From NCBI RefSeq assembly GCF_037914945.1, contig NZ_CP149787.1, forward strand, positions 1,612,001-1,676,000: a DNA stretch of 64,000 nucleotides, in the 5' to 3' direction. The DNA comes from Haloterrigena sp. KLK7 (GTDB lineage: Archaea; Halobacteriota; Halobacteria; Halobacteriales; Natrialbaceae). Numbering within the stretch: position 1 is the stretch's first letter; the number at the start of each line of letters is the position of its first letter. Position numbers and translations under genes: made by a program. The notes under the pieces are model-generated. The model saw only the letters and a program-made list of their open reading frames with translations, searched no databases and was not told the origin of the DNA. Positions 1 through 64,000 of the stretch are shown here, in pieces.

Positions 1-635
1 AGGATCTGGCCCTCCACGGTGACGTCGAGCGCCGTCGTCGGCTCGTCGGCGATGATGAGACTGGGCTCGCAGGCTAAGGCCATCGCGATGAGCACGCGCT
101 GGCGCATCCCGCCGGAGAACTGGTGGGGGTACTCCTCGTAGCGCTGCTCGGGATCGGGGATGCCGACCTCCCGGAGCATGTCGATCGCCTCCGCCTTCGC
201 CTCCTCCTCGGAGAGCCCGCGGTTGAGTTCGATGAACTCCCGGAGCTGTCCGCCGACGGTGAAGACGGGGTTGAGCGACTCCATCGGGTCCTGGAAGATC
301 ACCGCGATCTCGTTGCCCCGGATTCGGGTCCGGATCTCCTCGTTCGAGAGCACGTCGTCCCGTTCCCGGAGTTCGCCGTTCGGTCCCTCCTCGAGGCCGA
401 AGATGGTCTCGCCCTTGTAGGTGATCTCGCCGGCGACGATCTCGCCGGGGTCCTCGACGAGCCGCAGCAGGCTCATCGAGGCGACCGACTTGCCGGCGCC
501 GCTCTCGCCGACGAGGCCGACGATCTCGCCCTCGTAGACCTCGAAGGAGATCCCGTCGACTGCGCGCACTGTACCGGCTTCCGTGAAGAACTGCGTCTTG
601 AGGTTCTCGACGCGAAGGAGTGGTTCGGAGCTCAT
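1..635 (-). CDS. Peptide/nickel-type ABC transporter ATP-binding protein (DppD/OppD), partial
   Basis: ATPase subunit of a dipeptide/oligopeptide-type importer; it would sit on the cytoplasmic face and power uptake. The C-terminal end lies beyond the left edge of the window. From the ATG at 635 the visible 211 residues contain Walker A GESGAGKS (43-50), the Q-loop FQDP (114-117), the ABC signature FSGGMRQR (173-180) and Walker B LIIADE (193-198). The start lies one base after the stop of the upstream permease gene, so it is the next cistron of the operon read toward the left. Substrate specificity cannot be read from the ATPase. A second ATPase (DppF type) is expected outside the window. Confidence 0.93.
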
Positions 636-636
636 G

Positions 637-1668
637 TTAGTCGTTGATCCGCGGGTCGAGGGCGTCCTGTAAGCCGTCGCCGAACAGGTTGAAGCCCATG
701 ATGGTGATCATGATCGCGATTCCCGGCCAGATCGACAGCCAGACGTTCGAGTGCATGTAGCCGTGGGCGGTCCTGAGCATCGCGCCCCAGTCCGGGGTCG
801 GCGGCTGGGCGCCGTAGCCGAGGAACGAGAGGCCGGCGACGATGAGGATCGTCACGCCGATCTGCAGCGTCGCGTACACCAGCACCGGCGCGAAGCTGTT
901 CGGAATGACGTGCCTGAGGATGATGTTGCGATCCTTGACGCCCGCCGCCCGAGCCGCCTCGATGTAGTCCATCTCGCGGATGCTCAGGACCCGGCTCCGG
1001 ATGATGCGGGCGAAGACCGGCACGAACGTGATTCCGACGCCGAGCACCGCGTACCAGATGTTCGCCCCGCCGACGAAGACGGTGAAGACGATGATGAGGA
1101 TCAGCGGCGGGATCGAGTAGACCGTCTCGACGGCCCGCATCAGGACGTCGTCGATTCGACCGCCGTAGTAGCCGGCGGTGGCGCCGATGAGCGTCCCGCC
1201 GAGCAGTCCGATGAACGCCGAGATCAGCCCGACGAACACCGACACCTGCGTCCCGTAGACGATCCTCGTGAAGTAGTCCCGGCCGGCGCGATCGGTCCCC
1301 AGCGGGTGCTCGAGGGTGCCGCCGGCCGGTAACGGGTTCCACGACTGCTCCGCGAGCGGGAAGTACGGCGGGACGTGTTCCTGGCCCTGGCCCGGCGGCG
1401 GGATGTGGGTCGGATGGTCGAAGATCGGGAGCAGCTGCGCGAACCGATAGTTCGACACGTGCCCGAACGTGAGCCGCGAGAGGTTGCTGTCGATCAGGGC
1501 GTACACCGCGACGAATAGCACGAACGAGACGATGTACAGCCCCCAGCGGGCCGTCGTGTCCCGTTTGACCTGTGCGACGGTGTACCGCCAGCCGACGCGG
1601 GCTTCGACCTCGTCGTCCTCTGGGACCGATTCCGAGCCGCTTTCGATCTGTGATTCGCCGACTGCCAT
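637..1668 (-). CDS. ABC transporter permease, DppC/OppC type
   Basis: Second membrane subunit of the peptide-type importer. From the ATG at 1668 it has 343 residues: a cytoplasmic N-terminus, a first hydrophobic helix at about 39-58, a long extracellular segment, then the BPD_transp_1 core. The core contains the [13 protein letters not shown] motif typical of DppC proteins and the cytoplasmic EAA loop ([19 protein letters not shown]) that docks on the ATPase. An in-frame GTG nine bases upstream would overlap the previous gene. The ATG gives a TAA-C-ATG junction identical to the next junction in the operon, so I prefer it. Confidence 0.92.
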
Positions 1669-1669
1669 G

Positions 1670-2671
1670 TTATTCACTCTCTCCGTAGGTAACGCGCGGG
1701 TCGACGTACGCGTAGGAAATGTCGGTGACGATGACGCCGATCACGAACAGGAACCCGAGCATCATCGTGATCCCCATCACGAGCTGGTAGTCGTTCTGGG
1801 CGATCGCGTCGACGAACAGCCGACCCATGCCGTTGATGTTGAACACCGTTTCGACCAGCACCGCGCCGCCGATCGCCGTCGACAGGTTCAGTCCGACGAT
1901 CGTGATGATCGGCAGCTGGGCGACGTTGAAGGCGTGCTTTCGCAGGATCGTCCGCTCGGGCACGCCGTAGGCGCGGGCCAGCTTGACGTACTCGCCCTGC
2001 AGGGACTCGATCATCTGCGTCCGCTCGACGCGCATGATCGTCGCCATCTGGAGGGTCCCCAGCGCGATCATCGGCAACAGCAGGTGCCTGATCGTCTCGT
2101 AGTAGAGCTCGGGGTACCCGCTGATTCCCCGAACGGCACTGGGCGGTCGCCAGGGGTAGACGAGCCCGCTCGAGGGGAACCAGCCGAGTTTGACCGCGAA
2201 GATGAGGATCAGGACGATCCCGATCCAGAACGACGGGGTGCTGACGCCGAAGAGGGCGACGATCCGCGAGACGTGGTCGGTCGGTTCGTTGCGCTTGTTC
2301 GCGGCGATGATGCCGAGCGGGATCGCCGTCACGAGCGCGAACGCGTACGCCGACAGGACCAACAGCAGCGTCGGTCCGATCCGTTCCAGCATCAGGTCCG
2401 CGACCGGGCGCCGGTAGTAGATGCTCCGGCCGAAATCGCCCTGCAACAGGCCGGCCATGTACGTGACGTACCGCTCGTGTAACGGTCTGTCGAGTCCGTA
2501 CCGCTGTTCGATCGCCCTGACCTGTGCTTCGGTGTGCTCCTGTCCCTGCAGCATGAGGCTGACCGGATCACCTGGTCCGAGGTTCGCCAGCAGGAACGTG
2601 ATGACGGAGATCCCGATCAGAACGGGGATCGCCTGTAAGATCCTGTATATCGTGTATTTGAGTAGTTTCAT
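1670..2671 (-). CDS. ABC transporter permease, DppB/OppB type
   Basis: First membrane subunit of the peptide-type importer, 333 residues, the usual length for DppB. It begins MKLLKYTIYRILQAIPVL, the classic N-terminal helix of the family, followed by GPGDPVSLM. It ends with the last helix and a short basic/acidic tail (DPRVTYGESE). The cytoplasmic EAA loop is visible as KLARAYGVPERTILRKHAF. It is preceded by the binding-protein gene across a 108-base gap that carries a strong inverted repeat, and followed one base later by the DppC gene. Confidence 0.93.
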   Translation of the reverse strand: MKLLKYTIYRILQAIPVLIGISVITFLLANLGPGDPVSLMLQGQEHTEAQVRAIEQRYGLDRPLHERYVTYMAGLLQGDFGRSIYYRRPVADLMLERIGPTLLLVLSAYAFALVTAIPLGIIAANKRNEPTDHVSRIVALFGVSTPSFWIGIVLILIFAVKLGWFPSSGLVYPWRPPSAVRGISGYPELYYETIRHLLLPMIALGTLQMATIMRVERTQMIESLQGEYVKLARAYGVPERTILRKHAFNVAQLPIITIVGLNLSTAIGGAVLVETVFNINGMGRLFVDAIAQNDYQLVMGITMMLGFLFVIGVIVTDISYAYVDPRVTYGESE

Positions 2672-2749
2672 TGGTCCGCGGGTCGGTAGTGATCTCGTCG
2701 CCGTTCCGGTGCCGGCGGTGGGGGCGGTCCGCCGGGGTTCGATCGACGG

Positions 2750-2770
2750 GCCCGAACACCGTGTTCGGGC
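2750..2770 (-). promoter_or_regulatory. Intercistronic stem-loop between binding-protein and permease genes
   Basis: A perfect 8-base stem (GCCCGAAC/GTTCGGGC) closes a 5-base loop in the gap between the binding-protein gene and the first permease gene. There is no T-run on the transcript side, so it is not an obvious terminator. In ABC operons such structures often protect or partly terminate the 5' message so that binding protein is made in excess over permease. That role is inferred here. Confidence 0.55.
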
Positions 2771-2779
2771 TCGGTTCGT

Positions 2780-4360
2780 TCACTCGATCGAGACGTTCGC
2801 GTAGTCCGAGGCGAGGGTCGGGTTGTACGTGGAGTCCGGGTGCGCCTGCAGGTCCTGCACGTAGTCTCGCGAGGCCATCGTGTTGTCCTGCGTGAACGCG
2901 GGCAGCGCCGGGAGCTGCTCGACGATCTCCCGGATGATCGGTTCGTAGATCTCGTAGCGCGCCTCCTGATCGGCCATATTACGCGCCTGCGCCAGCCCCT
3001 CGTGGAAGCCGTCGCTGCCCTCGTAGAAGTGGCCCTGGTTGAGCTCCTCCTGACTCTCGTGGAACAGCGAGTAGAGGTAGAAGTCCGGGTCGGGACCGCC
3101 GCTCCACCCCAGCAGGTACATGTTGTAGTCGTCGGCGTTGCCCGTGGTGTACGTGTCCACGAGCGTCGAGAAGTCGAGCTGCTGGACGTCGGCGCCGTAG
3201 CCGATCTCGTCGAGCCGCGTGGCGATCCGTTCGGCGAGCTGCGCGCGGATCCCCTCCGGCGTGATGATCGTCGGCTCGAAGTCGTCGGGCGCGTGCTCGT
3301 CTAACAGCGACTGGGCCTCGTCGGGATCGTACCCCGGCAGGAGCTCCTGGTACTCGTCTTCGGGGAATCCCCAGACCTCGTTGACGACCGGCGGGATCGG
3401 GCTGTACATCGGCGACGTCACGTTCGCGGCGTTGGACTCGATGAAGTCCTGCATCGAGAACGAGTGGGCGACCGCTCGGCGGACCTCGGGGCTGGTCGTG
3501 GGCCCCTCGTTGCAGTTGAACGCCATGTACATGTACGTGGCACTCTCCGCTGAGTGGAGGTTCACGCCCTGCTCGCTCTCGAGGACGTTCCAGTCGTCGT
3601 TCGGAATGCCCGCGATCACGTCGGTGTTCTCGGACCGGATGTCGGAGACGCGTCCCGCCGGGTCGTCGTGGGCCACGAAGCGGACTCGCTCCAAGTTCGG
3701 CTCCAGATCGTCCCAGTAGTCGTCCCATCGGGCGATCTCGACGTAATCGCCCTCGAGTGCCTCGAAGGTGAACGGCCCGCTCCCCACCGGGTTCCTGTTG
3801 AACGCCTCGGGGTCTTCGGACCGGACGCTTTCGGGGACTACCGACACGCCCATCGTCTGGAGCTCGAACGGACCGTACGGGTCCTCGCCGAGGTCGACCT
3901 GGAGCTGATAGTCGTCGATGACCTCAGTGCTCTCGATCATGTCGTACTCGGCGGCGTTCTCCGTCTCCTCCTCGACCGGGGCGGTAAACGAGTAGGCGAC
4001 GTCCGAGGCGGTCACGTCGTCGCCGTTGTGGAACTCGGCCGCCTCTTCGATCTCGAAGATAAAGCGCGTTCCCTCGCGCTCGACGGTCGGCTCGCCCGTC
4101 GCGAGTTTCGGCTGGAGCTCGAGGTCCTCGCCGAACTCGTAGAGCCCGTCGAAGACGTGGTTGATCACCTGAAAGCTGTAGACGTCGTTCGAAACGATCG
4201 GATCGAACTGGTCTTCCCGCGATTGCTCTTGCGTGAACTGGAAGGCGTCGTCGCCGCCGTCGCCTCCCCCACCGATGCACCCTGCGATCGCTGCTCCGGA
4301 GACCGCAGCACCCGAGGCGAGGAGCTGCCGTCGAGAGAGTTCTATGCTGCGTTGCACCAT
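2780..4360 (-). CDS. Peptide-type ABC transporter substrate-binding lipoprotein (SBP family 5)
   Basis: Extracellular receptor of the importer, 526 residues, the normal size for family 5 binding proteins. The N-terminus is a Tat-type lipoprotein signal: twin arginine in LSRRQLLASG (residues 9-18), a hydrophobic stretch, then the lipobox AIAGC followed by a glycine/aspartate linker. The mature protein has the family pattern of N-terminal FDPIVSNDVYSFQVINHVFD and a later NPVGSGPFTFEAL. It leads the operon with the two permeases and the ATPase. A TATA-like CTATATTC on the minus strand about 35 bases before the ATG may be its promoter. Ligand could be peptides, nickel or other small solutes. Confidence 0.93.
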   Translation of the reverse strand: MVQRSIELSRRQLLASGAAVSGAAIAGCIGGGGDGGDDAFQFTQEQSREDQFDPIVSNDVYSFQVINHVFDGLYEFGEDLELQPKLATGEPTVEREGTRFIFEIEEAAEFHNGDDVTASDVAYSFTAPVEEETENAAEYDMIESTEVIDDYQLQVDLGEDPYGPFELQTMGVSVVPESVRSEDPEAFNRNPVGSGPFTFEALEGDYVEIARWDDYWDDLEPNLERVRFVAHDDPAGRVSDIRSENTDVIAGIPNDDWNVLESEQGVNLHSAESATYMYMAFNCNEGPTTSPEVRRAVAHSFSMQDFIESNAANVTSPMYSPIPPVVNEVWGFPEDEYQELLPGYDPDEAQSLLDEHAPDDFEPTIITPEGIRAQLAERIATRLDEIGYGADVQQLDFSTLVDTYTTGNADDYNMYLLGWSGGPDPDFYLYSLFHESQEELNQGHFYEGSDGFHEGLAQARNMADQEARYEIYEPIIREIVEQLPALPAFTQDNTMASRDYVQDLQAHPDSTYNPTLASDYANVSIE

Positions 4361-4389
4361 AACGTATGATATGGTATGACACTACGAAT

Positions 4390-4400
4390 ATAGCTTTTGC
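4390..4400 (-). promoter_or_regulatory. Possible TATA element for the ABC operon
   Basis: The minus strand reads AAAAGCTATATTCG about 30-40 bases before the ATG of the binding-protein gene, inside an AT-rich island that contrasts with the GC-rich flanks. Spacing fits a transcript with a short leader. There is no experimental evidence. Confidence 0.45.
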
Positions 4401-4610
4401 CACCTATCAAAATTATTGGAGAAATTGCGTGGATGGTTGTTGGAATATGAGTAATCGTGGATATGTTAGGGACATGCCGTATACTTATATACGGAATCGT
4501 CCACTCTCGTTGTACTCTCCCGATACCGCGCCCGACTGTCCGCTCTCGTTGTCGGTTTCGTGCTCCGGCGACTCGGGGGAGCGATCGCTCCACGGTGGCC
4601 AACCGGAGAG

Positions 4611-4620
4611 CTTTTTCTAT
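4611..4620 (+). promoter_or_regulatory. TATA element for the PPC-domain gene / polC operon
   Basis: CTTTTTCTAT is centred 26 bases before the ATG at 4642, the standard haloarchaeal spacing for a leaderless transcript. A second AT-rich site (around 4480-4495) lies farther upstream and is less well placed. Confidence 0.6.
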
Positions 4621-4641
4621 GGGCCGGTACAGATGTTGAGT

Positions 4642-5061
4642 ATGAACTACCGCGCCGTCGAGACGACGGACGAGTACGTCGCCCGCCTCGAGCACGGCGC
4701 CGACTGGCGGGCCGAGATCGAGTCGCTCGCCGAGGAGGTCGAGGCCGACGCGGCCTGGTTTACCGCCCTCGGCGCCGTGCAGGACGCCGAACTCTGGTTC
4801 TACGACCAGGCGGAGTGCGAGTACTACCCGATCGAGTTCGACGAACCGCTCGAGGTCGCCAGCTGCGTCGGCAACGTCTCGCGGCTGGATGACGAGCGAT
4901 TCGCGCACACCCACGTCGTCCTCTCGGACGACGAGGGGACGACGTACGCCGGCCACCTGAACGAGGCGACGGTCTGGGCCGGCGAGGTCCACATGCGCGT
5001 CTTCGAGGAGCCCCTCGAGCGCGAGTACGACGAGACCACCGAACTGGACCTGTGGCTCTGA
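4642..5061 (+). CDS. PPC (DUF296) domain protein
   Basis: A 139-residue protein made almost entirely of a PPC domain, the trimeric beta-rich fold also seen attached to AT-hooks in plants and found alone in archaea and bacteria. Family features are the central AAWFTALGAVQDAELWFYD and the HTHVVLSDD stretch that supplies the putative metal or ligand site, followed by GTTYAGHLNEATV. No AT-hook is present. The start is chosen from the TATA at 4611-4620 and the beginning of the domain; a longer reading upstream has non-coding character. The stop is separated by a single base from the polC start, so the two are very probably cotranscribed. Function is unknown; a DNA-binding role is only suggested by family. 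Confidence 0.85.
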   Translation: MNYRAVETTDEYVARLEHGADWRAEIESLAEEVEADAAWFTALGAVQDAELWFYDQAECEYYPIEFDEPLEVASCVGNVSRLDDERFAHTHVVLSDDEGTTYAGHLNEATVWAGEVHMRVFEEPLEREYDETTELDLWL

Positions 5062-5062
5062 C

Positions 5063-8000
5063 ATGCGCGAGGCAGACGAGCGCTACTTCGAGCGACTCGA
5101 GTCCCAGTTAGACGAGGCCTTCGACGTCGCCGAGCGGGCCAAGGAGCGCGGCGCCGATCCGAAACCGGAAGTCGAGATCCCGACCGCGCGGGACATGGCC
5201 GACCGCGTCGAGAACATCCTCGGGATCGACGGCGTCGCCGAGCGCGTCCGCGAACTCGAGGGCGAGATGAGCCGGGAAGAGGCGGCCCTGGAACTGGCGA
5301 AGGACTTCGCCGAGGGACGGGTCGGCGACTACGAGTCGAAGGCCGGCAAGGTCGAGGGCGCCGTCCGCACCGCGGTCGCGCTCCTGACCGAAGGGGTCGT
5401 CGCCGCCCCCATCGAGGGGATCGACAAGGTCGAGATCTTAGAGAACGACGACGGGACGGAGTTCGTCAACGTCTACTACGCCGGTCCGATCCGCTCTGCG
5501 GGCGGGACCGCGCAGGCCCTCTCGGTGCTCGTCGCCGACTACACCCGCGCGCTCGTCGGCATCGAACAGTACGGCGCCCGCGACGAGGAGATCGAGCGCT
5601 ATGCCGAGGAGATCGCCCTCTACGACAAGGAGACCGGGCTCCAATATACGCCCAAGGACAAGGAGACGAAGTTCATCGCCGAGCACATGCCGATCATGCT
5701 GGACGGTGAAGCCACGGGCGACGAGGAGGTCTCCGGCTTCCGCGACCTAGAGCGGGTCGACACCAACAGCGCCCGCGGCGGGATGTGTCTGGTCATGGCC
5801 GAGGGGATCGCGCTGAAGGCCCCGAAGATCCAGCGCTACACCCGCAACTTAGACGAGGTCGACTGGCCGTGGCTGCAGGACCTCATCGACGGCAACTACT
5901 ACGACGACGCCGGTGACGAGGAGAGCGCGGACGACGGCGACGAAGACGACGCGGCCGACGACGGCGACGCGGAGAGCGCGGACGGCGGCGACGCCGAGTC
6001 CGACGCCGACGGCCCCGAGGGACCCCCGCGCGTCGACGAATCCACGAAGTTCCTCCGGGACCTGATCGCCGGGCGGCCCGTCTTCTCTCACCCCTGTGCG
6101 GAAGGGGGCTTTCGACTGCGCTACGGTCGCGCGCGCAACCACGGCTTCGCGACCGCCGGCGTCCACCCCGCCGCGATGCACCTGGTCGACGACTTCCTCG
6201 CGACCGGCACCCAGATCAAGACCGAACGACCCGGCAAGGCCGCCGGCGTCGTCCCCGTCGACTCCATCGAGGGGCCGACCGTCAAACTGGCCAACGGAGA
6301 CGTCCGGCGGATCGACGACCCCGACGACGCTCTCGAGATCAGAAACGGCGTCGAGAAGATCTTAGACCTCGGCGAGTACCTCGTCAACTACGGCGAGTTC
6401 GTCGAGAACAACCATCCGCTCGCCCCGGCCTCCTACACCTACGAGTGGTGGATCCAGGACTTAGAGGCCGCCGGCGCCGACGTGCAGGCCCTCGCGGACG
6501 ACCCCCGGATCGACCTCGAGTTCCCCGACCCCGAGGAGGCCCTCGAGTGGGCCCTCGAGTACGACGCGCCGCTGCATCCGGAGTACACCTACCTCTGGCA
6601 CGATATCTCGGTCGACGCCTTCTGCGGCCTCGCCGCGTCGGTCGCGGACGGGCGGATCGAGCGGGACGGCGACGGCAGCGTGAACGGCAACGGGGACGAC
6701 AGCGTCCTCGTCCTCGCGCACGACGACGCCGTCGCGGACGCCCTCGAGACGATCGTCATCGAGCACCGCCAGCGCCCCGACGCGGACCGCATCGAGATCG
6801 ACGACTGGCGGCCGTTCGTCCGCACCGTCGGCTGCGAGCCCCGGCAGGCGGTCGCCGACGGGGCCGCGCTCGAACCCGAGGGCGGCGAGCGCCCCGTCAT
6901 CGAACTCGAGCGCACCTGGTCCGACGATGACCTCTCCGACCGCGCCCGTAACTGGGGCCGCGAGGACGAACCCGCCGGCGCCAACGCCGTCGAGGCCGTC
7001 AACGAAGTCGCGCCGTTTCAGGTGCGCGAGCGCGCCCCCACGCGGATCGGCAATCGGATGGGACGCCCGGAGAAGTCCGAGAGCCGCGACCTCAGCCCGC
7101 CCGTGCACACGCTGTTCCCGATCGGCGAGGCCGGCGGCGCACAGCGCAACGTCGCCGACGCCGCCAAACACGCCGAGACGATGTCGGACACGCCCGGCGT
7201 CGTCGAACTGCAGGTCGGCCGCCAGCGCTGTCCCGACTGCGCGACGGAGACGTTCAAGAACCGCTGTCCCGACTGCGACGCGCGGACCGAACCGGACTAT
7301 CGGTGTCCCGACTGCGACGAGTCCCTCGAGCCCGACGACGCCGGCCGCGTCGAGTGCGACCGCTGTGAACGCGAGGGCACCTGCGTCGAGGTCCGCGAGA
7401 TCGACGTCAACGACGAGTTCCGCTCCGCCCTCGAGTCCGTCGGGGAACGCGAGAACGCCTTCGACATCCTCAAAGGCGTCAAGGGGCTGTCCTCGACGAA
7501 CAAGATCCCCGAACCCATCGAGAAGGGGATCCTGCGCGCGAAACACGACGTCTCGGCGTTCAAGGACGGCACCGTTCGCTACGACATGACCGACCTCCCG
7601 GTCACGTCCGTCCGCGCCAGCGAACTCGACGTCGACGTCGGTCAGCTCCAGTCGCTCGGCTACGAGGAGGACATCCACGGCGATCCGCTGACCCACGAGG
7701 ACCAGCTGGTCGAACTCAAGGTGCAGGACATCGTCCTCTCGGACGGCGCGGCCGAGCACATGTTGCAGACGGCCGACTTCATCGACGACCTGTTGGAGCA
7801 GTACTACGGCCTCGAGCCGTTCTACGAGTTCGAGGACCGGCAAGAGCTGGTCGGCGAACTCGTCTTCGGGATGGCGCCCCACACCTCGGCAGCAACTGTC
7901 GGGAGGGTGATTGGTTTCACGAGCGCGGCGGTCGGATACGCTCATCCGTACTTTCACGCCGCGAAGCGGCGGAACTGCGACGGTGACGAGGATTGCGTGA

Positions 8001-8722
8001 TGCTGCTTCTCGACGGACTTCTCAACTTCAGTAAGTCTTTCTTGCCCGATCAGCGCGGGGGGAAGATGGACGCCCCCCTCGTCATGTCCTCCCGCATCGA
8101 TCCCTCCGAGATCGACGACGAGGCCCACAACATGGACGTCGTCTCGCAGTACCCCCGCGAGTTCTACCTCGCGACCCGCGAGCAGGCCGACCCCGAGGAC
8201 GTCGACGTCCAGATCGCCGAGGCGAACCTCGGAACCGACCTCGAGTACACCGGCTTCGAACACACCCACGACACCACCGACATCGCGATGGGGCCCGACC
8301 TCTCGGCGTACAAGACGCTGGGTTCGATGATGGACAAGATGGACGCCCAGCTCGAGCTCTCGCGGAAACTCGAAGCCGTCGACGAGACCGACGTCGCGGA
8401 ACGGGTCATCGAGTACCACTTCCTCCCGGACCTGATCGGGAACCTGCGCGCGTTCTCCCGGCAGGAGACCCGCTGTCTCGACTGCGGCGAGAAGTTCCGG
8501 CGGATGCCCCTGACCGGCGACTGCCGGGAGTGCGGCGGCCGGGTCAATCTCACCGTCCACAAGGGCTCGGTGAACAAGTACATGCAGACCGCGATTCAGG
8601 TGGCCGACGAGTACGACTGCCGACCCTACACGAAACAGCGGTTAGAAGTGCTCGAGCGATCCCTCGAGAGCATCTTCGAGAACGACAAGAACAAGCAGAG
8701 CGGTATTGAAGACTTCATGTAG
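5063..8722 (+). CDS. polC: DNA polymerase II (PolD) large subunit DP2
   Basis: Catalytic subunit of the archaeal replicative D-family polymerase, 1219 residues without an intein. The catalytic motif NCDGDED is at 971-977. Zinc clusters are visible at about 720-775 (four CPDC/CDRC-type pairs) and about 1138-1160 (CLDCGEKF...CRECGG). The C-terminus QSGIEDFM resembles a PCNA-interacting peptide. A highly acidic linker at about 279-321 is a haloarchaeal embellishment. Codon use is uniformly GC3-rich except for residues about 943-996, around the known intein insertion point between N971 and C972, where A/T-ending codons suddenly become common. A complex hairpin element starts immediately after the stop. 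Confidence 0.98.
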   Translation: MREADERYFERLESQLDEAFDVAERAKERGADPKPEVEIPTARDMADRVENILGIDGVAERVRELEGEMSREEAALELAKDFAEGRVGDYESKAGKVEGAVRTAVALLTEGVVAAPIEGIDKVEILENDDGTEFVNVYYAGPIRSAGGTAQALSVLVADYTRALVGIEQYGARDEEIERYAEEIALYDKETGLQYTPKDKETKFIAEHMPIMLDGEATGDEEVSGFRDLERVDTNSARGGMCLVMAEGIALKAPKIQRYTRNLDEVDWPWLQDLIDGNYYDDAGDEESADDGDEDDAADDGDAESADGGDAESDADGPEGPPRVDESTKFLRDLIAGRPVFSHPCAEGGFRLRYGRARNHGFATAGVHPAAMHLVDDFLATGTQIKTERPGKAAGVVPVDSIEGPTVKLANGDVRRIDDPDDALEIRNGVEKILDLGEYLVNYGEFVENNHPLAPASYTYEWWIQDLEAAGADVQALADDPRIDLEFPDPEEALEWALEYDAPLHPEYTYLWHDISVDAFCGLAASVADGRIERDGDGSVNGNGDDSVLVLAHDDAVADALETIVIEHRQRPDADRIEIDDWRPFVRTVGCEPRQAVADGAALEPEGGERPVIELERTWSDDDLSDRARNWGREDEPAGANAVEAVNEVAPFQVRERAPTRIGNRMGRPEKSESRDLSPPVHTLFPIGEAGGAQRNVADAAKHAETMSDTPGVVELQVGRQRCPDCATETFKNRCPDCDARTEPDYRCPDCDESLEPDDAGRVECDRCEREGTCVEVREIDVNDEFRSALESVGERENAFDILKGVKGLSSTNKIPEPIEKGILRAKHDVSAFKDGTVRYDMTDLPVTSVRASELDVDVGQLQSLGYEEDIHGDPLTHEDQLVELKVQDIVLSDGAAEHMLQTADFIDDLLEQYYGLEPFYEFEDRQELVGELVFGMAPHTSAATVGRVIGFTSAAVGYAHPYFHAAKRRNCDGDEDCVMLLLDGLLNFSKSFLPDQRGGKMDAPLVMSSRIDPSEIDDEAHNMDVVSQYPREFYLATREQADPEDVDVQIAEANLGTDLEYTGFEHTHDTTDIAMGPDLSAYKTLGSMMDKMDAQLELSRKLEAVDETDVAERVIEYHFLPDLIGNLRAFSRQETRCLDCGEKFRRMPLTGDCRECGGRVNLTVHKGSVNKYMQTAIQVADEYDCRPYTKQRLEVLERSLESIFENDKNKQSGIEDFM
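7889..8050 (+). other. Codon-usage anomaly centred on the polC intein insertion site
   Basis: My hand count over these 54 codons gives 17 ending in A or T (about 31%). About 75 codons just upstream give 5, and about 40 just downstream give 1. The tract is nearly symmetric around the Asn971/Cys972 junction, the site used by PolII inteins in other archaea. The protein sequence itself is the conserved one. This looks like a foreign or recoded patch left by intein homing and loss, or a conversion tract from a diverged polC allele. Confidence 0.65.
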
Positions 8723-8723
8723 A

Positions 8724-8981
8724 CCAAACTTTTGCTCTGCGTGCGGTCGCTCCGCGACCGCACTCGGCAAAACTTTGATGAAAAGCACTCCTCCTTCCGT
8801 TCCGGGACGCAGAGCGTCCCTCCACATCAGTCGTCGGCCCGCTCGCTCCCTTCGGTCGCTCGCGGCGACTACCGGTGAATCGCCTGCCCTCCCCCGTTGA
8901 GCGGACGCTACGCGTCCGCGATGCTCGGAAGAGCTTGCTCTTCCGTAGAGTCGCGCGGCTCTCGCAGTGCTCGAGCCGCGC
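8724..8981 (+). repeat. 3'-end structured repeat element, polC copy (five hairpins)
   Basis: It starts two bases after the polC stop. Hairpin 1 has an outer AT-rich stem (8726-8735 with 8767-8776, one mismatch) enclosing TCTGC, a 10-base GC stem with loop TCC (8741-8763) and TCG. Then come a conserved run beginning GCAAAA (8767-8798), hairpin 2 (8804-8820, loop AGA), the conserved TCGTCGGCCCG (8831-8841) and CGGTGAA (8873-8879), hairpin 3 (8901-8919, loop TAC), hairpin 4 (8926-8945) and hairpin 5 (9-base stem, 8953-8981). The same order of conserved blocks, with different stem sequences, follows the thermosome gene. There is no protein-coding sequence here. Confidence 0.75.
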
Positions 8982-9017
8982 TCTCGGCCATACAGTTAGA
9001 AACGTAGATGCGTTCGC

Positions 9018-9926
9018 TCAGTTACCGACTCGAGTGACCCCGGGCATCTCGGCCGTCGGGTAGTCGATCGTCGGCGCACAGCGGCGGTCCGGGAGCCAGT
9101 TTCGGAGGCTCTCGTTGAACCGCTCGGGGCGCTCTCGAGGCGCCCAGTGGCCGCAGTCCTCGATGACGTCGAGTTCGGCGTCCGGGATACGGTTCGCGGC
9201 CCGTACCGACCACTCGAGGGGGACGAGGGGGTCCTCCTCGCCGTGGATCAGCAGCGTCGGGACCGACAGGTCGTCGAGATCGTCGACGAAGTTCGTCGCG
9301 ACGCGGCCGTCGTACGAGAGTTCGTTCCCCTGAAACTCTTTGAACGCCTGAATCGATCCCGGTTCCATCAGTTTCTCTCGGGCGTCGTCGACGAATTCGT
9401 CGGAGAGGCCGCCGGAGTCGGCGACGAGGCTATCGAGGACCAGTCTGACGCTATCGGTGGTGGCGCCGGCGGCGATCTTGCCCAACTCCGTCATCCCGGG
9501 GACCTGCGACAGCAGCTTCCACGGGAGCGCGTTGGGCAGTCGCCCGCCCAGTCCGTAGCTGTCGACGAGCGCCAGTCGCTCGATTCGCTCGGGGCGCTCG
9601 AGGGCGTAGCCCAGCGCTGCACCGCCGCCCATCGAGATCCCAGCCAGCGAGACGCGCTCGTAGGGGAGCGACTCGAGGAACCCGTCGAGGACGTCGACGT
9701 AGGTATCGATCGTGTGGGTGACCGAGCCGGTGCTGCGGCCGTACTCCGGCCAGTCGATCGCGTAGACGCGGTAGTCCTCGGAGAGTGCGTCGATGGCGTG
9801 GCGCCACGAGACCGTCGCGTCGTCGATGCCGGCGCCGTGACAGAGGACGATCGGGGGGCCGCTCGTCCCCGCGCGCCGGTAGGCGATCCGACAGTCACCG
9901 ACGGTGGTGACGCCGGTTCCCGTCAT
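9018..9926 (-). CDS. Alpha/beta-fold hydrolase
   Basis: A 302-residue monodomain alpha/beta hydrolase, probably a cytoplasmic esterase or C-C hydrolase; the substrate cannot be told from sequence. The oxyanion HG motif is at LCHGAG (28-33), the nucleophile elbow GISMGG places Ser98, and the other triad residues are Asp232 (GEEDPLVP) and His260 (EDCGHWAPRERP). All three are in the expected spacing, so the enzyme should be active. The gene ends facing the polC hairpin array; upstream is a 444-base gene-free region. No clear TATA was found at the usual distance. Confidence 0.88.
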   Translation of the reverse strand: MTGTGVTTVGDCRIAYRRAGTSGPPIVLCHGAGIDDATVSWRHAIDALSEDYRVYAIDWPEYGRSTGSVTHTIDTYVDVLDGFLESLPYERVSLAGISMGGGAALGYALERPERIERLALVDSYGLGGRLPNALPWKLLSQVPGMTELGKIAAGATTDSVRLVLDSLVADSGGLSDEFVDDAREKLMEPGSIQAFKEFQGNELSYDGRVATNFVDDLDDLSVPTLLIHGEEDPLVPLEWSVRAANRIPDAELDVIEDCGHWAPRERPERFNESLRNWLPDRRCAPTIDYPTAEMPGVTRVGN

Positions 9927-10370
9927 AATCGCCCCTCGCTATCGACGGGACGGCTCGGAGACGGGACGACGATCGGACGGCGATCGAACTGACGACCGAA
10001 CGAAGGCGTCTGAATCGACACGTCCACCGAAAGCGCTCGATCGTTGTCCACCTTTTCCCTTGCAATAGTCGGTACCGTTCTCACCGCCTCGTCACCGATA
10101 CCGCGTCGGCTAGCCGACCGCCGACCGTCGGGCGAATCGAGCGTGCGGGTACGTATCATGCCATGGCTATCTATACGGGGGATGTATATTGTTTTCTATT
10201 ATCGCGGGTATCCCTTCCATCACTTCCTGACAGCTCGGTTTCGGTTTACAATTCTGCTCCCCTTCCGTACCGCTCACCGATCGCTCGTCACGGGCCGGTA
10301 CTGATCCTCGAGCGGCCGTTCGCACAATGCGCGCTGTGACTTTATCGCCGTCGCCGGTGTCGATTCACAT
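9927..10370. other. Gene-free stretch
   Basis: No convincing coding sequence is present. A 78-codon minus-strand reading here is strongly basic and lacks haloarchaeal amino-acid bias. The part around 10155-10265 is AT-rich compared with its surroundings, and a TATA-like ACTTTAT lies at about 10339-10345, serving the next plus-strand gene. I see nothing else recognisable. Confidence 0.6.
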
Positions 10371-10709
10371 ATGGTCGAAACTGGGGAGACACCGGCGAAG
10401 GAGGGCGAGCAAGAAGCCGTCGAGGACGTTCGCGACCTCAACTTCGGGCAGGTCGTCTACGACGAGGACGGGAACGAACTCGGGACGATTCGCGGTTTCG
10501 AGCAGAGCGGCTTCTTCGTTACCACGCGCGAGGGAGCCGAGGCGATGAGCGTCGAACACGCCCGCTCGGGCCACGAGTTCGGCGAGGCGGAACTCATGTG
10601 GCGCTGCATGGAGTGCGGCGAGATGGGCGACATCGACGACGGACTGCCCGACGAGTGCCCGAACTGCAACACCGAGCGGGAGAACCTGATGTACTGGACC
10701 GAGGACTGA
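10371..10709 (+). CDS. Small zinc-ribbon (rubredoxin-like, DUF7130-type) protein
   Basis: A 112-residue haloarchaeal protein. Residues about 20-60 form a short beta-rich segment (FGQVVYDEDGNELGTIRGF) reminiscent of a PRC-barrel, and the C-terminus carries four cysteines as two CxxC pairs (C79, C82, C96, C99) typical of a rubredoxin-like zinc ribbon. It probably binds zinc or iron and could act in protein interaction or electron transfer; no enzymatic motif is visible. A TATA-like ACTTTAT sits about 28 bases before the ATG. The family assignment is from memory of similar haloarchaeal proteins. Confidence 0.75.
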   Translation: MVETGETPAKEGEQEAVEDVRDLNFGQVVYDEDGNELGTIRGFEQSGFFVTTREGAEAMSVEHARSGHEFGEAELMWRCMECGEMGDIDDGLPDECPNCNTERENLMYWTED

Positions 10710-10800
10710 GCGGGCGTCGATCGGACCGGTACCGGCAGAAAGGAACGACGATGTCGCACGCGGCGGGTCTCGCGACGCGACGACGTCCGGACGAAAACCG

Positions 10801-10808
10801 TTTTTATC
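10801..10808 (+). promoter_or_regulatory. TATA element of the panE-like gene
   Basis: TTTTTATC is preceded by an A-rich BRE-like ACGAAAACCG and centred 26 bases before the ATG at 10830, consistent with a leaderless transcript. Confidence 0.7.
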
Positions 10809-10829
10809 GCTCCGCACGGACCCCTGGCC

Positions 10830-11735
10830 ATGGAGATCGTCGTCTTCGGGGCCGGCAGCCTCGGCAGTCTCGTCGGCGGCGCGCTCGCGCGCGACCCGAC
10901 ACACGACGTGACGCTCGTCGGGCGCGACCCCCACGTCGGCGCCGTTCGCGAGTCGGGCCTCGAACTGTCGGGCCACATCGAGGCGACGGTCACCCCGTCA
11001 GCGACGACCGACGGACGGGGGCTCGCTGCCGACCTCGCGATCGTCGCGGTCAAAGCGTTCGACACGGCGTCGGCCGCCGAGACGCTCGCGACGGGCGACT
11101 ACGAGGCCGTCCTCTCGCTGCAAAACGGGATGGGAAACGAGGAGACGCTCGCCGCCCGCCTCGAGGCGCCGGTGCTCGCGGGTACCGCCTCCTACGGCGC
11201 GATCCTGCACGCTCCCGGCCGCGTCGAGTGCACCGGGATCGGCGAGCTCGTCCTCGGCGCGCGCAACGGCGGCCGCTCGGACCGCGCCGACCGGATCGGT
11301 TCGGCGTTCGCTGCGGCCGGTCTCGAGACCACTGTCGCCGACGATATGCCCCGCCGTCTCTGGGAGAAACTCGCCGTTAACGCCGGGATCAACCCCGTCA
11401 CGGCGCTGGCGCGGACCGACAACGCGGCCGTCCTCGAGGCCGAGGGAAGCGACCTCGCTCGCGGGGCCGCCCGCGAGACGGCGCGGGTCGCACGGGCCTG
11501 CGACGTCGGGCTCTCGAACCGCGAGGCGCTCGCCGCGCTCGAGGCCGTCGCGAGCGATACGGCCGCGAACACGTCCTCGATGCACCAGGACGTCCGCGCC
11601 GAGCGGCGCACCGAGATCGACGCCATCAACGGCTACGTGGTCGATCGAGCATCCGAGCAGGGACTCGAAGTACCGACGAACCGGGTCTTGACGTCGCTGG
11701 TACGGACGTGGGAGCGCGAACGCGAGCTCCGGTGA
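10830..11735 (+). CDS. panE: Ketopantoate reductase family protein (2-dehydropantoate 2-reductase)
   Basis: NADPH-dependent reduction of 2-dehydropantoate to pantoate in the CoA pathway is the family reaction. The 301 residues begin with a Rossmann motif GAGSLGS (7-13). They contain the NGMGNEE segment (about residue 95) and the C-terminal domain with the catalytic Lys in LWEKLAVNAGINP, after which N and S residues of the substrate site follow as expected. Length fits the family. Some archaeal members act on other 2-oxo acids, so the exact substrate is inferred. It is not in an operon: the neighbours are an upstream zinc-ribbon gene 120 bases away and a convergent gene. Confidence 0.88.
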   Translation: MEIVVFGAGSLGSLVGGALARDPTHDVTLVGRDPHVGAVRESGLELSGHIEATVTPSATTDGRGLAADLAIVAVKAFDTASAAETLATGDYEAVLSLQNGMGNEETLAARLEAPVLAGTASYGAILHAPGRVECTGIGELVLGARNGGRSDRADRIGSAFAAAGLETTVADDMPRRLWEKLAVNAGINPVTALARTDNAAVLEAEGSDLARGAARETARVARACDVGLSNREALAALEAVASDTAANTSSMHQDVRAERRTEIDAINGYVVDRASEQGLEVPTNRVLTSLVRTWERERELR

Positions 11736-11781
11736 CGGCGGTGGCCCTCGCTTCGATTCGCTCCGGATCGTCGCGGGAGCG

Positions 11782-12633
11782 CTAGTCGGACCCTCGCGAA
11801 TCCCGTTCCGCACCGATCCACGTCTCTCTGACCTCCGCGAGCGAGTCACCGATCTTCTGTCCCCGGTAGCCGAAGATGTCCTCGGCGCCGTCCGCGGACA
11901 TCAGTAGCGGCCAAAAGGGCTCGTCGGCGGTCAGCTCCTCCCCGTCGACGGTCGCGTAGGCGGTCCCTTCGGGGACGCGTTCGAAGTTCTCGACGTGCAC
12001 CTCGTAGGACGATCCGTCGGGTTTCGGTACGGACTCGCCCATGTGGTAGTAGTCGGGATCGGCTTCGGGCGGCTCTCCGGGGAGCGCGTCCACCCGCTCG
12101 AGGAACGCGCGGGCCTGCCGTTCCGCGGTCGCGGCCACCTCCTCGGAGTTCTCGGCGGCGAGCTCGATCTCGACGCTGAAGCCACACGTCGTGATCGTGT
12201 GCTCGTTGACTCCCCAGTGATCGATGACGTGTGGAACGGGCAGCTCCGAGGCCAGTTCGAACTCGCGTTCCTGAGCGCTGTGTACGAGCGCGAACGGCGT
12301 GGGCTCGGCTTCGGTCCCGTGCAACGAGAGCGTCGTCCGCCCCTCGACGAACTCGCAGAGTCGCGCCGCGATCCGTTCCTCCCGGTCGCCGTCCGGATCG
12401 CCGGGGAACACGCGGTTGAGGTCCGAGTCGAGGTAGCGTTCGTCGGCCGCGATCGCGGCCGGGTTGGCGAGGACGAACGCGACGCCCCGTCGGAGCTCGA
12501 GGTCGGCCTCGCGCAGCCGGCGTACCGCGCGAATGCCGCTCCGCTCGTCGCCGTGGACGCCGGCGACGACCACGACTTCGGGCTCCCCTGGTCCCCGGAG
12601 CGTCACGTCGAGCGGGCCGTGGTCAGTCTCCAT
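11782..12633 (-). CDS. Succinylglutamate desuccinylase/aspartoacylase family zinc hydrolase
   Basis: An M14-like zinc deacylase of 283 residues. Zinc ligands are visible as HGDE (His27, Glu30) and His105 in SLHGTE; the general base Glu is probably E155 in FSVEIEL. An SDLNRVFPG stretch around 70-78 supplies the arginine that binds the substrate carboxylate. The C-terminal part has a beta-rich domain. Substrates in the family range from N-acetylaspartate and succinylglutamate to ectoine intermediates, so the reaction here is hydrolysis of an N-acyl amino acid of unknown identity. It converges with the panE-like gene. Confidence 0.85.
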   Translation of the reverse strand: METDHGPLDVTLRGPGEPEVVVVAGVHGDERSGIRAVRRLREADLELRRGVAFVLANPAAIAADERYLDSDLNRVFPGDPDGDREERIAARLCEFVEGRTTLSLHGTEAEPTPFALVHSAQEREFELASELPVPHVIDHWGVNEHTITTCGFSVEIELAAENSEEVAATAERQARAFLERVDALPGEPPEADPDYYHMGESVPKPDGSSYEVHVENFERVPEGTAYATVDGEELTADEPFWPLLMSADGAEDIFGYRGQKIGDSLAEVRETWIGAERDSRGSD

Positions 12634-12841
12634 GCTGCTGTCATGAGTGAGTGGCGAGCGAGTAATGAGCGATCGGCCGGCGTATCACGGCTCTCCGAGA
12701 GAACGGAGAGAACGACGTAGACGCGTAAACGCTGTGCGACACGCTCGAGTAACGTTACCCTCCGCCGGACCGGCTGTACGACCGGCTCTCGGCGGCTAAA
12801 ATAGCGAAAATACGGTTCGAACTACGCGGGACGACCGGTGC

Positions 12842-13210
12842 TCAGAACGGTGCTTCCGGCCCTTCGTCGGCCTCGCCGTCGTCGTCGACGGTCTCGCCGG
12901 GGAACGAGGGGCTCATGCCGCCGCCACCCATGTCGGCTTCGCCGCCGTCCATACCGGTCGAGGCGTTGACTTTCTCGATCTCGGGAATCTCCTTGACCAT
13001 CCGGCTCTTGATCGCCTGGATCGTCATCGGCGAGATCCCGCAGCCGCTGCACGCGCCACCGAGGGCGATGCTGACTTCGCCGCTCTCGCGATCGATGTCC
13101 TGAATCGCTGCGCTGCCGCCGTGCATCTGGATCTGCGGGAAGTTGCGTCGGAGGAAGTTCGCGACGCGGTCTTCGAGGTCGTCCCCGTCGTTCTGGGTTT
13201 CGGTGCTCAT
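12842..13210 (-). CDS. NifU C-terminal (Nfu) domain iron-sulfur carrier
   Basis: A 122-residue Nfu-type scaffold that carries 4Fe-4S clusters to target apoproteins in the cytoplasm. The domain occupies about residues 10-80, with the cluster-binding CSGC (C54 and C57) in GACSGCGISPMT. The C-terminal third is an acidic, glycine/methionine-rich tail of low complexity, common in haloarchaeal Nfu. It is divergent from nothing obvious; the next gene upstream is on the same strand about 100 bases away. Confidence 0.92.
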   Translation of the reverse strand: MSTETQNDGDDLEDRVANFLRRNFPQIQMHGGSAAIQDIDRESGEVSIALGGACSGCGISPMTIQAIKSRMVKEIPEIEKVNASTGMDGGEADMGGGGMSPSFPGETVDDDGEADEGPEAPF

Positions 13211-13313
13211 GAACCACCCTTGGATGTGGGAGCCCCTAAACCTTCCGTCATACCCGTTCGGCTGCCGACACTGGCGACGTCCGAATCGCGGTGCTCGAGT
13301 CGTCTGGTCCGGC

Positions 13314-13631
13314 TCAGGCGAATCCGAAGACCCGCTGCAGTTCGGTCTCGATCTCGTCGACGTGGCGCTCGAGGATCTCCTCGAAGCGGTCCCGTTCGAC
13401 GAGCACGCCCGTGAGTCGATCGTAGGGGTCCTCGGGGAGTTCGACGCGGAACTCGCCGTCGCCCTCGTAGAAGGGCTCGCTCTCGTTTAACACCTGCTGG
13501 TCGATCGCGTGGACCAGTTCGGAGTCGTACTGATCGTTCATCCGATTGAACGCGTTCTTGTACGCCTGCTGGAGTTCCGGGAAGTAGTTGGCGTACTTGT
13601 CTTCGAATTTCTCGGGGTCGAAGTCGGCCAT
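13314..13631 (-). CDS. DUF5783-type haloarchaeal protein
   Basis: A 105-residue acidic protein of unknown function beginning MADFDPEKFEDKYANYF, a signature of a protein family present throughout Halobacteria. It appears all alpha-helical with charged heptads, with no catalytic motif, signal or membrane segment. The ATG at 13631 is preferred over one 27 bases upstream because it starts the conserved block and because a TATA-like CTTTTGT lies about 25 bases before it. It is probably a cytoplasmic partner or structural protein; nothing more can be said. Confidence 0.8.
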   Translation of the reverse strand: MADFDPEKFEDKYANYFPELQQAYKNAFNRMNDQYDSELVHAIDQQVLNESEPFYEGDGEFRVELPEDPYDRLTGVLVERDRFEEILERHVDEIETELQRVFGFA

Positions 13632-13805
13632 ACCCGGAGAGAGAGCGAGCGGAGACAAAAGTCGGACGATCGGTCGGCCGCTGTCGGCTCGCAGCTGTCA
13701 CCCGCCGAGAGAATGACAAGGCACTGACCCGGTAGCGGGTGTGATATACGAACGATGCGTACGCAAGCGGAACCAACACTCCCGTATCTCTCCTCAGAGA
13801 GGGAC

Positions 13806-14198
13806 ATGCCCCCCGATCAGCCCCCTATCCCACGCGAGGCGTTACCACCGGGATGGGGCCCCATCGACTGCTGTGACGCCCGGTTCGAGTACCGTCACAG
13901 CCAGCCGCCGCTCGAACTCATCGCGGACCGAACGGCCGCCGATCGCTCGCATCCGGGGCTCGGCCTCTGCCGGTGCTGGGAGCTTCGATATCGGTACTTT
14001 CTCACCGATCAGACGATCACCGAAGTGATCGGTCGCGTCTCGACTCGTCGGGCCGCCGTCAAAGGCACCCTCGCCTGTATGGAACGGATCCACGAGACCG
14101 TCTCGACGACCGACGATCCGCTCGAGGTTCGGGACGTCCTCGAGAGCGTCTCGCTCCCGGACCTCGTCCCCGACGGCCTCTCGCGGTCGTCGCCGTAG
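13806..14198 (+). CDS. Conserved haloarchaeal hypothetical protein
   Basis: 130 residues beginning MPPDQPPIPREALPPGWGP. Three cysteines near the middle (CCD and CRC at about 21-22 and 57-59) could bind metal, and the rest is predicted helical (TRRAAVKGTLACMERIHE). The start is placed at 13806 because the only TATA-like element (GATATACG at about 13742-13749) would put the transcription start near 13770, downstream of an earlier ATG at 13755. I do not recognise the family with confidence; there is no signal peptide or membrane helix. Confidence 0.65.
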   Translation: MPPDQPPIPREALPPGWGPIDCCDARFEYRHSQPPLELIADRTAADRSHPGLGLCRCWELRYRYFLTDQTITEVIGRVSTRRAAVKGTLACMERIHETVSTTDDPLEVRDVLESVSLPDLVPDGLSRSSP

Positions 14199-14219
14199 CC
14201 TCCGTCGGTGGACGGGCGA

Positions 14220-15014
14220 TCAGACACGCCGTGTCAGATGCGCCCGAACCGTCCGCTGACAGTCGCCGCAGATTCCGTACAGCCGCGTCGCGGTCGATAG
14301 GAGCGGGTACTCGACGGAGAGGTCCGCGTAGATCGCCGCGACGAGTTCCCGGTAGCCGTCGGTCCCGCGAGGGTTCGTCTCCCCGGCGAACTGCGCCTGC
14401 CGCTCGTCGATCAGCGCCTCGAGTCGCTCTCGGTGTTCCTCGAGACGATCGTGTTTCTCGTGGAGTTCGTCGAACCCGAACTGGAGCAGCGATTCGTCGG
14501 CCGTCGCCCGCAGCCACGCGACGATCTCGTCGATCTCGTCGATCGCCTCCTCGAGCGTCCGTCGCTCGCGCTGGAGCGTCTCCTCGAGCAGCACCGTCTT
14601 CCGGCGCTGGGTCTCGACTTCCTCGAGGACGGCCCGCTTGAGCGCCGGCGTCCAGTCGGTTTCGGCGGCCAGCGAGACCGCGATCTCCTCGGAGAGTTCG
14701 GTCGCCATCGCCTCGACGAGCGAGTCGTCCTCGGCGGCGATCGTGTGCGGTTCGACGGTATCGGCGAACGCCTCCCTGACGGTCGCACAGCGATTCTCGG
14801 ACGGCTGCGGAGTGGCGGCCGCCGATCCGACCGCCGTCGCCATCGCCTTCGGCGTCGTCGGTGTCGTCCCGGTCGCCCGCGCGGGTCCGGACGCCGTCGG
14901 CACGTCTCGAACGTCGCGCGCGAAGGTCTCGAGCGCCGACGCTCGGTCGGCGACGTCCGCCCGCTCGTCCTCGAGACACGCCACGGCTCGGTGGACGTCC
15001 GTCGAGTCCGTCAC
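14220..15014 (-). CDS. Haloarchaeal DUF7260-like coiled-coil protein
   Basis: 264 residues. The middle (about 75-230) matches the pattern I associate with DUF7260: CATVREAFADTV, then SLVEAMATELSEEIA, a long coiled coil (about 115-180, many Arg/Glu heptads) and a closing FAGETNPRGTDGYREL. It ends with a short region holding CGDC. An alanine/threonine-rich linker occupies about 45-70. Its ATG overlaps the stop of the upstream gene by four bases, so the two products are translationally coupled and probably work together. Function is unknown. Confidence 0.72.
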   Translation of the reverse strand: MTDSTDVHRAVACLEDERADVADRASALETFARDVRDVPTASGPARATGTTPTTPKAMATAVGSAAATPQPSENRCATVREAFADTVEPHTIAAEDDSLVEAMATELSEEIAVSLAAETDWTPALKRAVLEEVETQRRKTVLLEETLQRERRTLEEAIDEIDEIVAWLRATADESLLQFGFDELHEKHDRLEEHRERLEALIDERQAQFAGETNPRGTDGYRELVAAIYADLSVEYPLLSTATRLYGICGDCQRTVRAHLTRRV

Positions 15015-15919
15015 GGTTCCTCCTCCCTGAGACAGACGAGGCCGCCGGCCGTCTCGATGTCACTGGTCACGACGAGTTCCCAGTCGCCTTCGCCCAGCGC
15101 GGTCACGTCGGTCACCCCCAGCGCCGCGGTCGTCTCGGACGTCCGGCGCAGGATGTCGATCCCGATCGGCAGGGTCGGAAACCGTCGGCCGTCGCAGTCG
15201 ATCGCGTACCCGCGCAGGGAGACGGTCCAGGCGTCGGTTCCCGTTCGCGGCTCGCGCGTGACGTCGTACGAGCGCACCAGCGACAGCGAGTCCAGGTACG
15301 CTAGACTCGCCTCGACCGGATCGGCCGTCGACGCGACCGGCGAGAGGTTCTCCGCCGCGGCCCGCAACAGTCGCGTCCGCTCGTCGACGGTCAGGTGTCG
15401 CTCGAGTTCCGCCGCCATCGCCTCGAGCAGCACGAGACAGAGCGTGTTCCGATCGGTCGTCGCCTCGGCCGCGGCCAGATAGGTCTCCATGATCGCCGTC
15501 TCGGCCGCCTCGTGAGCGCTTCCCGAGAGGACCTCGAACACGGCGCCGGAGACGTCGTGGCAGAAGCTGATCAGCGGATCGTCGGTCTCGTCGTCGTCGA
15601 CGGCCCGCTGGGGGGCGGGAGCGGTGTCCTCGTCGGTTCTATCGGGGCCGTCGCCGACGTGTAGCGGCTGGTTCTGACGGACGATCGGATCGTAGTAGGG
15701 CAACTGCGGATCGTACCGTCTGAGCGCGGCCCGGTACTGTTCGGTCGCTCGAGCCGCGTCGGCCGCGGCCGTACGGGTCGCGAACCGCTGGCCGGCGACG
15801 GGGACGGGCCGCTCGCCGGAGCGGGCACAGACGACGTAGTAGTCGCCGTCGTCGTCGGCCAGCCGTTCGATCTCGTGGCGAATCTCTCTGAGTGTCGTTC
15901 CGACCATGGGTCCAGTCAC
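15011..15919 (-). CDS. Haloarchaeal two-part protein (DUF7551/DUF7552-like)
   Basis: 302 residues. The N-terminal 75 residues (TLREIRHEIERL, then DYYVVCARSGERPVPV and an alanine-rich helix) form a small domain. An acidic linker (about 98-118) leads to a helical C-terminal domain (LISFCHDVSGAVFEVLSG onward) ending in a beta segment. I associate both halves with haloarchaeal families of unknown function found next to DUF7260 genes. A second Met at position 5 could also be the start. The two iron boxes at 16021-16071 lie about 100-150 bases upstream, so iron control is possible but unproven. Confidence 0.7.
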   Translation of the reverse strand: MTGPMVGTTLREIRHEIERLADDDGDYYVVCARSGERPVPVAGQRFATRTAAADAARATEQYRAALRRYDPQLPYYDPIVRQNQPLHVGDGPDRTDEDTAPAPQRAVDDDETDDPLISFCHDVSGAVFEVLSGSAHEAAETAIMETYLAAAEATTDRNTLCLVLLEAMAAELERHLTVDERTRLLRAAAENLSPVASTADPVEASLAYLDSLSLVRSYDVTREPRTGTDAWTVSLRGYAIDCDGRRFPTLPIGIDILRRTSETTAALGVTDVTALGEGDWELVVTSDIETAGGLVCLREEEP

Positions 15920-16020
15920 TCCGTGGGAGCAGTTTGGCGGTCACGCGGCGCCATGTCCCCGATGCGGGGACGGATCGTCTCCTGGCACCGATTCGCGGTA
16001 GCGGGGACCGCCGCTCGTTC

Positions 16021-16036
16021 TTTAGGCCTACCTAAA
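16021..16036. promoter_or_regulatory. DtxR/Idr-type iron box 1
   Basis: TTTAGGCCTACCTAAA contains the half-sites TTAGG and CCTAA separated by four bases, a perfect 14-base interrupted palindrome extended by T/A on both sides. This is the general form recognised by DtxR-family metal repressors, which include Idr1/Idr2 of haloarchaea. It lies 36 bases centre to centre from an identical arrangement. Confidence 0.65.
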
Positions 16037-16056
16037 CTAACATAAGTCCATCGAAT

Positions 16057-16071
16057 TTTAGGGTTGCCTAA
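16057..16071. promoter_or_regulatory. DtxR/Idr-type iron box 2
   Basis: TTTAGGGTTGCCTAA again gives TTAGG-N4-CCTAA. Between the two boxes the minus strand reads GACTTATGTTAG, a possible TATA, so binding at both boxes would bracket a promoter reading toward the gene that starts at 15919. Confidence 0.65.
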
Positions 16072-16149
16072 TTCTCGGAGGTCGAACCGACTGCGGGGAG
16101 ATTTCGTATACCGAAATAGGATTTACTCTCTCTGCCTCCCGGTAACGGA

Positions 16150-16782
16150 TCGTTGCTCCGGACTGCCGGCTCGAGCGCTCTCGACGCTGCTTCCTCCCGA
16201 TTCGGCACGGGACGCGGGAGGAGCCGTTTTCCCGATCGATGCGAACGAAGGGATCGGCCGACGAATCACCGCGAACTGCTCGAGCGTAGCCGCCCCGTCA
16301 CCGGTGTCCCCTCGTCATCCACGTCGACAATCCCGACTTCGAGGCGATTCCGGCGACGATGCGGTCACGTCGGCGCTCGCGGCGCGGATGAAGGTGTCGA
16401 CTACTTAATATATCTGGCCAATGCTCTCATTGGGTCGTCGGACGAGCGTCAATCGGTTGCTCCGGGTCAGTGGCGCGTGGGCTCTCGGTCCTGGAACGAC
16501 GTTCGTCGAACCGACGAGTTTCCGGCCGAACGCGCTCCTCACGCAGCCCCCATCGATGCCCTCGACGTCATCCGCGCGGCCGACGACCTCGAGATCGGCA
16601 CCGCCGTCTACGGCCAGCTCGGCGTCGGCTACCGATCGACGCCGGGTTCCCCTCCGCTACTCGATTCTCTGGCTCGGACGTTTCGACGCGTGTTTCGTCG
16701 CGGATTCACATCGCTCTCGAGTCGTCGATCGGCTCGTCACGGCCCGTTTCCCGCTGCCATAAATTCGATATTGCTATATTGA
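16150..16782 (+). pseudogene. Probable degenerate gene remnants
   Basis: Short acidic, protein-like stretches occur in more than one frame (see the gene-poor stretch entry). The longest continuous one is about 60 residues around 16500-16640 (PIDALDVIRAADDLEIG and a following GQLGVGYRSTPG). No single frame has haloarchaeal character throughout. The parent family was not recognised. It could instead be chance coding resemblance in GC-rich DNA. Confidence 0.3.
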
Positions 16783-16876
16783 ATTCCTATGCCGCTCGAC
16801 GGCCGATCGGCAACACAGCGTTTATGCGGACCAGCACAGTACTGGGCGTAGCGTTCCCCGCTGCCCTGATCCCGCT

Positions 16877-17632
16877 ATGACGACTCAGATTCCGTTCGCG
16901 ATCGACTTTCACGTCCACTCGGACGATTCCTACGACGGGCACGAACCGATCGAACTCATCCTCGAGCAGGCGGCCGACATCGGACTCGACGGGGTCGTTA
17001 TCACTGACCACGACGAGATCAGCGAGTCGCTTCGCGCGGCCGAACTCGCGCCGGAGTACGGCCTGATCGGCATCCCCGGCGTCGAGGTCTCGACGCGCCA
17101 CGGCCACCTGCTGGCCATCGGAGTCGAGGAACGGCCCGACCCCGGTCAGCCGTTCACGGAGACCGTCGAGGACGTCCGCGCCCTCGGCGGCGTCGCGATC
17201 GTCCCCCATCCGTTCCAGCGCAGCCGCCACGGCGTCCGCAAACGTCGCATCGAGGACGCCGACGCGATCGAGACCTACAACTCGATGGTCTTTACCGGCT
17301 ACCGCAACCGCCGGGCGCGGGCCTTCGCCCGTCGCTGCGGCTATCCCCAGATCGGCGCCAGCGACGCCCATTACCTCCCTAACGTCGGCAAAGCCTACAC
17401 CGAGATCCTCGTGTCCCCCGACGCCGATTCCCCGACCAGGGCCGACATCGACGGCGACGAACTCGTCGCGGCCATCCTCGAGGGCCGGACCCAGATCCGC
17501 GGCAAGCGGACGCCGATTCACGAGAGCTCGGTTCAGTACGCCAAGGGCGCGGTGCGGAAGGTGTCGTACATGCTGACCTCGCGCGCGCCGCTGGTGCCGA
17601 CGGTCCCGGCCTCGATGGACCGGTCGACCTGA
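16877..17632 (+). CDS. PHP-domain metal-dependent phosphoesterase
   Basis: 251 residues of a stand-alone PHP domain, a three-metal hydrolase fold used on nucleotides, histidinol phosphate or DNA ends. Metal ligands are visible as HVHSD (His12, His14), ITDHDE (Asp/His near 55), the Glu of GIPGVEVST, HPF near residue 113, and GASDAHY near the C-terminus. The set is complete, so it should be active. The substrate is not determined; haloarchaeal members are usually annotated only as PHP-domain proteins. It is monocistronic, with the RecJ-like gene convergent. Confidence 0.88.
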   Translation: MTTQIPFAIDFHVHSDDSYDGHEPIELILEQAADIGLDGVVITDHDEISESLRAAELAPEYGLIGIPGVEVSTRHGHLLAIGVEERPDPGQPFTETVEDVRALGGVAIVPHPFQRSRHGVRKRRIEDADAIETYNSMVFTGYRNRRARAFARRCGYPQIGASDAHYLPNVGKAYTEILVSPDADSPTRADIDGDELVAAILEGRTQIRGKRTPIHESSVQYAKGAVRKVSYMLTSRAPLVPTVPASMDRST

Positions 17633-17691
17633 GTTCGAACGCTACCGACTCGAGGTCGGATCCCGCGGACTCGAGTCGCCGTATCCGCTCG

Positions 17692-19170
17692 TCAGGAGAG
17701 TTGATCGCCGACGATTTCGTCGGCTCGCTCGATGAACGCGTCCTCCTCGCCGCGGGGTACCGTCGCTCCGGCCGCGACGTCGTGCCCGCCGCCGTCGCCG
17801 CCGACGGCCCGCGAGGCGTCGCCCATGACGGTCGAGAGGTCCAGCCCCTGCCGGACGAGGTTGTGGGTCCCGCGGGACGAGACCTTCACTTCCTCCTCGT
17901 TTTTGTCTGCAAAGGCGACGATCGGCTTCGAGCGGCTGATCCCCTCGTTGCCCATCGCCATGCCGGCGACGATGCCGACGATGGTCTCGCGGATCTCGTC
18001 GCCCGCGTGGAACCACTGGAGATGGTCCTCGTGGGTGACGCCCTCGCGCGTGACGAGGTCGATCCCCTCCGAGAGGTTGCGCCGGTGGTTGCGCAGCAGT
18101 TTCCGGGCGCGCTCGAGCGCTCCGTCGCGGTCCCCGAGACAGACTCCGAGACCGACGTCGGCGCGCTCGTAGCGGGCGGTCGCGTTCAGCAGCGTCGAGA
18201 ACTCGCTGGCGTCCCGGAGCTCCGTGCCGACCGGCTCTTCGGGGAGGACGTACGCCGTACTCACGAGCTGGTCGATCTTCGTCGCGGGGACGCCCGTCGA
18301 GACGGCCCGCTTGACGAGCGCGCTGGCGACGGTCTGCTTCTCGTCGTTGGTCAGCCCCGACCAGCGGCGCCACTCGCCGTCGCGTTTCAACTCGAGGTCG
18401 AGGCCGTCGAGGAACCGAAGCGCACCGTTCTCGTCGTTCGAGATCCCGGGGATGTGGACGTCGGTGGCGTACTCGAGCAGCTTCGGCAGGGGCCGGGTCT
18501 GTTTCCCGTAGAGCGCCAGGTCCTTGCCGGTCTCGAGGACGCCCGCCTCGACGCCCTCCGCGACGATCTTCTCGTTGGCGCCGTGGAGTTCGCCGCCGGA
18601 GGCCTGCATGTCGCCGACGGCCCCGACGACCGCGAGGGCGGCCAGATCGCGGTTGTCGGCGCGGACGTCGGTCGCGCCCGAGGCGGTGACCATCCCCCCA
18701 TCGGAACGCAGTTCCGCCGACCGATCCGCGGTGTCCGCGAGCGCCCGCGCGAGGACGTAGCTCGCGCCGGCGCCGGACAGTTCGGAGGCGCCGTCGATCC
18801 CGAACAGCAGGGGATTCAGGTGGAACTCGGTATCGCGGTCGGCGGGCTGGTGGTGGTCGGCGATGACGGGCGTAAAGGCGCCCGCGTCCTCGTGCTCGCC
18901 GATGATATCGAGCTGGCCGCTCCCGAAGTCGGTGAAGAGAACGGTGTCGTAGTCGGTCTCCGCGATCGAGGCGATCGCCGCCTCGTCGAGTTGCTTCTCG
19001 AAGACCGTCTCGAAGGGGATCGCCGCTCGCTCGAGGGCCCGCGCGGCGATCGCGGCGCTGGTCAGTCCGTCGGCGTCGATGTGCGAGGCCAACAGGACGC
19101 GATCGGCATCGAGGAGGCGGTCGGCGCAGGCGGCCGCGCGATCGGCGAGGTCGGGAACCGGACCGGTCAT
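17692..19170 (-). CDS. RecJ-like single-strand exonuclease / DHH phosphoesterase
   Basis: 492 residues with an N-terminal DHH domain (motif HIDADGLTSAA with His30, Asp32, Asp34, then TDFGSG and the signature ADHHQP) and a C-terminal DHHA1 domain with the glycine-rich GGDGGGHDVAAGA. These are the hallmarks of archaeal RecJ homologues, some of which act with GINS/Cdc45-like replication complexes or in repair. The start at 19170 is chosen because the minus strand has GTTTATG about 35 bases earlier; an in-frame ATG at 19227 lies upstream of that element. Which paralogue this is (nuclease or Cdc45-like) cannot be decided here. Confidence 0.87.
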   Translation of the reverse strand: MTGPVPDLADRAAACADRLLDADRVLLASHIDADGLTSAAIAARALERAAIPFETVFEKQLDEAAIASIAETDYDTVLFTDFGSGQLDIIGEHEDAGAFTPVIADHHQPADRDTEFHLNPLLFGIDGASELSGAGASYVLARALADTADRSAELRSDGGMVTASGATDVRADNRDLAALAVVGAVGDMQASGGELHGANEKIVAEGVEAGVLETGKDLALYGKQTRPLPKLLEYATDVHIPGISNDENGALRFLDGLDLELKRDGEWRRWSGLTNDEKQTVASALVKRAVSTGVPATKIDQLVSTAYVLPEEPVGTELRDASEFSTLLNATARYERADVGLGVCLGDRDGALERARKLLRNHRRNLSEGIDLVTREGVTHEDHLQWFHAGDEIRETIVGIVAGMAMGNEGISRSKPIVAFADKNEEEVKVSSRGTHNLVRQGLDLSTVMGDASRAVGGDGGGHDVAAGATVPRGEEDAFIERADEIVGDQLS

Positions 19171-19254
19171 CGGTGCATCGATCGAAGATGAGGCGGCATC
19201 CGGCATAAACGTCCGGTCATCGGTCATCGGTGGCGGCCGGCGTCAGCGCCGGCG

Positions 19255-19617
19255 TCACCACAGCCCGAGGAGCTCCGGCAGCGGTTCGCGAAACGCGAGG
19301 AGGAGCACGTTGTTCGCTGCGAACAGGACGTACAGGCCGACCACGATCGCGACGAACCGAACGTCCATCGGATCCGAGAGGAAGTGACCGATCAGCATCA
19401 CGATCGCGGCGTAACAGGCGGCAGCGAGCACGACGCCGGGCAGTCCGACCAGCTGGTAGAAGAAGACGGTAACGGGGTTGAGCTCGCTCGCGTAGGGGAC
19501 GAGAAAGAACAGGGTCGCAGCAGTCGCGTCGATCCCCCAGAGGACGAAAAACGCGAGGCGCACGCCGACCGAATCCGGCGGGTCGAGTCGCTTTCCGAGG
19601 GACGTTTGTACTGACAC
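19255..19617 (-). CDS. Small polytopic membrane protein (DUF5658-like)
   Basis: 120 residues with three or four hydrophobic segments (about 19-41, 53-77, 86-108). It contains an early Asp in a membrane helix followed by ELNPVTVFFY, which resembles the DUF5658 pattern of haloarchaeal membrane proteins. There is no signal for export or catalysis. It lies alone between the RecJ-like gene and hemD on the same strand, with 28 bases to the former's alternative start. Function is unknown. Confidence 0.72.
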   Translation of the reverse strand: MSVQTSLGKRLDPPDSVGVRLAFFVLWGIDATAATLFFLVPYASELNPVTVFFYQLVGLPGVVLAAACYAAIVMLIGHFLSDPMDVRFVAIVVGLYVLFAANNVLLLAFREPLPELLGLW

Positions 19618-19735
19618 AGTAGGAGAACAATCGGGCCAAGTGCGAGTAGGGGTTACCCTTGCTAACGCGGGTTGCGACGCCCCTGCACGGGTTTTCTCGC
19701 GCTCGAAATGTCCGGACGGAATCGGGTCGCGGGGG

Positions 19736-20503
19736 CTACTCCCGACCGCGGCGAACGGCCGCGACCGTCTCCCGCGCGAGCGCGTCGAACGTGGCCTCGT
19801 CGGGCACGATGTCGACGTCGATCCCCCGCTCGGCGGCGGTCTCGGCCGTCGGCTCGCCGATGACGCCGACGGTGGCGTCGGCGAGCCCCTCGAGCGCCGC
19901 GTCTCGGACCCCGCGTTCGGCGGCGGCCTCGAGGAAGTGATCGACGGTCAGCGACGAGGTGAAGCAGGCGGCGTCGAGTTCGCCGTCGGCGGCCAGCGCG
20001 GCCGACTCGCCGCTCCCCTCGGGACGGACCAGCCGATAGAGCGTCGTCTCGTGGACGTACGCGCCCGCGTCCTCGAGGCCGTCCAGCAGGACCGCGCTGC
20101 CGTGGTCGCTGCGGGCGACCTCGACGCGGGCGCCCGCGACGCGGTCCGCTAACGCGGCGACGAGGCCGCTCGAGGTGAACTCCTCGGGGACGAGATCGAC
20201 CGCGTACCCCTCCTCGCGGAGCGCGTCGGCCGTCGCGGGGCCGATCGAACAGACGGTCTGGTCGCCGGGCTCCCAGCCCGCCTCGGAGACGAGTTCCGCG
20301 CCGGTCTTGCTCGTGAAGACGACGTAGTCGGCGTCGGTCCGCGGGGTCGCGCCGGTCGCCTCGACGGCGAGCATCGGGTCCGGGACCGGGTCGGCGCCGA
20401 GGTCGGTGAGCAGCGTCGCGGCCGTCTCGAGTCGCTCGTCGTCGGGGCGGAAGACGGCGACGGTGGGCGTGTCGGTCGCGTCGGGCGTCTCTGGTTCGCT
20501 CAT
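19736..20503 (-). CDS. hemD: Uroporphyrinogen-III synthase
   Basis: Cyclises hydroxymethylbilane to uroporphyrinogen III, the branch point to heme, siroheme and cobalamin. The 255 residues show the two-lobed alternating beta-alpha pattern of HemD, including VVFTSKTGAELV (about 80-91), CSIGPATADALREEGY and the C-terminal CFTSSLTVDHFLE with VGVIGEPTAETA. Sequence conservation in this family is low, so much of the assignment rests on operon position: its ATG overlaps the stop of cobA (ATGA), itself downstream of hemC. Confidence 0.92.
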   Translation of the reverse strand: MSEPETPDATDTPTVAVFRPDDERLETAATLLTDLGADPVPDPMLAVEATGATPRTDADYVVFTSKTGAELVSEAGWEPGDQTVCSIGPATADALREEGYAVDLVPEEFTSSGLVAALADRVAGARVEVARSDHGSAVLLDGLEDAGAYVHETTLYRLVRPEGSGESAALAADGELDAACFTSSLTVDHFLEAAAERGVRDAALEGLADATVGVIGEPTAETAAERGIDVDIVPDEATFDALARETVAAVRRGRE

Positions 20504-21315
20504 CGGTCGCCTCCGTTCGCCTCGTCGGCGTCGACCGCGCCGTAGTCGTTCTGTAGGAAGTCGACGACCGACGCGCGGGTACCGGCGACGTCGCCGATCA
20601 CCGTTACGGCCGGCGGCTCGATCCCGACCTCGTCGCGGGCGTCGACGATGGTTTCGAGGGTACCCGTCGCGACCTGCTGGTCGGGCCAGGTGCCGCGTTC
20701 GACCAGCGCGACGGGCGTCTCAGGGTCCATCCCGGCCCTGAGCAGCGCCTTCGTGTAGTCCGGCAGGCGGCCGACGCCCATCAGGACGACGATGGTGCCG
20801 CCGGTCGCCGCGAGGGCCTCCCAGTCGACCGCCGACTCCTCCTTCGTGGGGTCCTCGTGGCCCGTGACGAAGGAGACCGAGGAGGCGTGATCGCGGTGCG
20901 TGACCGGGATGCCGGCGACCGCGGGCGCGGCGATGGCCGACGTGACCGCGGGGACGACCTCGAACGGCACGTCGTGGGCCGCGAGGTACTCGGCCTCCTC
21001 GCCGCCGCGGCCGAAGACGAACGAGTCGCCGCCCTTCAGGCGGACGACGGCCTTGCCCTCGCGGGCGAGTTCGACCAGTCGCTCGTTGATCTCCGACTGG
21101 GGCGTGCGCTCGCCGCCGGCGCGCTTCCCGACGTCCTCGCGGCGGTCCTCGGGCAGGAGATCGATGATCTCTGGACCCGGCAGTTTGTCGTGGAGGACGA
21201 CGTCGCTCTCCTCGAGCAGTCGTTTGGCCTTGACGGTCAACAGATCGGGATCGCCGGGGCCGCTACCGACGAGGTAGACGGTACCCGGTTCGGCGTCGAT
21301 AGTTGTGCCTGACAT
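20500..21315 (-). CDS. cobA: Uroporphyrinogen-III C-methyltransferase
   Basis: SAM-dependent methylation of uroporphyrinogen III at C2 and C7 to precorrin-2, leading to siroheme, cobalamin and, in archaea, heme by the alternative pathway. The 271 residues start with the family motif YLVGSGPGDPDLLTVKA and contain KGGDSFVFGRGGEEA, the GIPVTHRD segment and GTIVVLMGVGRL. There is no fused CysG or HemD domain. It is the middle gene of hemC-cobA-hemD and couples by ATGA overlap to hemD. Confidence 0.96.
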   Translation of the reverse strand: MSGTTIDAEPGTVYLVGSGPGDPDLLTVKAKRLLEESDVVLHDKLPGPEIIDLLPEDRREDVGKRAGGERTPQSEINERLVELAREGKAVVRLKGGDSFVFGRGGEEAEYLAAHDVPFEVVPAVTSAIAAPAVAGIPVTHRDHASSVSFVTGHEDPTKEESAVDWEALAATGGTIVVLMGVGRLPDYTKALLRAGMDPETPVALVERGTWPDQQVATGTLETIVDARDEVGIEPPAVTVIGDVAGTRASVVDFLQNDYGAVDADEANGGDR

Positions 21316-21329
21316 TCGGTATCGGCTAG

Positions 21330-22472
21330 CTATTTCCCCTCGGGCTTATCTTCCTCGGCGACGCTCTCGCCCTCGTCGCTCTCGGCGTCCTCGCGGGCGG
21401 CCTCGATCAGGTCGGCCGCGCCGCGGTCCGCGAGATCGCGGGCGAACTCGCGGGCGGCCTCGGCGTGGGTCTCGACCGGCAGGTCGCGGCTCCCCTCCAC
21501 CGACTCCTCGCCGTCGCGGTCGAAGACGCTGACGGTCGCGTGGACGTACTCGCCTTGGACGACCGCGTAGATGCCGACCGGCGCGATACAGCCGCCGCCG
21601 AGTTCGGCGAGGATCGTTCGCTCGACGGTCGTCTCGACGCGGCTCCGGGGGAAGTCGATCGCCGACTGGATGTCGCGGGCCGTCTCGCCGTCGCGCGCGG
21701 TCACCGCGAGGGCCCCCTGGCCCGGCGCGGGAACGAACGTCCCCGTCGGGAGTTCCTGATAGTCGACGTAGTGGGCGAGACCGCTGCGCTCCAGCCCCGA
21801 CTGCGCGAGGACGATCGCGTCGTACTCGGTCTCGACCTCCCGTCCCAGCGCCTGTCGCTCGAGTTCCGACAGGTCGTCGAACCACTCGTCGACGGTGCGA
21901 TCGTACTCGGGTTCGAAGTCCTCGTCCCCGGTGTTGCCCTTGCGTTCTTTGTCGGCCTCCGAGCGCTCCTGGTGTTCCCGCTGGAGCGCGGGCGCCAGCA
22001 ACTTCTCGAGGCGCGTGTCCACGTTCCCGCGCAGCGGTTCGACCTCGAGGTCGTCGCGCTCCGAGAGGAGCTGCGCGCGACGGCGCAGACTCGAGGTGCC
22101 GACGGTCGCGCCCGCGGGGAGTTCCTCGAGCGTCGACCCGTCGGGCGTGATGAGGACGTCCCCCGGCGGCCCGCGTTCGGGTACCGCCGCCGTGACGAGG
22201 TCCTGGGGCTGTTCGGTCGGCATGTCCTTCATCGAGTGGACGGCGCCGTCGAGATCGCCCTCGAGGACGCGCTCGTCGAGTTCGCGGACGAACGCGCCCG
22301 TCTTCCCCAACCGATGGATGAGTTCGTCTCTGATCTGGTCGCCCGTCGTCTCGACGGTGACCAGTTCCACCTCGTATCGCCGGTCCTCCAGGGCCTCCTT
22401 CACCAGCGAGGCCTGTCGCCGGGCGAGTGTGGAACCCCGTGTCGCCAGTCGCAGCGTCCCGCGCGTTCTCAT
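21330..22472 (-). CDS. hemC: Hydroxymethylbilane synthase (porphobilinogen deaminase)
   Basis: Polymerises four porphobilinogens into hydroxymethylbilane. The start at 22472 (MRTRGTLRLATRGSTLARRQ) matches the conserved N-terminus and has a TATA 27 bases upstream. The catalytic Asp83 lies in HSMKDMP, the arginine cluster TSSLRRRAQ is at 126-134, and the cofactor-holding Cys295 is in LGGGCIAPVG. At 380 residues it is longer than bacterial HemC because of an acidic, hydrophilic insertion at about 161-218 and an acidic tail. It is the first gene of the tetrapyrrole operon and is divergent from a truncated hemoglobin. Confidence 0.95.
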   Translation of the reverse strand: MRTRGTLRLATRGSTLARRQASLVKEALEDRRYEVELVTVETTGDQIRDELIHRLGKTGAFVRELDERVLEGDLDGAVHSMKDMPTEQPQDLVTAAVPERGPPGDVLITPDGSTLEELPAGATVGTSSLRRRAQLLSERDDLEVEPLRGNVDTRLEKLLAPALQREHQERSEADKERKGNTGDEDFEPEYDRTVDEWFDDLSELERQALGREVETEYDAIVLAQSGLERSGLAHYVDYQELPTGTFVPAPGQGALAVTARDGETARDIQSAIDFPRSRVETTVERTILAELGGGCIAPVGIYAVVQGEYVHATVSVFDRDGEESVEGSRDLPVETHAEAAREFARDLADRGAADLIEAAREDAESDEGESVAEEDKPEGK

Positions 22473-22494
22473 AGGAAGCAGTCGGCGCCTGGGG

Positions 22495-22503
22495 TATGAA
22501 AAG
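22495..22503 (-). promoter_or_regulatory. TATA element of the hemC-cobA-hemD operon
   Basis: The minus strand reads GCTTTTCATACC, with the TATA-like core centred 27 bases before the hemC ATG; leaderless spacing. Confidence 0.6.
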
Positions 22504-22583
22504 CGCACGCTTGTCGGACGACCGTCGGCGGACGGCGTCCGTGCGATGCCACCATTGTCATTTGTGACCACTAACCATGAATT

Positions 22584-22615
22584 TTCGCGCGAACATATTC
22601 GAGAGACGATTTAAT
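22584..22615 (+). promoter_or_regulatory. Promoter region of the truncated hemoglobin gene with palindrome
   Basis: A perfect 10-base palindrome TTCGCGCGAA (22584-22593) lies 15 bases upstream of the TATA-like GATTTAAT (22608-22615), which is 30 bases before the ATG at 22642. The palindrome is well placed for an activator or repressor. Confidence 0.5.
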
Positions 22616-22641
22616 GAGCCGCCATTAGTAGGGCCGACTGG

Positions 22642-23007
22642 ATGAGCGAAACTCTGTACGAACGACTCGGCGGACAGGACGCGATCGGTGCAGTCGTCGA
22701 TCAGTTCTACGAGCGCGTGATCGAGGACGAGCGAGTCGCCCACTACTTCGAGGACGTCGACATGCAGAAACAGCGGGCCCACCAGACCCAGTTCATCAGC
22801 GCGGTCGCGGGCGGTCCCGTCGACTACTCGGGCGAGGACATGGAGGCCGCACACGACGACCTCGGGATCACGAAACCCGACTTCGACGTCATCGTCGAGC
22901 ACCTCGACGCGACGCTCGAGGAGTTCGACGTCGACGCCGAGGACCGCGAGGCGGTGCTGAACGCGATCGCCGAGTACGAGGACGACATCGTCACGGTCCC
23001 GGCCTGA
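22642..23007 (+). CDS. Group 1 truncated hemoglobin
   Basis: 121-residue heme protein of the 2-on-2 globin fold; family roles are binding O2 or detoxifying NO. The N-terminal LYERLGGQDAI is diagnostic. Tyr23 in QFYERV fits position B10, a Gln-rich distal segment (MQKQRAHQTQF) follows, and His71 in EAAHDDLGI is the proximal heme ligand. It is a single short domain without a reductase. It is divergent from the hem operon, so heme production and a heme consumer share a 170-base control region. Confidence 0.93.
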   Translation: MSETLYERLGGQDAIGAVVDQFYERVIEDERVAHYFEDVDMQKQRAHQTQFISAVAGGPVDYSGEDMEAAHDDLGITKPDFDVIVEHLDATLEEFDVDAEDREAVLNAIAEYEDDIVTVPA

Positions 23008-23111
23008 TCGGGCTCCGACGGGACGGTCGCCGACCGATCCCCGGCGAACCGACCGACAGCGTTCGAGACGGACCCGAGGCCTTTTGATCCCGTCCGCGCT
23101 ATCACCAGCCG

Positions 23112-23930
23112 ATGGTCGCAGTTACGCTGGGTCCCGAAGGAACCTACTCGCACCGGGCGGCGACGGCGGTCGCGGACGGCGACGAGATCGACTTCCGACA
23201 GTCGGTGACGGCCATCGTCGACGCCGTCGCCGGCGGCGAGTACGATCGCGGCGTCATTCCGATCGAGAACAGCATCGAGGGCTCCGTCACGGAGAGCCTC
23301 GACGCGCTCGCGGAGTACGACGTCGCCGTCGTCCGCGAGATCGTCACCCCGATCCGCCACGCCCTCCTCGCCCAGGGACCGGAGTTCGACACGATCGCCA
23401 GTCACTCTCAGGCGCTGGCCCAGTGTCGCACCTACCTCGAGCGCGAGTACCCCGACGCTACCCTCGAGGCGGTCGCCAGCACCGCCCAGGGCGTCGAGTT
23501 CGCCCGCGAGGACCCCTCCGTCGCGGGCATCGGGCATCCGGCCAACGCCGACGACGAGCCCACGCTCGAGGTGCTCGCCGAGGACATCCAGGACCAGGAC
23601 TCGAACGCGACCCGTTTCTTCGCGCTGGCGCCCGCCGAGGAGCGCTCGAAGGGCGGCGGCAAGAGCTCGCTCGTCGTCTACCCCAACGCGAACTATCCCG
23701 GTCTGCTGCTCGAACTCCTCGAGCCCTTCGCCGACCGCGACATCAACCTCACGCGGGTCGAGTCGCGCCCCAGCGGGCAGCGGCTCGGCGACTACGTCTT
23801 CCACGTCGACTTCGAGGCCGGCCTCTACGAGGCCCGGACGAAGGAGGCGATCGAGGAGTTAGAGGAACTGGCCGAGAACGGCTGGGTCCGCCGGCTGGGC
23901 TCGTACGACACCGAACACGTCGTCGAGTGA
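23112..23930 (+). CDS. pheA: Prephenate dehydratase
   Basis: Converts prephenate to phenylpyruvate in phenylalanine synthesis. The 272 residues hold the catalytic domain with LGPEGTYSHRAA near the start, IPIENSIEGSV (about 50-60), and the catalytic Thr-Arg-Phe in SNATRFFAL. This is followed by a regulatory ACT domain with the LTRVESRPS motif that binds Phe. No chorismate mutase is fused. A TATA-like CTTTTGAT at 23081-23088 is 28 bases upstream of the ATG. No Phe-codon-rich leader was found. Confidence 0.96.
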   Translation: MVAVTLGPEGTYSHRAATAVADGDEIDFRQSVTAIVDAVAGGEYDRGVIPIENSIEGSVTESLDALAEYDVAVVREIVTPIRHALLAQGPEFDTIASHSQALAQCRTYLEREYPDATLEAVASTAQGVEFAREDPSVAGIGHPANADDEPTLEVLAEDIQDQDSNATRFFALAPAEERSKGGGKSSLVVYPNANYPGLLLELLEPFADRDINLTRVESRPSGQRLGDYVFHVDFEAGLYEARTKEAIEELEELAENGWVRRLGSYDTEHVVE

Positions 23931-23991
23931 TCGATCGCCGTCGAGAGTTCGTTTCGATACCGACGTTCGCTACCGGACGGCGCTCGATCCG

Positions 23992-25119
23992 TTAGAACGC
24001 CGTCGCGTCGCGCCGGAGCTCGAGCGCCGCGGCGAAGTCGGCCCGCGAGACCAGGCCGACGGGCTCGCCGTCGCGCACGACGAACCCGACGTCGGCCCGG
24101 CTCCGTTGCAACGTCTGGAGCGCATCGAACGCGCTCGTCTCGGCGTCGATGCGCGGGAGATCGGTCGTCGCGACGTCGCCGACGGCGGTCGTTTCGTACT
24201 CCGCCGGACCGATGTCGCGCAGCGCGGTCGCGGTGATCGCGCCGACGATCGCACCGGTCTCGTCGACGACGGGGAGATCAGTTCGCCGAGCGGCGAGCAA
24301 GCGAGCGAACACGGTTTCGACGGTCGCGCCGACCGGAACCGGCTCCCGCGACGCGAGGAGGTCCGTCACGGTCAGCCCCGAGAGGAGGTCGTCGAGAACG
24401 ACCGCGCGGGACTCGCCGGTCGCACTGACGTAGATGAAGAGCGCGACCAGCACGAGGATCGGGCTGAACGTCACGACGACGCCGAGAAAGATGAACAGGA
24501 TCGCGAACAGCGTTCCGGCGCGGGCGGCCGTCCGAGTGGCGCTGACGTACGAGCGGTTGCGCGCGAGCACGGCCCGAAACACCCGTCCGCCGTCCATCGG
24601 GAACGCGGGGAGCATGTTGAACGCCACCAGCGAGACGTTCATGACGCCGAGCAGCCCGATCGCGAAGACGACGACCGTCGCCGACTCGGGAACGACGAAG
24701 AGCGCGCCGATGCACGCGGCTCCGACGAGGAGGCTCGCCGCGGGTCCGGCGACGGCGATCCAGAACTCGCGGTTCCACTCCCTGGGCATCTCGGAGAGGT
24801 TCGCCAGTCCCCCCAGAATCCAGAGCGTGATCGACTCGACCTCGATATCGTAGCGCATGGCGGCCCACGCGTGGCCCAGTTCGTGGACGGCGACGCTCGC
24901 GAACAGGCCGACGGCCGCGAGGCCCCCGATGAGCCAGCGGTCGGCGTCGGTGAGGCTCGCCGCGTCGACCGTCGCCGGCGTCGCGGCGTTGATGACGGTC
25001 TCGTACGCGGCGAGCTGTTCGCCGCTTCCGATGAGCCACACGAGAATCGGAACGAAGACGAACAGCGAGACGTTCACGCGGATCGGGATCCCCCAGACGC
25101 GGACGACTGTGTAGTTCAC
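23992..25119 (-). CDS. Site-2-protease-type zinc metalloprotease with CBS domains
   Basis: 375 residues, an M50 intramembrane protease. The active-site helix carries HELGH (His79, Glu80, His83), and the third ligand is Asp176 in NMLPAFPMDGG. Five or six membrane helices occupy about 1-240, and two CBS repeats (about 250-375) end the protein, suggesting control by adenine nucleotides. The start is a GTG at 25119 giving (M)NYTVVRVWGIPIRVN, the usual N-terminus; the longer reading upstream is basic and unlike the family. Substrates are unknown; relatives cleave membrane-tethered regulators. Confidence 0.9.
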   Translation of the reverse strand: MNYTVVRVWGIPIRVNVSLFVFVPILVWLIGSGEQLAAYETVINAATPATVDAASLTDADRWLIGGLAAVGLFASVAVHELGHAWAAMRYDIEVESITLWILGGLANLSEMPREWNREFWIAVAGPAASLLVGAACIGALFVVPESATVVVFAIGLLGVMNVSLVAFNMLPAFPMDGGRVFRAVLARNRSYVSATRTAARAGTLFAILFIFLGVVVTFSPILVLVALFIYVSATGESRAVVLDDLLSGLTVTDLLASREPVPVGATVETVFARLLAARRTDLPVVDETGAIVGAITATALRDIGPAEYETTAVGDVATTDLPRIDAETSAFDALQTLQRSRADVGFVVRDGEPVGLVSRADFAAALELRRDATAF

Positions 25120-25220
25120 GGCGTGTCTACTCGAGAGAACGCTGTTAGGTGTTGGGAATACGGTCACCGGCTGCGTCAGCCGGTTCGCGCTCTCGACTCG
25201 AGTCGACCGCCCCTCGCGGC

Positions 25221-25229
25221 TTTTTCTCG
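25221..25229 (+). promoter_or_regulatory. TATA-like element of the HTH_10 regulator gene
   Basis: TTTTTCTCG is centred 25 bases before the ATG at 25250; leaderless spacing. Confidence 0.5.
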
Positions 25230-25249
25230 CTGGAAACCGTGCGTTCGGT

Positions 25250-25909
25250 ATGCTACGCGCGTCCATTTCCATCCCGCCGGAAGCGCTGGCCCTCGACCAC
25301 GCCGCGAGCGCCGTTTCCGGGCTCGAGGTCGAGGCCGAACGGATCGCCGCGCACAGCACCGAGTGGGTGATGCCCTGTCTCTGGGTCGCCGATGCGGAGT
25401 CCGACGGCGTCGAGGCGGCGATCCGGTCGGATCCGTCGATCGACGAGATCGTCGAGAGCGTGCGATTCGACGAGGCGGCGTTCTATCACGTCGAGTGGAC
25501 CGACGACGTGAAGCGGCGGATCGATTCGTACCTCGACAAGGAGGGATCGCTGCTCGAGGCGCGGCTCGCGGCGGAGGAGTGGCGAGTCGACCTCCGCTTC
25601 GCCGACCGCGAGCAGTTCGACGCGTTCCGCGACCAGCTCGCGGACCGCGGGCACTCCTTTCGCCTGTTGAGCCTGACCGAAATGACGTGCCCGGACCGCG
25701 GCGTGCGGGTCCTCACCTCGGCGCAGCGGGACGCGCTCGTGACCGCCGCGGAGCGCGGCTACTACCGCGTTCCGCGGGAGACGACGACCGACGAACTCGC
25801 GGACGACCTCGGCATCTCCCATCAGGCGATCTCCGAACTCCTCCGGCGCGCCACTGAGAACCTCGTCTTTTCGACGTTGACCGCGGAGCGGGACTCCGGG
25901 CCGTCGTAA
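25250..25909 (+). CDS. HTH_10 (Bat-type) transcriptional regulator
   Basis: 219 residues. The N-terminal 140 residues form the ligand-sensing domain common in haloarchaeal Bat/HTH_10 proteins. The C-terminal 60 hold the HTH_10 motif, beginning LTSAQRDALVTAAERGYY and ending with the recognition helix DLGISHQAISELLRRA. Such proteins regulate transcription in response to oxygen, light or metabolites. The target is unknown; the divergent protease gene and the following winged-helix gene are candidates by proximity. Confidence 0.9.
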   Translation: MLRASISIPPEALALDHAASAVSGLEVEAERIAAHSTEWVMPCLWVADAESDGVEAAIRSDPSIDEIVESVRFDEAAFYHVEWTDDVKRRIDSYLDKEGSLLEARLAAEEWRVDLRFADREQFDAFRDQLADRGHSFRLLSLTEMTCPDRGVRVLTSAQRDALVTAAERGYYRVPRETTTDELADDLGISHQAISELLRRATENLVFSTLTAERDSGPS

Positions 25910-25997
25910 CTCGCCGTCTGGTCCGGTACGCGATCCGCATAAAACGTTGCGCGGCGCAAGTTCGGCGCTCTTCCGGTCGTATCGCCTAGTCGAGCTA

Positions 25998-26348
25998 ATG
26001 GTGGATGAGAATATCTCGCAAGACGTCGCGTTCCGACTGTTGAGTCACGCCTATCGTCGCGCGCTGCTCGAGTGTCTCGATCGACGCGACGATCCCGTCT
26101 CGCTGGCCGACGCGGCGAAAGAGGTGGCACGAGCGTGCAAAGGGAAACCGGCGCCCGACGTCTCGGACGGGGAAATCGAGCGGATCCGTCTCTCGTTGCA
26201 CCACTCGCACGTCCCGCGGTTAGCCGCTCGGGACGCGGTCGCGTACGACCGGGACCGAACGCTGATCACGCTCACCGAACGAGGCGAACGGGTCATCGCC
26301 GTTCACGATCGAGTGGGCGCCGCCGAGCCGCTCGAGGCGACGGAGTAG
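25998..26348 (+). CDS. Winged-helix DUF7344-type regulator
   Basis: 116 residues beginning MVDENISQDVAFRLLSHAYRR. The pattern of LLSHAYRRALLECL, an acidic/Ala-rich helix, LSLHHSHVPRLAARDAVAYD and a beta-wing is that of the haloarchaeal DUF7344 winged-helix family, probably DNA-binding. The start at 25998 fits the domain; upstream codons are not in character. TATA-like CATAAAACG lies about 55 bases upstream, which would leave a leader of about 25 bases. No ligand domain is present. Confidence 0.8.
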   Translation: MVDENISQDVAFRLLSHAYRRALLECLDRRDDPVSLADAAKEVARACKGKPAPDVSDGEIERIRLSLHHSHVPRLAARDAVAYDRDRTLITLTERGERVIAVHDRVGAAEPLEATE

Positions 26349-26354
26349 GGGTGA

Positions 26355-26780
26355 CTACGGGCTGTACTCCGGCGACTGGGACTCGATCGTGTCGGCGACG
26401 TTGTTCAGTTGCTCGCCGATGGTCGCGACGAGGTCGTCGAGCGTGACGATTCCCGCGAGCGCGCCGTTCTCGTCGACGACCGGGAAGCGGCGCGCGCTCT
26501 CTTCCTTGATCGCTCGCGAGACCTCGATCGCGTCCGCGTCCTCGCGGAGCGTCGTCAGCCCCGCCGTCATCACGTCCTCGGCCGGTGTCGCGGCGACGTC
26601 GTCGCTTTGGGCGACCTCGAGGGCAATGTCGCGGTCGGTGACGATCCCGACCGGCTCCTCGCCCTCGGTGACGACCGCGGCGCCGACGTTGTTCGACGCG
26701 AGCCGCTGTGCGACCGTTTCGAGTTCGGTGTCCGGATCTGCCGTTACGACGTCGTTCGGACCGAGTTCGCCGACTGACAT
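26355..26780 (-). CDS. CBS-domain-pair protein
   Basis: 141 residues made of two CBS repeats: the first has NNVGAAVVTEGEEPVGIVTDRDIA, the second RRFPVVDENGALAGIVTLDDL. Such stand-alone pairs bind AMP, ATP or SAM and act as energy sensors through partner proteins. The ATG at 26780 begins the domain; upstream in-frame sequence is basic and not coding in style. It converges with the DUF7344 gene, six bases between stops. Confidence 0.88.
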   Translation of the reverse strand: MSVGELGPNDVVTADPDTELETVAQRLASNNVGAAVVTEGEEPVGIVTDRDIALEVAQSDDVAATPAEDVMTAGLTTLREDADAIEVSRAIKEESARRFPVVDENGALAGIVTLDDLVATIGEQLNNVADTIESQSPEYSP

Positions 26781-35967: not shown

Positions 35968-36786
35968 ATGACGGATCACAACGATAGACAGACACGACGC
36001 CGAACACGATCGCGAACTGATCCCTTTCGGTGGAACTTCGCCGACGGCTCGATCCCGACCGCACCACACGTCGCCTCGATGACGTGGCGCGACGGGTTGT
36101 TCGTCCACTGGCCCGTCGACGCCGACGCCCTCCGTCCGCACGTCCCCGATCGACTGACGCTCGAGACCCGAGACGGCGACGCCTGGCTCAGCGTGTTGCC
36201 GTTCGTGCTCACGGACGTCGGACTCCGCGGTGTGCCGACGGTCGCCAGAACGGCCGTCGCCGAACTCAACGTCCGAACGTACGTCCGGTACCGCGGCGAC
36301 CCCGGCCTGTTCTTCTTCAGTATCGACGTCGGGAACCCGCTGATCGCGGCGATCGTCGGCCGGACGACGCGGCTCCCGGTCTATCACGCCCACATGCGGG
36401 TCAGCGCCGACAACGGGCACGTCGACTTCTCGAGCACGCGGAGTCAGACCGCGGTCGGCGCGCGGCCGCGGTTCGACGGGGACGCGCCGCCGGCTCGCTT
36501 CGACGCGACGTATCGGCCCGAGGGCGACGTCTTCCGGCCCGAACCGGACACGCTCGCCTACTGGCTCGTCGAACGCCGGCGGTTCTACGCCGCCGAAGAC
36601 AGGCGGGTGCTAACGGGCGAAATCGCCCACGAGCGGTGGCCCCTCCAGCCCGCCACGGTGACGATTCACGAGAACACCATGTTCGAAGTCAACGACTTGC
36701 CGGAACCGATCGACGAGCCGGTCGTCCACTACTGCGACGAACTCCCGATGACCGGCTCAGTCCCGCGACGGATTCGAACGGAGTGA
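35968..36786 (+). CDS. DUF2071 (YqjF-like) protein
   Basis: 272 residues matching DUF2071, a family with an acetoacetate-decarboxylase-like fold: MTWRDGLFVHWPVDADALRPHVP (about 35-57), then WLSVLPFVLTDVGLRGVP, NVRTYVRYRGDPGLFFFS, and a C-terminal PVVHYCDELPMTGS. Haloarchaeal genomes carry several copies. The reaction is unknown and catalysis has not been shown in this family. The N-terminal 20 residues are basic and may be non-conserved. It follows the opsin gene by 133 bases, across an AT-rich gap, so cotranscription is doubtful. Confidence 0.85.
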   Translation: MTDHNDRQTRRRTRSRTDPFRWNFADGSIPTAPHVASMTWRDGLFVHWPVDADALRPHVPDRLTLETRDGDAWLSVLPFVLTDVGLRGVPTVARTAVAELNVRTYVRYRGDPGLFFFSIDVGNPLIAAIVGRTTRLPVYHAHMRVSADNGHVDFSSTRSQTAVGARPRFDGDAPPARFDATYRPEGDVFRPEPDTLAYWLVERRRFYAAEDRRVLTGEIAHERWPLQPATVTIHENTMFEVNDLPEPIDEPVVHYCDELPMTGSVPRRIRTE

Positions 36787-36945
36787 GGGGTTTCGTCGGG
36801 GAGAGCCCGCGAGACCGGAGATCGAAGCCGGAACGCATCGGGGACGCTCGAGACGCGAGAGAGGTAACGTCGCGATGACAGCTCCTGCGGAAGACCGGAG
36901 GATTTGTTAACTACGATACGAGATAATTATATTGTAGAATCATCC

Positions 36946-38388
36946 ATGACTACGACATCGACCGACGGTGCGGTCGACGGACGGAACTCGTTCGTCTACG
37001 TCGTCGCGGCGCTCGCCGCGCTCAACGGCTTACTGTTCGGCTTCGACACCGGCGTCATCTCCGGTGCGATGCTCTATATCCGAGAGACGTTCGAACTGGC
37101 AACGATATTCGGCTACTCGATAAATCCTTCGCTCATCGAAGGAGTCATCGTCAGCGGTGCGATGGTCGGCGCAATCGTCGGCGCCGCCTTCGGTGGCCGG
37201 CTAGCTGACCGACTCGGTCGCCGACGGCTGATCCTCGTCGGCGCGGTGATCTTCTTCATCGGCTCGCTGATCATGGCGATCGCGCCGAACGTCGAAGTGC
37301 TGATCCTCGGACGGATCGTCGACGGGATCGGCGTCGGCTTCGCCTCCGTCGTCGGGCCGCTGTACATCTCGGAGATCTCTCCTCCGAAGATTCGCGGCTC
37401 TCTGGTTTCACTGAACCAGTTGACGATCACGAGCGGGATCCTCATCGCCTACCTCGTGAACTACGCCTTCTCCGAGGGCGGCCAGTGGCGCTGGATGCTC
37501 GGCCTCGGGATGGTCCCCGCGGCGATCCTGTTCGCCGGCATGCTCTTCATGCCCGAGAGTCCCAGATGGCTCTACGAGCGGGGCCGCGAAGACGACGCTC
37601 GCGACGTGCTCTCCCGCACGCGCACCGAGAGTCAGGTGGCCGGCGAACTTCGCGAGATCAAAGAGACCATCCAGACCGAGTCCGGAACCCTCCGCGACCT
37701 GCTTCAGGCGTGGGTGCGCCCGATGCTCGTCGTGGGAATCGGACTGGCGGTGTTCCAGCAGGTCACCGGCATCAACACGGTGATGTACTACGCGCCGACG
37801 ATCCTCGAGTCGACCGGCTTCGCGGATAACGTCTCGATCCTCGCGACCGTCGGCATCGGCGCCGTCAACGTCGCGATGACCGTCGTCGCGGTCCTCTTGA
37901 TGGACCGGCTCGGTCGACGACCGCTGTTGCTCTCGGGGCTCGGCGGCATGACCGTCATGCTCGCGGTCCTCGGTGCCGTGTTCTACCTGCCCGGGCTCTC
38001 CGGGATGCTCGGCTGGTTCGCGACGGGGAGCCTGATGCTGTACGTCGCCTTCTTCGCGATCGGGCTCGGTCCCGTGTTCTGGCTCATGATCTCGGAGATC
38101 TACCCGATGGAGATCCGCGGGACGGCGATGGGCGTCGTCACGGTCCTGAACTGGGCCGCGAACCTGATCGTCTCGCTGACGTTCCTCCGTCTCGTCGACG
38201 TCTTCGGCCAGTCCGGGACGTTCTGGCTGTACGGCGTGCTGACGCTGTTCGCGCTCGTCTTCTGCTATCAGCTCGTCCCCGAAACGAAGGGGCGGTCGCT
38301 CGAGGAGATCGAGGCGGACCTGCGGGAGACGGCGTTCGGAACCGACGCCGACGGCAGCAGTCCGCGACCCGCTGAGACGGACGACTGA
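36946..38388 (+). CDS. MFS sugar porter
   Basis: 480-residue, 12-helix H+-coupled sugar transporter of the sugar porter family. Signatures are NGLLFGFDTGVISGAM in helix 1, GRLADRLGRRRLI after helix 2, PESPRWLYERGR, QQVTGINTVMYY in helix 7, DRLGRRPLL and the C-terminal VPETKGRSLEEIE. The QQVTGIN block binds glucose, xylose or galactose in relatives; the sugar here is unknown. The ATG at 36946 follows an AT-rich GATAATTATATTG (about 36921-36933). A T6 tract 21-26 bases after the stop may terminate it. Confidence 0.92.
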   Translation: MTTTSTDGAVDGRNSFVYVVAALAALNGLLFGFDTGVISGAMLYIRETFELATIFGYSINPSLIEGVIVSGAMVGAIVGAAFGGRLADRLGRRRLILVGAVIFFIGSLIMAIAPNVEVLILGRIVDGIGVGFASVVGPLYISEISPPKIRGSLVSLNQLTITSGILIAYLVNYAFSEGGQWRWMLGLGMVPAAILFAGMLFMPESPRWLYERGREDDARDVLSRTRTESQVAGELREIKETIQTESGTLRDLLQAWVRPMLVVGIGLAVFQQVTGINTVMYYAPTILESTGFADNVSILATVGIGAVNVAMTVVAVLLMDRLGRRPLLLSGLGGMTVMLAVLGAVFYLPGLSGMLGWFATGSLMLYVAFFAIGLGPVFWLMISEIYPMEIRGTAMGVVTVLNWAANLIVSLTFLRLVDVFGQSGTFWLYGVLTLFALVFCYQLVPETKGRSLEEIEADLRETAFGTDADGSSPRPAETDD

Positions 38389-38408
38389 TCGCTCCGGACG
38401 GTTTCGAC

Positions 38409-38414
38409 TTTTTT
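38409..38414 (+). terminator. Oligo-T termination signal after the sugar porter gene
   Basis: TTTTTT follows the stop of the transporter by about 20 bases in a GC-rich setting, the usual archaeal T-run terminator form. The convergent gene ends at 38456. Confidence 0.55.
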
Positions 38415-38455
38415 CGGCCCGTATCCGCCGCGAGCGCTTCGCTCGACGGTGCCGA

Positions 38456-39457
38456 CTACTGCGCGGCGTCTCCGGCGCCGACGAGATCGAACGACAGCCC
38501 CTTCCCCGCGTCGCTCGCGCGGTCGTAGACGACGTGGGCCGCCGCGACGTCCTGGATGGCCAGCCCAGTCGAGTCGAAGACGCTGATCCCGGTCTCGTCG
38601 GTCCGTCCCTCCTTCGCGCCGACGACGACCTCGCCGATCTCGGCGTGGATGTCGTCGTCGGTCAGGGTGCCCTCGCCGTAGGGGACGTTGATCTCGCCGG
38701 AGTGGGTACACTGCTCGTGGTCGTCGATGACGATCGTCGCCGCTTCCAGCAGTTCGTCCGTCAGTTCGTGTTTCCCTTCGGCGTCGGCGCCGATCGCGTT
38801 GATGTGGGTGTCCTCGCCGACGTCTGCGAGGTCGACGACGGGGTCCTCGACGGGCGTCACCGTCGAGAGGATATCGCAGCCCCCGGCCTCCGAGATCGAA
38901 CCGCCGCGGACGTCGAACTCGTCCTCGAAGGTCTCGACGAATCGCTGGACGCGGTCCTCGTCGGGATCCGAGACGACGACCTCCTCGATCGACCGCACTT
39001 CGCTGATCGCCCGCAGTTGCGTGTAGGACTGGACGCCGGCACCGACGATACCGAGACTCGAGGCGTCCTCGAGGGCCAGATAGTCGGTCGCGACGGCCGC
39101 GGCGGCCCCCGTCCGCTTCATCGTGAGCGTCGTCCCGTCCATGATCGCCAGCGGGAAGGCGGTCTCCGGGTCGGAATAGATCATCGTCCCGAGGACGGTC
39201 GGCAGGTCGTGGTCCGCGGGGTTGTCGGGGTGGACGTTGACCCACTTGAGCCCCGCGGCGTCCCAGTCGCCGGTGTCCAGATACGCGGGCATCGACCGGA
39301 AGTCGCCGTTGTACTGGGGCAGGTCGATGTAGGACTTCGCGGGCATCTGGGTGTCTCCGCGCTCGAAGGCCCCGAAGGCCTGCTCGACGGCGTCGATGAC
39401 GTCGCCGAGGGCGGCGTACTCGTCGACGTCGTCGCTATCGAGAAGCAGCGTGTTCAT
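38456..39457 (-). CDS. Ornithine cyclodeaminase / archaeal alanine dehydrogenase family (mu-crystallin fold)
   Basis: 333 residues. The conserved lysine and proline segments GLKWVNVHPDNP, MDGTTLTMKRTGAAAAVA (the Arg-Thr-Gly-Ala motif) and the Rossmann stretch LGIVGAGVQSYTQL are all present. Family members reductively aminate pyruvate or deaminate ornithine, with NAD. Archaeal relatives are usually alanine dehydrogenases, but sequence alone does not separate them. A TATA-like AATTAAGT on the minus strand is 27 bases before the ATG. Confidence 0.9.
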   Translation of the reverse strand: MNTLLLDSDDVDEYAALGDVIDAVEQAFGAFERGDTQMPAKSYIDLPQYNGDFRSMPAYLDTGDWDAAGLKWVNVHPDNPADHDLPTVLGTMIYSDPETAFPLAIMDGTTLTMKRTGAAAAVATDYLALEDASSLGIVGAGVQSYTQLRAISEVRSIEEVVVSDPDEDRVQRFVETFEDEFDVRGGSISEAGGCDILSTVTPVEDPVVDLADVGEDTHINAIGADAEGKHELTDELLEAATIVIDDHEQCTHSGEINVPYGEGTLTDDDIHAEIGEVVVGAKEGRTDETGISVFDSTGLAIQDVAAAHVVYDRASDAGKGLSFDLVGAGDAAQ

Positions 39458-39932
39458 ACTGGCAAATATCGCGGGAAGCTACTTAATTTGCCCCGAAACG
39501 CTACAGGTGACGCCAATCGGGAGCCCGACCGCGCCTCGAGTCACGTTTTGAACGGTCTGTTCGTCAACGACTCGAGTTACGACTGGCACGCTCGTCTAGC
39601 CAGTGCCGATCGGACGGACCGCGAGAGTACGGAATTCGGGAGCGACGACGAAAGAGAGATCGATGAAATGGGGCCGACTGCAGTGGACGACTCGAGCGGG
39701 CGATAGCCCGCCGAACAAGCTTCCGATCGAACGTCGGCGAGTGAGCGGTTCGGAGAACCCGAACGACGCCGTTCACCGAGCGCGAAGCGCTCGGGCCGAC
39801 GAGCGACCGGTGCGCGGCGCCACGCGCCGCGGCATGGCGAGCGGCGAAGCCGCGAGTCAGGGAGCGAGGAGCGCTTTTATACTAAATTTTGCCGAGGGGC
39901 GGCGTAGCCGCCCCGCAGAGCAAAATTTAGGT
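39458..39932. other. Gene-free stretch between the AlaDH/OCD gene and the thermosome
   Basis: 475 bases without a supported gene. The left part holds the AlaDH/OCD promoter (39481-39488). The right part (39772-39931) is the thermosome copy of the structured 3'-end element described separately. The 39560-39770 section has no feature I can name. Confidence 0.6.
39772..39931 (-). repeat. 3'-end structured repeat element, thermosome copy
   Basis: Read on the minus strand, it starts two bases after the thermosome stop. A perfect 11-base AT-rich outer stem (39920-39930 with 39882-39892) encloses TCTGC, an 8-base GC stem with loop TAC (39896-39914) and TCG. Then come a conserved block 24/32 identical to the polC copy, hairpins at 39841-39853, 39813-39831 and 39776-39794, and the shared TCGTCGGCCCG (39792-39802) and CGGTGAA. 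Stem sequences differ from the polC copy but remain paired. Confidence 0.75.
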
Positions 39933-41609
39933 TTACATCATGCCGCCCATGCCGCCGCCCATACCGCCCATGCCGCCGCCCATGCCGCCGCCGGGGCCGC
40001 CGGGCATCTCCTCGTCATCGTCGTCGTCGGCGACCGCGAGGTCGCCGGCGGCGATGACGTCGTCGATGCGCAGCAGCATGACGGCCGCCTCGGTGGCAGA
40101 CTCGATGGCCTGGGTCTTCACGCGCAGCGGCTCGTAGACGCCTTCCTCGGCCATGTCGATGGTGTCGCCGGTGTAGGCGTCGAGCCCGGAGCTGGTGTCG
40201 CCCGCGTCGTGGTCGGCGCGGAGTTCGACCAGCGAGTCGATGGGGTCGAGCCCGGCGTTCTCGGCCAGCGTGCGCGGGATGACCTCGAGGGCGTCGGCGA
40301 AGGCCTCGACGGCGAGCTGCTCGCGGCCGCCGACGGAGTCGGCGTAGTCGCGAAGCGACAGCGAGAGGTCGACCTCGGGGGCGCCGCCGCCGGCGACGAC
40401 CTTGCCGTCCTCGAGGGTCGTTCGCACCACACCGAGGGAGTCCTCGATGGCGCGGTCGACCTCGTCGATGACGTGGTCGGTGCCGCCGCGGAGGATGAGG
40501 GTGACGGCCTTGGCGTCGTCGACGTCCTCGACGAAGATGCGCTGGTCGCCGGCGATCTCCTTCTGGGCGACGCTCCCGGCGAAGCCGAGGTCGTCCTCGC
40601 TCAGGTCGTCGACGCTCGAGACGGGCGTGGCGCCGGTCGCGCGGGCCAGCTGGTTCTGGTCGCTCGCCTTGACGCGGCGGACGGCGATGATGCCCTCCTG
40701 GGCGAGGTAGTGCTGGGCCATGTCGTCGATGCCGCCGTCGACGAAGACGACGTCGGCGCCGGCGTCGGAGACCTTCTCGGCCATCTCCTTGAGCTGCTGT
40801 TCCTCCTGCTCGAGGAACTGCTCGAGCTGGTCGGGGTCGGTGACGTTGACCTCCGCGTCGATCTCGGTCTCCTTGATCTCGAGGTCGCCGTCGACGATCG
40901 CGACGTCGGCGTCCTCAGCGAAGTAGGGCATGTTCTCGGAGACGCGCTCCTTGTCGATGATGACGCCCTCGACGAGCTCGGACTCCTCGATGGAGCCGCC
41001 GACGACCTTCTCGACCTTGATGTTGTCCGTGTCGACGCCCTCGTCGTCCGCGACGGCCTGGACGGCCTCGACGACGAGTCGGGACAGCAGGTCGCGGGCG
41101 CTCTCGGCGCCCTTGCCGGTCATCGCCGTGGCGGCGATCTGCTCGAGGATTTCGTCGTCGTCCTCCTCGACGTCGATGGCGACCTCCTCTAAGGCCTCGG
41201 TGGCCTCCTCGGCGGCCTGTCGGTACCCCTGGGCGAGGGTGGTCGCGTGGATGTCCTGGTCGAGGAGCTCCTCGGCCTGGCTGAGGAGTTCGCCGGCGAT
41301 GACGACGGCGCTCGTTGTGCCGTCGCCGACCTCGTCCTCCTGAGTCTCGGCGACTTCGACGATCATGTCGGCCGCCGGGTGGTCGATCTCCATCTCCGAC
41401 AGCAGGGTGACACCGTCGTTCGTGACGATGACGTTGCCCGTCGAGTCGACGAGCATCTTGTCCATCCCCTTCGGACCGAGCGTGGTCCGTACGGACTCGG
41501 CGACGGCTTTCCCGGCCTGAATGTTCATCGACTGCGCGTCTTTTCCGGAGGTCCGCTGGCTATCCTCCGAGAGAACGATAAGGGGCTGGTTACCCATCTG
41601 CTGAGCCAT
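39933..41609 (-). CDS. ths: Thermosome subunit (group II chaperonin)
   Basis: 558 residues, cytosolic ATP-dependent chaperonin forming double rings with a built-in lid. The ATP site includes [14 protein letters not shown] and [28 protein letters not shown] and a final acidic-plus-GGM tail (about 530-558) are typical of haloarchaea. The ATG at 41609 is preferred over an in-frame TTG six bases upstream; it has a TATA at 31 bases. A structured element begins right after the stop. Confidence 0.97.
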
Positions 41610-41635
41610 AGTCAAGAGAACGATTGATTGTTATT

Positions 41636-41650
41636 CTATATAAGTTTTTC
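41636..41650 (-). promoter_or_regulatory. Strong promoter of the thermosome gene
   Basis: The minus strand reads GAAAAAC followed by TTATATAG: a purine-rich BRE directly before a consensus TATA, centred about 31 bases before the ATG. It is the best-matching promoter in the window and fits a highly expressed, heat-inducible gene. Confidence 0.75.
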
Positions 41651-41690
41651 GTTTACGCTCCGGTCGGTCCCCCTTCCGTACGGGAGTTTT

Positions 41691-43091
41691 TCACACGCCG
41701 TCGATCTCGAACCGGGCACCGCCGCGATCGCTGTCGGTCACGGAGATACTCCAGCGGTGGGCGTCGACGATCTCGCGGACGATGTGAAGCCCGAATCCGG
41801 TCCCGTCGTCGCTGTCGGTGTATCCGCGCTCGAATATCCGGGACCGCTCCGCTGGCGGGATACCGGGGCCGTTGTCGGCGACGAAGAACCCGTCTCCGTC
41901 GTCGAGCGTTCCGACGGTGACGACGAGTCTGTCGTCCGTTTCGCTGTGTTCACCGTCGTCAGCGCTGGAATCGCGTTGACTGCTCGCCGAGCCGTTCTCG
42001 ACGATATCGTCGGACTGCGGCCGACTATCCGTGGACCCGTGTTCCACACTGTTCCGAAACAGATTCTCGAACAGCTGTCGAAGCCGATCCGGATCGGCTT
42101 CGAACGTCGTCGAGTCGGCGACGCGAAGCGTCGCGTCGGCCGTCTGGACGGTCCCCCAGGCCCGTCGGGCGATCGACTCGAGATCGACGGACTCCGCGTC
42201 GTCGATCCCCTGTCCCTGACGGGACAGCGTCAGCGTGTGGTCGATGATCCGATCGATGCGTTCGTGGGCGTCTCTGACCTCCTGAACGTACTCTTCGTCA
42301 CCGGTTTCGACGGCCAGTTTGAGGTAGCCCTCCGCGACGGACAGCGGATTCCGCAGGTCGTGGGACACGATGTTCGCGAAGTCCTGGAGGTCCTCGTTTT
42401 TCCCCTTGAGTTCGTCGCGGTCGTCCTCGAGCGTCCGAATGCGCCGCCGACGTTCGATCGCGCCGATGGCCGCCGTCGCGATCGGTCGAAACGTCCGGAC
42501 GTCGATCTCGCTCACCGCGTCGGCGTCGACGTCGCCGAGTCGGACGATCCCCAGCGTCTCGGACGGGACGACGAGTTCGGTGGACGACACCGCGGTCGAC
42601 TCGTCCGACCGGAACGCCGACCACCACGGCTCCGCTCCCTCGGCGATCGGTTCGATCTCGAATCGGGATTCGGCCGCGGGCGTGACGAGTTCGGGAACGA
42701 GTTCGGATCGGAGGCCGTCGTACCGGTAGACGGCGACCGCGTCCGTATCGAAGAATTCGCCCGCGACGTCGGTCACCGGCTCCGCGATCCCCTCGATCGT
42801 TTCCGACTTGACGAACGATCGGACGGCGTCGTCGACGACCTCGAACCGGGACCGATCGGAACCGTCCTCGTCGCCGCCGTTCGTCTCCGTCGACGGATCG
42901 TCGACGTCGAGCGCCTCGATCCACCGCTCGACGGCGTCGCTCGAGAGTCCGGTGAGTGCGGCGATCTCCGCTGTCGAACGGCCCCGGCGCGACGCCAGCG
43001 CCACCAGCAGACCGTCGCGCGTCGCCGGCGACTCGGCCGCCAGCACGGCCTCGACGGCGTCGCTGTCCGACAGCGAATCGAGATCGGACAT
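41691..43091 (-). CDS. Sensor histidine kinase with N-terminal HTH-like region
   Basis: 466 soluble residues. Residues 20-62 look like a small helix-turn-helix (RSTAEIAALTGLSSDAVERWI), then a GAF-like domain (about 90-210). The HisKA box has the phosphorylated His244 in FANIVSHDLRNPL, and the HATPase domain has FENLFRNSVEHG, DNGPGIP and GTGFGLHIV. No membrane helix is present, so the signal is cytoplasmic. No response regulator is adjacent. It is divergent from a FIST sensor gene across 182 bases, suggesting a shared signalling role. Confidence 0.9.
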   Translation of the reverse strand: MSDLDSLSDSDAVEAVLAAESPATRDGLLVALASRRGRSTAEIAALTGLSSDAVERWIEALDVDDPSTETNGGDEDGSDRSRFEVVDDAVRSFVKSETIEGIAEPVTDVAGEFFDTDAVAVYRYDGLRSELVPELVTPAAESRFEIEPIAEGAEPWWSAFRSDESTAVSSTELVVPSETLGIVRLGDVDADAVSEIDVRTFRPIATAAIGAIERRRRIRTLEDDRDELKGKNEDLQDFANIVSHDLRNPLSVAEGYLKLAVETGDEEYVQEVRDAHERIDRIIDHTLTLSRQGQGIDDAESVDLESIARRAWGTVQTADATLRVADSTTFEADPDRLRQLFENLFRNSVEHGSTDSRPQSDDIVENGSASSQRDSSADDGEHSETDDRLVVTVGTLDDGDGFFVADNGPGIPPAERSRIFERGYTDSDDGTGFGLHIVREIVDAHRWSISVTDSDRGGARFEIDGV

Positions 43092-43273
43092 TGCCTTGCA
43101 GATAGTAACGAAACGGCATAGTCATTGTGGGCCGCGGGTGGTCCTCCCACGGACCGCGTTCGAGCGTCTCCGACTCGTCGCCGCTTCGCGTCTCACAGTG
43201 GGTCTCCGGCGCTGTCGACGCGCCGGACAGTACGTTTATATGAGTGTGCTTCCATCCTTGCCACTAAGTATCG

Positions 43274-44524
43274 ATGAGCACGATCCTCGCCGGAGTCGGC
43301 CACGCGACCGACGACGACCCGACGACGGCCGGACGACGCGCGGCCCGCACCGCACGAGACGAACTCGACGGCGACGAGCGGCTCGCGTACGCGTTCGGCT
43401 CGAGCGAGTACGACCAGGCCGCGTTGCTCGGTGGTATCGAGGACCGGCTCGACTGCCCGGTCGTCGGCTGCTCGACGGCCGGCGAAATCGCTCACGCACA
43501 GTCGTACACGGAGAGCGTCGTCGTGCTCGCGCTCGCGGGCGACGGCGTTCGTCCCGGTATCGGTTCCGCACCGGGCTTCGCCGAGCATCCGAGGCAGTCG
43601 GGAATGGATGCGGCCTCGGCGGCCGTCGACGAACTCGGCGACGGACCCGTCCCGACGACGGTGTCGACGGCCGAGTCGGGCCGTCGGCGGTGGTACCCGA
43701 AACTGCTCGTGAACGCGTTCGGACCCGGTCTGACCGGCAGCAAGGAGTGGGCGCTGATCGGCGTTCAGGACGCGCTGGGCTGGGCGCACGTCTCCGGCGG
43801 GTTCGCCGGGGACGACTGGAAGCTCGATTCGACGTGGGTCTATCGAGACGGCGAACCGGTCGAGGACTCGATGACCGTCGCCGCGATGGACGTCGACGTC
43901 AAGACCGGCATCGGCGTCGCTAACGGCCTGCGCGAGACCGAGCACACGTTCACCGTGACGAGAGCCGAGGAGAACCGCCTCTACGAACTCGACGGCAAAC
44001 CCGCACTCGAGGCCTACCGCGACCGCTACGGCGACCGGGTCACCCAGGAACACTTCCTGATGACCCACCCGCTCGGAACGGACGACGACGGCGAGGAGAG
44101 CCACATCGCGATGGTCACCGGGGTCGACGAGGAGGCAGGCTCGATGATCGTCGGCGAGAAACCGATCGAGGAGGGCCAGGAATTCACCGTCATGGACACG
44201 TCGGCCGACGCGGTCCTCGACGGTGTCGAGACCGCGGTCGACCGGGCGTTGACGGCCGCCGGCGGTCCGGAAGATATCGCGGCCGTACTGGTGTTCGACT
44301 GCAACTGCCGGTGGTACCACCTGTCAGACGAGGAGACTCGCAACGCCGAACTCGACCTCGTCAGGGAGCACGTCGGGTCGGACGTTCCGGTCGCCGGATT
44401 CTACAGCTACGGCGAGATCGCGACGCCGAACCCGCTGTGGAACGACGATCCGCGGTCGCTCATGCGCCAGGACGTCCACCACCAGAGCATCGCTATCGAG
44501 ATTATCACCAATGAGTCACTGTAA
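43274..44524 (+). CDS. FIST-domain sensory protein
   Basis: 416 residues comprising FIST_N (about 30-235, with VVGCSTAGEI as its marker) and FIST_C (about 240-395, ending VAGFYSYGEIATP). FIST domains are ligand-sensing input modules, suggested to bind amino acids or small metabolites, and are normally linked to chemotaxis, histidine kinase or cyclic-nucleotide signalling. Here the protein stands alone, with no output domain, and is divergent from a soluble histidine kinase. A TATA-like GTTTATAT lies 37 bases before the ATG. Confidence 0.9.
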   Translation: MSTILAGVGHATDDDPTTAGRRAARTARDELDGDERLAYAFGSSEYDQAALLGGIEDRLDCPVVGCSTAGEIAHAQSYTESVVVLALAGDGVRPGIGSAPGFAEHPRQSGMDAASAAVDELGDGPVPTTVSTAESGRRRWYPKLLVNAFGPGLTGSKEWALIGVQDALGWAHVSGGFAGDDWKLDSTWVYRDGEPVEDSMTVAAMDVDVKTGIGVANGLRETEHTFTVTRAEENRLYELDGKPALEAYRDRYGDRVTQEHFLMTHPLGTDDDGEESHIAMVTGVDEEAGSMIVGEKPIEEGQEFTVMDTSADAVLDGVETAVDRALTAAGGPEDIAAVLVFDCNCRWYHLSDEETRNAELDLVREHVGSDVPVAGFYSYGEIATPNPLWNDDPRSLMRQDVHHQSIAIEIITNESL

Positions 44525-44560
44525 CCCCGTTCCGACGCGGCGGACGAGCGCGCCTCACCC

Positions 44561-44866
44561 ATGTCCATGACGAGCGAAACCCCCGGTTACACCGCACTGA
44601 TCCAGGCCGCGATCGACCGGGAGAAGGACATTCTGGGTCCGGAGGACGCGATCGAGTGTGCCGACACGGTCGACGGACTCGTCGTCGACGGTGACGGGAC
44701 CGTCGTCACCGTCGAGCGCGACGGACGGGCCGTCCTCGACGACCTCGTCGGTGCGTACGTGGCGACGGCGGGCGACGTGGCCGCGTTCCTCATCGCCCGT
44801 CGCCTCGAGAACATGTGCAACCGGGAGGACATCGATTTGCCGGACAACCTCGCGAAACACATGTGA
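44561..44866 (+). CDS. Small protein of unknown function downstream of the FIST gene
   Basis: 101 residues, acidic, no membrane segment. It holds a short beta-rich middle (DTVDGLVVDGDGTVVTVERDG) and a helical end (VAAFLIARRLENMCNRED). It starts 36 bases after the FIST stop on the same strand, with no promoter between, so it is probably cotranscribed and may work with the FIST sensor. A second Met at position 3 is an alternative start. I do not recognise the family. Confidence 0.6.
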   Translation: MSMTSETPGYTALIQAAIDREKDILGPEDAIECADTVDGLVVDGDGTVVTVERDGRAVLDDLVGAYVATAGDVAAFLIARRLENMCNREDIDLPDNLAKHM

Positions 44867-44929
44867 TCCGACGGACCGCGTAGCGGAGACTGTCGGTCCG
44901 AAGCGGACGAAGAAATCGAGAACTCGAAA

Positions 44930-45487
44930 TCAGGACTGTCCGCCCGGGAACCGGTGGTACTCCATTCCCTGGTGTTTCATCTCGTTGTGTTTCTCCTCGA
45001 GGAAGGAGTACACCGCCCCGTGCGGAGCGCCGTCGAGGAGCATCTCGGCGGCGCTCCGGACGGCGTCGACCTGTTCCGGCGTGCCGATGATACCCAGCGT
45101 CGAACCGTAGATGACGACGTCGGCGCCGGTGAGCTCCTCCATGAGTTCGCGGGTCCGACCGCCTTCGCCGATGAGTCGGCCCTTCTTGCGCTTCATGTCG
45201 TTTTTGTTGCGGGCGGCGGCGTCGATATCGACGACGTCGAACAGCATCATGTCGTCCTCGAGCAGGCGCAGCGCCGCGTCGGGGGCGAAGCCGCGACCGA
45301 CGGCGCGGACGATCTCGGGGCCCTTGAGCCCGCGGACGGGGTCGCCGACGGTCTCGACGGCGACGGAGCCGTTCTCCGAATCGATGTCGAGTCGCACCTC
45401 CGCTTCCGCTTCGATCTCGCGCATCGTCTCGCCGCCCTCGCCGATGAGGACGCCGATGCGGTCCTGCGGAATCTTCACGTGTTGCAT
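44930..45487 (-). CDS. KH-domain ribosome assembly protein (Pno1/Dim2-like)
   Basis: 185 residues with two KH domains carrying GxxG loops, VLIGEGGETMREI (about 14-26) and RLIGEGGRTRELMEE (about 98-112), separated by a helical linker. Archaeal Pno1/Dim2 homologues bind the 3' end of 16S rRNA during small-subunit maturation, usually with RIO1 kinase. The start at 45487 follows the domain and a TATA-like GGTCTTAACC 28 bases upstream. Here it is separated from rio1 by about 7.5 kb. Confidence 0.93.
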   Translation of the reverse strand: MQHVKIPQDRIGVLIGEGGETMREIEAEAEVRLDIDSENGSVAVETVGDPVRGLKGPEIVRAVGRGFAPDAALRLLEDDMMLFDVVDIDAAARNKNDMKRKKGRLIGEGGRTRELMEELTGADVVIYGSTLGIIGTPEQVDAVRSAAEMLLDGAPHGAVYSFLEEKHNEMKHQGMEYHRFPGGQS

Positions 45488-45510
45488 ACTGTCCGATACT
45501 GGCTGGGTGA

Positions 45511-45520
45511 GGTTAAGACC
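45511..45520 (-). promoter_or_regulatory. TATA-like element of the KH-domain gene
   Basis: The minus strand reads GGTCTTAACC, centred 28 bases before the ATG at 45487. Confidence 0.5.
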
Positions 45521-45718
45521 TTGGTCCGAGCGTTCAGGGTCGATGTGGAGCGGTCCCGGACCGACCCGGTTCGTCGATCGCGGCGGCCGCGATCCGACGG
45601 TGACCGCCCTCGAGCGTCGCGGTCGAGTCTCGTCGTCGGCGCGTCGGTTCGGTCGCGGTCCGCGACAGCCGGAAGATGGAGGTACGACGTTGAAGGTTCG
45701 CTCTCGCGTAGGGCTCTC

Positions 45719-46477
45719 ATGGCTTCCGATCCAGCGTACGACGTCATCGCCGAGAGCGACGAGCCGCTCGAGGGACCCTTGCTCGTCGGACTCTCGAACG
45801 TGGGACTGGCGGGGCTCACGGCCATCGATTACCTCGTCACCCACCTCGAGTTCGAGCAGGTCGGTCACGTTCGGGCCCGCGGGCTGCCGGATATCACGCC
45901 GGTCGAAGACGGCGTCCCGCGACACCCGATGCGCGTGTACGCCGCCCCGAACGCTGACTACTGCGCGTTGCTCAGCGAACTGTTCGTTCCGGTGTGGGCG
46001 GCCGACGCGTTCGCCGACGGGATAGCGGAGTGGCTCGATTCGACGGAAATCGACGAACTGGCCGTCTTTCACGGGATTCCGTACCCGCACGGTCCGGACG
46101 AGCACGACGTCTTCTCCGTCGCTACCCCGGCGTACAGGGACCGACGACTCGACGGAACGAACGTGTCGCCGGCCAGCGGCGGCGTCCTCGACGGCGTCGC
46201 CGGTGAACTGACGGCCCGCAGCCTCGACGGGGAGGCCCCACCGCTCGGTGCGTACGTCACTCCGTCGCATCCGCCCGGGCCGGACCTCGAGGCGTCGCTG
46301 CGGTATCTGGACCTCCTGCGAACCGTCTACGGCCTCGAAATCGACGACGATCAGCTCCGCGAGCGCGCCGCGGAGCTACAGCGGTACTACGCCGAACTCG
46401 CGGATCGCATGGCGACGCTGGAGGCTCGAGAGGGTCCCGGGAGCCAGAACTTCCCGGAGGATCGGATGTTCATGTGA
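45719..46477 (+). CDS. PAC2-family protein (proteasome-assembly-chaperone-like)
   Basis: 252 residues with the PAC2 pattern: PLLVGLSNVGLAGLTAIDYLV near the start, VRARGLPDITPVEDG, then HGIPYP and, after an SPASGGVLDGV loop, the helical C-terminus with an acidic coiled tail. Archaeal PAC2 proteins are thought to help proteasome assembly or ATP-grasp-type ligases; direct evidence is limited. The true start is the ATG at 45719; the longer open frame upstream is the antisense of the KH gene. Confidence 0.85.
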   Translation: MASDPAYDVIAESDEPLEGPLLVGLSNVGLAGLTAIDYLVTHLEFEQVGHVRARGLPDITPVEDGVPRHPMRVYAAPNADYCALLSELFVPVWAADAFADGIAEWLDSTEIDELAVFHGIPYPHGPDEHDVFSVATPAYRDRRLDGTNVSPASGGVLDGVAGELTARSLDGEAPPLGAYVTPSHPPGPDLEASLRYLDLLRTVYGLEIDDDQLRERAAELQRYYAELADRMATLEAREGPGSQNFPEDRMFM

Positions 46478-46554
46478 CGGCTCGGCTCGGGCGATCCCGG
46501 AGGGAATCGCCGCCCGCGACGAGCGCCGCGTCCCGACCGCCTCCGGCGGGATCG

Positions 46555-46920
46555 TCAGTTCGGAAGGTCTCGATCGGTACAGAGATCGAGGAGCGCTCTG
46601 ACGATCTCGGGGGGATCGCGATAGACGACTACCGACGTCCGCTGATCGTACTCGACGAGGTTCACTTCACGTAATCGCGGCAGATGCGTGTGGAACAGCT
46701 CGAGCTCGATTCGGTCGATCAGTTCCCCGGAAACCATTTCGGACCGGGACGCGCGCTCCCACGCTGCGAGCTGCCGCGCGATGCCGCCGATCGATGCGCG
46801 CCCCTCCTCTCGCAGATAGTGGAGCACGTATCGTCGCCGGTAGTTCGCGAAGACGGCGAAGAGATCGTCGAGTCGCGACCCGCTCTCTGATCCGTCGTCG
46901 GGTGATCGATCGTCTACCAT
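46555..46920 (-). CDS. Winged-helix DUF7344-type regulator
   Basis: 121 residues. After an acidic lead the pattern LFAVFANYRRRYVLHYLREEG, then RQLAAWE, LELFHTHLPRLREVNLVEYD and a beta wing VVVYRD marks a DUF7344 winged helix, the second of this type in the window (see 25998-26348). It is probably a DNA-binding regulator. A TATA-like CTATAAC on the minus strand lies about 40 bases before the ATG. Its own AT-rich upstream region holds an 8-base inverted repeat (47014-47044). Confidence 0.8.
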   Translation of the reverse strand: MVDDRSPDDGSESGSRLDDLFAVFANYRRRYVLHYLREEGRASIGGIARQLAAWERASRSEMVSGELIDRIELELFHTHLPRLREVNLVEYDQRTSVVVYRDPPEIVRALLDLCTDRDLPN

Positions 46921-47253
46921 GGGTAGTAATTTCCGCCCACCATGATTCGGGGAAAGTTATAGATGCCTAATAAGTTTGTGGTTATTTCCAGCCCTCGAGC
47001 GGATCGAGTGTTAATTCATAAATTCTGATGGCGGTATTATGAATGCTGTGGGAGAATACAAGCTATTTTTATTCAATTTGGGGTGGTATTCGAGCGAAGC
47101 CGAACCGAAACTCGGCGAACCGACGAGTCGACGGCGGCTGCGTTCCGATCGGCGGTTACGACGATCGAACCGAGACGCGCCGTCCGGTACTGACGACCGG
47201 AACCGTCGACCACCTGCTCCCGTGGCCCGGTACGGACCGAACGGGACTGGGAC
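46921..47253. other. AT-rich intergenic region
   Basis: 333 bases with no supported gene. The first half is unusually AT-rich and includes the probable promoter of the winged-helix gene. An inverted repeat ATTCATAA-N15-TTATGAAT (47014-47021/47037-47044) may be an operator. Confidence 0.55.
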
Positions 47254-47751
47254 TCACTCGAGGGCTCGAAACCGAACCGACTCCGAGCGCGTGTCGACGA
47301 CCGCGACCGTGCGGTCATCGTCGCTCGCCAGCACGTGTGCGCCGGGGTTCAGTACCGTCGTTCGACCCTCCTCCGACAGCTCGCGCTCGTGGTGGTGGCC
47401 GTAACAGACGAAATCGAACGTCTCGCCGGCGGCGATCGCCTCGACCTCCTCGAGACTCTCGCCGTGGAGGACGGCGAAGGAGAGGCCGTCGAACTCGAGG
47501 CTCGCGAACCGACCGTGGAGTTCGCTCTCGCCGCCCAGCGCGTCGAACGCCGCCTGCAGGTTGGCGACGTCGCCGTCGTTGTTCCCGAGGACGCCGTGGA
47601 GTTCGAACTCGTCGAAGTAGTCGATCATCAGCGGCGCGACGAAGTCGCCGCAATGAATTACGATCTCGACGCCCTCCTCGGCGAAGATCTCGGTCGCCCG
47701 TTCGATCGCGTCGACGTTGTCGTGCGTGTCGGCGACGATTCCGATGTTCAT
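47254..47751 (-). CDS. YfcE/MJ0936-type metallophosphoesterase
   Basis: 165 residues of the compact calcineurin-like phosphodiesterase family (MJ0936, YfcE). All metal-binding motifs are present: VADTHDN (Asp8, His10), HCGDF, GNNDGD, LHGES and the final GHHHE. Members hydrolyse phosphodiesters such as bis-pNPP, and some act on cyclic nucleotides. The physiological substrate is unknown. It is monocistronic. Confidence 0.92.
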   Translation of the reverse strand: MNIGIVADTHDNVDAIERATEIFAEEGVEIVIHCGDFVAPLMIDYFDEFELHGVLGNNDGDVANLQAAFDALGGESELHGRFASLEFDGLSFAVLHGESLEEVEAIAAGETFDFVCYGHHHERELSEEGRTTVLNPGAHVLASDDDRTVAVVDTRSESVRFRALE

Positions 47752-47824
47752 ACGGGAGTAGGCGCGGGCGAGCCACTAATGTGTTCGGAGCGGCTCCCCC
47801 GCGGCGGATCTGTAGCGGTCCTCC

Positions 47825-47875
47825 CGTGACATGTCTCACGATATCGCGAACGTGACATCGGTCTCACGACGATAT
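47825..47875. promoter_or_regulatory. Tandem palindromic sites upstream of the membrane protein gene
   Basis: Two similar sites, CGTGA-N6-TCACG (47825-47840) and CGTGA-N8-TCACG (47851-47869), each followed by a short ATAT run. Their starts are 26 bases apart, so they form imperfect direct repeats of inverted repeats. The arrangement suggests a cooperative regulator binding upstream of the gene starting at 47994. Confidence 0.5.
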
Positions 47876-47960
47876 GGGAGTCACTGAACCGAATCACACA
47901 CTGATCGCTATGCTATCGTGCGAGCAGATGTGTATTGACTTTCAGTAGCCACTATGATCA

Positions 47961-47980
47961 GTATTAATACATTATATATT
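47961..47980 (+). promoter_or_regulatory. AT-rich promoter of the polytopic membrane protein gene
   Basis: The 10-base palindrome GTATTAATAC is followed immediately by ATTATATATT, a TATA-like run centred about 20 bases before the ATG at 47994/47997. Confidence 0.5.
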
Positions 47981-47993
47981 GGCACTATCGCGT

Positions 47994-49643
47994 ATGATGA
48001 CGGTCCCTCGCTGGGTGCGCCGCAGCGTCCGAATCGCCCGTATCGAAGTGACCCGTGTGCGACGGAAACGCGGCCGCTCGCGAGGTCTGCGTCTCGTTCT
48101 CGGTACCGCACTGATCGCGCTCTCGATCGGCTGTGGCGTCGGCGCGTACGGTCTCGGGATGGCGGTTTCCCGGGACCAGTTCGTGTTCCCAGTCGAGACC
48201 GTACGAATGGGAGCAACCGTGGGATTACCCACCGCGATCGTCATTTTCGCACAGGCGACGTCGCGGCGGCTCGAGCGCGCCGAAACAGATCTGTTGCTGA
48301 CGACGGTCACCACCCGCGAGTTCGTCGTTGGGATCGGCCTCGCCGTCTATAGCCGAGTTGCGCTGCCGTGGCTGGCCCCCGTCTGTAGCGGGGCCGTCGG
48401 GTTCGCCGTCGGCGTCCGATCACCGGTGACTGCCGCGGCTATCGTCGTCGCGGTCAGTGGTTTCCTCGCACTCGCGGCGGTGGTCAGTGCGGTGGGCGTG
48501 TTCGCTTGGGGCCTCGTTCCCGCTCGTGTCACGGTCCTCGTTCGGCAACGATCCGTCCTGCGGTACGTGCTGATCGGCGTCGGGGGGCTCATCGCGAGCG
48601 TCGTCGCCGGCGGTGGACTGCCCCCGTTCGATCGAGTGACGGAGATCGCTCGCCGAGCGCCGATTGCGTGGCTCGTCGATCTGGGGCTGATCGCCGTCCC
48701 GGAGATCGACACCGTCTCACGTCGCGGCCTCGGTGCGCTGGTGGTACTCGCCGTCGGCATTCCGGGCGGTGTAATCGCCGCAGTCGCGATCGCCGACCGA
48801 GTCCTCGGCGAGGAACCGGGCCAGATCGAATCGACCGCCGTATCGCGATCGCTCGTCGGCGCCGGGCTCTCGAGTCGACTGTTCGGACGCTACGTCTCGC
48901 GCCCTACCCTGACCGTCGCCCGGAAGCGGTGGGTCCAAGAGCGGCGGATATCGCTGGCGTTCTTCATGGCTATCTGCTTCCCGATGTTCGGTCTGAGCGG
49001 AATCGTTCTCTACGCGCTCTCGGTGAGAGACGTCCCTCCGATCGCGCTGGTATCTATCGCGTTCGTCTGTGCGACCGGCGTCGGACAGGGGTTCGGAAGC
49101 GAGGTGCTCGGCGCCGAGTACCCCGTCTTACCGATGACGCTCACGTCGGCTTCCGGCCGGGAGTTCGTCCGCGGGACCGTCCTCGCCGCCGTCGCCGTCG
49201 GTGCTCCGCCGACCGCGCTACTCACGCTGGGCGCCGGACTGGTCGGTTCGGTCGGCGTCCTCGAGGCCGTGCTGGTCTCCGTCGCGAGCGTCGCGTGGTG
49301 TTGCTGTAGCGCCGCCGTCGCGACGGCGCTCGGGATGGACGTCCGGTATCGGGACATCTATCCGATGCCGTATCCGTTCACCAGCGCGATGATCTACGGG
49401 GAGATCGGGCGCGCGTCGTTCATCCGACTTGGACTGGTCGGGGTCGCGCTCAGCGTCGTCTGCTTGCCGGCGGCTATCGCGGCCGTCCCGGCCGTCACCG
49501 ACGCGATGACGGCGGTACTCGGCGTTCCGGCGCCGGTCGTTCGAAGCGCTGCCGTCCTCCTGACGATCGGTATCGCGCTGGCCGTCTCGAGGGCGGCCGT
49601 CGACCGCGCCGCCGAGTCGTACGCGGCGTACACGCTCAGATGA
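47994..49643 (+). CDS. Polytopic membrane protein, possible ABC-2-type permease
   Basis: 549 residues with roughly 12-14 hydrophobic segments and a basic N-terminus (TVPRWVRRSVRIARIEVTRVRRKRG). A soluble loop rich in positive charge lies near residues 300-320. The layout of two membrane bundles linked by a loop, and the DVRYRDIYPMPYPFTSAM segment near the end, resemble haloarchaeal ABC-2-like permeases of unknown substrate. No ATPase is adjacent. Two adjacent ATGs are possible starts. Its G+C is slightly lower than its neighbours by eye. Function is uncertain. Confidence 0.65.
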   Translation: MMTVPRWVRRSVRIARIEVTRVRRKRGRSRGLRLVLGTALIALSIGCGVGAYGLGMAVSRDQFVFPVETVRMGATVGLPTAIVIFAQATSRRLERAETDLLLTTVTTREFVVGIGLAVYSRVALPWLAPVCSGAVGFAVGVRSPVTAAAIVVAVSGFLALAAVVSAVGVFAWGLVPARVTVLVRQRSVLRYVLIGVGGLIASVVAGGGLPPFDRVTEIARRAPIAWLVDLGLIAVPEIDTVSRRGLGALVVLAVGIPGGVIAAVAIADRVLGEEPGQIESTAVSRSLVGAGLSSRLFGRYVSRPTLTVARKRWVQERRISLAFFMAICFPMFGLSGIVLYALSVRDVPPIALVSIAFVCATGVGQGFGSEVLGAEYPVLPMTLTSASGREFVRGTVLAAVAVGAPPTALLTLGAGLVGSVGVLEAVLVSVASVAWCCCSAAVATALGMDVRYRDIYPMPYPFTSAMIYGEIGRASFIRLGLVGVALSVVCLPAAIAAVPAVTDAMTAVLGVPAPVVRSAAVLLTIGIALAVSRAAVDRAAESYAAYTLR

Positions 49644-49665
49644 TCACGAGGGCTGGAGAGCGGGC

Positions 49666-50895
49666 TTACCCCTCGAGCCCCGTCGGCACACCGGCCCGCT
49701 CGAGCGCTCGCCGTCGCTCCCGATCTGTCAGCCGGTAGGGCTCGAGTTCGGTCTCGAGCGATCCCAGTTCCGCCCGTCGACGCTGGTGGTCGGCGAGGAA
49801 GTCGCTGATCCGCTCGATCGCGAGTTCCTTCAACTCGCCGCTGAGCAGGTCCCCGGCGCGGTAGTCGGCGGCGATGCGCTCGAGTTCCTCGTCGTCCGGC
49901 TCGAAGAAGAATCGCAGGTACTGGAAGGGGACGTCGACGGTCGGATCGCCGCCCTTCTCGCGGTGTTCCGCGAGCGTCGCTCGGCTGCCGGTGTAGGCGT
50001 GCGTTCGGATCGTCTCGGCGACGCTCTCGGGATCGTCGGTGAGCTCGATCGACGGCGCGCCGCCGGAGGAACTCATCTTGCCCGGCCCCTCGAGGCCCGG
50101 GAGGAAGCGCCCGAGCAGCGCGCCCGGCTTGTCCACCGGGAGCGCCTCCTTCGCGGCGACGTCGCGACAGACGCGGACGTGGGGGTCCTGATCGACCGCG
50201 ATGGGGACCAGCGTCGGCTGCCGGCCCGCGACGAGTTGCGGGAGCAGGAGGTGGGTGGCCTGCACGGCGGGATAGAACTGCAGGCCGACGGTGTCCTGGT
50301 CGCCGTAGACCGCCTCGACCGTGGCCGGCGTGAGGTGCTTCGCGAGGCGAACCGCGATCGGGTAGACCACGTCCGCGTCGGCCGTGTCGACGACGATCCG
50401 GGTCCGTTCGGGGTCGAAGCCGACCGCGAGGACGTCCCGCAGGTTCTCGCGGGTGTGCTCGCCGATGGAGTCGAACGACTGGTCCTTCGCGAGGAACTTC
50501 TCGTCGTCCGAGAGCGGGACGTACACCGTCGCGCCGGTCGCGCGCTGAAACCGCTTCGCGAGGTACAGCGGGAGGACGTGGCCCAGATGCATCGCTCCAG
50601 AGGGGCCGCGACCGGTAACGATCGCGTGCGGATCGCCGACCGCGGCGGCCTCGAGGTAGTCGTCGACGTCCCGACCGGCGTAGAAGGTCCGCCGTCTCAG
50701 TAGCGGGTGGTCGGGGAACCGATTGATCTGTTCGTCCGTTAGGGGATCGGCGCCGAAGCGCTCGAGCAGTTTCTCGTAGTCGATCTCGCCGTCGACGGCG
50801 TAGGGCGTGACGGTGAACGCATCGGAGTCGGGGCGATTCGGTTCGGTACTCGGCTCACTGGCGGTGCTGTCCGGTGTCTCGGATGGTTCTGGCAT
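49666..50895 (-). CDS. trpS: Tryptophanyl-tRNA synthetase
   Basis: 409 residues, class I synthetase. The HIGH-type motif is HLGH in SGAMHLGHVLPL and the KMSKS-type motif is KMSSS in GKMSSSGG; YGDQDTVGLQFYPAVQ and the acidic N-terminal extension (about 25 residues) are as in archaeal TrpRS. It is preceded by an 84-base spacer and, before that, a 27-codon leader ORF with three Trp codons, strongly suggesting control by charged tRNA-Trp. Confidence 0.97.
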   Translation of the reverse strand: MPEPSETPDSTASEPSTEPNRPDSDAFTVTPYAVDGEIDYEKLLERFGADPLTDEQINRFPDHPLLRRRTFYAGRDVDDYLEAAAVGDPHAIVTGRGPSGAMHLGHVLPLYLAKRFQRATGATVYVPLSDDEKFLAKDQSFDSIGEHTRENLRDVLAVGFDPERTRIVVDTADADVVYPIAVRLAKHLTPATVEAVYGDQDTVGLQFYPAVQATHLLLPQLVAGRQPTLVPIAVDQDPHVRVCRDVAAKEALPVDKPGALLGRFLPGLEGPGKMSSSGGAPSIELTDDPESVAETIRTHAYTGSRATLAEHREKGGDPTVDVPFQYLRFFFEPDDEELERIAADYRAGDLLSGELKELAIERISDFLADHQRRRAELGSLETELEPYRLTDRERRRALERAGVPTGLEG

Positions 50896-50979
50896 TGCTC
50901 TCTGCTGGTGGATCGGATGATTGGAACGCGATTCGCGCGAAAACGAGCGGAGGGAGCGTCCGTCGCCGCGGCCGCCGGG

Positions 50980-51063
50980 TTAGGCCGCGTCGCCCGCCGC
51001 GACGGGACTGTCCGCTCTCGAGGGGGTCTGCCAGTGCCACTGCCACTCGAGGGCGGACCGCAT
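50980..51063 (-). CDS. Trp-rich leader peptide of trpS
   Basis: A 27-residue ORF too short for ordinary gene calling: MRSALEWQWHWQ at its N-terminus, ending GDAA then TAA. It has three Trp codons in five at positions 7, 9 and 11. Its ATG is 30 bases from a strong BRE/TATA, so translation should be leaderless. The Trp codons lie exactly in the loop of a 13-base stem whose arms are codons 2-6 and 14-18. The design is that of a leader peptide sensing low charged tRNA-Trp. Function is inferred. Confidence 0.7.
   Translation of the reverse strand: MRSALEWQWHWQTPSRADSPVAAGDAA
51010..51058 (-). promoter_or_regulatory. Attenuator-like stem of the trpS leader
   Basis: Arms 51046-51058 and 51010-51022 pair at 12 of 13 positions (one C-A mismatch). 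The 23-base loop between them carries all three Trp codons. A ribosome stalled there would hold the 5' arm open and allow downstream structures, including a second stem (50983-50989 with 50967-50973) that spans the leader stop codon, to change. A T4 run follows at 50943-50940 on the transcript strand. Confidence 0.65.
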
Positions 51064-51088
51064 TATCGATGCCTAGTCTATCATCCGA

Positions 51089-51096
51089 TCTAAACG
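51089..51096 (-). promoter_or_regulatory. Promoter of the trpS leader transcript
   Basis: On the minus strand CGAAACGTTTAGATC has a BRE-like CGAAA and a TATA-like CGTTTAGA centred 30 bases before the leader ATG. Confidence 0.65.
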
Positions 51097-51231
51097 TTTC
51101 GGTGCCGGCTACCTGATCCACGCCGAGCGACGGATCGTCGCTCGGTCGCGCCCGGGCTAAGCGCGGATATCGATAGCGGAGACTACCCCCTCGCCGTCTC
51201 CGTCCGTCTCAGTCGCGCTACGTTCGAGTAT

Positions 51232-51258
51232 TGTTGTTTTAGTATAAAAAATACAACA
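51232..51258. promoter_or_regulatory. Operator-like inverted repeat over the nucleotidase TATA
   Basis: TGTTGT (51232-51237) and ACAACA (51253-51258) are mirror half-sites around the TATA-like TATAAAAAAT. A protein bound here would block the nucleotidase promoter; phosphate control is a natural guess but is not shown. Confidence 0.45.
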
Positions 51259-51290
51259 GGAATATCAGGGCTCGGTCGGAGACATCGCGT

Positions 51291-52946
51291 ATGCCATCCG
51301 AACCGACAGACGGGATCGAGCGACGGCGACTGCTGGGATACGCCGGATCCGCGGGCGTCGTCGCGCTGGCCGGGTGTGCGTCCGGCGGAGAAACCGCGGA
51401 CGACGAGGACGAGAACGGTGAGTCGGAACCCGACGACCCGGACGAGTCCAACCCCGATGAGACGGAGCAAGAGAACTCGAGCGACGGGGAATCGACGACC
51501 GTCCGGTTGCTCCACGACACGCACTTTCACGGGTCGATGGGGGCTCCCGACGAGGCGCTCAACGTCGCGAACTACTTCGGGCTGATGGACGACCTCGCCG
51601 CGGACCCGCCCGACGGGAACGCGCTCGTCGTCGGCAACGGCGACGATCTGCACACGTCCGTCGAGTCCTCGGTCTTCGACGGCGGCCACATGGTCTCGCT
51701 GTTCAACGCGGCCCCGCTCGAGTACGACACGTACGGCAACCACGAGTTCGACAACGGCCCGGAGAGCCTCCGGGAGAACGTCGCCGACAGCGAGTTCACG
51801 TGGGTGAGCGCGAACGTTCGCGACGAGCGGACCGACGACGTCTTCGCCGCCGGGGAGGGCGCCCGGCGGTACGCCCTCGAGGAGATCGACGGGGTGCGGT
51901 TCGGGATCACCGGGCTCGCGCCGGCGGACACCCCCGACGTCGCCTCCGTCGGCGATCACGTCGACGTTCTCGACCCGGAGACCGCGATCGAGGGGGTCGT
52001 CGGGGAACTCTGCGACGAGGGCGCGGACGTGATCGTGCTGCTGTCGCACCTCGCCAGCCCCGTCGCTCGGGAACTGGTCGCGGCCGTCGACGGGATCGAC
52101 GTCGCCGTCGGCGACCACGCCGCGATGGTCTACGACGAACCCGAGACGGTCGACGGGACCGTCGTCTCGGTCGTCGGCGACGAGTTCGACTACGTCGGTC
52201 GACTCGACCTCGAGATCGGACCCGAGGGGCTCGTCGACCACTCGTTCGAGCGATTCGACCTCGCCGCGGAGGTCGAGAGCGGGAACGTCGAACCGCACGA
52301 GGCGGTCCAGTCGCTGCTCGAGGAGTACGAGAGCGACCTCGAGGCGGAACTCGACGTGGTCATCGGCGAGACCGCGGTGCCCCTGGACGTGCGGACCGAG
52401 ACGGTCCGCAGCGAGGAGTCGAATTTCGGGAACTGGCTGACCGATATCATGCGCGCGGATCTCGGGGCAGACGTCGCGCTCCAGAACGGCGGCGGCATCC
52501 GCAGCGATCGGTTGTACGAGGCCGGCGACCTCACTCGACGAACGATCGTCGACATCCTTCCGTTCCCGAACCGGACCGTGAAACTCGAGGTCACGGGCGC
52601 GACGCTTCGCGAGGCGATCGAACTCGGCGTCAGTACGGTCGCCGACGGACACGGTCGGTTCCCGCAGGTCAGCGGGATGGCATATGCCTACGATCCGGAC
52701 GCCCCCGCGGGCGAGCGCGTCGAAGAGATCACGGTCGGCGACGAACCCCTCGAGGCCGACGCGACGTACGAACTCGCGACGAACGACTTCGTCGCGGGCG
52801 GCGGCGACGGCTACGAGATGTTCGCGGACGGCGACGTCCTCGTCCCCGCCGACGAGGGGACGCTGCTCTCGGCGCTCGCGATCGAGGCCATCCAGGAAGC
52901 CGAGGTCATCGGACCCGAAACGGAGGGACGGATCGAGGTCGTCTGA
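51291..52946 (+). CDS. 5'-nucleotidase / 2',3'-cyclic phosphodiesterase lipoprotein
   Basis: 551 residues. Tat signal (ERRRLLGYAGSAG) with lipobox ALAGC, then an acidic linker of about 40 residues. The metallophosphatase domain has DTHFHG, GNGDDLH and GNHEFD, and the C-terminal 5'-nucleotidase domain has ALQNGGGIRSD (about 400) and VAGGGDGYEMF. It is anchored outside the cell and would release phosphate and nucleosides from extracellular nucleotides. Length and domains match UshA-like enzymes. Confidence 0.93.
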   Translation: MPSEPTDGIERRRLLGYAGSAGVVALAGCASGGETADDEDENGESEPDDPDESNPDETEQENSSDGESTTVRLLHDTHFHGSMGAPDEALNVANYFGLMDDLAADPPDGNALVVGNGDDLHTSVESSVFDGGHMVSLFNAAPLEYDTYGNHEFDNGPESLRENVADSEFTWVSANVRDERTDDVFAAGEGARRYALEEIDGVRFGITGLAPADTPDVASVGDHVDVLDPETAIEGVVGELCDEGADVIVLLSHLASPVARELVAAVDGIDVAVGDHAAMVYDEPETVDGTVVSVVGDEFDYVGRLDLEIGPEGLVDHSFERFDLAAEVESGNVEPHEAVQSLLEEYESDLEAELDVVIGETAVPLDVRTETVRSEESNFGNWLTDIMRADLGADVALQNGGGIRSDRLYEAGDLTRRTIVDILPFPNRTVKLEVTGATLREAIELGVSTVADGHGRFPQVSGMAYAYDPDAPAGERVEEITVGDEPLEADATYELATNDFVAGGGDGYEMFADGDVLVPADEGTLLSALAIEAIQEAEVIGPETEGRIEVV

Positions 52947-52985
52947 GACCGGGTTCGACTGCGTTCGGAGACGGTAGCTCGGCTC

Positions 52986-53861
52986 TCAGTCCCGCGACGG
53001 ATCCGGCTCCGGACTCGTGACGAACTCGAGTAACTCGTCTTCGGTGACGTCCATCCCCTGCCGCGAGAAGAATCCGGCGACGTTCCGGCAGTCCCGCTCC
53101 AAGAACTCCCGGCTGTTGGGGTGGTGGACCGTGACGGCCTGGCCGAGGTCGATGAAGACGAGCTGTCCCTCGTCCTGGTCGAAGACGACGTTGTACTCGC
53201 TGAGATCGCCGTGGATCAATCCCGCCGAGTAGAGGCGACGCATGTACTCGCGCATGACCTCGTAGGCGGTTTGGGGATTCTCGATGTGGACCTCGCCGAG
53301 GCGTTTCGCGCGGCCGTCGTCGGTGCCGATGTACTCCATGACAAGCACGTTGCGCTCGGTCGCGAGCGGTTCGGGAACGCGGACGCCGGCCGCCTTCGCC
53401 CGCTCCAAGTTCGCGAGTTCCTTCTTCGTCCACGCGAGGACGACGTCCTTCTTCTTGCCGCCCAGCCCCTCGAAGCGCGGGTCGCCCTCGAGGTAGTCGC
53501 GCATCTGCCGGAAGTTCGAGGCGTTAATGCGGTAGATCTTGACCGCGACCTCGCGGTCGTCGCCCAGCGCGTGGTAGACGTTCGCCTCCTTGCCCGTCGA
53601 GAGCGGCCCGCCGAAGGCCTCGACGTAGCCGTCCTGGACGAGTTTGTACAGCGCAGCGAGGGTCGCGTCGTCGAACACCGACTGCTCGACCTTGAACTGG
53701 TCGGCGTCCTTGATGCGCTCCTCGAACTGCTCGAACTCCCGGTCGCGCTTGCGAGCGATCCGGTCGGCCTCGGTGTCCGAGACGTCGATCTCTTCCCACT
53801 CGTCGCCCGGCGTCTCGACCTCTTCGAGGTCGACCAGCCCGTATTCCGTTCCCTCTCCCAT
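52986..53861 (-). CDS. rio1: RIO1-type serine/threonine protein kinase
   Basis: 291 residues with a RIO kinase core: the RIO1-specific P-loop substitute STGKEANVYHA, the lysine in VAVKIYR, the catalytic loop LIHGDLSEYN and metal site IDLGQAV, plus an acidic N-terminus. RIO1 supports final maturation of the small ribosomal subunit. Archaeal eIF1A and the KH factor Pno1 often neighbour it, but here neither is adjacent. Confidence 0.94.
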   Translation of the reverse strand: MGEGTEYGLVDLEEVETPGDEWEEIDVSDTEADRIARKRDREFEQFEERIKDADQFKVEQSVFDDATLAALYKLVQDGYVEAFGGPLSTGKEANVYHALGDDREVAVKIYRINASNFRQMRDYLEGDPRFEGLGGKKKDVVLAWTKKELANLERAKAAGVRVPEPLATERNVLVMEYIGTDDGRAKRLGEVHIENPQTAYEVMREYMRRLYSAGLIHGDLSEYNVVFDQDEGQLVFIDLGQAVTVHHPNSREFLERDCRNVAGFFSRQGMDVTEDELLEFVTSPEPDPSRD

Positions 53862-53963
53862 CTACTCGGTCGTAGGCGCCCCGACGGGTAAAGTACTGGG
53901 TCTGGGCGACGGCCCGTTCGCTCGCTGCCAAGACGGGGGTCGACGGCGAACGGGGAATGGCGA

Positions 53964-53974
53964 GCTATTTGTAT
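53964..53974 (+). promoter_or_regulatory. AT-rich promoter-like sequence of nhaC
   Basis: GCTATTTGTAT is centred about 37 bases before the ATG at 54006, leaving a leader of roughly 10 bases. Confidence 0.45.
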
Positions 53975-54005
53975 TCGCTGTCGAAAAAACGCGTGCGACC
54001 TGCTC

Positions 54006-55472
54006 ATGGCACTGGACTTCACACCGAAGACCTACGACGAAATCCCCGAAGACAAGCGGCCGTCGTTGGGGGAAGCGCTCGTTCCGATCGCGGGAATGCT
54101 CCTGTTCCTCTCGGTCGGGATGATCTGGCTCGAGATGGACCCGCAGATGCCGCTGCTGTGGGGGATCGCGTTCGCGGGACTGTTCGGACGGTACTACTTC
54201 GGCTACGCCTGGAGCGACCTCTACGACGGGATCGGTCGCAGTATTCTGACCGGCCTGCAGGCGATTCTCATCCTGTTCGTCATCTACATGCTCATCTCGG
54301 CGTGGATCGATTCCGGGACGATCCCCACGCTCATGTATTACGGGCTCGAGTTCCTCTCGCCGACGATCTTCCTCCCCTTTACCGTCGTCCTCTCGGCGGT
54401 CGTCGCCTTCGCGATCGGTTCGTCGTGGACGACGGCCGGGACGCTCGGCGTCGCGATGATCGGGATCGGCTCCGGGCTCGGGATTCCGGAGGCGATGACG
54501 GCCGGCGCCGTCCTGTCTGGGGCCTACACCGGCGACAAGAACTCGCCGCTTTCTGACACCACGAACCTCGCCGCCGCGGTGACGAACACGGACCTGATGG
54601 ATCACATCCGGGCGATGCGTCCCGGAACCGCGATCTCGTTCGCGATCTCGCTGCTCCTGTTCGTCGTCCTGGGTCTGAACGCGAGCGGAACGATCCCCGT
54701 CGATCGGATCGCCGAGATCCAGGGCGGCCTCGAGAGCAGTTACGCGATCTCGCCGCTGACGTTTATCCCGTTGGTCATCACGTTCGCGCTCGCGTTTTAC
54801 GGCTTCCCCGCGCTGCCGTCGCTCGGGGCCGGCATCTTCGCCGGCGTCGGGATCACTACCGCGGTTCAGGGCGGGAGCTTCGCCGCCGCCTGGGACGCCG
54901 TCCACAACGGGACGAGCCCCGAGACGGGCGTCGAACTCACGAACGAACTGCTCGCGAGCGGCGGACTCTCGGGATCCGTGTGGGTCGTTACGATCGTCAT
55001 CGCCGCGCTGTCGCTGGGCGGCATTCTCCAGGAGACCGGCGTGCTGGCGGCGATCGCGTACCACATCGCACGAGCCGTCAGTAGCGTCGCCGGTCTCACG
55101 GCCGGGACGGCCGCGGGAACCATCGCGATGAACTTCCTCGCCGCGGAACAGTACATGGCGATCGTCGTCCCCGGGATGACCCTGCAGAACGTGTACGACG
55201 AGTACGACCTCGAGAGTCGGAACCTCTCGCGGGCGGTCGAGGCGTCCGGGACGACGACGTCGGCGTTCGTGCCCTGGGGCTCGGGCGGCGTCTTCATGGC
55301 CTCGGCGCTCGGCGTACCGGTGATCGAGTACGCCCCGTACTACTTCTTCGGGATCCTCTCGCCGCTGGTACTGATCGCGATGGGGCTGACCGGCTGGCGG
55401 ATCTTCTACGAGGACGACCCCGAGCGGGAATCGTCGGTGGAAACCGCCACGTCGACGTCCTCCGTCGACTAG
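54006..55472 (+). CDS. nhaC: Na+/H+ antiporter NhaC
   Basis: 488 residues with about 11-12 helices. The family motifs GSSWTTAGTLGVAMIGIG (about 138-155) and SGAYTGDKNSPLSDTT are intact, and the second half repeats with FLAAEQYMAIV and GTTTSAFVPWGSGG. Sodium export and pH control are the family role, which fits a halophile. It stands alone, followed by a leaderless small ORF and ferredoxin. The N-terminus MALDFTPKTYDEIPEDKRP is cytoplasmic. Confidence 0.94.
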   Translation: MALDFTPKTYDEIPEDKRPSLGEALVPIAGMLLFLSVGMIWLEMDPQMPLLWGIAFAGLFGRYYFGYAWSDLYDGIGRSILTGLQAILILFVIYMLISAWIDSGTIPTLMYYGLEFLSPTIFLPFTVVLSAVVAFAIGSSWTTAGTLGVAMIGIGSGLGIPEAMTAGAVLSGAYTGDKNSPLSDTTNLAAAVTNTDLMDHIRAMRPGTAISFAISLLLFVVLGLNASGTIPVDRIAEIQGGLESSYAISPLTFIPLVITFALAFYGFPALPSLGAGIFAGVGITTAVQGGSFAAAWDAVHNGTSPETGVELTNELLASGGLSGSVWVVTIVIAALSLGGILQETGVLAAIAYHIARAVSSVAGLTAGTAAGTIAMNFLAAEQYMAIVVPGMTLQNVYDEYDLESRNLSRAVEASGTTTSAFVPWGSGGVFMASALGVPVIEYAPYYFFGILSPLVLIAMGLTGWRIFYEDDPERESSVETATSTSSVD

Positions 55473-55504
55473 CATCGCAGCGCGAGCAGACTTCACGCGC
55501 GGAC

Positions 55505-55509
55505 TTTTT
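55505..55509 (+). promoter_or_regulatory. T5 tract: nhaC terminator and/or promoter of the ferredoxin leader ORF
   Basis: GACTTTTTCCC lies 33 bases after the nhaC stop, suiting a terminator. It is also 29 bases before the ATG at 55535, suiting a TATA-like element. The two roles cannot be separated by eye. Confidence 0.4.
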
Positions 55510-55534
55510 CCCGTCGCCCGCCGTACCGTCGGCC

Positions 55535-55588
55535 ATGGTTCCGGACGAACTGCACGCACAGCGAGCACCGACGACACGGGAACGATGA
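55535..55588 (+). CDS. Small upstream ORF coupled to the ferredoxin gene
   Basis: 17 residues, MVPDELHAQRAPTTRER. It begins 29 bases from a T-rich promoter-like element and its TGA overlaps the ferredoxin ATG by four bases (ATGA). This would allow termination-reinitiation coupling. It could also be just untranslated leader sequence. No homologue is known to me. Confidence 0.35.
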   Translation: MVPDELHAQRAPTTRER

Positions 55589-55965
55589 CGAGCCACGACG
55601 TGACCCTCGAGTGGGCCGACGGCTCGACGCAGACGGTCGACGTCGACGAGAACGAATCGGTCCTCGAGGCGGCCCAGCGGGCCGGCGCCCGGCTCCCCTA
55701 CGACTGCCGCGAGGGGACCTGTATCACCTGCGTCGGTCGGCTGATCGGACTCGAGGGCGAGGATTTCGACGCCGACGAGGGCGGGACGGACCGGCCGCTC
55801 GACGCCGCTGACGCGTTCACCTATCGGCGGCCGCCGCAGGCGTTGACCGATGGGGAACGATCGGACGGCTACGTCCTGCTGTGTATCGCTTCGCCGCAAA
55901 CCGACTGTCGCGTCGAGGTCGGCCCGATGGTCCGCGCCGAAGTCGGCGACAGTCCCTGGGCGTAG
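55585..55965 (+). CDS. 2Fe-2S ferredoxin (first paralogue)
   Basis: 126 residues, a plant-type ferredoxin fold with cluster ligands C41, C46, C49 (YDCREGTCITC) and C100 (VLLCIASP). An acidic insertion lies between the third and fourth ligands (about 58-78), followed by FTYRRPPQAL. It is closely related to the ferredoxin at 57490-57879; both flank the SBP56 gene, suggesting electron transfer with it. A small ORF overlaps its start. Confidence 0.92.
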   Translation: MTSHDVTLEWADGSTQTVDVDENESVLEAAQRAGARLPYDCREGTCITCVGRLIGLEGEDFDADEGGTDRPLDAADAFTYRRPPQALTDGERSDGYVLLCIASPQTDCRVEVGPMVRAEVGDSPWA

Positions 55966-56003
55966 CACCTGCGCTGTCCGTTCCGGCGCGGTACCCGAAC
56001 AGA

Positions 56004-56012
56004 CTTATCTAT
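56004..56012 (+). promoter_or_regulatory. TATA-like element of the SBP56 gene
   Basis: CTTATCTAT is centred 26 bases before the ATG at 56034. Confidence 0.6.
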
Positions 56013-56033
56013 CCGTTCGTGGTCGGAATTCCT

Positions 56034-57458
56034 ATGAGTGACGTTAGCACACCAGACGACGTCGAACCCGAATCGGACCACGAGCACGAACACCACCACG
56101 ACCACGAGGGCCCCGGCTACGCGACGCCGCAGGCCGCCATCGAGGAGGGCGAGCGAGAGGAACTGGCCTACGTGATGAGCCTCTACGTCGGCACGGACGT
56201 CGACGCGCCGGACTTCGTCTCGGTCGTCGACCTCGATCCCGACTCCGACACCTACTGCGAGATCGTCGACCGCATCGAACTGCCCAACCGCGGCGACGAA
56301 CTCCACCACTTCGGGTGGAACGCCTGCTCGTCGTCGTGTCACATGGAGGGCCTCGAGCGCCGACACCTGATCGTCCCCGGCCAGCGCTCCTCGCGGATCC
56401 ACGTGATCGACGCGAAGGATCGGCGCAACCCCGAACTCGAGACGGTGATCGAACCCGAGGAGGTCTTCGAATACGACCTCTCGGCACCGCACACCGTCCA
56501 CTGCATCCCGGACGGCGAGATCCTGATCAGCATGCTCGGCGACGCCGACGGCGACCTGCCGGGCGGCTTCCTCGAGCTGAACGACGACTTCGAGATCGAG
56601 GGCCGATGGGAGCCGCCGGGCGAGATCGAGATGAACTACGACTACTGGTACCAGCCCCGCCAGAACGTGATGGTCTCGAGCGAGTGGGCCGCACCGAAGA
56701 CGTACTACCCGGGCTTCGACCTCGAGGACGTCGAGGCGGGCAACTACGGCCAGCGGCTCCACTTCTGGGACTGGGAGGCCGGCACCGTCGAGCAGACGAT
56801 CGACCTCGGCGAGGAAGGGCTGATCCCGCTCGAGGTGCGGTTCCTTCACACGCCCGAATCGACTCACGGGTTCGTGGGGGCCGCGCTCTCGTCGAACGTC
56901 TTCCACTTCTGGCGCGACGACGATGCGGACGGCGGCGACGGCGCATACCGCGCCGAGAAGGTCATCGACTTCGAGAGCCGGGAGCACGACGACTGGGACA
57001 TGCCCGTCCCCGCGCTCCCGACGGACATCCTGATCTCGATGGACGACCGCTACCTGTTCGGCTCGAACTGGCTCCACGGCGACGTCTGGATGTACGATAT
57101 CTCGGATCCGTCGAACCCGCGACGGGCCGACTCGCTGTCCGTCGGCGGCACCTTCGGCGAGATTCAGGAAGTGCAAGGCCGCGAACTGGCCGCCGGACCG
57201 CAGATGATCCAGCTCTCGCTGGACGGCGAACGGCTCTACTGGACCACCTCGCTGTTCTCCTCGTGGGACGAGCAGTTCTACCCCGAGGAGGGCGAGCGCG
57301 GCTCGGTGATGCTGAAGGCCGACGTCGATCCCCGAAAGGGGACGATGGAACTCGACGAGGACTTCCTCGTCGACTGGGGCGAGTGCCCCGAGGGGCCAGC
57401 CCGCGCCCACGAGATCCGGTGGCCCGACGGCGACTGCACGAGCGACGTCTGGCAGTGA
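56034..57458 (+). CDS. Selenium-binding protein 56 family / methanethiol oxidase homologue
   Basis: 474 residues, a seven-bladed propeller of the SBP56/SELENBP1 family whose bacterial and human members oxidise methanethiol to formaldehyde, H2O2 and sulfide using copper. The active-site block is HHFGWNACSSSCH (91-103, with C98, C102 and H103); later APHTVHCIPDGEILISMLGD and LFGSNWLHGDVWMYD are conserved. The N-terminal His/Glu-rich segment HEHEHHHDHE (about 17-26) may bind copper. The flanking 2Fe-2S ferredoxins are unusual partners. Confidence 0.92.
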   Translation: MSDVSTPDDVEPESDHEHEHHHDHEGPGYATPQAAIEEGEREELAYVMSLYVGTDVDAPDFVSVVDLDPDSDTYCEIVDRIELPNRGDELHHFGWNACSSSCHMEGLERRHLIVPGQRSSRIHVIDAKDRRNPELETVIEPEEVFEYDLSAPHTVHCIPDGEILISMLGDADGDLPGGFLELNDDFEIEGRWEPPGEIEMNYDYWYQPRQNVMVSSEWAAPKTYYPGFDLEDVEAGNYGQRLHFWDWEAGTVEQTIDLGEEGLIPLEVRFLHTPESTHGFVGAALSSNVFHFWRDDDADGGDGAYRAEKVIDFESREHDDWDMPVPALPTDILISMDDRYLFGSNWLHGDVWMYDISDPSNPRRADSLSVGGTFGEIQEVQGRELAAGPQMIQLSLDGERLYWTTSLFSSWDEQFYPEEGERGSVMLKADVDPRKGTMELDEDFLVDWGECPEGPARAHEIRWPDGDCTSDVWQ

Positions 57459-57489
57459 TCGACCGCGCAAGCGCCGATCGCCCGCTCCC

Positions 57490-57879
57490 ATGACGACTCG
57501 CGAGACGCACGACGTGACGCTCGAGTGGCCCGACACCGACCGCGAGACGCGGACGATCGCGGTCAGCGAGGACGAGACGGTCCTCGAGGCGGCCGAACGC
57601 GCCGACATCGCCCTTCCCTTCGGCTGTCGCACCGGCGCCTGTGGAACCTGTACGGGCCGCCTGCTCGAGGTCGATGGAGCGGAGCCGGCGGCCGGCCACG
57701 ACGAACGCGCCGTCGACGTCGACGGCGCGTTCTCGTATCGCCGTCCACCTCGAGCGCTGAAGGACCGACACTGTACCGCGGGCTACGTCCTGCTGTGCAT
57801 CGCCTCGCCGCGAGCCGACTGTCGGCTCGCCGTCGGCGCGAGCGTCCACACCGAACTCGTAGAGAACCCGTGGAAGTGA
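57490..57879 (+). CDS. 2Fe-2S ferredoxin (second paralogue)
   Basis: 129 residues with ligands C46, C51, C54 (FGCRTGACGTC) and C103 (VLLCIASP). The acidic loop and AFSYRRPPRALKD resemble those of the ferredoxin at 55585. It starts 32 bases after the SBP56 stop with no promoter between, so it is probably cotranscribed. The pair looks like a local duplication around SBP56. Confidence 0.92.
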   Translation: MTTRETHDVTLEWPDTDRETRTIAVSEDETVLEAAERADIALPFGCRTGACGTCTGRLLEVDGAEPAAGHDERAVDVDGAFSYRRPPRALKDRHCTAGYVLLCIASPRADCRLAVGASVHTELVENPWK

Positions 57880-60054
<2,175 letters not shown>

Positions 60055-60089
60055 TCGATCACTGACGCCGGCGGTGACGCGCAGTGAAC

Positions 60090-60278
60090 TCAGTCACGCC
60101 GACTGATGACCGCGACGATGGCGATCGCGGCGGCGACGGCGCCGATGAGCGTGGGACCGAGTTGGCCACCGCCCCACTCCCAGCCGAGGAACTGGGTGCC
60201 GACGATCGCGACGATCGCGACGGCCAGTCCGATCGCAGTGCCGATCGAGGACGTGTTCCGGCCGATGGAAAGCGCCAT
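60090..60278 (-). CDS. Small two-helix membrane protein
   Basis: 62 residues: a short N-terminus, then two hydrophobic helices (about 13-33 and 41-58) and a basic end SRRD. TATA-like TTTTACTT on the minus strand is 27 bases before the ATG, supporting a real gene. It resembles small haloarchaeal membrane proteins without known role. Confidence 0.7.
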   Translation of the reverse strand: MALSIGRNTSSIGTAIGLAVAIVAIVGTQFLGWEWGGGQLGPTLIGAVAAAIAIVAVISRRD

Positions 60279-60300
60279 ACGCTACTATTGGGCGTCCAAC

Positions 60301-60308
60301 AAGTAAAA
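60301..60308 (-). promoter_or_regulatory. TATA element of the small membrane protein gene
   Basis: TTTTACTT on the minus strand, 27 bases before the ATG at 60278. Confidence 0.55.
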
Positions 60309-60400
60309 CAAACGGGGCCGCTCCGCCGTTTTTCGACACCCGTCTCTGGCATCCTTCGCACCGTTGCTGCCGAGCCGTCTCGAGCCGACGGCGGTCACGC

Positions 60401-61393
60401 TCACGCTTCGGCGGGCAACCGCGCCGCGATCTCCGCCACCGCCTCGAGGCCCTGCACCTCGCCCTCTCGTTCGGGCAGCGTCACGACCTCGAGGTCGGGA
60501 AACGTCTCCCGAACCTCGGCGACCCGCTCTCGGTGCCGCTCGTGGCGCGACTGACAGCGCGAGCAGTCGTCCTCCGGATCCTCGAAGACCCGATTCACGA
60601 CGAGGCGGTCGACCCGCACGTGGGCCTCCCGCAGCGTCGCCACTAGCCGTTCGGACTCTGCGATGGCCATCCTCTCCGGAAGGAGAACGACGCGAAACTC
60701 CGTGCGCTCGGGATCGGTCAGCAGGTCGCGAGCGCGCTCGAGGCGAGTGCGAAAGGCCTCGAGGCTCTCTTCCTCGTCGTCGCTGCTCGAGCCCATCATC
60801 GACATCGGGCCGAGCACCGCCGTCCGCGCGGCGTTTCCGATCCGCTTGGCCTGGCCGCGCAGCGACTGGGCCGTTTCGAGGGCCAGCCCCATCACCTCGG
60901 GCATGTCGAACAGCCGGAGGGTGTGGCCCGTCGGCGCGGTGTCGAAGACGACGACGTCCCAGTCGCCCTCGTCGACGTACTCGACGAGCAGGTCCAGCGC
61001 CGCGATCTCGTCGCTGCCGGCCGGCGCGCCCGAGGCGAACAGCCGCCGGACCTCCTCGTCGTCCAGCCGAATGCCGGCGCTACGGAGGTCCGTCGCGAGC
61101 GCCCGCGCCAGTTTCTCGTAGCGCTCCTTCTGCGTGTCGGGGTCGATCTCGACGGCCCAGAGGCTGCCGCCGCTATCGCTGCCGGGCTCTCTACCACGCT
61201 CGTCGCCCACGCCCTCGAGTTCGCGGGGCTCGGCGCCGAGGTCGACCTCGAGCGAGTCCGATAGCGAGTGGGCCGGGTCGGTCGAGACGACCAGCGTCTC
61301 CCGGCCGGCGTCGGCCAGTCGGACGGCGGTCGCCGCCGCGCAGGTCGTCTTGCCGACGCCGCCCTTGCCGCCGTAGAAGATGCAGTCGGTCAC
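60401..61393 (-). CDS. ArsA/Get3-family ATPase
   Basis: 330 residues, deviant Walker A GGKGGVGKTT (8-17), switch II DTAPTGHTLRL (about 150-160), and a CSRCQSRH zinc-type CxxC in the C-terminal half (about 285). The single ATPase domain and CxxC resemble Get3, which inserts tail-anchored proteins, more than the double-domain arsenite pump; no arsB or arsenic regulator is nearby. An acidic, glycine/serine-rich insertion is at about 65-78. Confidence 0.9.
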   Translation of the reverse strand: MTDCIFYGGKGGVGKTTCAAATAVRLADAGRETLVVSTDPAHSLSDSLEVDLGAEPRELEGVGDERGREPGSDSGGSLWAVEIDPDTQKERYEKLARALATDLRSAGIRLDDEEVRRLFASGAPAGSDEIAALDLLVEYVDEGDWDVVVFDTAPTGHTLRLFDMPEVMGLALETAQSLRGQAKRIGNAARTAVLGPMSMMGSSSDDEEESLEAFRTRLERARDLLTDPERTEFRVVLLPERMAIAESERLVATLREAHVRVDRLVVNRVFEDPEDDCSRCQSRHERHRERVAEVRETFPDLEVVTLPEREGEVQGLEAVAEIAARLPAEA

Positions 61394-61417
61394 GGGAGCA
61401 CGTACGACCGCCCGAAA

Positions 61418-61424
61418 CCTAAAT
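61418..61424 (-). promoter_or_regulatory. TATA-like element of the ArsA/Get3 gene
   Basis: ATTTAGG on the minus strand, centred 28 bases before the ATG at 61393. Confidence 0.5.
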
Positions 61425-61522
61425 CGATTGCCACGATGGGCGGAGTGTCATCGCTGGCGATCGGATTTCGGGGGAGCCTTTAGCGTGAACGGCAGGCAGG
61501 AGAGGATCGGCTGCGAGTCAGT

Positions 61523-62494
61523 TCAGAGGTCGACGCGGTCGAACCGCCAGAGCGCGATCGTGATCGGGACGACGATCCAGAGCAGGAGGATGATAAAGGA
61601 GAACCAGTCCTCGAGGTAGAACGGCACGTCGCTCGAGAAGTAGTAGTCCGGATACGTGGTTCCCTCGACGGTGGAGCTGATGATCGAGAGCGCGTTCCCG
61701 AAGGCGTTGCCCGGATCGAGCGAGTCGATGAACAGCGCCCAGTCGGGCACTCGTTGGGCCGTTATCTGTTCGGTCGTTCCGTCGGCCATCTCGAAGGTCC
61801 GCGTGTATTCGACGCCCTCGATCGTACCCCGGGACATCAGGATCTGAACCCCGGTGAGGATACCGTTCCAAACGCCGTAAAACAGAAGGAAGATGCCGAA
61901 CATCGCGGCACCGGCGATCGTCGTCGACTTGGTCACTGAGGAGAGCGAGACGGCGATGCTGGTGTACGCGAGCCCGTAGAGGATCGCCATCCCGAGCAGT
62001 CCGGCGTACTCGACCACGTCGAAGCTCCCGAGTATCGCCGCAACGACGGCGGCCGCGAGGACGAACCCGATGACTAGCGACAGCGAGAGCACGGCCGCTC
62101 GGCCGAGTAGTTTGCCCAGCAGCACGTCCTTGCGCGAGTGAGGCAGCGAGAGCAACACCTTGATGCTCCCGGTCTCTCGCTCGCCGGCGATGGCCTTCCA
62201 GCCCAGCACCAGCGCGATCAGCGGAATGACGACCTTCGTCATCTGGCTGACCAGCGAGACGAGCGCCCCCGTCGTCTCCGCCTGCGTCGGCGAGACGTCG
62301 GCACCGAAGTACGAGAGCGCGCCGGTCACGCCGACCAGCAACAGGAAGAAGAAGGCGCTCAGTCCCCAGAACATCCACGAGCGAACGGCGTCCTGGAAGT
62401 CCTTCTTCGCGACGGCGCGGACGCTCTCTGCGTTGACCGAACTCGAGGCCGATCCCGACCCCGACTGCGATCCGGTCGCGGTGTCGGTGCTCAT
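61523..62494 (-). CDS. ABC-2-type exporter permease
   Basis: 323 residues with six hydrophobic helices and a large external loop (about 210-265) between helices 5 and 6. An N-terminal Ser/Ala/Gly-rich lead precedes the first helix. The conserved VLGWKAIAGERETGSIKVLLS is the ABC-2 signature. The partner ATPase gene lies just upstream, overlapping by four bases (ATGA). Substrate is unknown; homologues export lipids, copper-related factors or peptides. Confidence 0.9.
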   Translation of the reverse strand: MSTDTATGSQSGSGSASSSVNAESVRAVAKKDFQDAVRSWMFWGLSAFFFLLLVGVTGALSYFGADVSPTQAETTGALVSLVSQMTKVVIPLIALVLGWKAIAGERETGSIKVLLSLPHSRKDVLLGKLLGRAAVLSLSLVIGFVLAAAVVAAILGSFDVVEYAGLLGMAILYGLAYTSIAVSLSSVTKSTTIAGAAMFGIFLLFYGVWNGILTGVQILMSRGTIEGVEYTRTFEMADGTTEQITAQRVPDWALFIDSLDPGNAFGNALSIISSTVEGTTYPDYYFSSDVPFYLEDWFSFIILLLWIVVPITIALWRFDRVDL

Positions 62495-63417
62495 CGCGCG
62501 TGCACCTCCGAACCGGTCGTGTACGACTGGAAGACGTCCTCGAGCGAGGCCTCCCTGGTCGTGAAGTCTCTGACCTCGATGCCGCGGTCCTCGAGCTCGC
62601 CGAGGACGGCCGTCTTGGAGCCCTCGACCTGGGCGACGAGCACCGGCGGATTCCGGTCCTCGACCGTGGCGTCGGAGACGTCCGGCAGCGAGCGGACGAC
62701 CTGCAGCGTCTCGTCGTCGAGGCGGTCGACGGTGACTCGCAGCGTCGTCGCGCCGCCGACGGAGTCGCGCAGCCCCTCGACGGTGTCGACGGCGACCATC
62801 TCGCCGTCGCGGAGGATGCCGACGCGGTCACAGACCGCTTCGACCTGCTCCATGATGTGACTCGAGAAGAAGACGGTCGCGCCGCGCTCGTTCTCCTCGC
62901 GGACGATCTGGCGCATCTCGCGGGCGCCGTTGGGGTCGAGCCCCGTCGAGGGCTCGTCCAGAATGAGGAGGTCCGGCTGGCCCACGAGGGCCATCGCCAG
63001 CATGAGCCGCTGGGACATCCCCTTCGAGAAGCCGCCGGCCTTCTTGTCGATAGCGTCGGCGAGGTCGACCCGCTCGAGCAGCTCGCGAGGATCGTCGTCG
63101 GACCCCTTCGAGTCGATGGCGAACTCGAGGTGCTGGCGGGCCGTCAGGCGGTCGTAGGTCTCGACGCCCTCCGGGAGAACGCCGGTCCGCGAGCGGATCT
63201 CGCGGCTGTTGGCCTGGGCGTCCATCCCGAGGACGGTCACCTGCCCGGCGGTCGGCCGGATGAAGTCGAGGATGACGTTGATCGTCGTCGACTTGCCGGC
63301 CCCGTTCGGACCGAGGAACCCGAATACCTCGCCCTTCTGGACCTGAAACGAGAGGTCCTCGAGCGCGAGGGTCTGACCGTAAGACTTGGTCAGGTCGTCG
63401 ACCGTAATAGCTGGCAT
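62491..63417 (-). CDS. ABC-2-type exporter ATP-binding protein
   Basis: 308 residues of a DrrA/CcmA-type ATPase: Walker A LGPNGAGKST (35-44), Q-loop VLPEGVETYDRL, signature FSKGMSQRL, Walker B LLILDEPSTGLDP, and an H-loop in FFSSHI. The C-terminal 80 residues form the regulatory segment typical of these exporters. It is cotranscribed with the following permease. Confidence 0.94.
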   Translation of the reverse strand: MPAITVDDLTKSYGQTLALEDLSFQVQKGEVFGFLGPNGAGKSTTINVILDFIRPTAGQVTVLGMDAQANSREIRSRTGVLPEGVETYDRLTARQHLEFAIDSKGSDDDPRELLERVDLADAIDKKAGGFSKGMSQRLMLAMALVGQPDLLILDEPSTGLDPNGAREMRQIVREENERGATVFFSSHIMEQVEAVCDRVGILRDGEMVAVDTVEGLRDSVGGATTLRVTVDRLDDETLQVVRSLPDVSDATVEDRNPPVLVAQVEGSKTAVLGELEDRGIEVRDFTTREASLEDVFQSYTTGSEVHAR

Positions 63418-63499
63418 AGCTGTGTGGTCTCACCCGCGTCCGATAAGAGTTGTTACTCTCCCACGATAATATACCGCTTCAGCGAGAGGAAGAAACGGT

Positions 63500-63769
63500 C
63501 TATATCGGGTCCTCCGGCTCGTACTGCTCGGCGGTTCGTTCGGCCTCCGTGGCGTACCGCTCCCGGGTCTCCGCGTCGTCGACCGGCTCGAGTTCGTCCT
63601 CGGGGACGTCGACCGCTGCGGTGACCGTCCCGCCGGTTTGCAGCGACTGGCCCGACCGCTCTCGCTGCTGATACCGCGACCCGTCCGGCGTCGCATAGAC
63701 GAGCGTCACGATGTTCCGGCTATCGAAGTCGCGCTCGACGAGCCAGCACCGCACTGTCGACTCACTCAT
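63500..63769 (-). CDS. Haloarchaeal hypothetical protein
   Basis: 89 residues beginning MSESTVRCWLVERDFDSRN, a small beta-rich part (NIVTLVYATPDGSRYQQ) and a very acidic tail. Amino-acid bias and codon use look genuine. It has no motif I recognise and no membrane helix. It sits between the exporter ATPase gene and the next plus-strand gene, oriented toward the ATPase. Confidence 0.68.
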   Translation of the reverse strand: MSESTVRCWLVERDFDSRNIVTLVYATPDGSRYQQRERSGQSLQTGGTVTAAVDVPEDELEPVDDAETRERYATEAERTAEQYEPEDPI

Positions 63770-63904
63770 GGGCGTCTCTTGCGCGTCGACGACCGAGAAT
63801 GTACCGTGTCGCTCTCAGATCCGGGGCCGGTACGCGGGACGCGGTCTCACGCAGCGACAGATGTCGCGAGCTACTTGCCTCTCGAGGTCGGAGGGTCCGA
63901 TTCG

Positions 63905-64000
63905 ATGCAGGAAACCTGGAGCGAGCACGTCGACCAACTGCTGGACGAGGGCGAGCGCGAACGGCATCGCGTCGACCTCGAGAAAGCGACGGTCGTCGTC
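63905..64000 (+). CDS. N-terminal fragment of a haloarchaeal protein of unknown function, partial
   Basis: The last 96 bases encode MQETWSEHVDQLLDEGERER and twelve more residues, then the window ends. The opening resembles haloarchaeal PH-domain-like proteins with a DQLLxDGE start, but that is a weak recollection. No TATA is obvious; GAGCTACTTG lies about 35 bases upstream. Confidence 0.5.
   Translation, partial: MQETWSEHVDQLLDEGERERHRVDLEKATVVV

Follow-up and report, generated by a model that had tools for sequence, protein, structure and literature searches.

The DNA analysed here, a window of 64,000 nt, contains two copies of a structured repeat, the first of which lies behind polC, the gene for the 1219-aa large subunit of DNA polymerase II (D). 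This gene, taken from the list of open reading frames and matched above cut-off by NCBIfam polC and PRK04023, runs from 5063 to 8722 on the plus strand, and its stop codon (TAG, 8720–8722) is followed by AC and then by copy 1 at 8725–8989, whose approximate right end is the point where similarity between copies stops in a comparison of 42 tails. The copy opens with helix P1 (8725–8777; coordinates on the plus strand, fold read on the minus strand), recognized by direct reading and by pairs that co-vary. Its outer stem, which contains T4/A4, pairs CAAACTTTTGC (8725–8735) with GCAAAACTTTG (8767–8777) and encloses TCTGC (8736–8740), a perfect 10-bp inner stem with a 3-nt loop (8741–8750/8754–8763) and TCG (8764–8766). 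A linker at 8778–8784, which reads ATGAAAA on the plus and UUUUCAU on the minus strand and was placed by direct reading and alignment, leads to helix P2 (8785–8838, minus strand), where 8785–8800 pairs with 8824–8838, three tandem G.A units occur on the minus strand and a variable hairpin is held at 8804–8820; this helix rests on the alignment and on Y/R and x/y covariation. Helix P3 (8839–8865, minus strand; direct reading and alignment) has the sequence CCGC-GA-GC-GA...GA-GC-GA-GCGG on that strand, and the tail modules at 8866–8989, recorded for neither strand, comprise GGTGAA, GCCTGCCCTCCCCCG and several hairpins up to an end at CTCTCGGCC.

Copy 2 follows a thermosome subunit gene on the minus strand (39933–41615; thermosome_alpha above cut-off) and again begins after the stop codon (TAA, 39935–39933) and AC, extending from 39930 to about 39732; given the position of this reading frame, it lies about 31 kb beyond the stretch to which the preliminary description had assigned the repeat. 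Its P1 (39882–39930, fold read on the plus strand; direct reading and model match) pairs CTAAATTTTGC (39930–39920) with GCAAAATTTAG (39892–39882) around TCTGC, a perfect 8-bp inner stem with a 3-nt loop, and TCG. P2, here with extra hairpins, and P3, in the fully paired form CCGAGCGC/GCGCTCGG, occupy 39776–39874 on the plus strand, and the tail (39732–39775, plus strand, end approximate) carries a TGAACGGCGTCGTTCGGGTTCTCCGAACCGCTCACTCGCCGACG hairpin that is also found 3' of other copies. BLAST of copy 1 within the window recovers copy 2 at E = 1e-4, and the covariance model introduced below scores it at 79.7 bits (E = 7e-20) over contig positions 1651776–1651930, which are window positions 39776–39930.

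On the gene strand both copies thus have the same layout, in which P1, with its T4/A4, GC hairpin and TCTGC/TCG, is followed by an AAAAG linker, P2 with its variable hairpin, P3 and the tail, and direct reading finds TCGTCGGCCCG and then CGGTGAA downstream in both, with order and orientation relative to the gene unchanged. The core of what the preliminary description had observed, namely a repeat common to the 3' ends of the two genes, its start two bases past each stop codon, the outer stem around TCTGC, GC hairpin and TCG, and inner stems that differ in sequence but pair perfectly over 10 and 8 bp, is confirmed, while its interpretation as a 3'-end element or a small mobile palindrome is partly supported: evidence exists for both, but the element is more than one palindrome. 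It is well supported that the structure comprises three helices or more (P1, P2 and P3) together with further modules.

Structure rather than sequence is what has been conserved, as had been proposed, and compensatory changes preserve the fold, tandem G.A units included. In a MAFFT alignment of 37 sequences picked for short hairpins, standard pairing is seen in 96.3% of the cells of the named Watson-Crick pairs versus 86.4% after shuffling, cells with double changes number 123 versus 34, and the covariation score is 0.307 versus 0.119, so that the covariation across these sequences is strong; the number of further pair types (30 versus 31.4) does not stand out. Sliding the partners by 1–3 columns lowers pairing to 35–57%, a comparison that favours the true register because the structure was named after the alignment had been viewed. 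On the strand opposite the gene, P2 reads 5' GCC-GA-C-GA-CY-GA-Y-xx ... xx-G-GA-RG-GA-G-GA-G-Y-GC, and P3 keeps the CCGC-GA-GC-GA ... GA-GC-GA-GCGG form given above. The Y/R pair of P2 co-varies (C/G 47, T/A 43, C/A 6 and T/G 1 in gene-strand letters, n = 97), and Watson-Crick pairing holds at x in 94 and at y in 95 of the 97; these counts cover 97 of 137 copies, the other 40, several with another form of P2, having not fitted the parser. Of the GA units in P2, the first and the second are each kept in 87 of 96 parsed copies drawn from larger sets, and in 34 and 31 of 41 in a set that includes other families. Words of the GAGCGAACGGAGTGAGCGAGC type, such as window 8839–8865, are common in haloarchaeal intergenic DNA and can be read as tandem-G.A hairpins whose Watson-Crick pairs between the G.A units co-vary (GC/GC with GT/AC). 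A kink-turn in the P1 internal loop, formed on the opposite strand by tandem G.A pairs and a 3-nt bulge, was considered and rejected: the required A is present only in the TCTGC and TCTGT types, and the GCTGC type, in 45 of 137 copies, puts C in its place.

The UC/CU mismatches of P2 and P3 on the gene strand become tandem GA pairs on the opposite strand, and the next position of P2, C/A in 51 of 97 copies and C/G in 46, reads as U.G or C-G on the opposite strand versus A.C or G-C on the gene strand. For P1 the strand evidence is less clear, with 11 cells of the outer stem fitting an opposite-strand wobble and 3 a gene-strand wobble, but 16 and 44, respectively, in the first six inner positions, where the register is uncertain. 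Minimum-energy folds are more stable on the opposite strand for 58 of 60 copies, the mean difference being 8.2 kcal/mol, but the two strands score alike against shuffled sequences (z of −4.1 for the opposite strand and −3.9 for the gene strand), and composition therefore explains much of this difference. The wobble and G.A pattern nonetheless fits a conserved fold of the strand opposite the host gene, as RNA or single-stranded DNA, and the element is therefore not simply the hairpin at the end of the host mRNA that had been envisaged. Ordinary mRNA 3' hairpins of many independent origins, acting in stability or termination, would be in keeping with hairpins just past stop codons and with the similarly low gene-strand z; we regard this explanation as disfavoured and very improbable, since the copies form one homologous family with the same module order and since wobbles and G.A pairs indicate the opposite strand.

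The element is dispersed, as had been predicted. Used as a BLAST query, the first 163 bases of copy 1 give 50 matches (E ≤ 1) in the 4.64-Mb genome that contains the window, and the covariance model, R1, built over 137 positions from 37 sequences, gives 45 (E ≤ 0.01), more than chance would yield. Both outcomes that would have spoken against the preliminary description, a genome lacking additional copies and stems without covariation, are thus contradicted. Across the class, R1 matches occur in 212 of 292 genomes and 66 of 77 genera at E ≤ 1e-4, the weakest of these including chance matches, and about 170 of the 292 genomes reach E ≤ 1e-8 by hand count; class-wide copy numbers are lower bounds because only about 11 candidates per genome were scored. 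That weak class-wide matches are partly chance is seen at L233 and L234 (35.8 and 32 bits), which overlap tRNA genes, look like chance and were removed from later sets. The pattern of P1 plus linker alone is present in at least 120 stretches of the public genome collection, those listed coming from Natrinema, Haloterrigena, Natronorubrum, Natrialba, Natronococcus, Halovivax, Halostagnicola, Halopiger, Natrarchaeobius and others, and also from Halomarina. Six of 72,556 plasmid records have a match, all of them haloarchaeal, and phage records have none.

The copies share the order of modules, with hairpin sequences that vary and extra hairpins at fixed places. Within the genome of the window, additional hairpin modules are nested at fixed positions in L010, L013, L017, L018, L029 and L030, with the forms GGAAGACG...CGTCTTCC, GGACCTCGC...CTTAG and GAAAGGCG...CGCCTTTC. 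At L071 and L136 adjacent copies are split by an N in the public record, possibly an assembly artefact. Rfam 15 has no match above gathering threshold in the window and only one in 14 element-bearing loci, a tRNA elsewhere in its locus and not the element. A separate conserved, RNA-like stretch (CCGGCACGAGGGTTTCCCGG...GGGATGA), which matched no Rfam family, precedes the element by about 200 nt in several families (L215, L212, L216, L224 and L229).

The P1 end of the element abuts gene 3' ends, in agreement with the proposed preference for sites just past stop codons. Among 107 model matches at 100 loci, which were gathered by sequence pattern and whose coding calls come from third-position G+C rather than annotation, 65 begin 0–6 nt past the in-frame stop of a coding-like ORF (0 nt in 23, 3 nt in 18 and 2 nt in 11), versus 65 of 10,700 positions drawn at random from those loci (0.6%); the far end is stop-adjacent in none of the 107, and 42 matches do not adjoin a stop. 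Stop-adjacent loci number 17 of 30 in the genome of the window and 3 of 27 in other families (0–8 nt), where three copies start 1–2 nt past tRNA 3' ends instead (L211 Leu, L218 Gly and L238 Val). The gene upstream points at the element in 99 of the 122 copies examined, with 21 edge cases set aside, and the next gene past these 99 is co-directional in 53 and convergent in 46, so that a tie to opposing genes is not seen and an association with convergent gene pairs was rejected. Four copies (L024, L060, L141 and L142) lie between co-directional gyrB and gyrA, the latter named by eye, and are devoid of the tail module.

The hosts are mostly core genes, and often the same gene in different genera. 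Named by family models, those in the genome of the window include polC, thermosome, GyrB, PurF, F420 reductase NpdG, TrkH, EngB, TbsP, a ribosomal L16-family protein, a TRAM-domain protein and a geranylgeranyl-reductase-like protein, and PAN2, aIF-1A, an alcohol dehydrogenase and an aminotransferase are encoded somewhere upstream of further copies. By host gene, the 65 stop-adjacent copies form 22 clusters, and the same genes recur across genera, a ribosomal protein being host in four named genera and TbsP in five. The end of polC was found in 65 of 68 loci examined, from 69 genomes with a match, and the element directly follows the polC stop in 18 of these 65 readable genomes of the taxonomic family (genus g1 4/4, g2 4/4, g6 4/4, g7 2/4, g14 2/4, g80 1/3, g22 1/2; none in others by eye); 17 of the 18 also match the model, the remaining one being the copy in the window. 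The class-wide range, the sites at tRNA genes and the recurrence at the same core genes across genera all go beyond the preliminary description.

At least one subclass of the element has multiplied recently. Genome G254 contains four identical copies of more than 125 nt at unrelated places (L239–L242), which shows that this subclass is or was mobile, and identical short-subclass copies occur in two more genomes, three in G164 (L243–L245) and two in G163 (L246–L247). In this multiplied subclass the left flanks share a degenerate ACTAC...TGC motif and the right part ends near CCGCCTGTACTGA. Two loci in other families, L338 (2204–4936) and L339 (2300–4070), hold short element series with repeated TACTAGTAG...TAGTGTTCCGGGCGTACA flanks around small genes that read as winged-helix-like, DUF433-like and Doc-like. 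Copies at the same gene in different genera have a mean identity of 0.828, compared with 0.803 when both gene and genus differ, a difference that only 2 of 300 shuffles within genus reach; copies at different genes within a single genus average 0.836. From this pattern we deduce descent at fixed places plus homogenization or multiplication within lineages.

A selfish, non-autonomous mobile element, whose structured strand would be single-stranded DNA or a guide-like RNA used for spreading, and for which the 3' ends of core genes and tRNAs would be conserved, harmless landing sites, is therefore a serious possibility, although one we hold with less than even confidence. It would readily explain the identical copies at unrelated sites in G254, the degenerate target-like flanks of the multiplied subclass, the tandem series, the greater likeness of different genes within one genus than of the same gene between genera, and the patchy presence at polC, and it would not call for any host function. 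Against it stands the somewhat greater than expected likeness of same-gene copies across genera, and no transposase was found to carry these ends: with filters off, R1 gives nothing convincing at the 10 TnpB and 2 TnpA loci of the genome (best 12.1 bits, E = 0.03), among them L335 and L336, the two loci searched for a solitary Y1 transposase flanked by copies in a genome with three Y1_Tnp matches, and an IS605 end or omega-RNA was accordingly rejected for this genome. Past the right end, the 42 tails share no constant motif except a mild A/G preference (first position A in 27, G in 12 and C in 3). The proposed comparison of empty sites could be made for polC pairs within genera and for the joined flanks of two recent copies, but it produced no clean empty site; for one recent copy the upstream gene aligns in relatives and the junction does not, and for the other almost nothing does. 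Complementarity of a guide-like kind between the element and the end of its host gene was also rejected, the mean longest shared words (6.52 and 6.67) being close to those with partners exchanged (6.36 and 6.57) and words of at least 9 occurring in 8.1% and 1.8% versus 4.2% and 3.7%.

We tentatively favour, at somewhat short of an even chance, a class-wide haloarchaeal dispersed element that is mobile-derived, structured and REP-like and that would act as a transcription boundary at gene 3' ends. We infer this role from three conserved T4 tracts, one on the gene strand just past the stop and two on the opposite strand, of which one directly follows P2, together with the description, in the accessible parts of one Haloferax study, of T stretches as the main intergenic termination signal (PMC7237163). 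The T4:A4 of P1 is unchanged in 37 of 37 aligned copies, while the adjacent pairs vary. The reading as a whole also draws on the covariation, the strand evidence, the placement at gene and tRNA 3' ends, the recurrence at the same core genes across genera and the recent multiplication in G254. We suggest that the gene-strand T4, which starts about 6–12 nt past the stop, would give the host transcript an archaeal-type T-tract stop, whereas a transcript arriving from downstream would copy the structured strand, fold P3 and then P2, encounter one UUUU immediately past P2 and another within P1, and thereby end before entering the gene in antisense. Transposition or gene conversion would spread the copies and keep them alike, and selection would retain them beside core genes. 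Co-directional neighbours are frequent, and the fold is equally preserved in copies that lie away from genes, an observation that a boundary role by itself leaves unexplained; we therefore place the boundary role below even probability. T4 is also short for a strong terminator, 42 of 107 matches and all but 3 of 27 in other families do not adjoin a stop, and the absence of the element from the polC end of most genomes shows that the host can do without it. The selfish alternative is nearly as good an account.

That the strand opposite the gene instead encodes a trans-acting or structural non-coding RNA, bound for example by a protein that recognizes G.A helices, with gene 3' ends being merely where such RNA genes can sit, seems improbable to us. 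Three strictly kept helices whose G.A units are invariant on one strand would suit such an RNA, as would the matched T/A run lengths of P1 and linker (4,4,4 in 113, 5,5,5 in 8 and other combinations in 22 of 143 copies parsed out of 170), but by eye no conserved promoter-like stretch lies past the tail, which ends in variable DNA, and some copies, such as those between gyrB and gyrA, have no tail module. The same run lengths raise the idea that the U tract preceding P1 may lie in the P1 groove as a U.A-U triple helix, an idea that is only suggestive because the long forms probably belong to one subfamily.

Several known systems resemble the element in part. Integron attC sites follow stop codons, and in them the structure of the bottom strand outweighs sequence; the element, unlike attC, adjoins chromosomal core genes rather than cassettes, and an attC origin was rejected since the genome has no match to the integron integrase TIGR02249 at E ≤ 0.001. 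The REP/BIME palindromes of bacteria, which carry a GTAG or CGTC foot tag, have proposed roles in termination and at mRNA 3' ends and are probably mobilized non-autonomous DNA. Like them, the element is dispersed (45 model matches in the genome), extragenic, palindromic and often 3' of genes, but it is much longer (about 140–270 nt), has several helices with tandem G.A pairs and abuts stop codons exactly, and no constant tag of the GTAG or CGTC kind was noticed in its alignment. As far as the accessible parts of two sources describe, REP/BIME sequences go with RAYT (TnpA-REP) transposases (PMC2817692, PMC8266576), whereas no solitary RAYT was seen adjoining element copies in the genome of the window. 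The nearest archaeal category is that of the Haloquadratum PATEs and small mobile repeats, which the available portion of PMC3119063 presents as transposase-free, palindromic and present in many copies per genome, with no target duplication described, and relates, for PATEs, to IS605-type ends. The element shares their transposase-free, palindromic and multicopy character but differs from PATEs, on that partial description (PMC3119063), in having no match at the IS605-type loci of the genome, a far wider range and a position past stops; the two are set apart by description and may overlap. As in the Haloferax T-tract terminators, so far as the same accessible parts of that study (PMC7237163) cover them, a T stretch comes soon after the gene, sometimes with a hairpin, but here the T tract lies within a large, homologous and co-varying fold of the opposite strand.

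The portions available of the open-licence literature, including PMC3119063, PMC7237163, PMC12558985, PMC7230728, PMC12306157, PMC2864571 and PMC6523106, contain no description in which we recognize the element, and with no Rfam match it looks undescribed. It may even represent a haloarchaeal class without a known relative, an RNA- or single-stranded-DNA-guided boundary element that targets core-gene and tRNA-gene 3' ends and is built on a conserved opposite-strand fold of three helices containing runs of tandem sheared G.A pairs, but in this full form we consider the proposal rather unlikely.

Haloarchaea are model archaea, yet most of the genera sampled contain this element, at polC, gyrB and genes for ribosomal proteins, the thermosome and tRNAs. 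A boundary element would bear on how archaeal transcripts end and on what limits antisense transcription; if it is instead a mobile element that lands exactly past gene ends, it raises the question of how that targeting is achieved. Under either reading, G.A-rich structured repeats occupy many haloarchaeal intergenic regions and warrant annotation.

Follow-up and report, generated by a model that had tools for sequence, protein, structure and literature searches.

Why a tryptophan--tRNA ligase gene in Haloterrigena sp. KLK7 should be preceded by a very short reading frame with three closely spaced Trp codons is the question raised by this locus. Attenuation by leader peptides is usually regarded as a bacterial mechanism and needs coupled transcription and translation; to our knowledge, leader control that senses charged tRNA is well known in bacteria and hardly described in archaea. 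For this part of the window, the 64,000-nucleotide stretch of contig NZ_CP149787.1 that was analysed, an earlier note had proposed that a ribosome stalls on these codons when tRNA-Trp charging is low. Comparison with related genomes leads us to consider it likely that the element is a ribosome-mediated attenuator sensing tRNA-Trp charging, with termination at a U-rich tract that is relieved by an alternative RNA pairing (2:3). That it represents a real and widespread haloarchaeal leader sensing Trp-tRNA charging is, on the same comparison, very probable.

The leader, MRSALEWQWHWQTPSRADSPVAAGDAA, is a 27-codon ORF on the minus strand (51063–50980) with homologues in relatives, and its Trp codons are codons 7, 9 and 11 (51031–51045, judged by sequence, codon counts and spacing), which bears out the earlier note to the base. 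Nucleotides are numbered below along the minus strand, with nt 1 at 51063. The BRE/TATA signal that had been claimed upstream of the leader start was recovered as a BRE/TATA-like element, CGAAACGTTTA (51091–51101, minus strand), approximately 28–38 nt 5' of the leader ATG. Composition across 106 distinct elements aligned on the leader start codon showed an A-rich stretch at −36 to −34, a T/A-rich stretch at −30 to −26 and an AT-rich position at −11; this set comprised 109 pattern matches minus three chance matches (L121, L204 and L214), and the pattern also misses Ser leaders. A BRE, a TATA box and a proximal element form the arrangement expected for a leaderless transcript. Judged from this promoter layout, transcription probably begins at or near the leader ATG, and the leader itself is probably leaderless. 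The gene, trpS (49666–50895, minus strand), was assigned by family model and genome comparison to an accessory short tryptophanyl-tRNA synthetase of 409 aa (tryptophan--tRNA ligase model NF008927; score 580 bits, cut-off 478), and its ATG lies at 50895, 84 nt beyond the leader stop, as in the earlier note.

Both stems that had been read from the single sequence were retained. P1 joins nt 6–18, the 5' arm in codons 2–6 (region 1, 51046–51058), to nt 42–54, the 3' arm in codons 14–18 (region 2, 51010–51022), through 12 of 13 pairs with one C.A mismatch, and its loop of 23 nt begins exactly with the first Trp codon. P2 (nt 55–109, 50955–51009) encloses the leader stop and is closed by pairing between an invariant AGU (51009–51007) and an invariant GCU (50957–50955). 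All of these features lie on the minus strand, and no spacer separates the two stems, which touch. The folding energy of the single window sequence is not unusual (z −0.50, with folds as good in 57 of 200 shuffles), so it is the comparison with relatives that carries the argument.

For this comparison, alignment A1 was assembled with 57 rows, consisting of the 62 loci with a strict leader pattern (described below) and the window, minus five near-identical rows and the diverged L055. Over the 11 pairs of P1 and the 11 of P2 including its tip, 91.8% of cells were paired, compared with a shuffled mean of 83.9%. Changes on both sides were observed at 11 pairs (7.1 in shuffled alignments) and in 126 cells (shuffled mean 44.9), and none of 500 shuffles reached the observed pairing or either of these counts. 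When the partners were slid by one to three columns, pairing fell to 39–47%. Matched arms out-paired permuted arms in P1 and in P2, with 0 of 2000 permutations as good for each. By the same permutation approach, the 3' arm showed no species-specific pairing with either half of P2; the 5' arm gave a signal against P2 (z −2.7, 5 of 2000 permutations) that may reflect shared ancestry.

Conservation of the sensor codons was followed across the 106 elements. At least one in-frame Trp codon lies 5' of the 3' arm in 104 elements and at least two in 97; seven have one only, and two (L247 and L308, both preceding acetyltransferase genes) have none, which counts against an attenuator. The distance from the 5' arm to the Trp core could be measured in 83 elements and varies by multiples of three in 76 of them, so the reading frame is conserved up to the Trp codons. 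Beyond them it is the RNA that is conserved, since in Halorussus the 3' arm is identical base for base and is read in another frame (ERTVS, not SRADS). The earlier note had suggested looking for the leader in relatives, where the Trp codons, the pairing of P1 and P2 and the promoter spacing were all found to be conserved. Natural variants were also observed. In L095 the second Trp codon is changed to TGA, leaving one Trp codon. Six further trpS leaders (L032, L033, L141, L144, L246 and L290) carry just one Trp codon, with Arg and the stop directly after it (...RRWR or RLWR), and the trpS copies of L032 and L033 sit on named plasmids.

These patterns bear on two other ways of reading the conserved segment. 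A small protein with a function of its own would fit the conservation of the tail SRADSVVAAGDAA within one family; however, the other-frame reading in Halorussus with the nucleotides kept, a stop position that, across the 106 elements, can precede the end of GGACAGT by up to 25 nt or follow it by up to 33 nt, and the replacement of the Trp core in Ser leaders render this scarcely credible. Similarly, P1 is an inverted repeat near a promoter and might be a DNA operator for a repressor instead of an RNA stem, but its arms change together in sequence, their spacing varies in codon-sized steps and the loop codons match the downstream enzyme, which makes such a site very improbable. Translation of the leader as the sensor of charged tRNA-Trp is, from these comparisons, well supported.

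What the sensor would act on was sought 3' of P2, where GCUC is followed by the pyrimidine/U-rich tract CCTCCGCTCGTTTTC (region 3, 50939–50953, minus strand), identified by folding and register covariation as the alternative partner of region 2 and terminator-like when free. Pyrimidines make up 79% of the first 16 nt of the tract, and its T content is 0.32 over 25 nt, compared with 0.167 in random window stretches. T-runs of at least three follow P2 in 58 of 106 elements, compared with 277 of 5000 random 25-mers from the window. Thus, P2 is followed by a T-enriched tract between leader and gene, but the T-runs are short; in 48 of the 106 tracts they do not exceed two, and the T5C stop examined in H. 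volcanii (PMC7237163) is longer, which counts against an attenuator.

Folding with the 5' arm removed, equivalent to its being covered by a stalled ribosome, gave the 3' arm other partners for at least 6 of its 13 nt in 105 of 106 elements, while 104 kept P2; in the folds printed without the 5' arm, the new partner was the tract. In the window, this 2:3 pairing joins GAGCGGA (51017–51011) to TCCGCTC (50951–50945) through seven perfect pairs. In a fixed register, placed in 102 of the 106 elements, all seven pairs were formed in 64 and at least six in 95, and 93.3% of cells were paired, compared with 50–71% in shifted registers. At four of the seven positions, pairing is promoted by the very rule used to find the register. 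The fifth arm base, which this rule does not favour, tracks its partner in the tract: A is matched by T in 22 of 23 cases, and of 72 cases with G, 51 have C and 21 have T as the partner (Fisher p 8.5e-9, with no correction for ancestry). Against shuffled tracts, 2:3 showed a modest excess (mean z −0.82; control segment +0.23), and permutation of whole arms gave no signal for it (1103 of 2000 as good), which counts against an attenuator. The pairing is convincing in the fixed register only. In permutation, neither P2 nor the sequence beyond the tract emerged as a species-specific partner of the tract. Both P1 and 2:3 draw on the 3' arm, and they are, by computation, mutually exclusive. The P1/P2/tract arrangement is, by its sequence, that of a putative attenuator with antiterminator.

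The proposed mechanism is as follows. Transcription would start at or near the leader ATG, and a ribosome would initiate on the leaderless leader. With ample charged tRNA-Trp, the ribosome would pass the Trp codons and leave, P1 (1:2) and P2 would form next to each other, leaving the U-rich tract free as a transcription stop. Of the competing helices P1 and 2:3, P1 is the stronger in all but one of the 106 elements, so the default state would be off. When charged tRNA-Trp is scarce, the ribosome would stall at the Trp codons, which lie in the P1 loop, and cover region 1; region 2, thus freed, would pair with the tract, and because this 2:3 pairing removes the U-rich signal, the polymerase would continue into trpS. 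Sequence comparison shows the in-frame Trp codons, P1, P2, 2:3 and its exclusivity with P1, the spacing of the promoter and the association with an accessory TrpRS. From these we infer that the ribosome stalls, that transcription ends at the tract and that trpS is induced when charged Trp-tRNA runs short, as under a TrpRS inhibitor; transcription termination would be the output, and the antitermination step is a supported part of this inference. The stalling control suggested in the earlier note is supported by the comparison. Its model lacked an output, and the 2:3 pairing, the accessory TrpRS and the exchange of Trp for Ser codons before SerRS are what the present comparison adds to it.

The output might also be produced in other ways. 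Stalling on the Trp codons could proceed as proposed while a termination or cleavage factor, of which FttA/aCPSF1 is an example, loads on free pyrimidine-rich RNA after the leader and is shielded off by the stalled ribosome or by 2:3. The tract, rich in pyrimidines yet with short T-runs, agrees with such a factor, and aCPSF1 is described, in the accessible part of its literature, as an archaeal terminator acting with U-tracts. Against it, the conserved hairpin directly 5' of the tract also suits hairpin-assisted termination, known in H. volcanii (PMC7237163), and we consider the factor-dependent output possible, though rather unlikely. Translation of trpS could be affected instead, if stalling altered the folding so that the start became accessible, or if ribosomes reinitiated. 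Consistent with this, no Shine-Dalgarno-like sequence is visible upstream of trpS in the window sequence; however, the trpS start lies 43 nt past the tract, outside P1, P2 and 2:3. By eye, the trpS start region of some species resembles the complement of the Trp-codon loop, but this complementarity is absent in others, and pairing between the two was rejected as a candidate. Control at translation therefore appears improbable, and termination at the tract relieved by 2:3 is retained as the preferred output.

A covariance model built from the 57 leaders placed the element in at least 183 of 392 genomes of the order, which is a lower bound since no more than eight candidates per genome were scored. 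The window's genome gave one match (E 5.5e-28; next best 0.2). Scanning of genome contigs yielded 77 trpS loci, 62 of which show the strict leader pattern, in which a short Trp-core ORF before trpS is followed by the G-rich arm and GGACAGT or a close variant. The loci missed by this pattern comprised six that are non-haloarchaeal or fragments (L072–L077), one cut 86 nt upstream (L026), two with diverged leaders (L023, L051), the one-Trp leaders of L032 and L033, L034 and L040 (on contigs of the same lengths as those of L141 and L246, which have one-Trp leaders), and L036 and L063. An Rfam search of 50850–51150 gave no match up to E = 1, including the T-box and the Rfam Trp leader.

The distribution also follows the type of synthetase. 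Twenty genomes of this genus and family without the leader were tested, and every one lacked the short TrpRS and carried the divergent TrpRS only; the window's genome encodes both. Upstream of the divergent TrpRS, 20 of 21 loci had no short ORF with WxW or WW within 450 nt, and the remaining one (L129) has an unrelated-looking ORF. By these gene contents, the leader marks the accessory short TrpRS. In eight other loci (L154, L157, L286, L287, L288, L295, L296 and L305) the leader stands before a long, divergent TrpRS, so the element follows function and not one gene lineage. The divergent TrpRS gene of the window's genome was located within about 5 kb of pheS (G000:C1:1695007-1700022).

The same RNA architecture was found with other sensor codons. 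Three Ser-rich leaders were identified, in L233 (G171:C9), L249 (G194:C4) and L232 (G194:C2), two (MESTSRSRSQSSFWEVDS...) before an intact SerRS gene and one before a broken serS; the product downstream of L233 is a SerRS (TIGR00414, 434 bits). Both genomes with an intact Ser-leader serS also carry a higher-scoring serS elsewhere. Codon identity thus goes with the gene, with Trp before short and long TrpRS and Ser before SerRS. Because the Ser codons sit on the same RNA chassis before an accessory SerRS, the sensor codons track the gene, and no other single observation argues as strongly for a leader that reads aminoacylation as this joint change of Trp to Ser codons and of the gene.

Further genes are preceded by this chassis. 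Four loci (L247, L248, L291 and L308) have it before GNAT acetyltransferases with no clear sensor codon, which counts against an attenuator; the product downstream of L247 matches Pfam Acetyltransf_3. Two copies precede a SAM methyltransferase gene, with leader codons WLTFW (L231 and L245, G190), and one precedes an ABC exporter (L143, G280:C1:1344105-1344252). A broader role is quite possible, although we advance it tentatively: haloarchaea may use modular P1-P2-tract leader RNAs whose sensor codons can be exchanged and which monitor aminoacylation or stalled ribosomes to induce protective genes (accessory TrpRS or SerRS, GNAT acetyltransferase, methyltransferase, ABC exporter), as an archaeal counterpart of antibiotic-inducible attenuation that evolved separately from the bacterial ones. 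The chassis hints at haloarchaea facing natural TrpRS and SerRS inhibitors.

The closest known archaeal case comes from dRNA-seq of H. volcanii. Table 2 of PMC4983044 lists, for HVO_A0127 (tryptophan--tRNA ligase), a 23-aa uORF (pI 5.4, mass 2743) in a 5'-UTR of 150–250 nt. As far as the accessible part of that paper goes, a start site was mapped upstream with no additional start at the gene itself, which agrees with the earlier note, for which a start inside or downstream of the ORF would have told against the leader. The Haloferax leaders analysed here are also of 23 aa, with masses of 2625–2730, different from the tabulated 2743, and a pI of 5.4 for H. prahovense; since length and pI match, the HVO_A0127 uORF is very probably a member of this family. 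Like the window's leader, it is a short ORF in a trpS 5'-UTR; unlike it, it is described there, in the text accessible to us, by length, mass and pI only, and the main text of PMC4983044 contains no 'attenuat' and gives no mechanism for the trpS uORF. Searches of open-licence literature showed no archaeal leader-peptide attenuator, and the accessible parts of PMC6490895, PMC12482152 and PMC11456600 contained nothing on trpS leaders.

Among bacteria, an auxiliary TrpRS gene of Streptomyces is controlled by ribosome-mediated attenuation, according to the title of Vecchione and Sello 2010 (cited in PMC4787780), and the accessible part of PMC1262725 reports attenuators predicted before Streptomyces trpS and leuS and before trpS2 of S. 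avermitilis. Leader control of a second TrpRS gene is shared with that system, as far as these sources describe it; here, it is the accessory TrpRS gene that bears the leader and, in some genomes, the long type instead. In contrast to the bacterial case, transcription and translation are archaeal and the leader ORF is probably leaderless, with its Trp codons in the P1 loop and its stop mostly within P2. Cognate leader codons and mutually exclusive RNA pairings are also features of the classical trp operon attenuators of Enterobacteria and, in the accessible part of PMC1262725, of Actinobacteria, and the present leaders are likewise short ORFs with many codons for the amino acid that the downstream enzyme charges (Trp, or Ser in the second version). 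They differ from the classical attenuators in that P2 stays intact in both predicted states, the switch would hide a U-rich tract and there is no strong poly-U. A further difference concerns biosynthesis genes, as no Trp leader was found within 1.5 kb upstream in 25 of 26 trpC and trpF loci (14 and 12, respectively), and the two ORFs detected were chance-like and both in L264, at −1498 and −640.

If the reading is true, haloarchaea would use transcription-translation coupling for regulation, on leaderless transcripts with a eukaryote-like polymerase, and attenuation in archaea would be widespread and matched to the gene. It would also form a clear exception to the view, given in the accessible part of the start-site study of H. 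volcanii (PMC4983044), that structured leaders are not typical in this organism.

Two minor observations were made beside the trpS leaders. An inverted repeat, CCGAGCGACG/CGTCGCTCGG (51120–51160), lies in the interval that separates the trpS promoter from the divergent gene at 51291 and could be an operator or a terminator. Among the pheS loci (L158–L187, with that of the window's genome, G000:C1, as L162), 26 of 30 have a Phe-rich leader ORF just after the promoter, typically ...SGFGFFFAR, together with a consensus stem CCGAATCCC/GGGATTCGG and a conserved TCGGAACCGCTAACTGA before pheS. By their sequences, these appear to constitute a second amino-acid-specific leader family, and a 26-aa uORF is listed for pheS of H. 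volcanii (HVO_2948) in the accessible part of PMC4983044.
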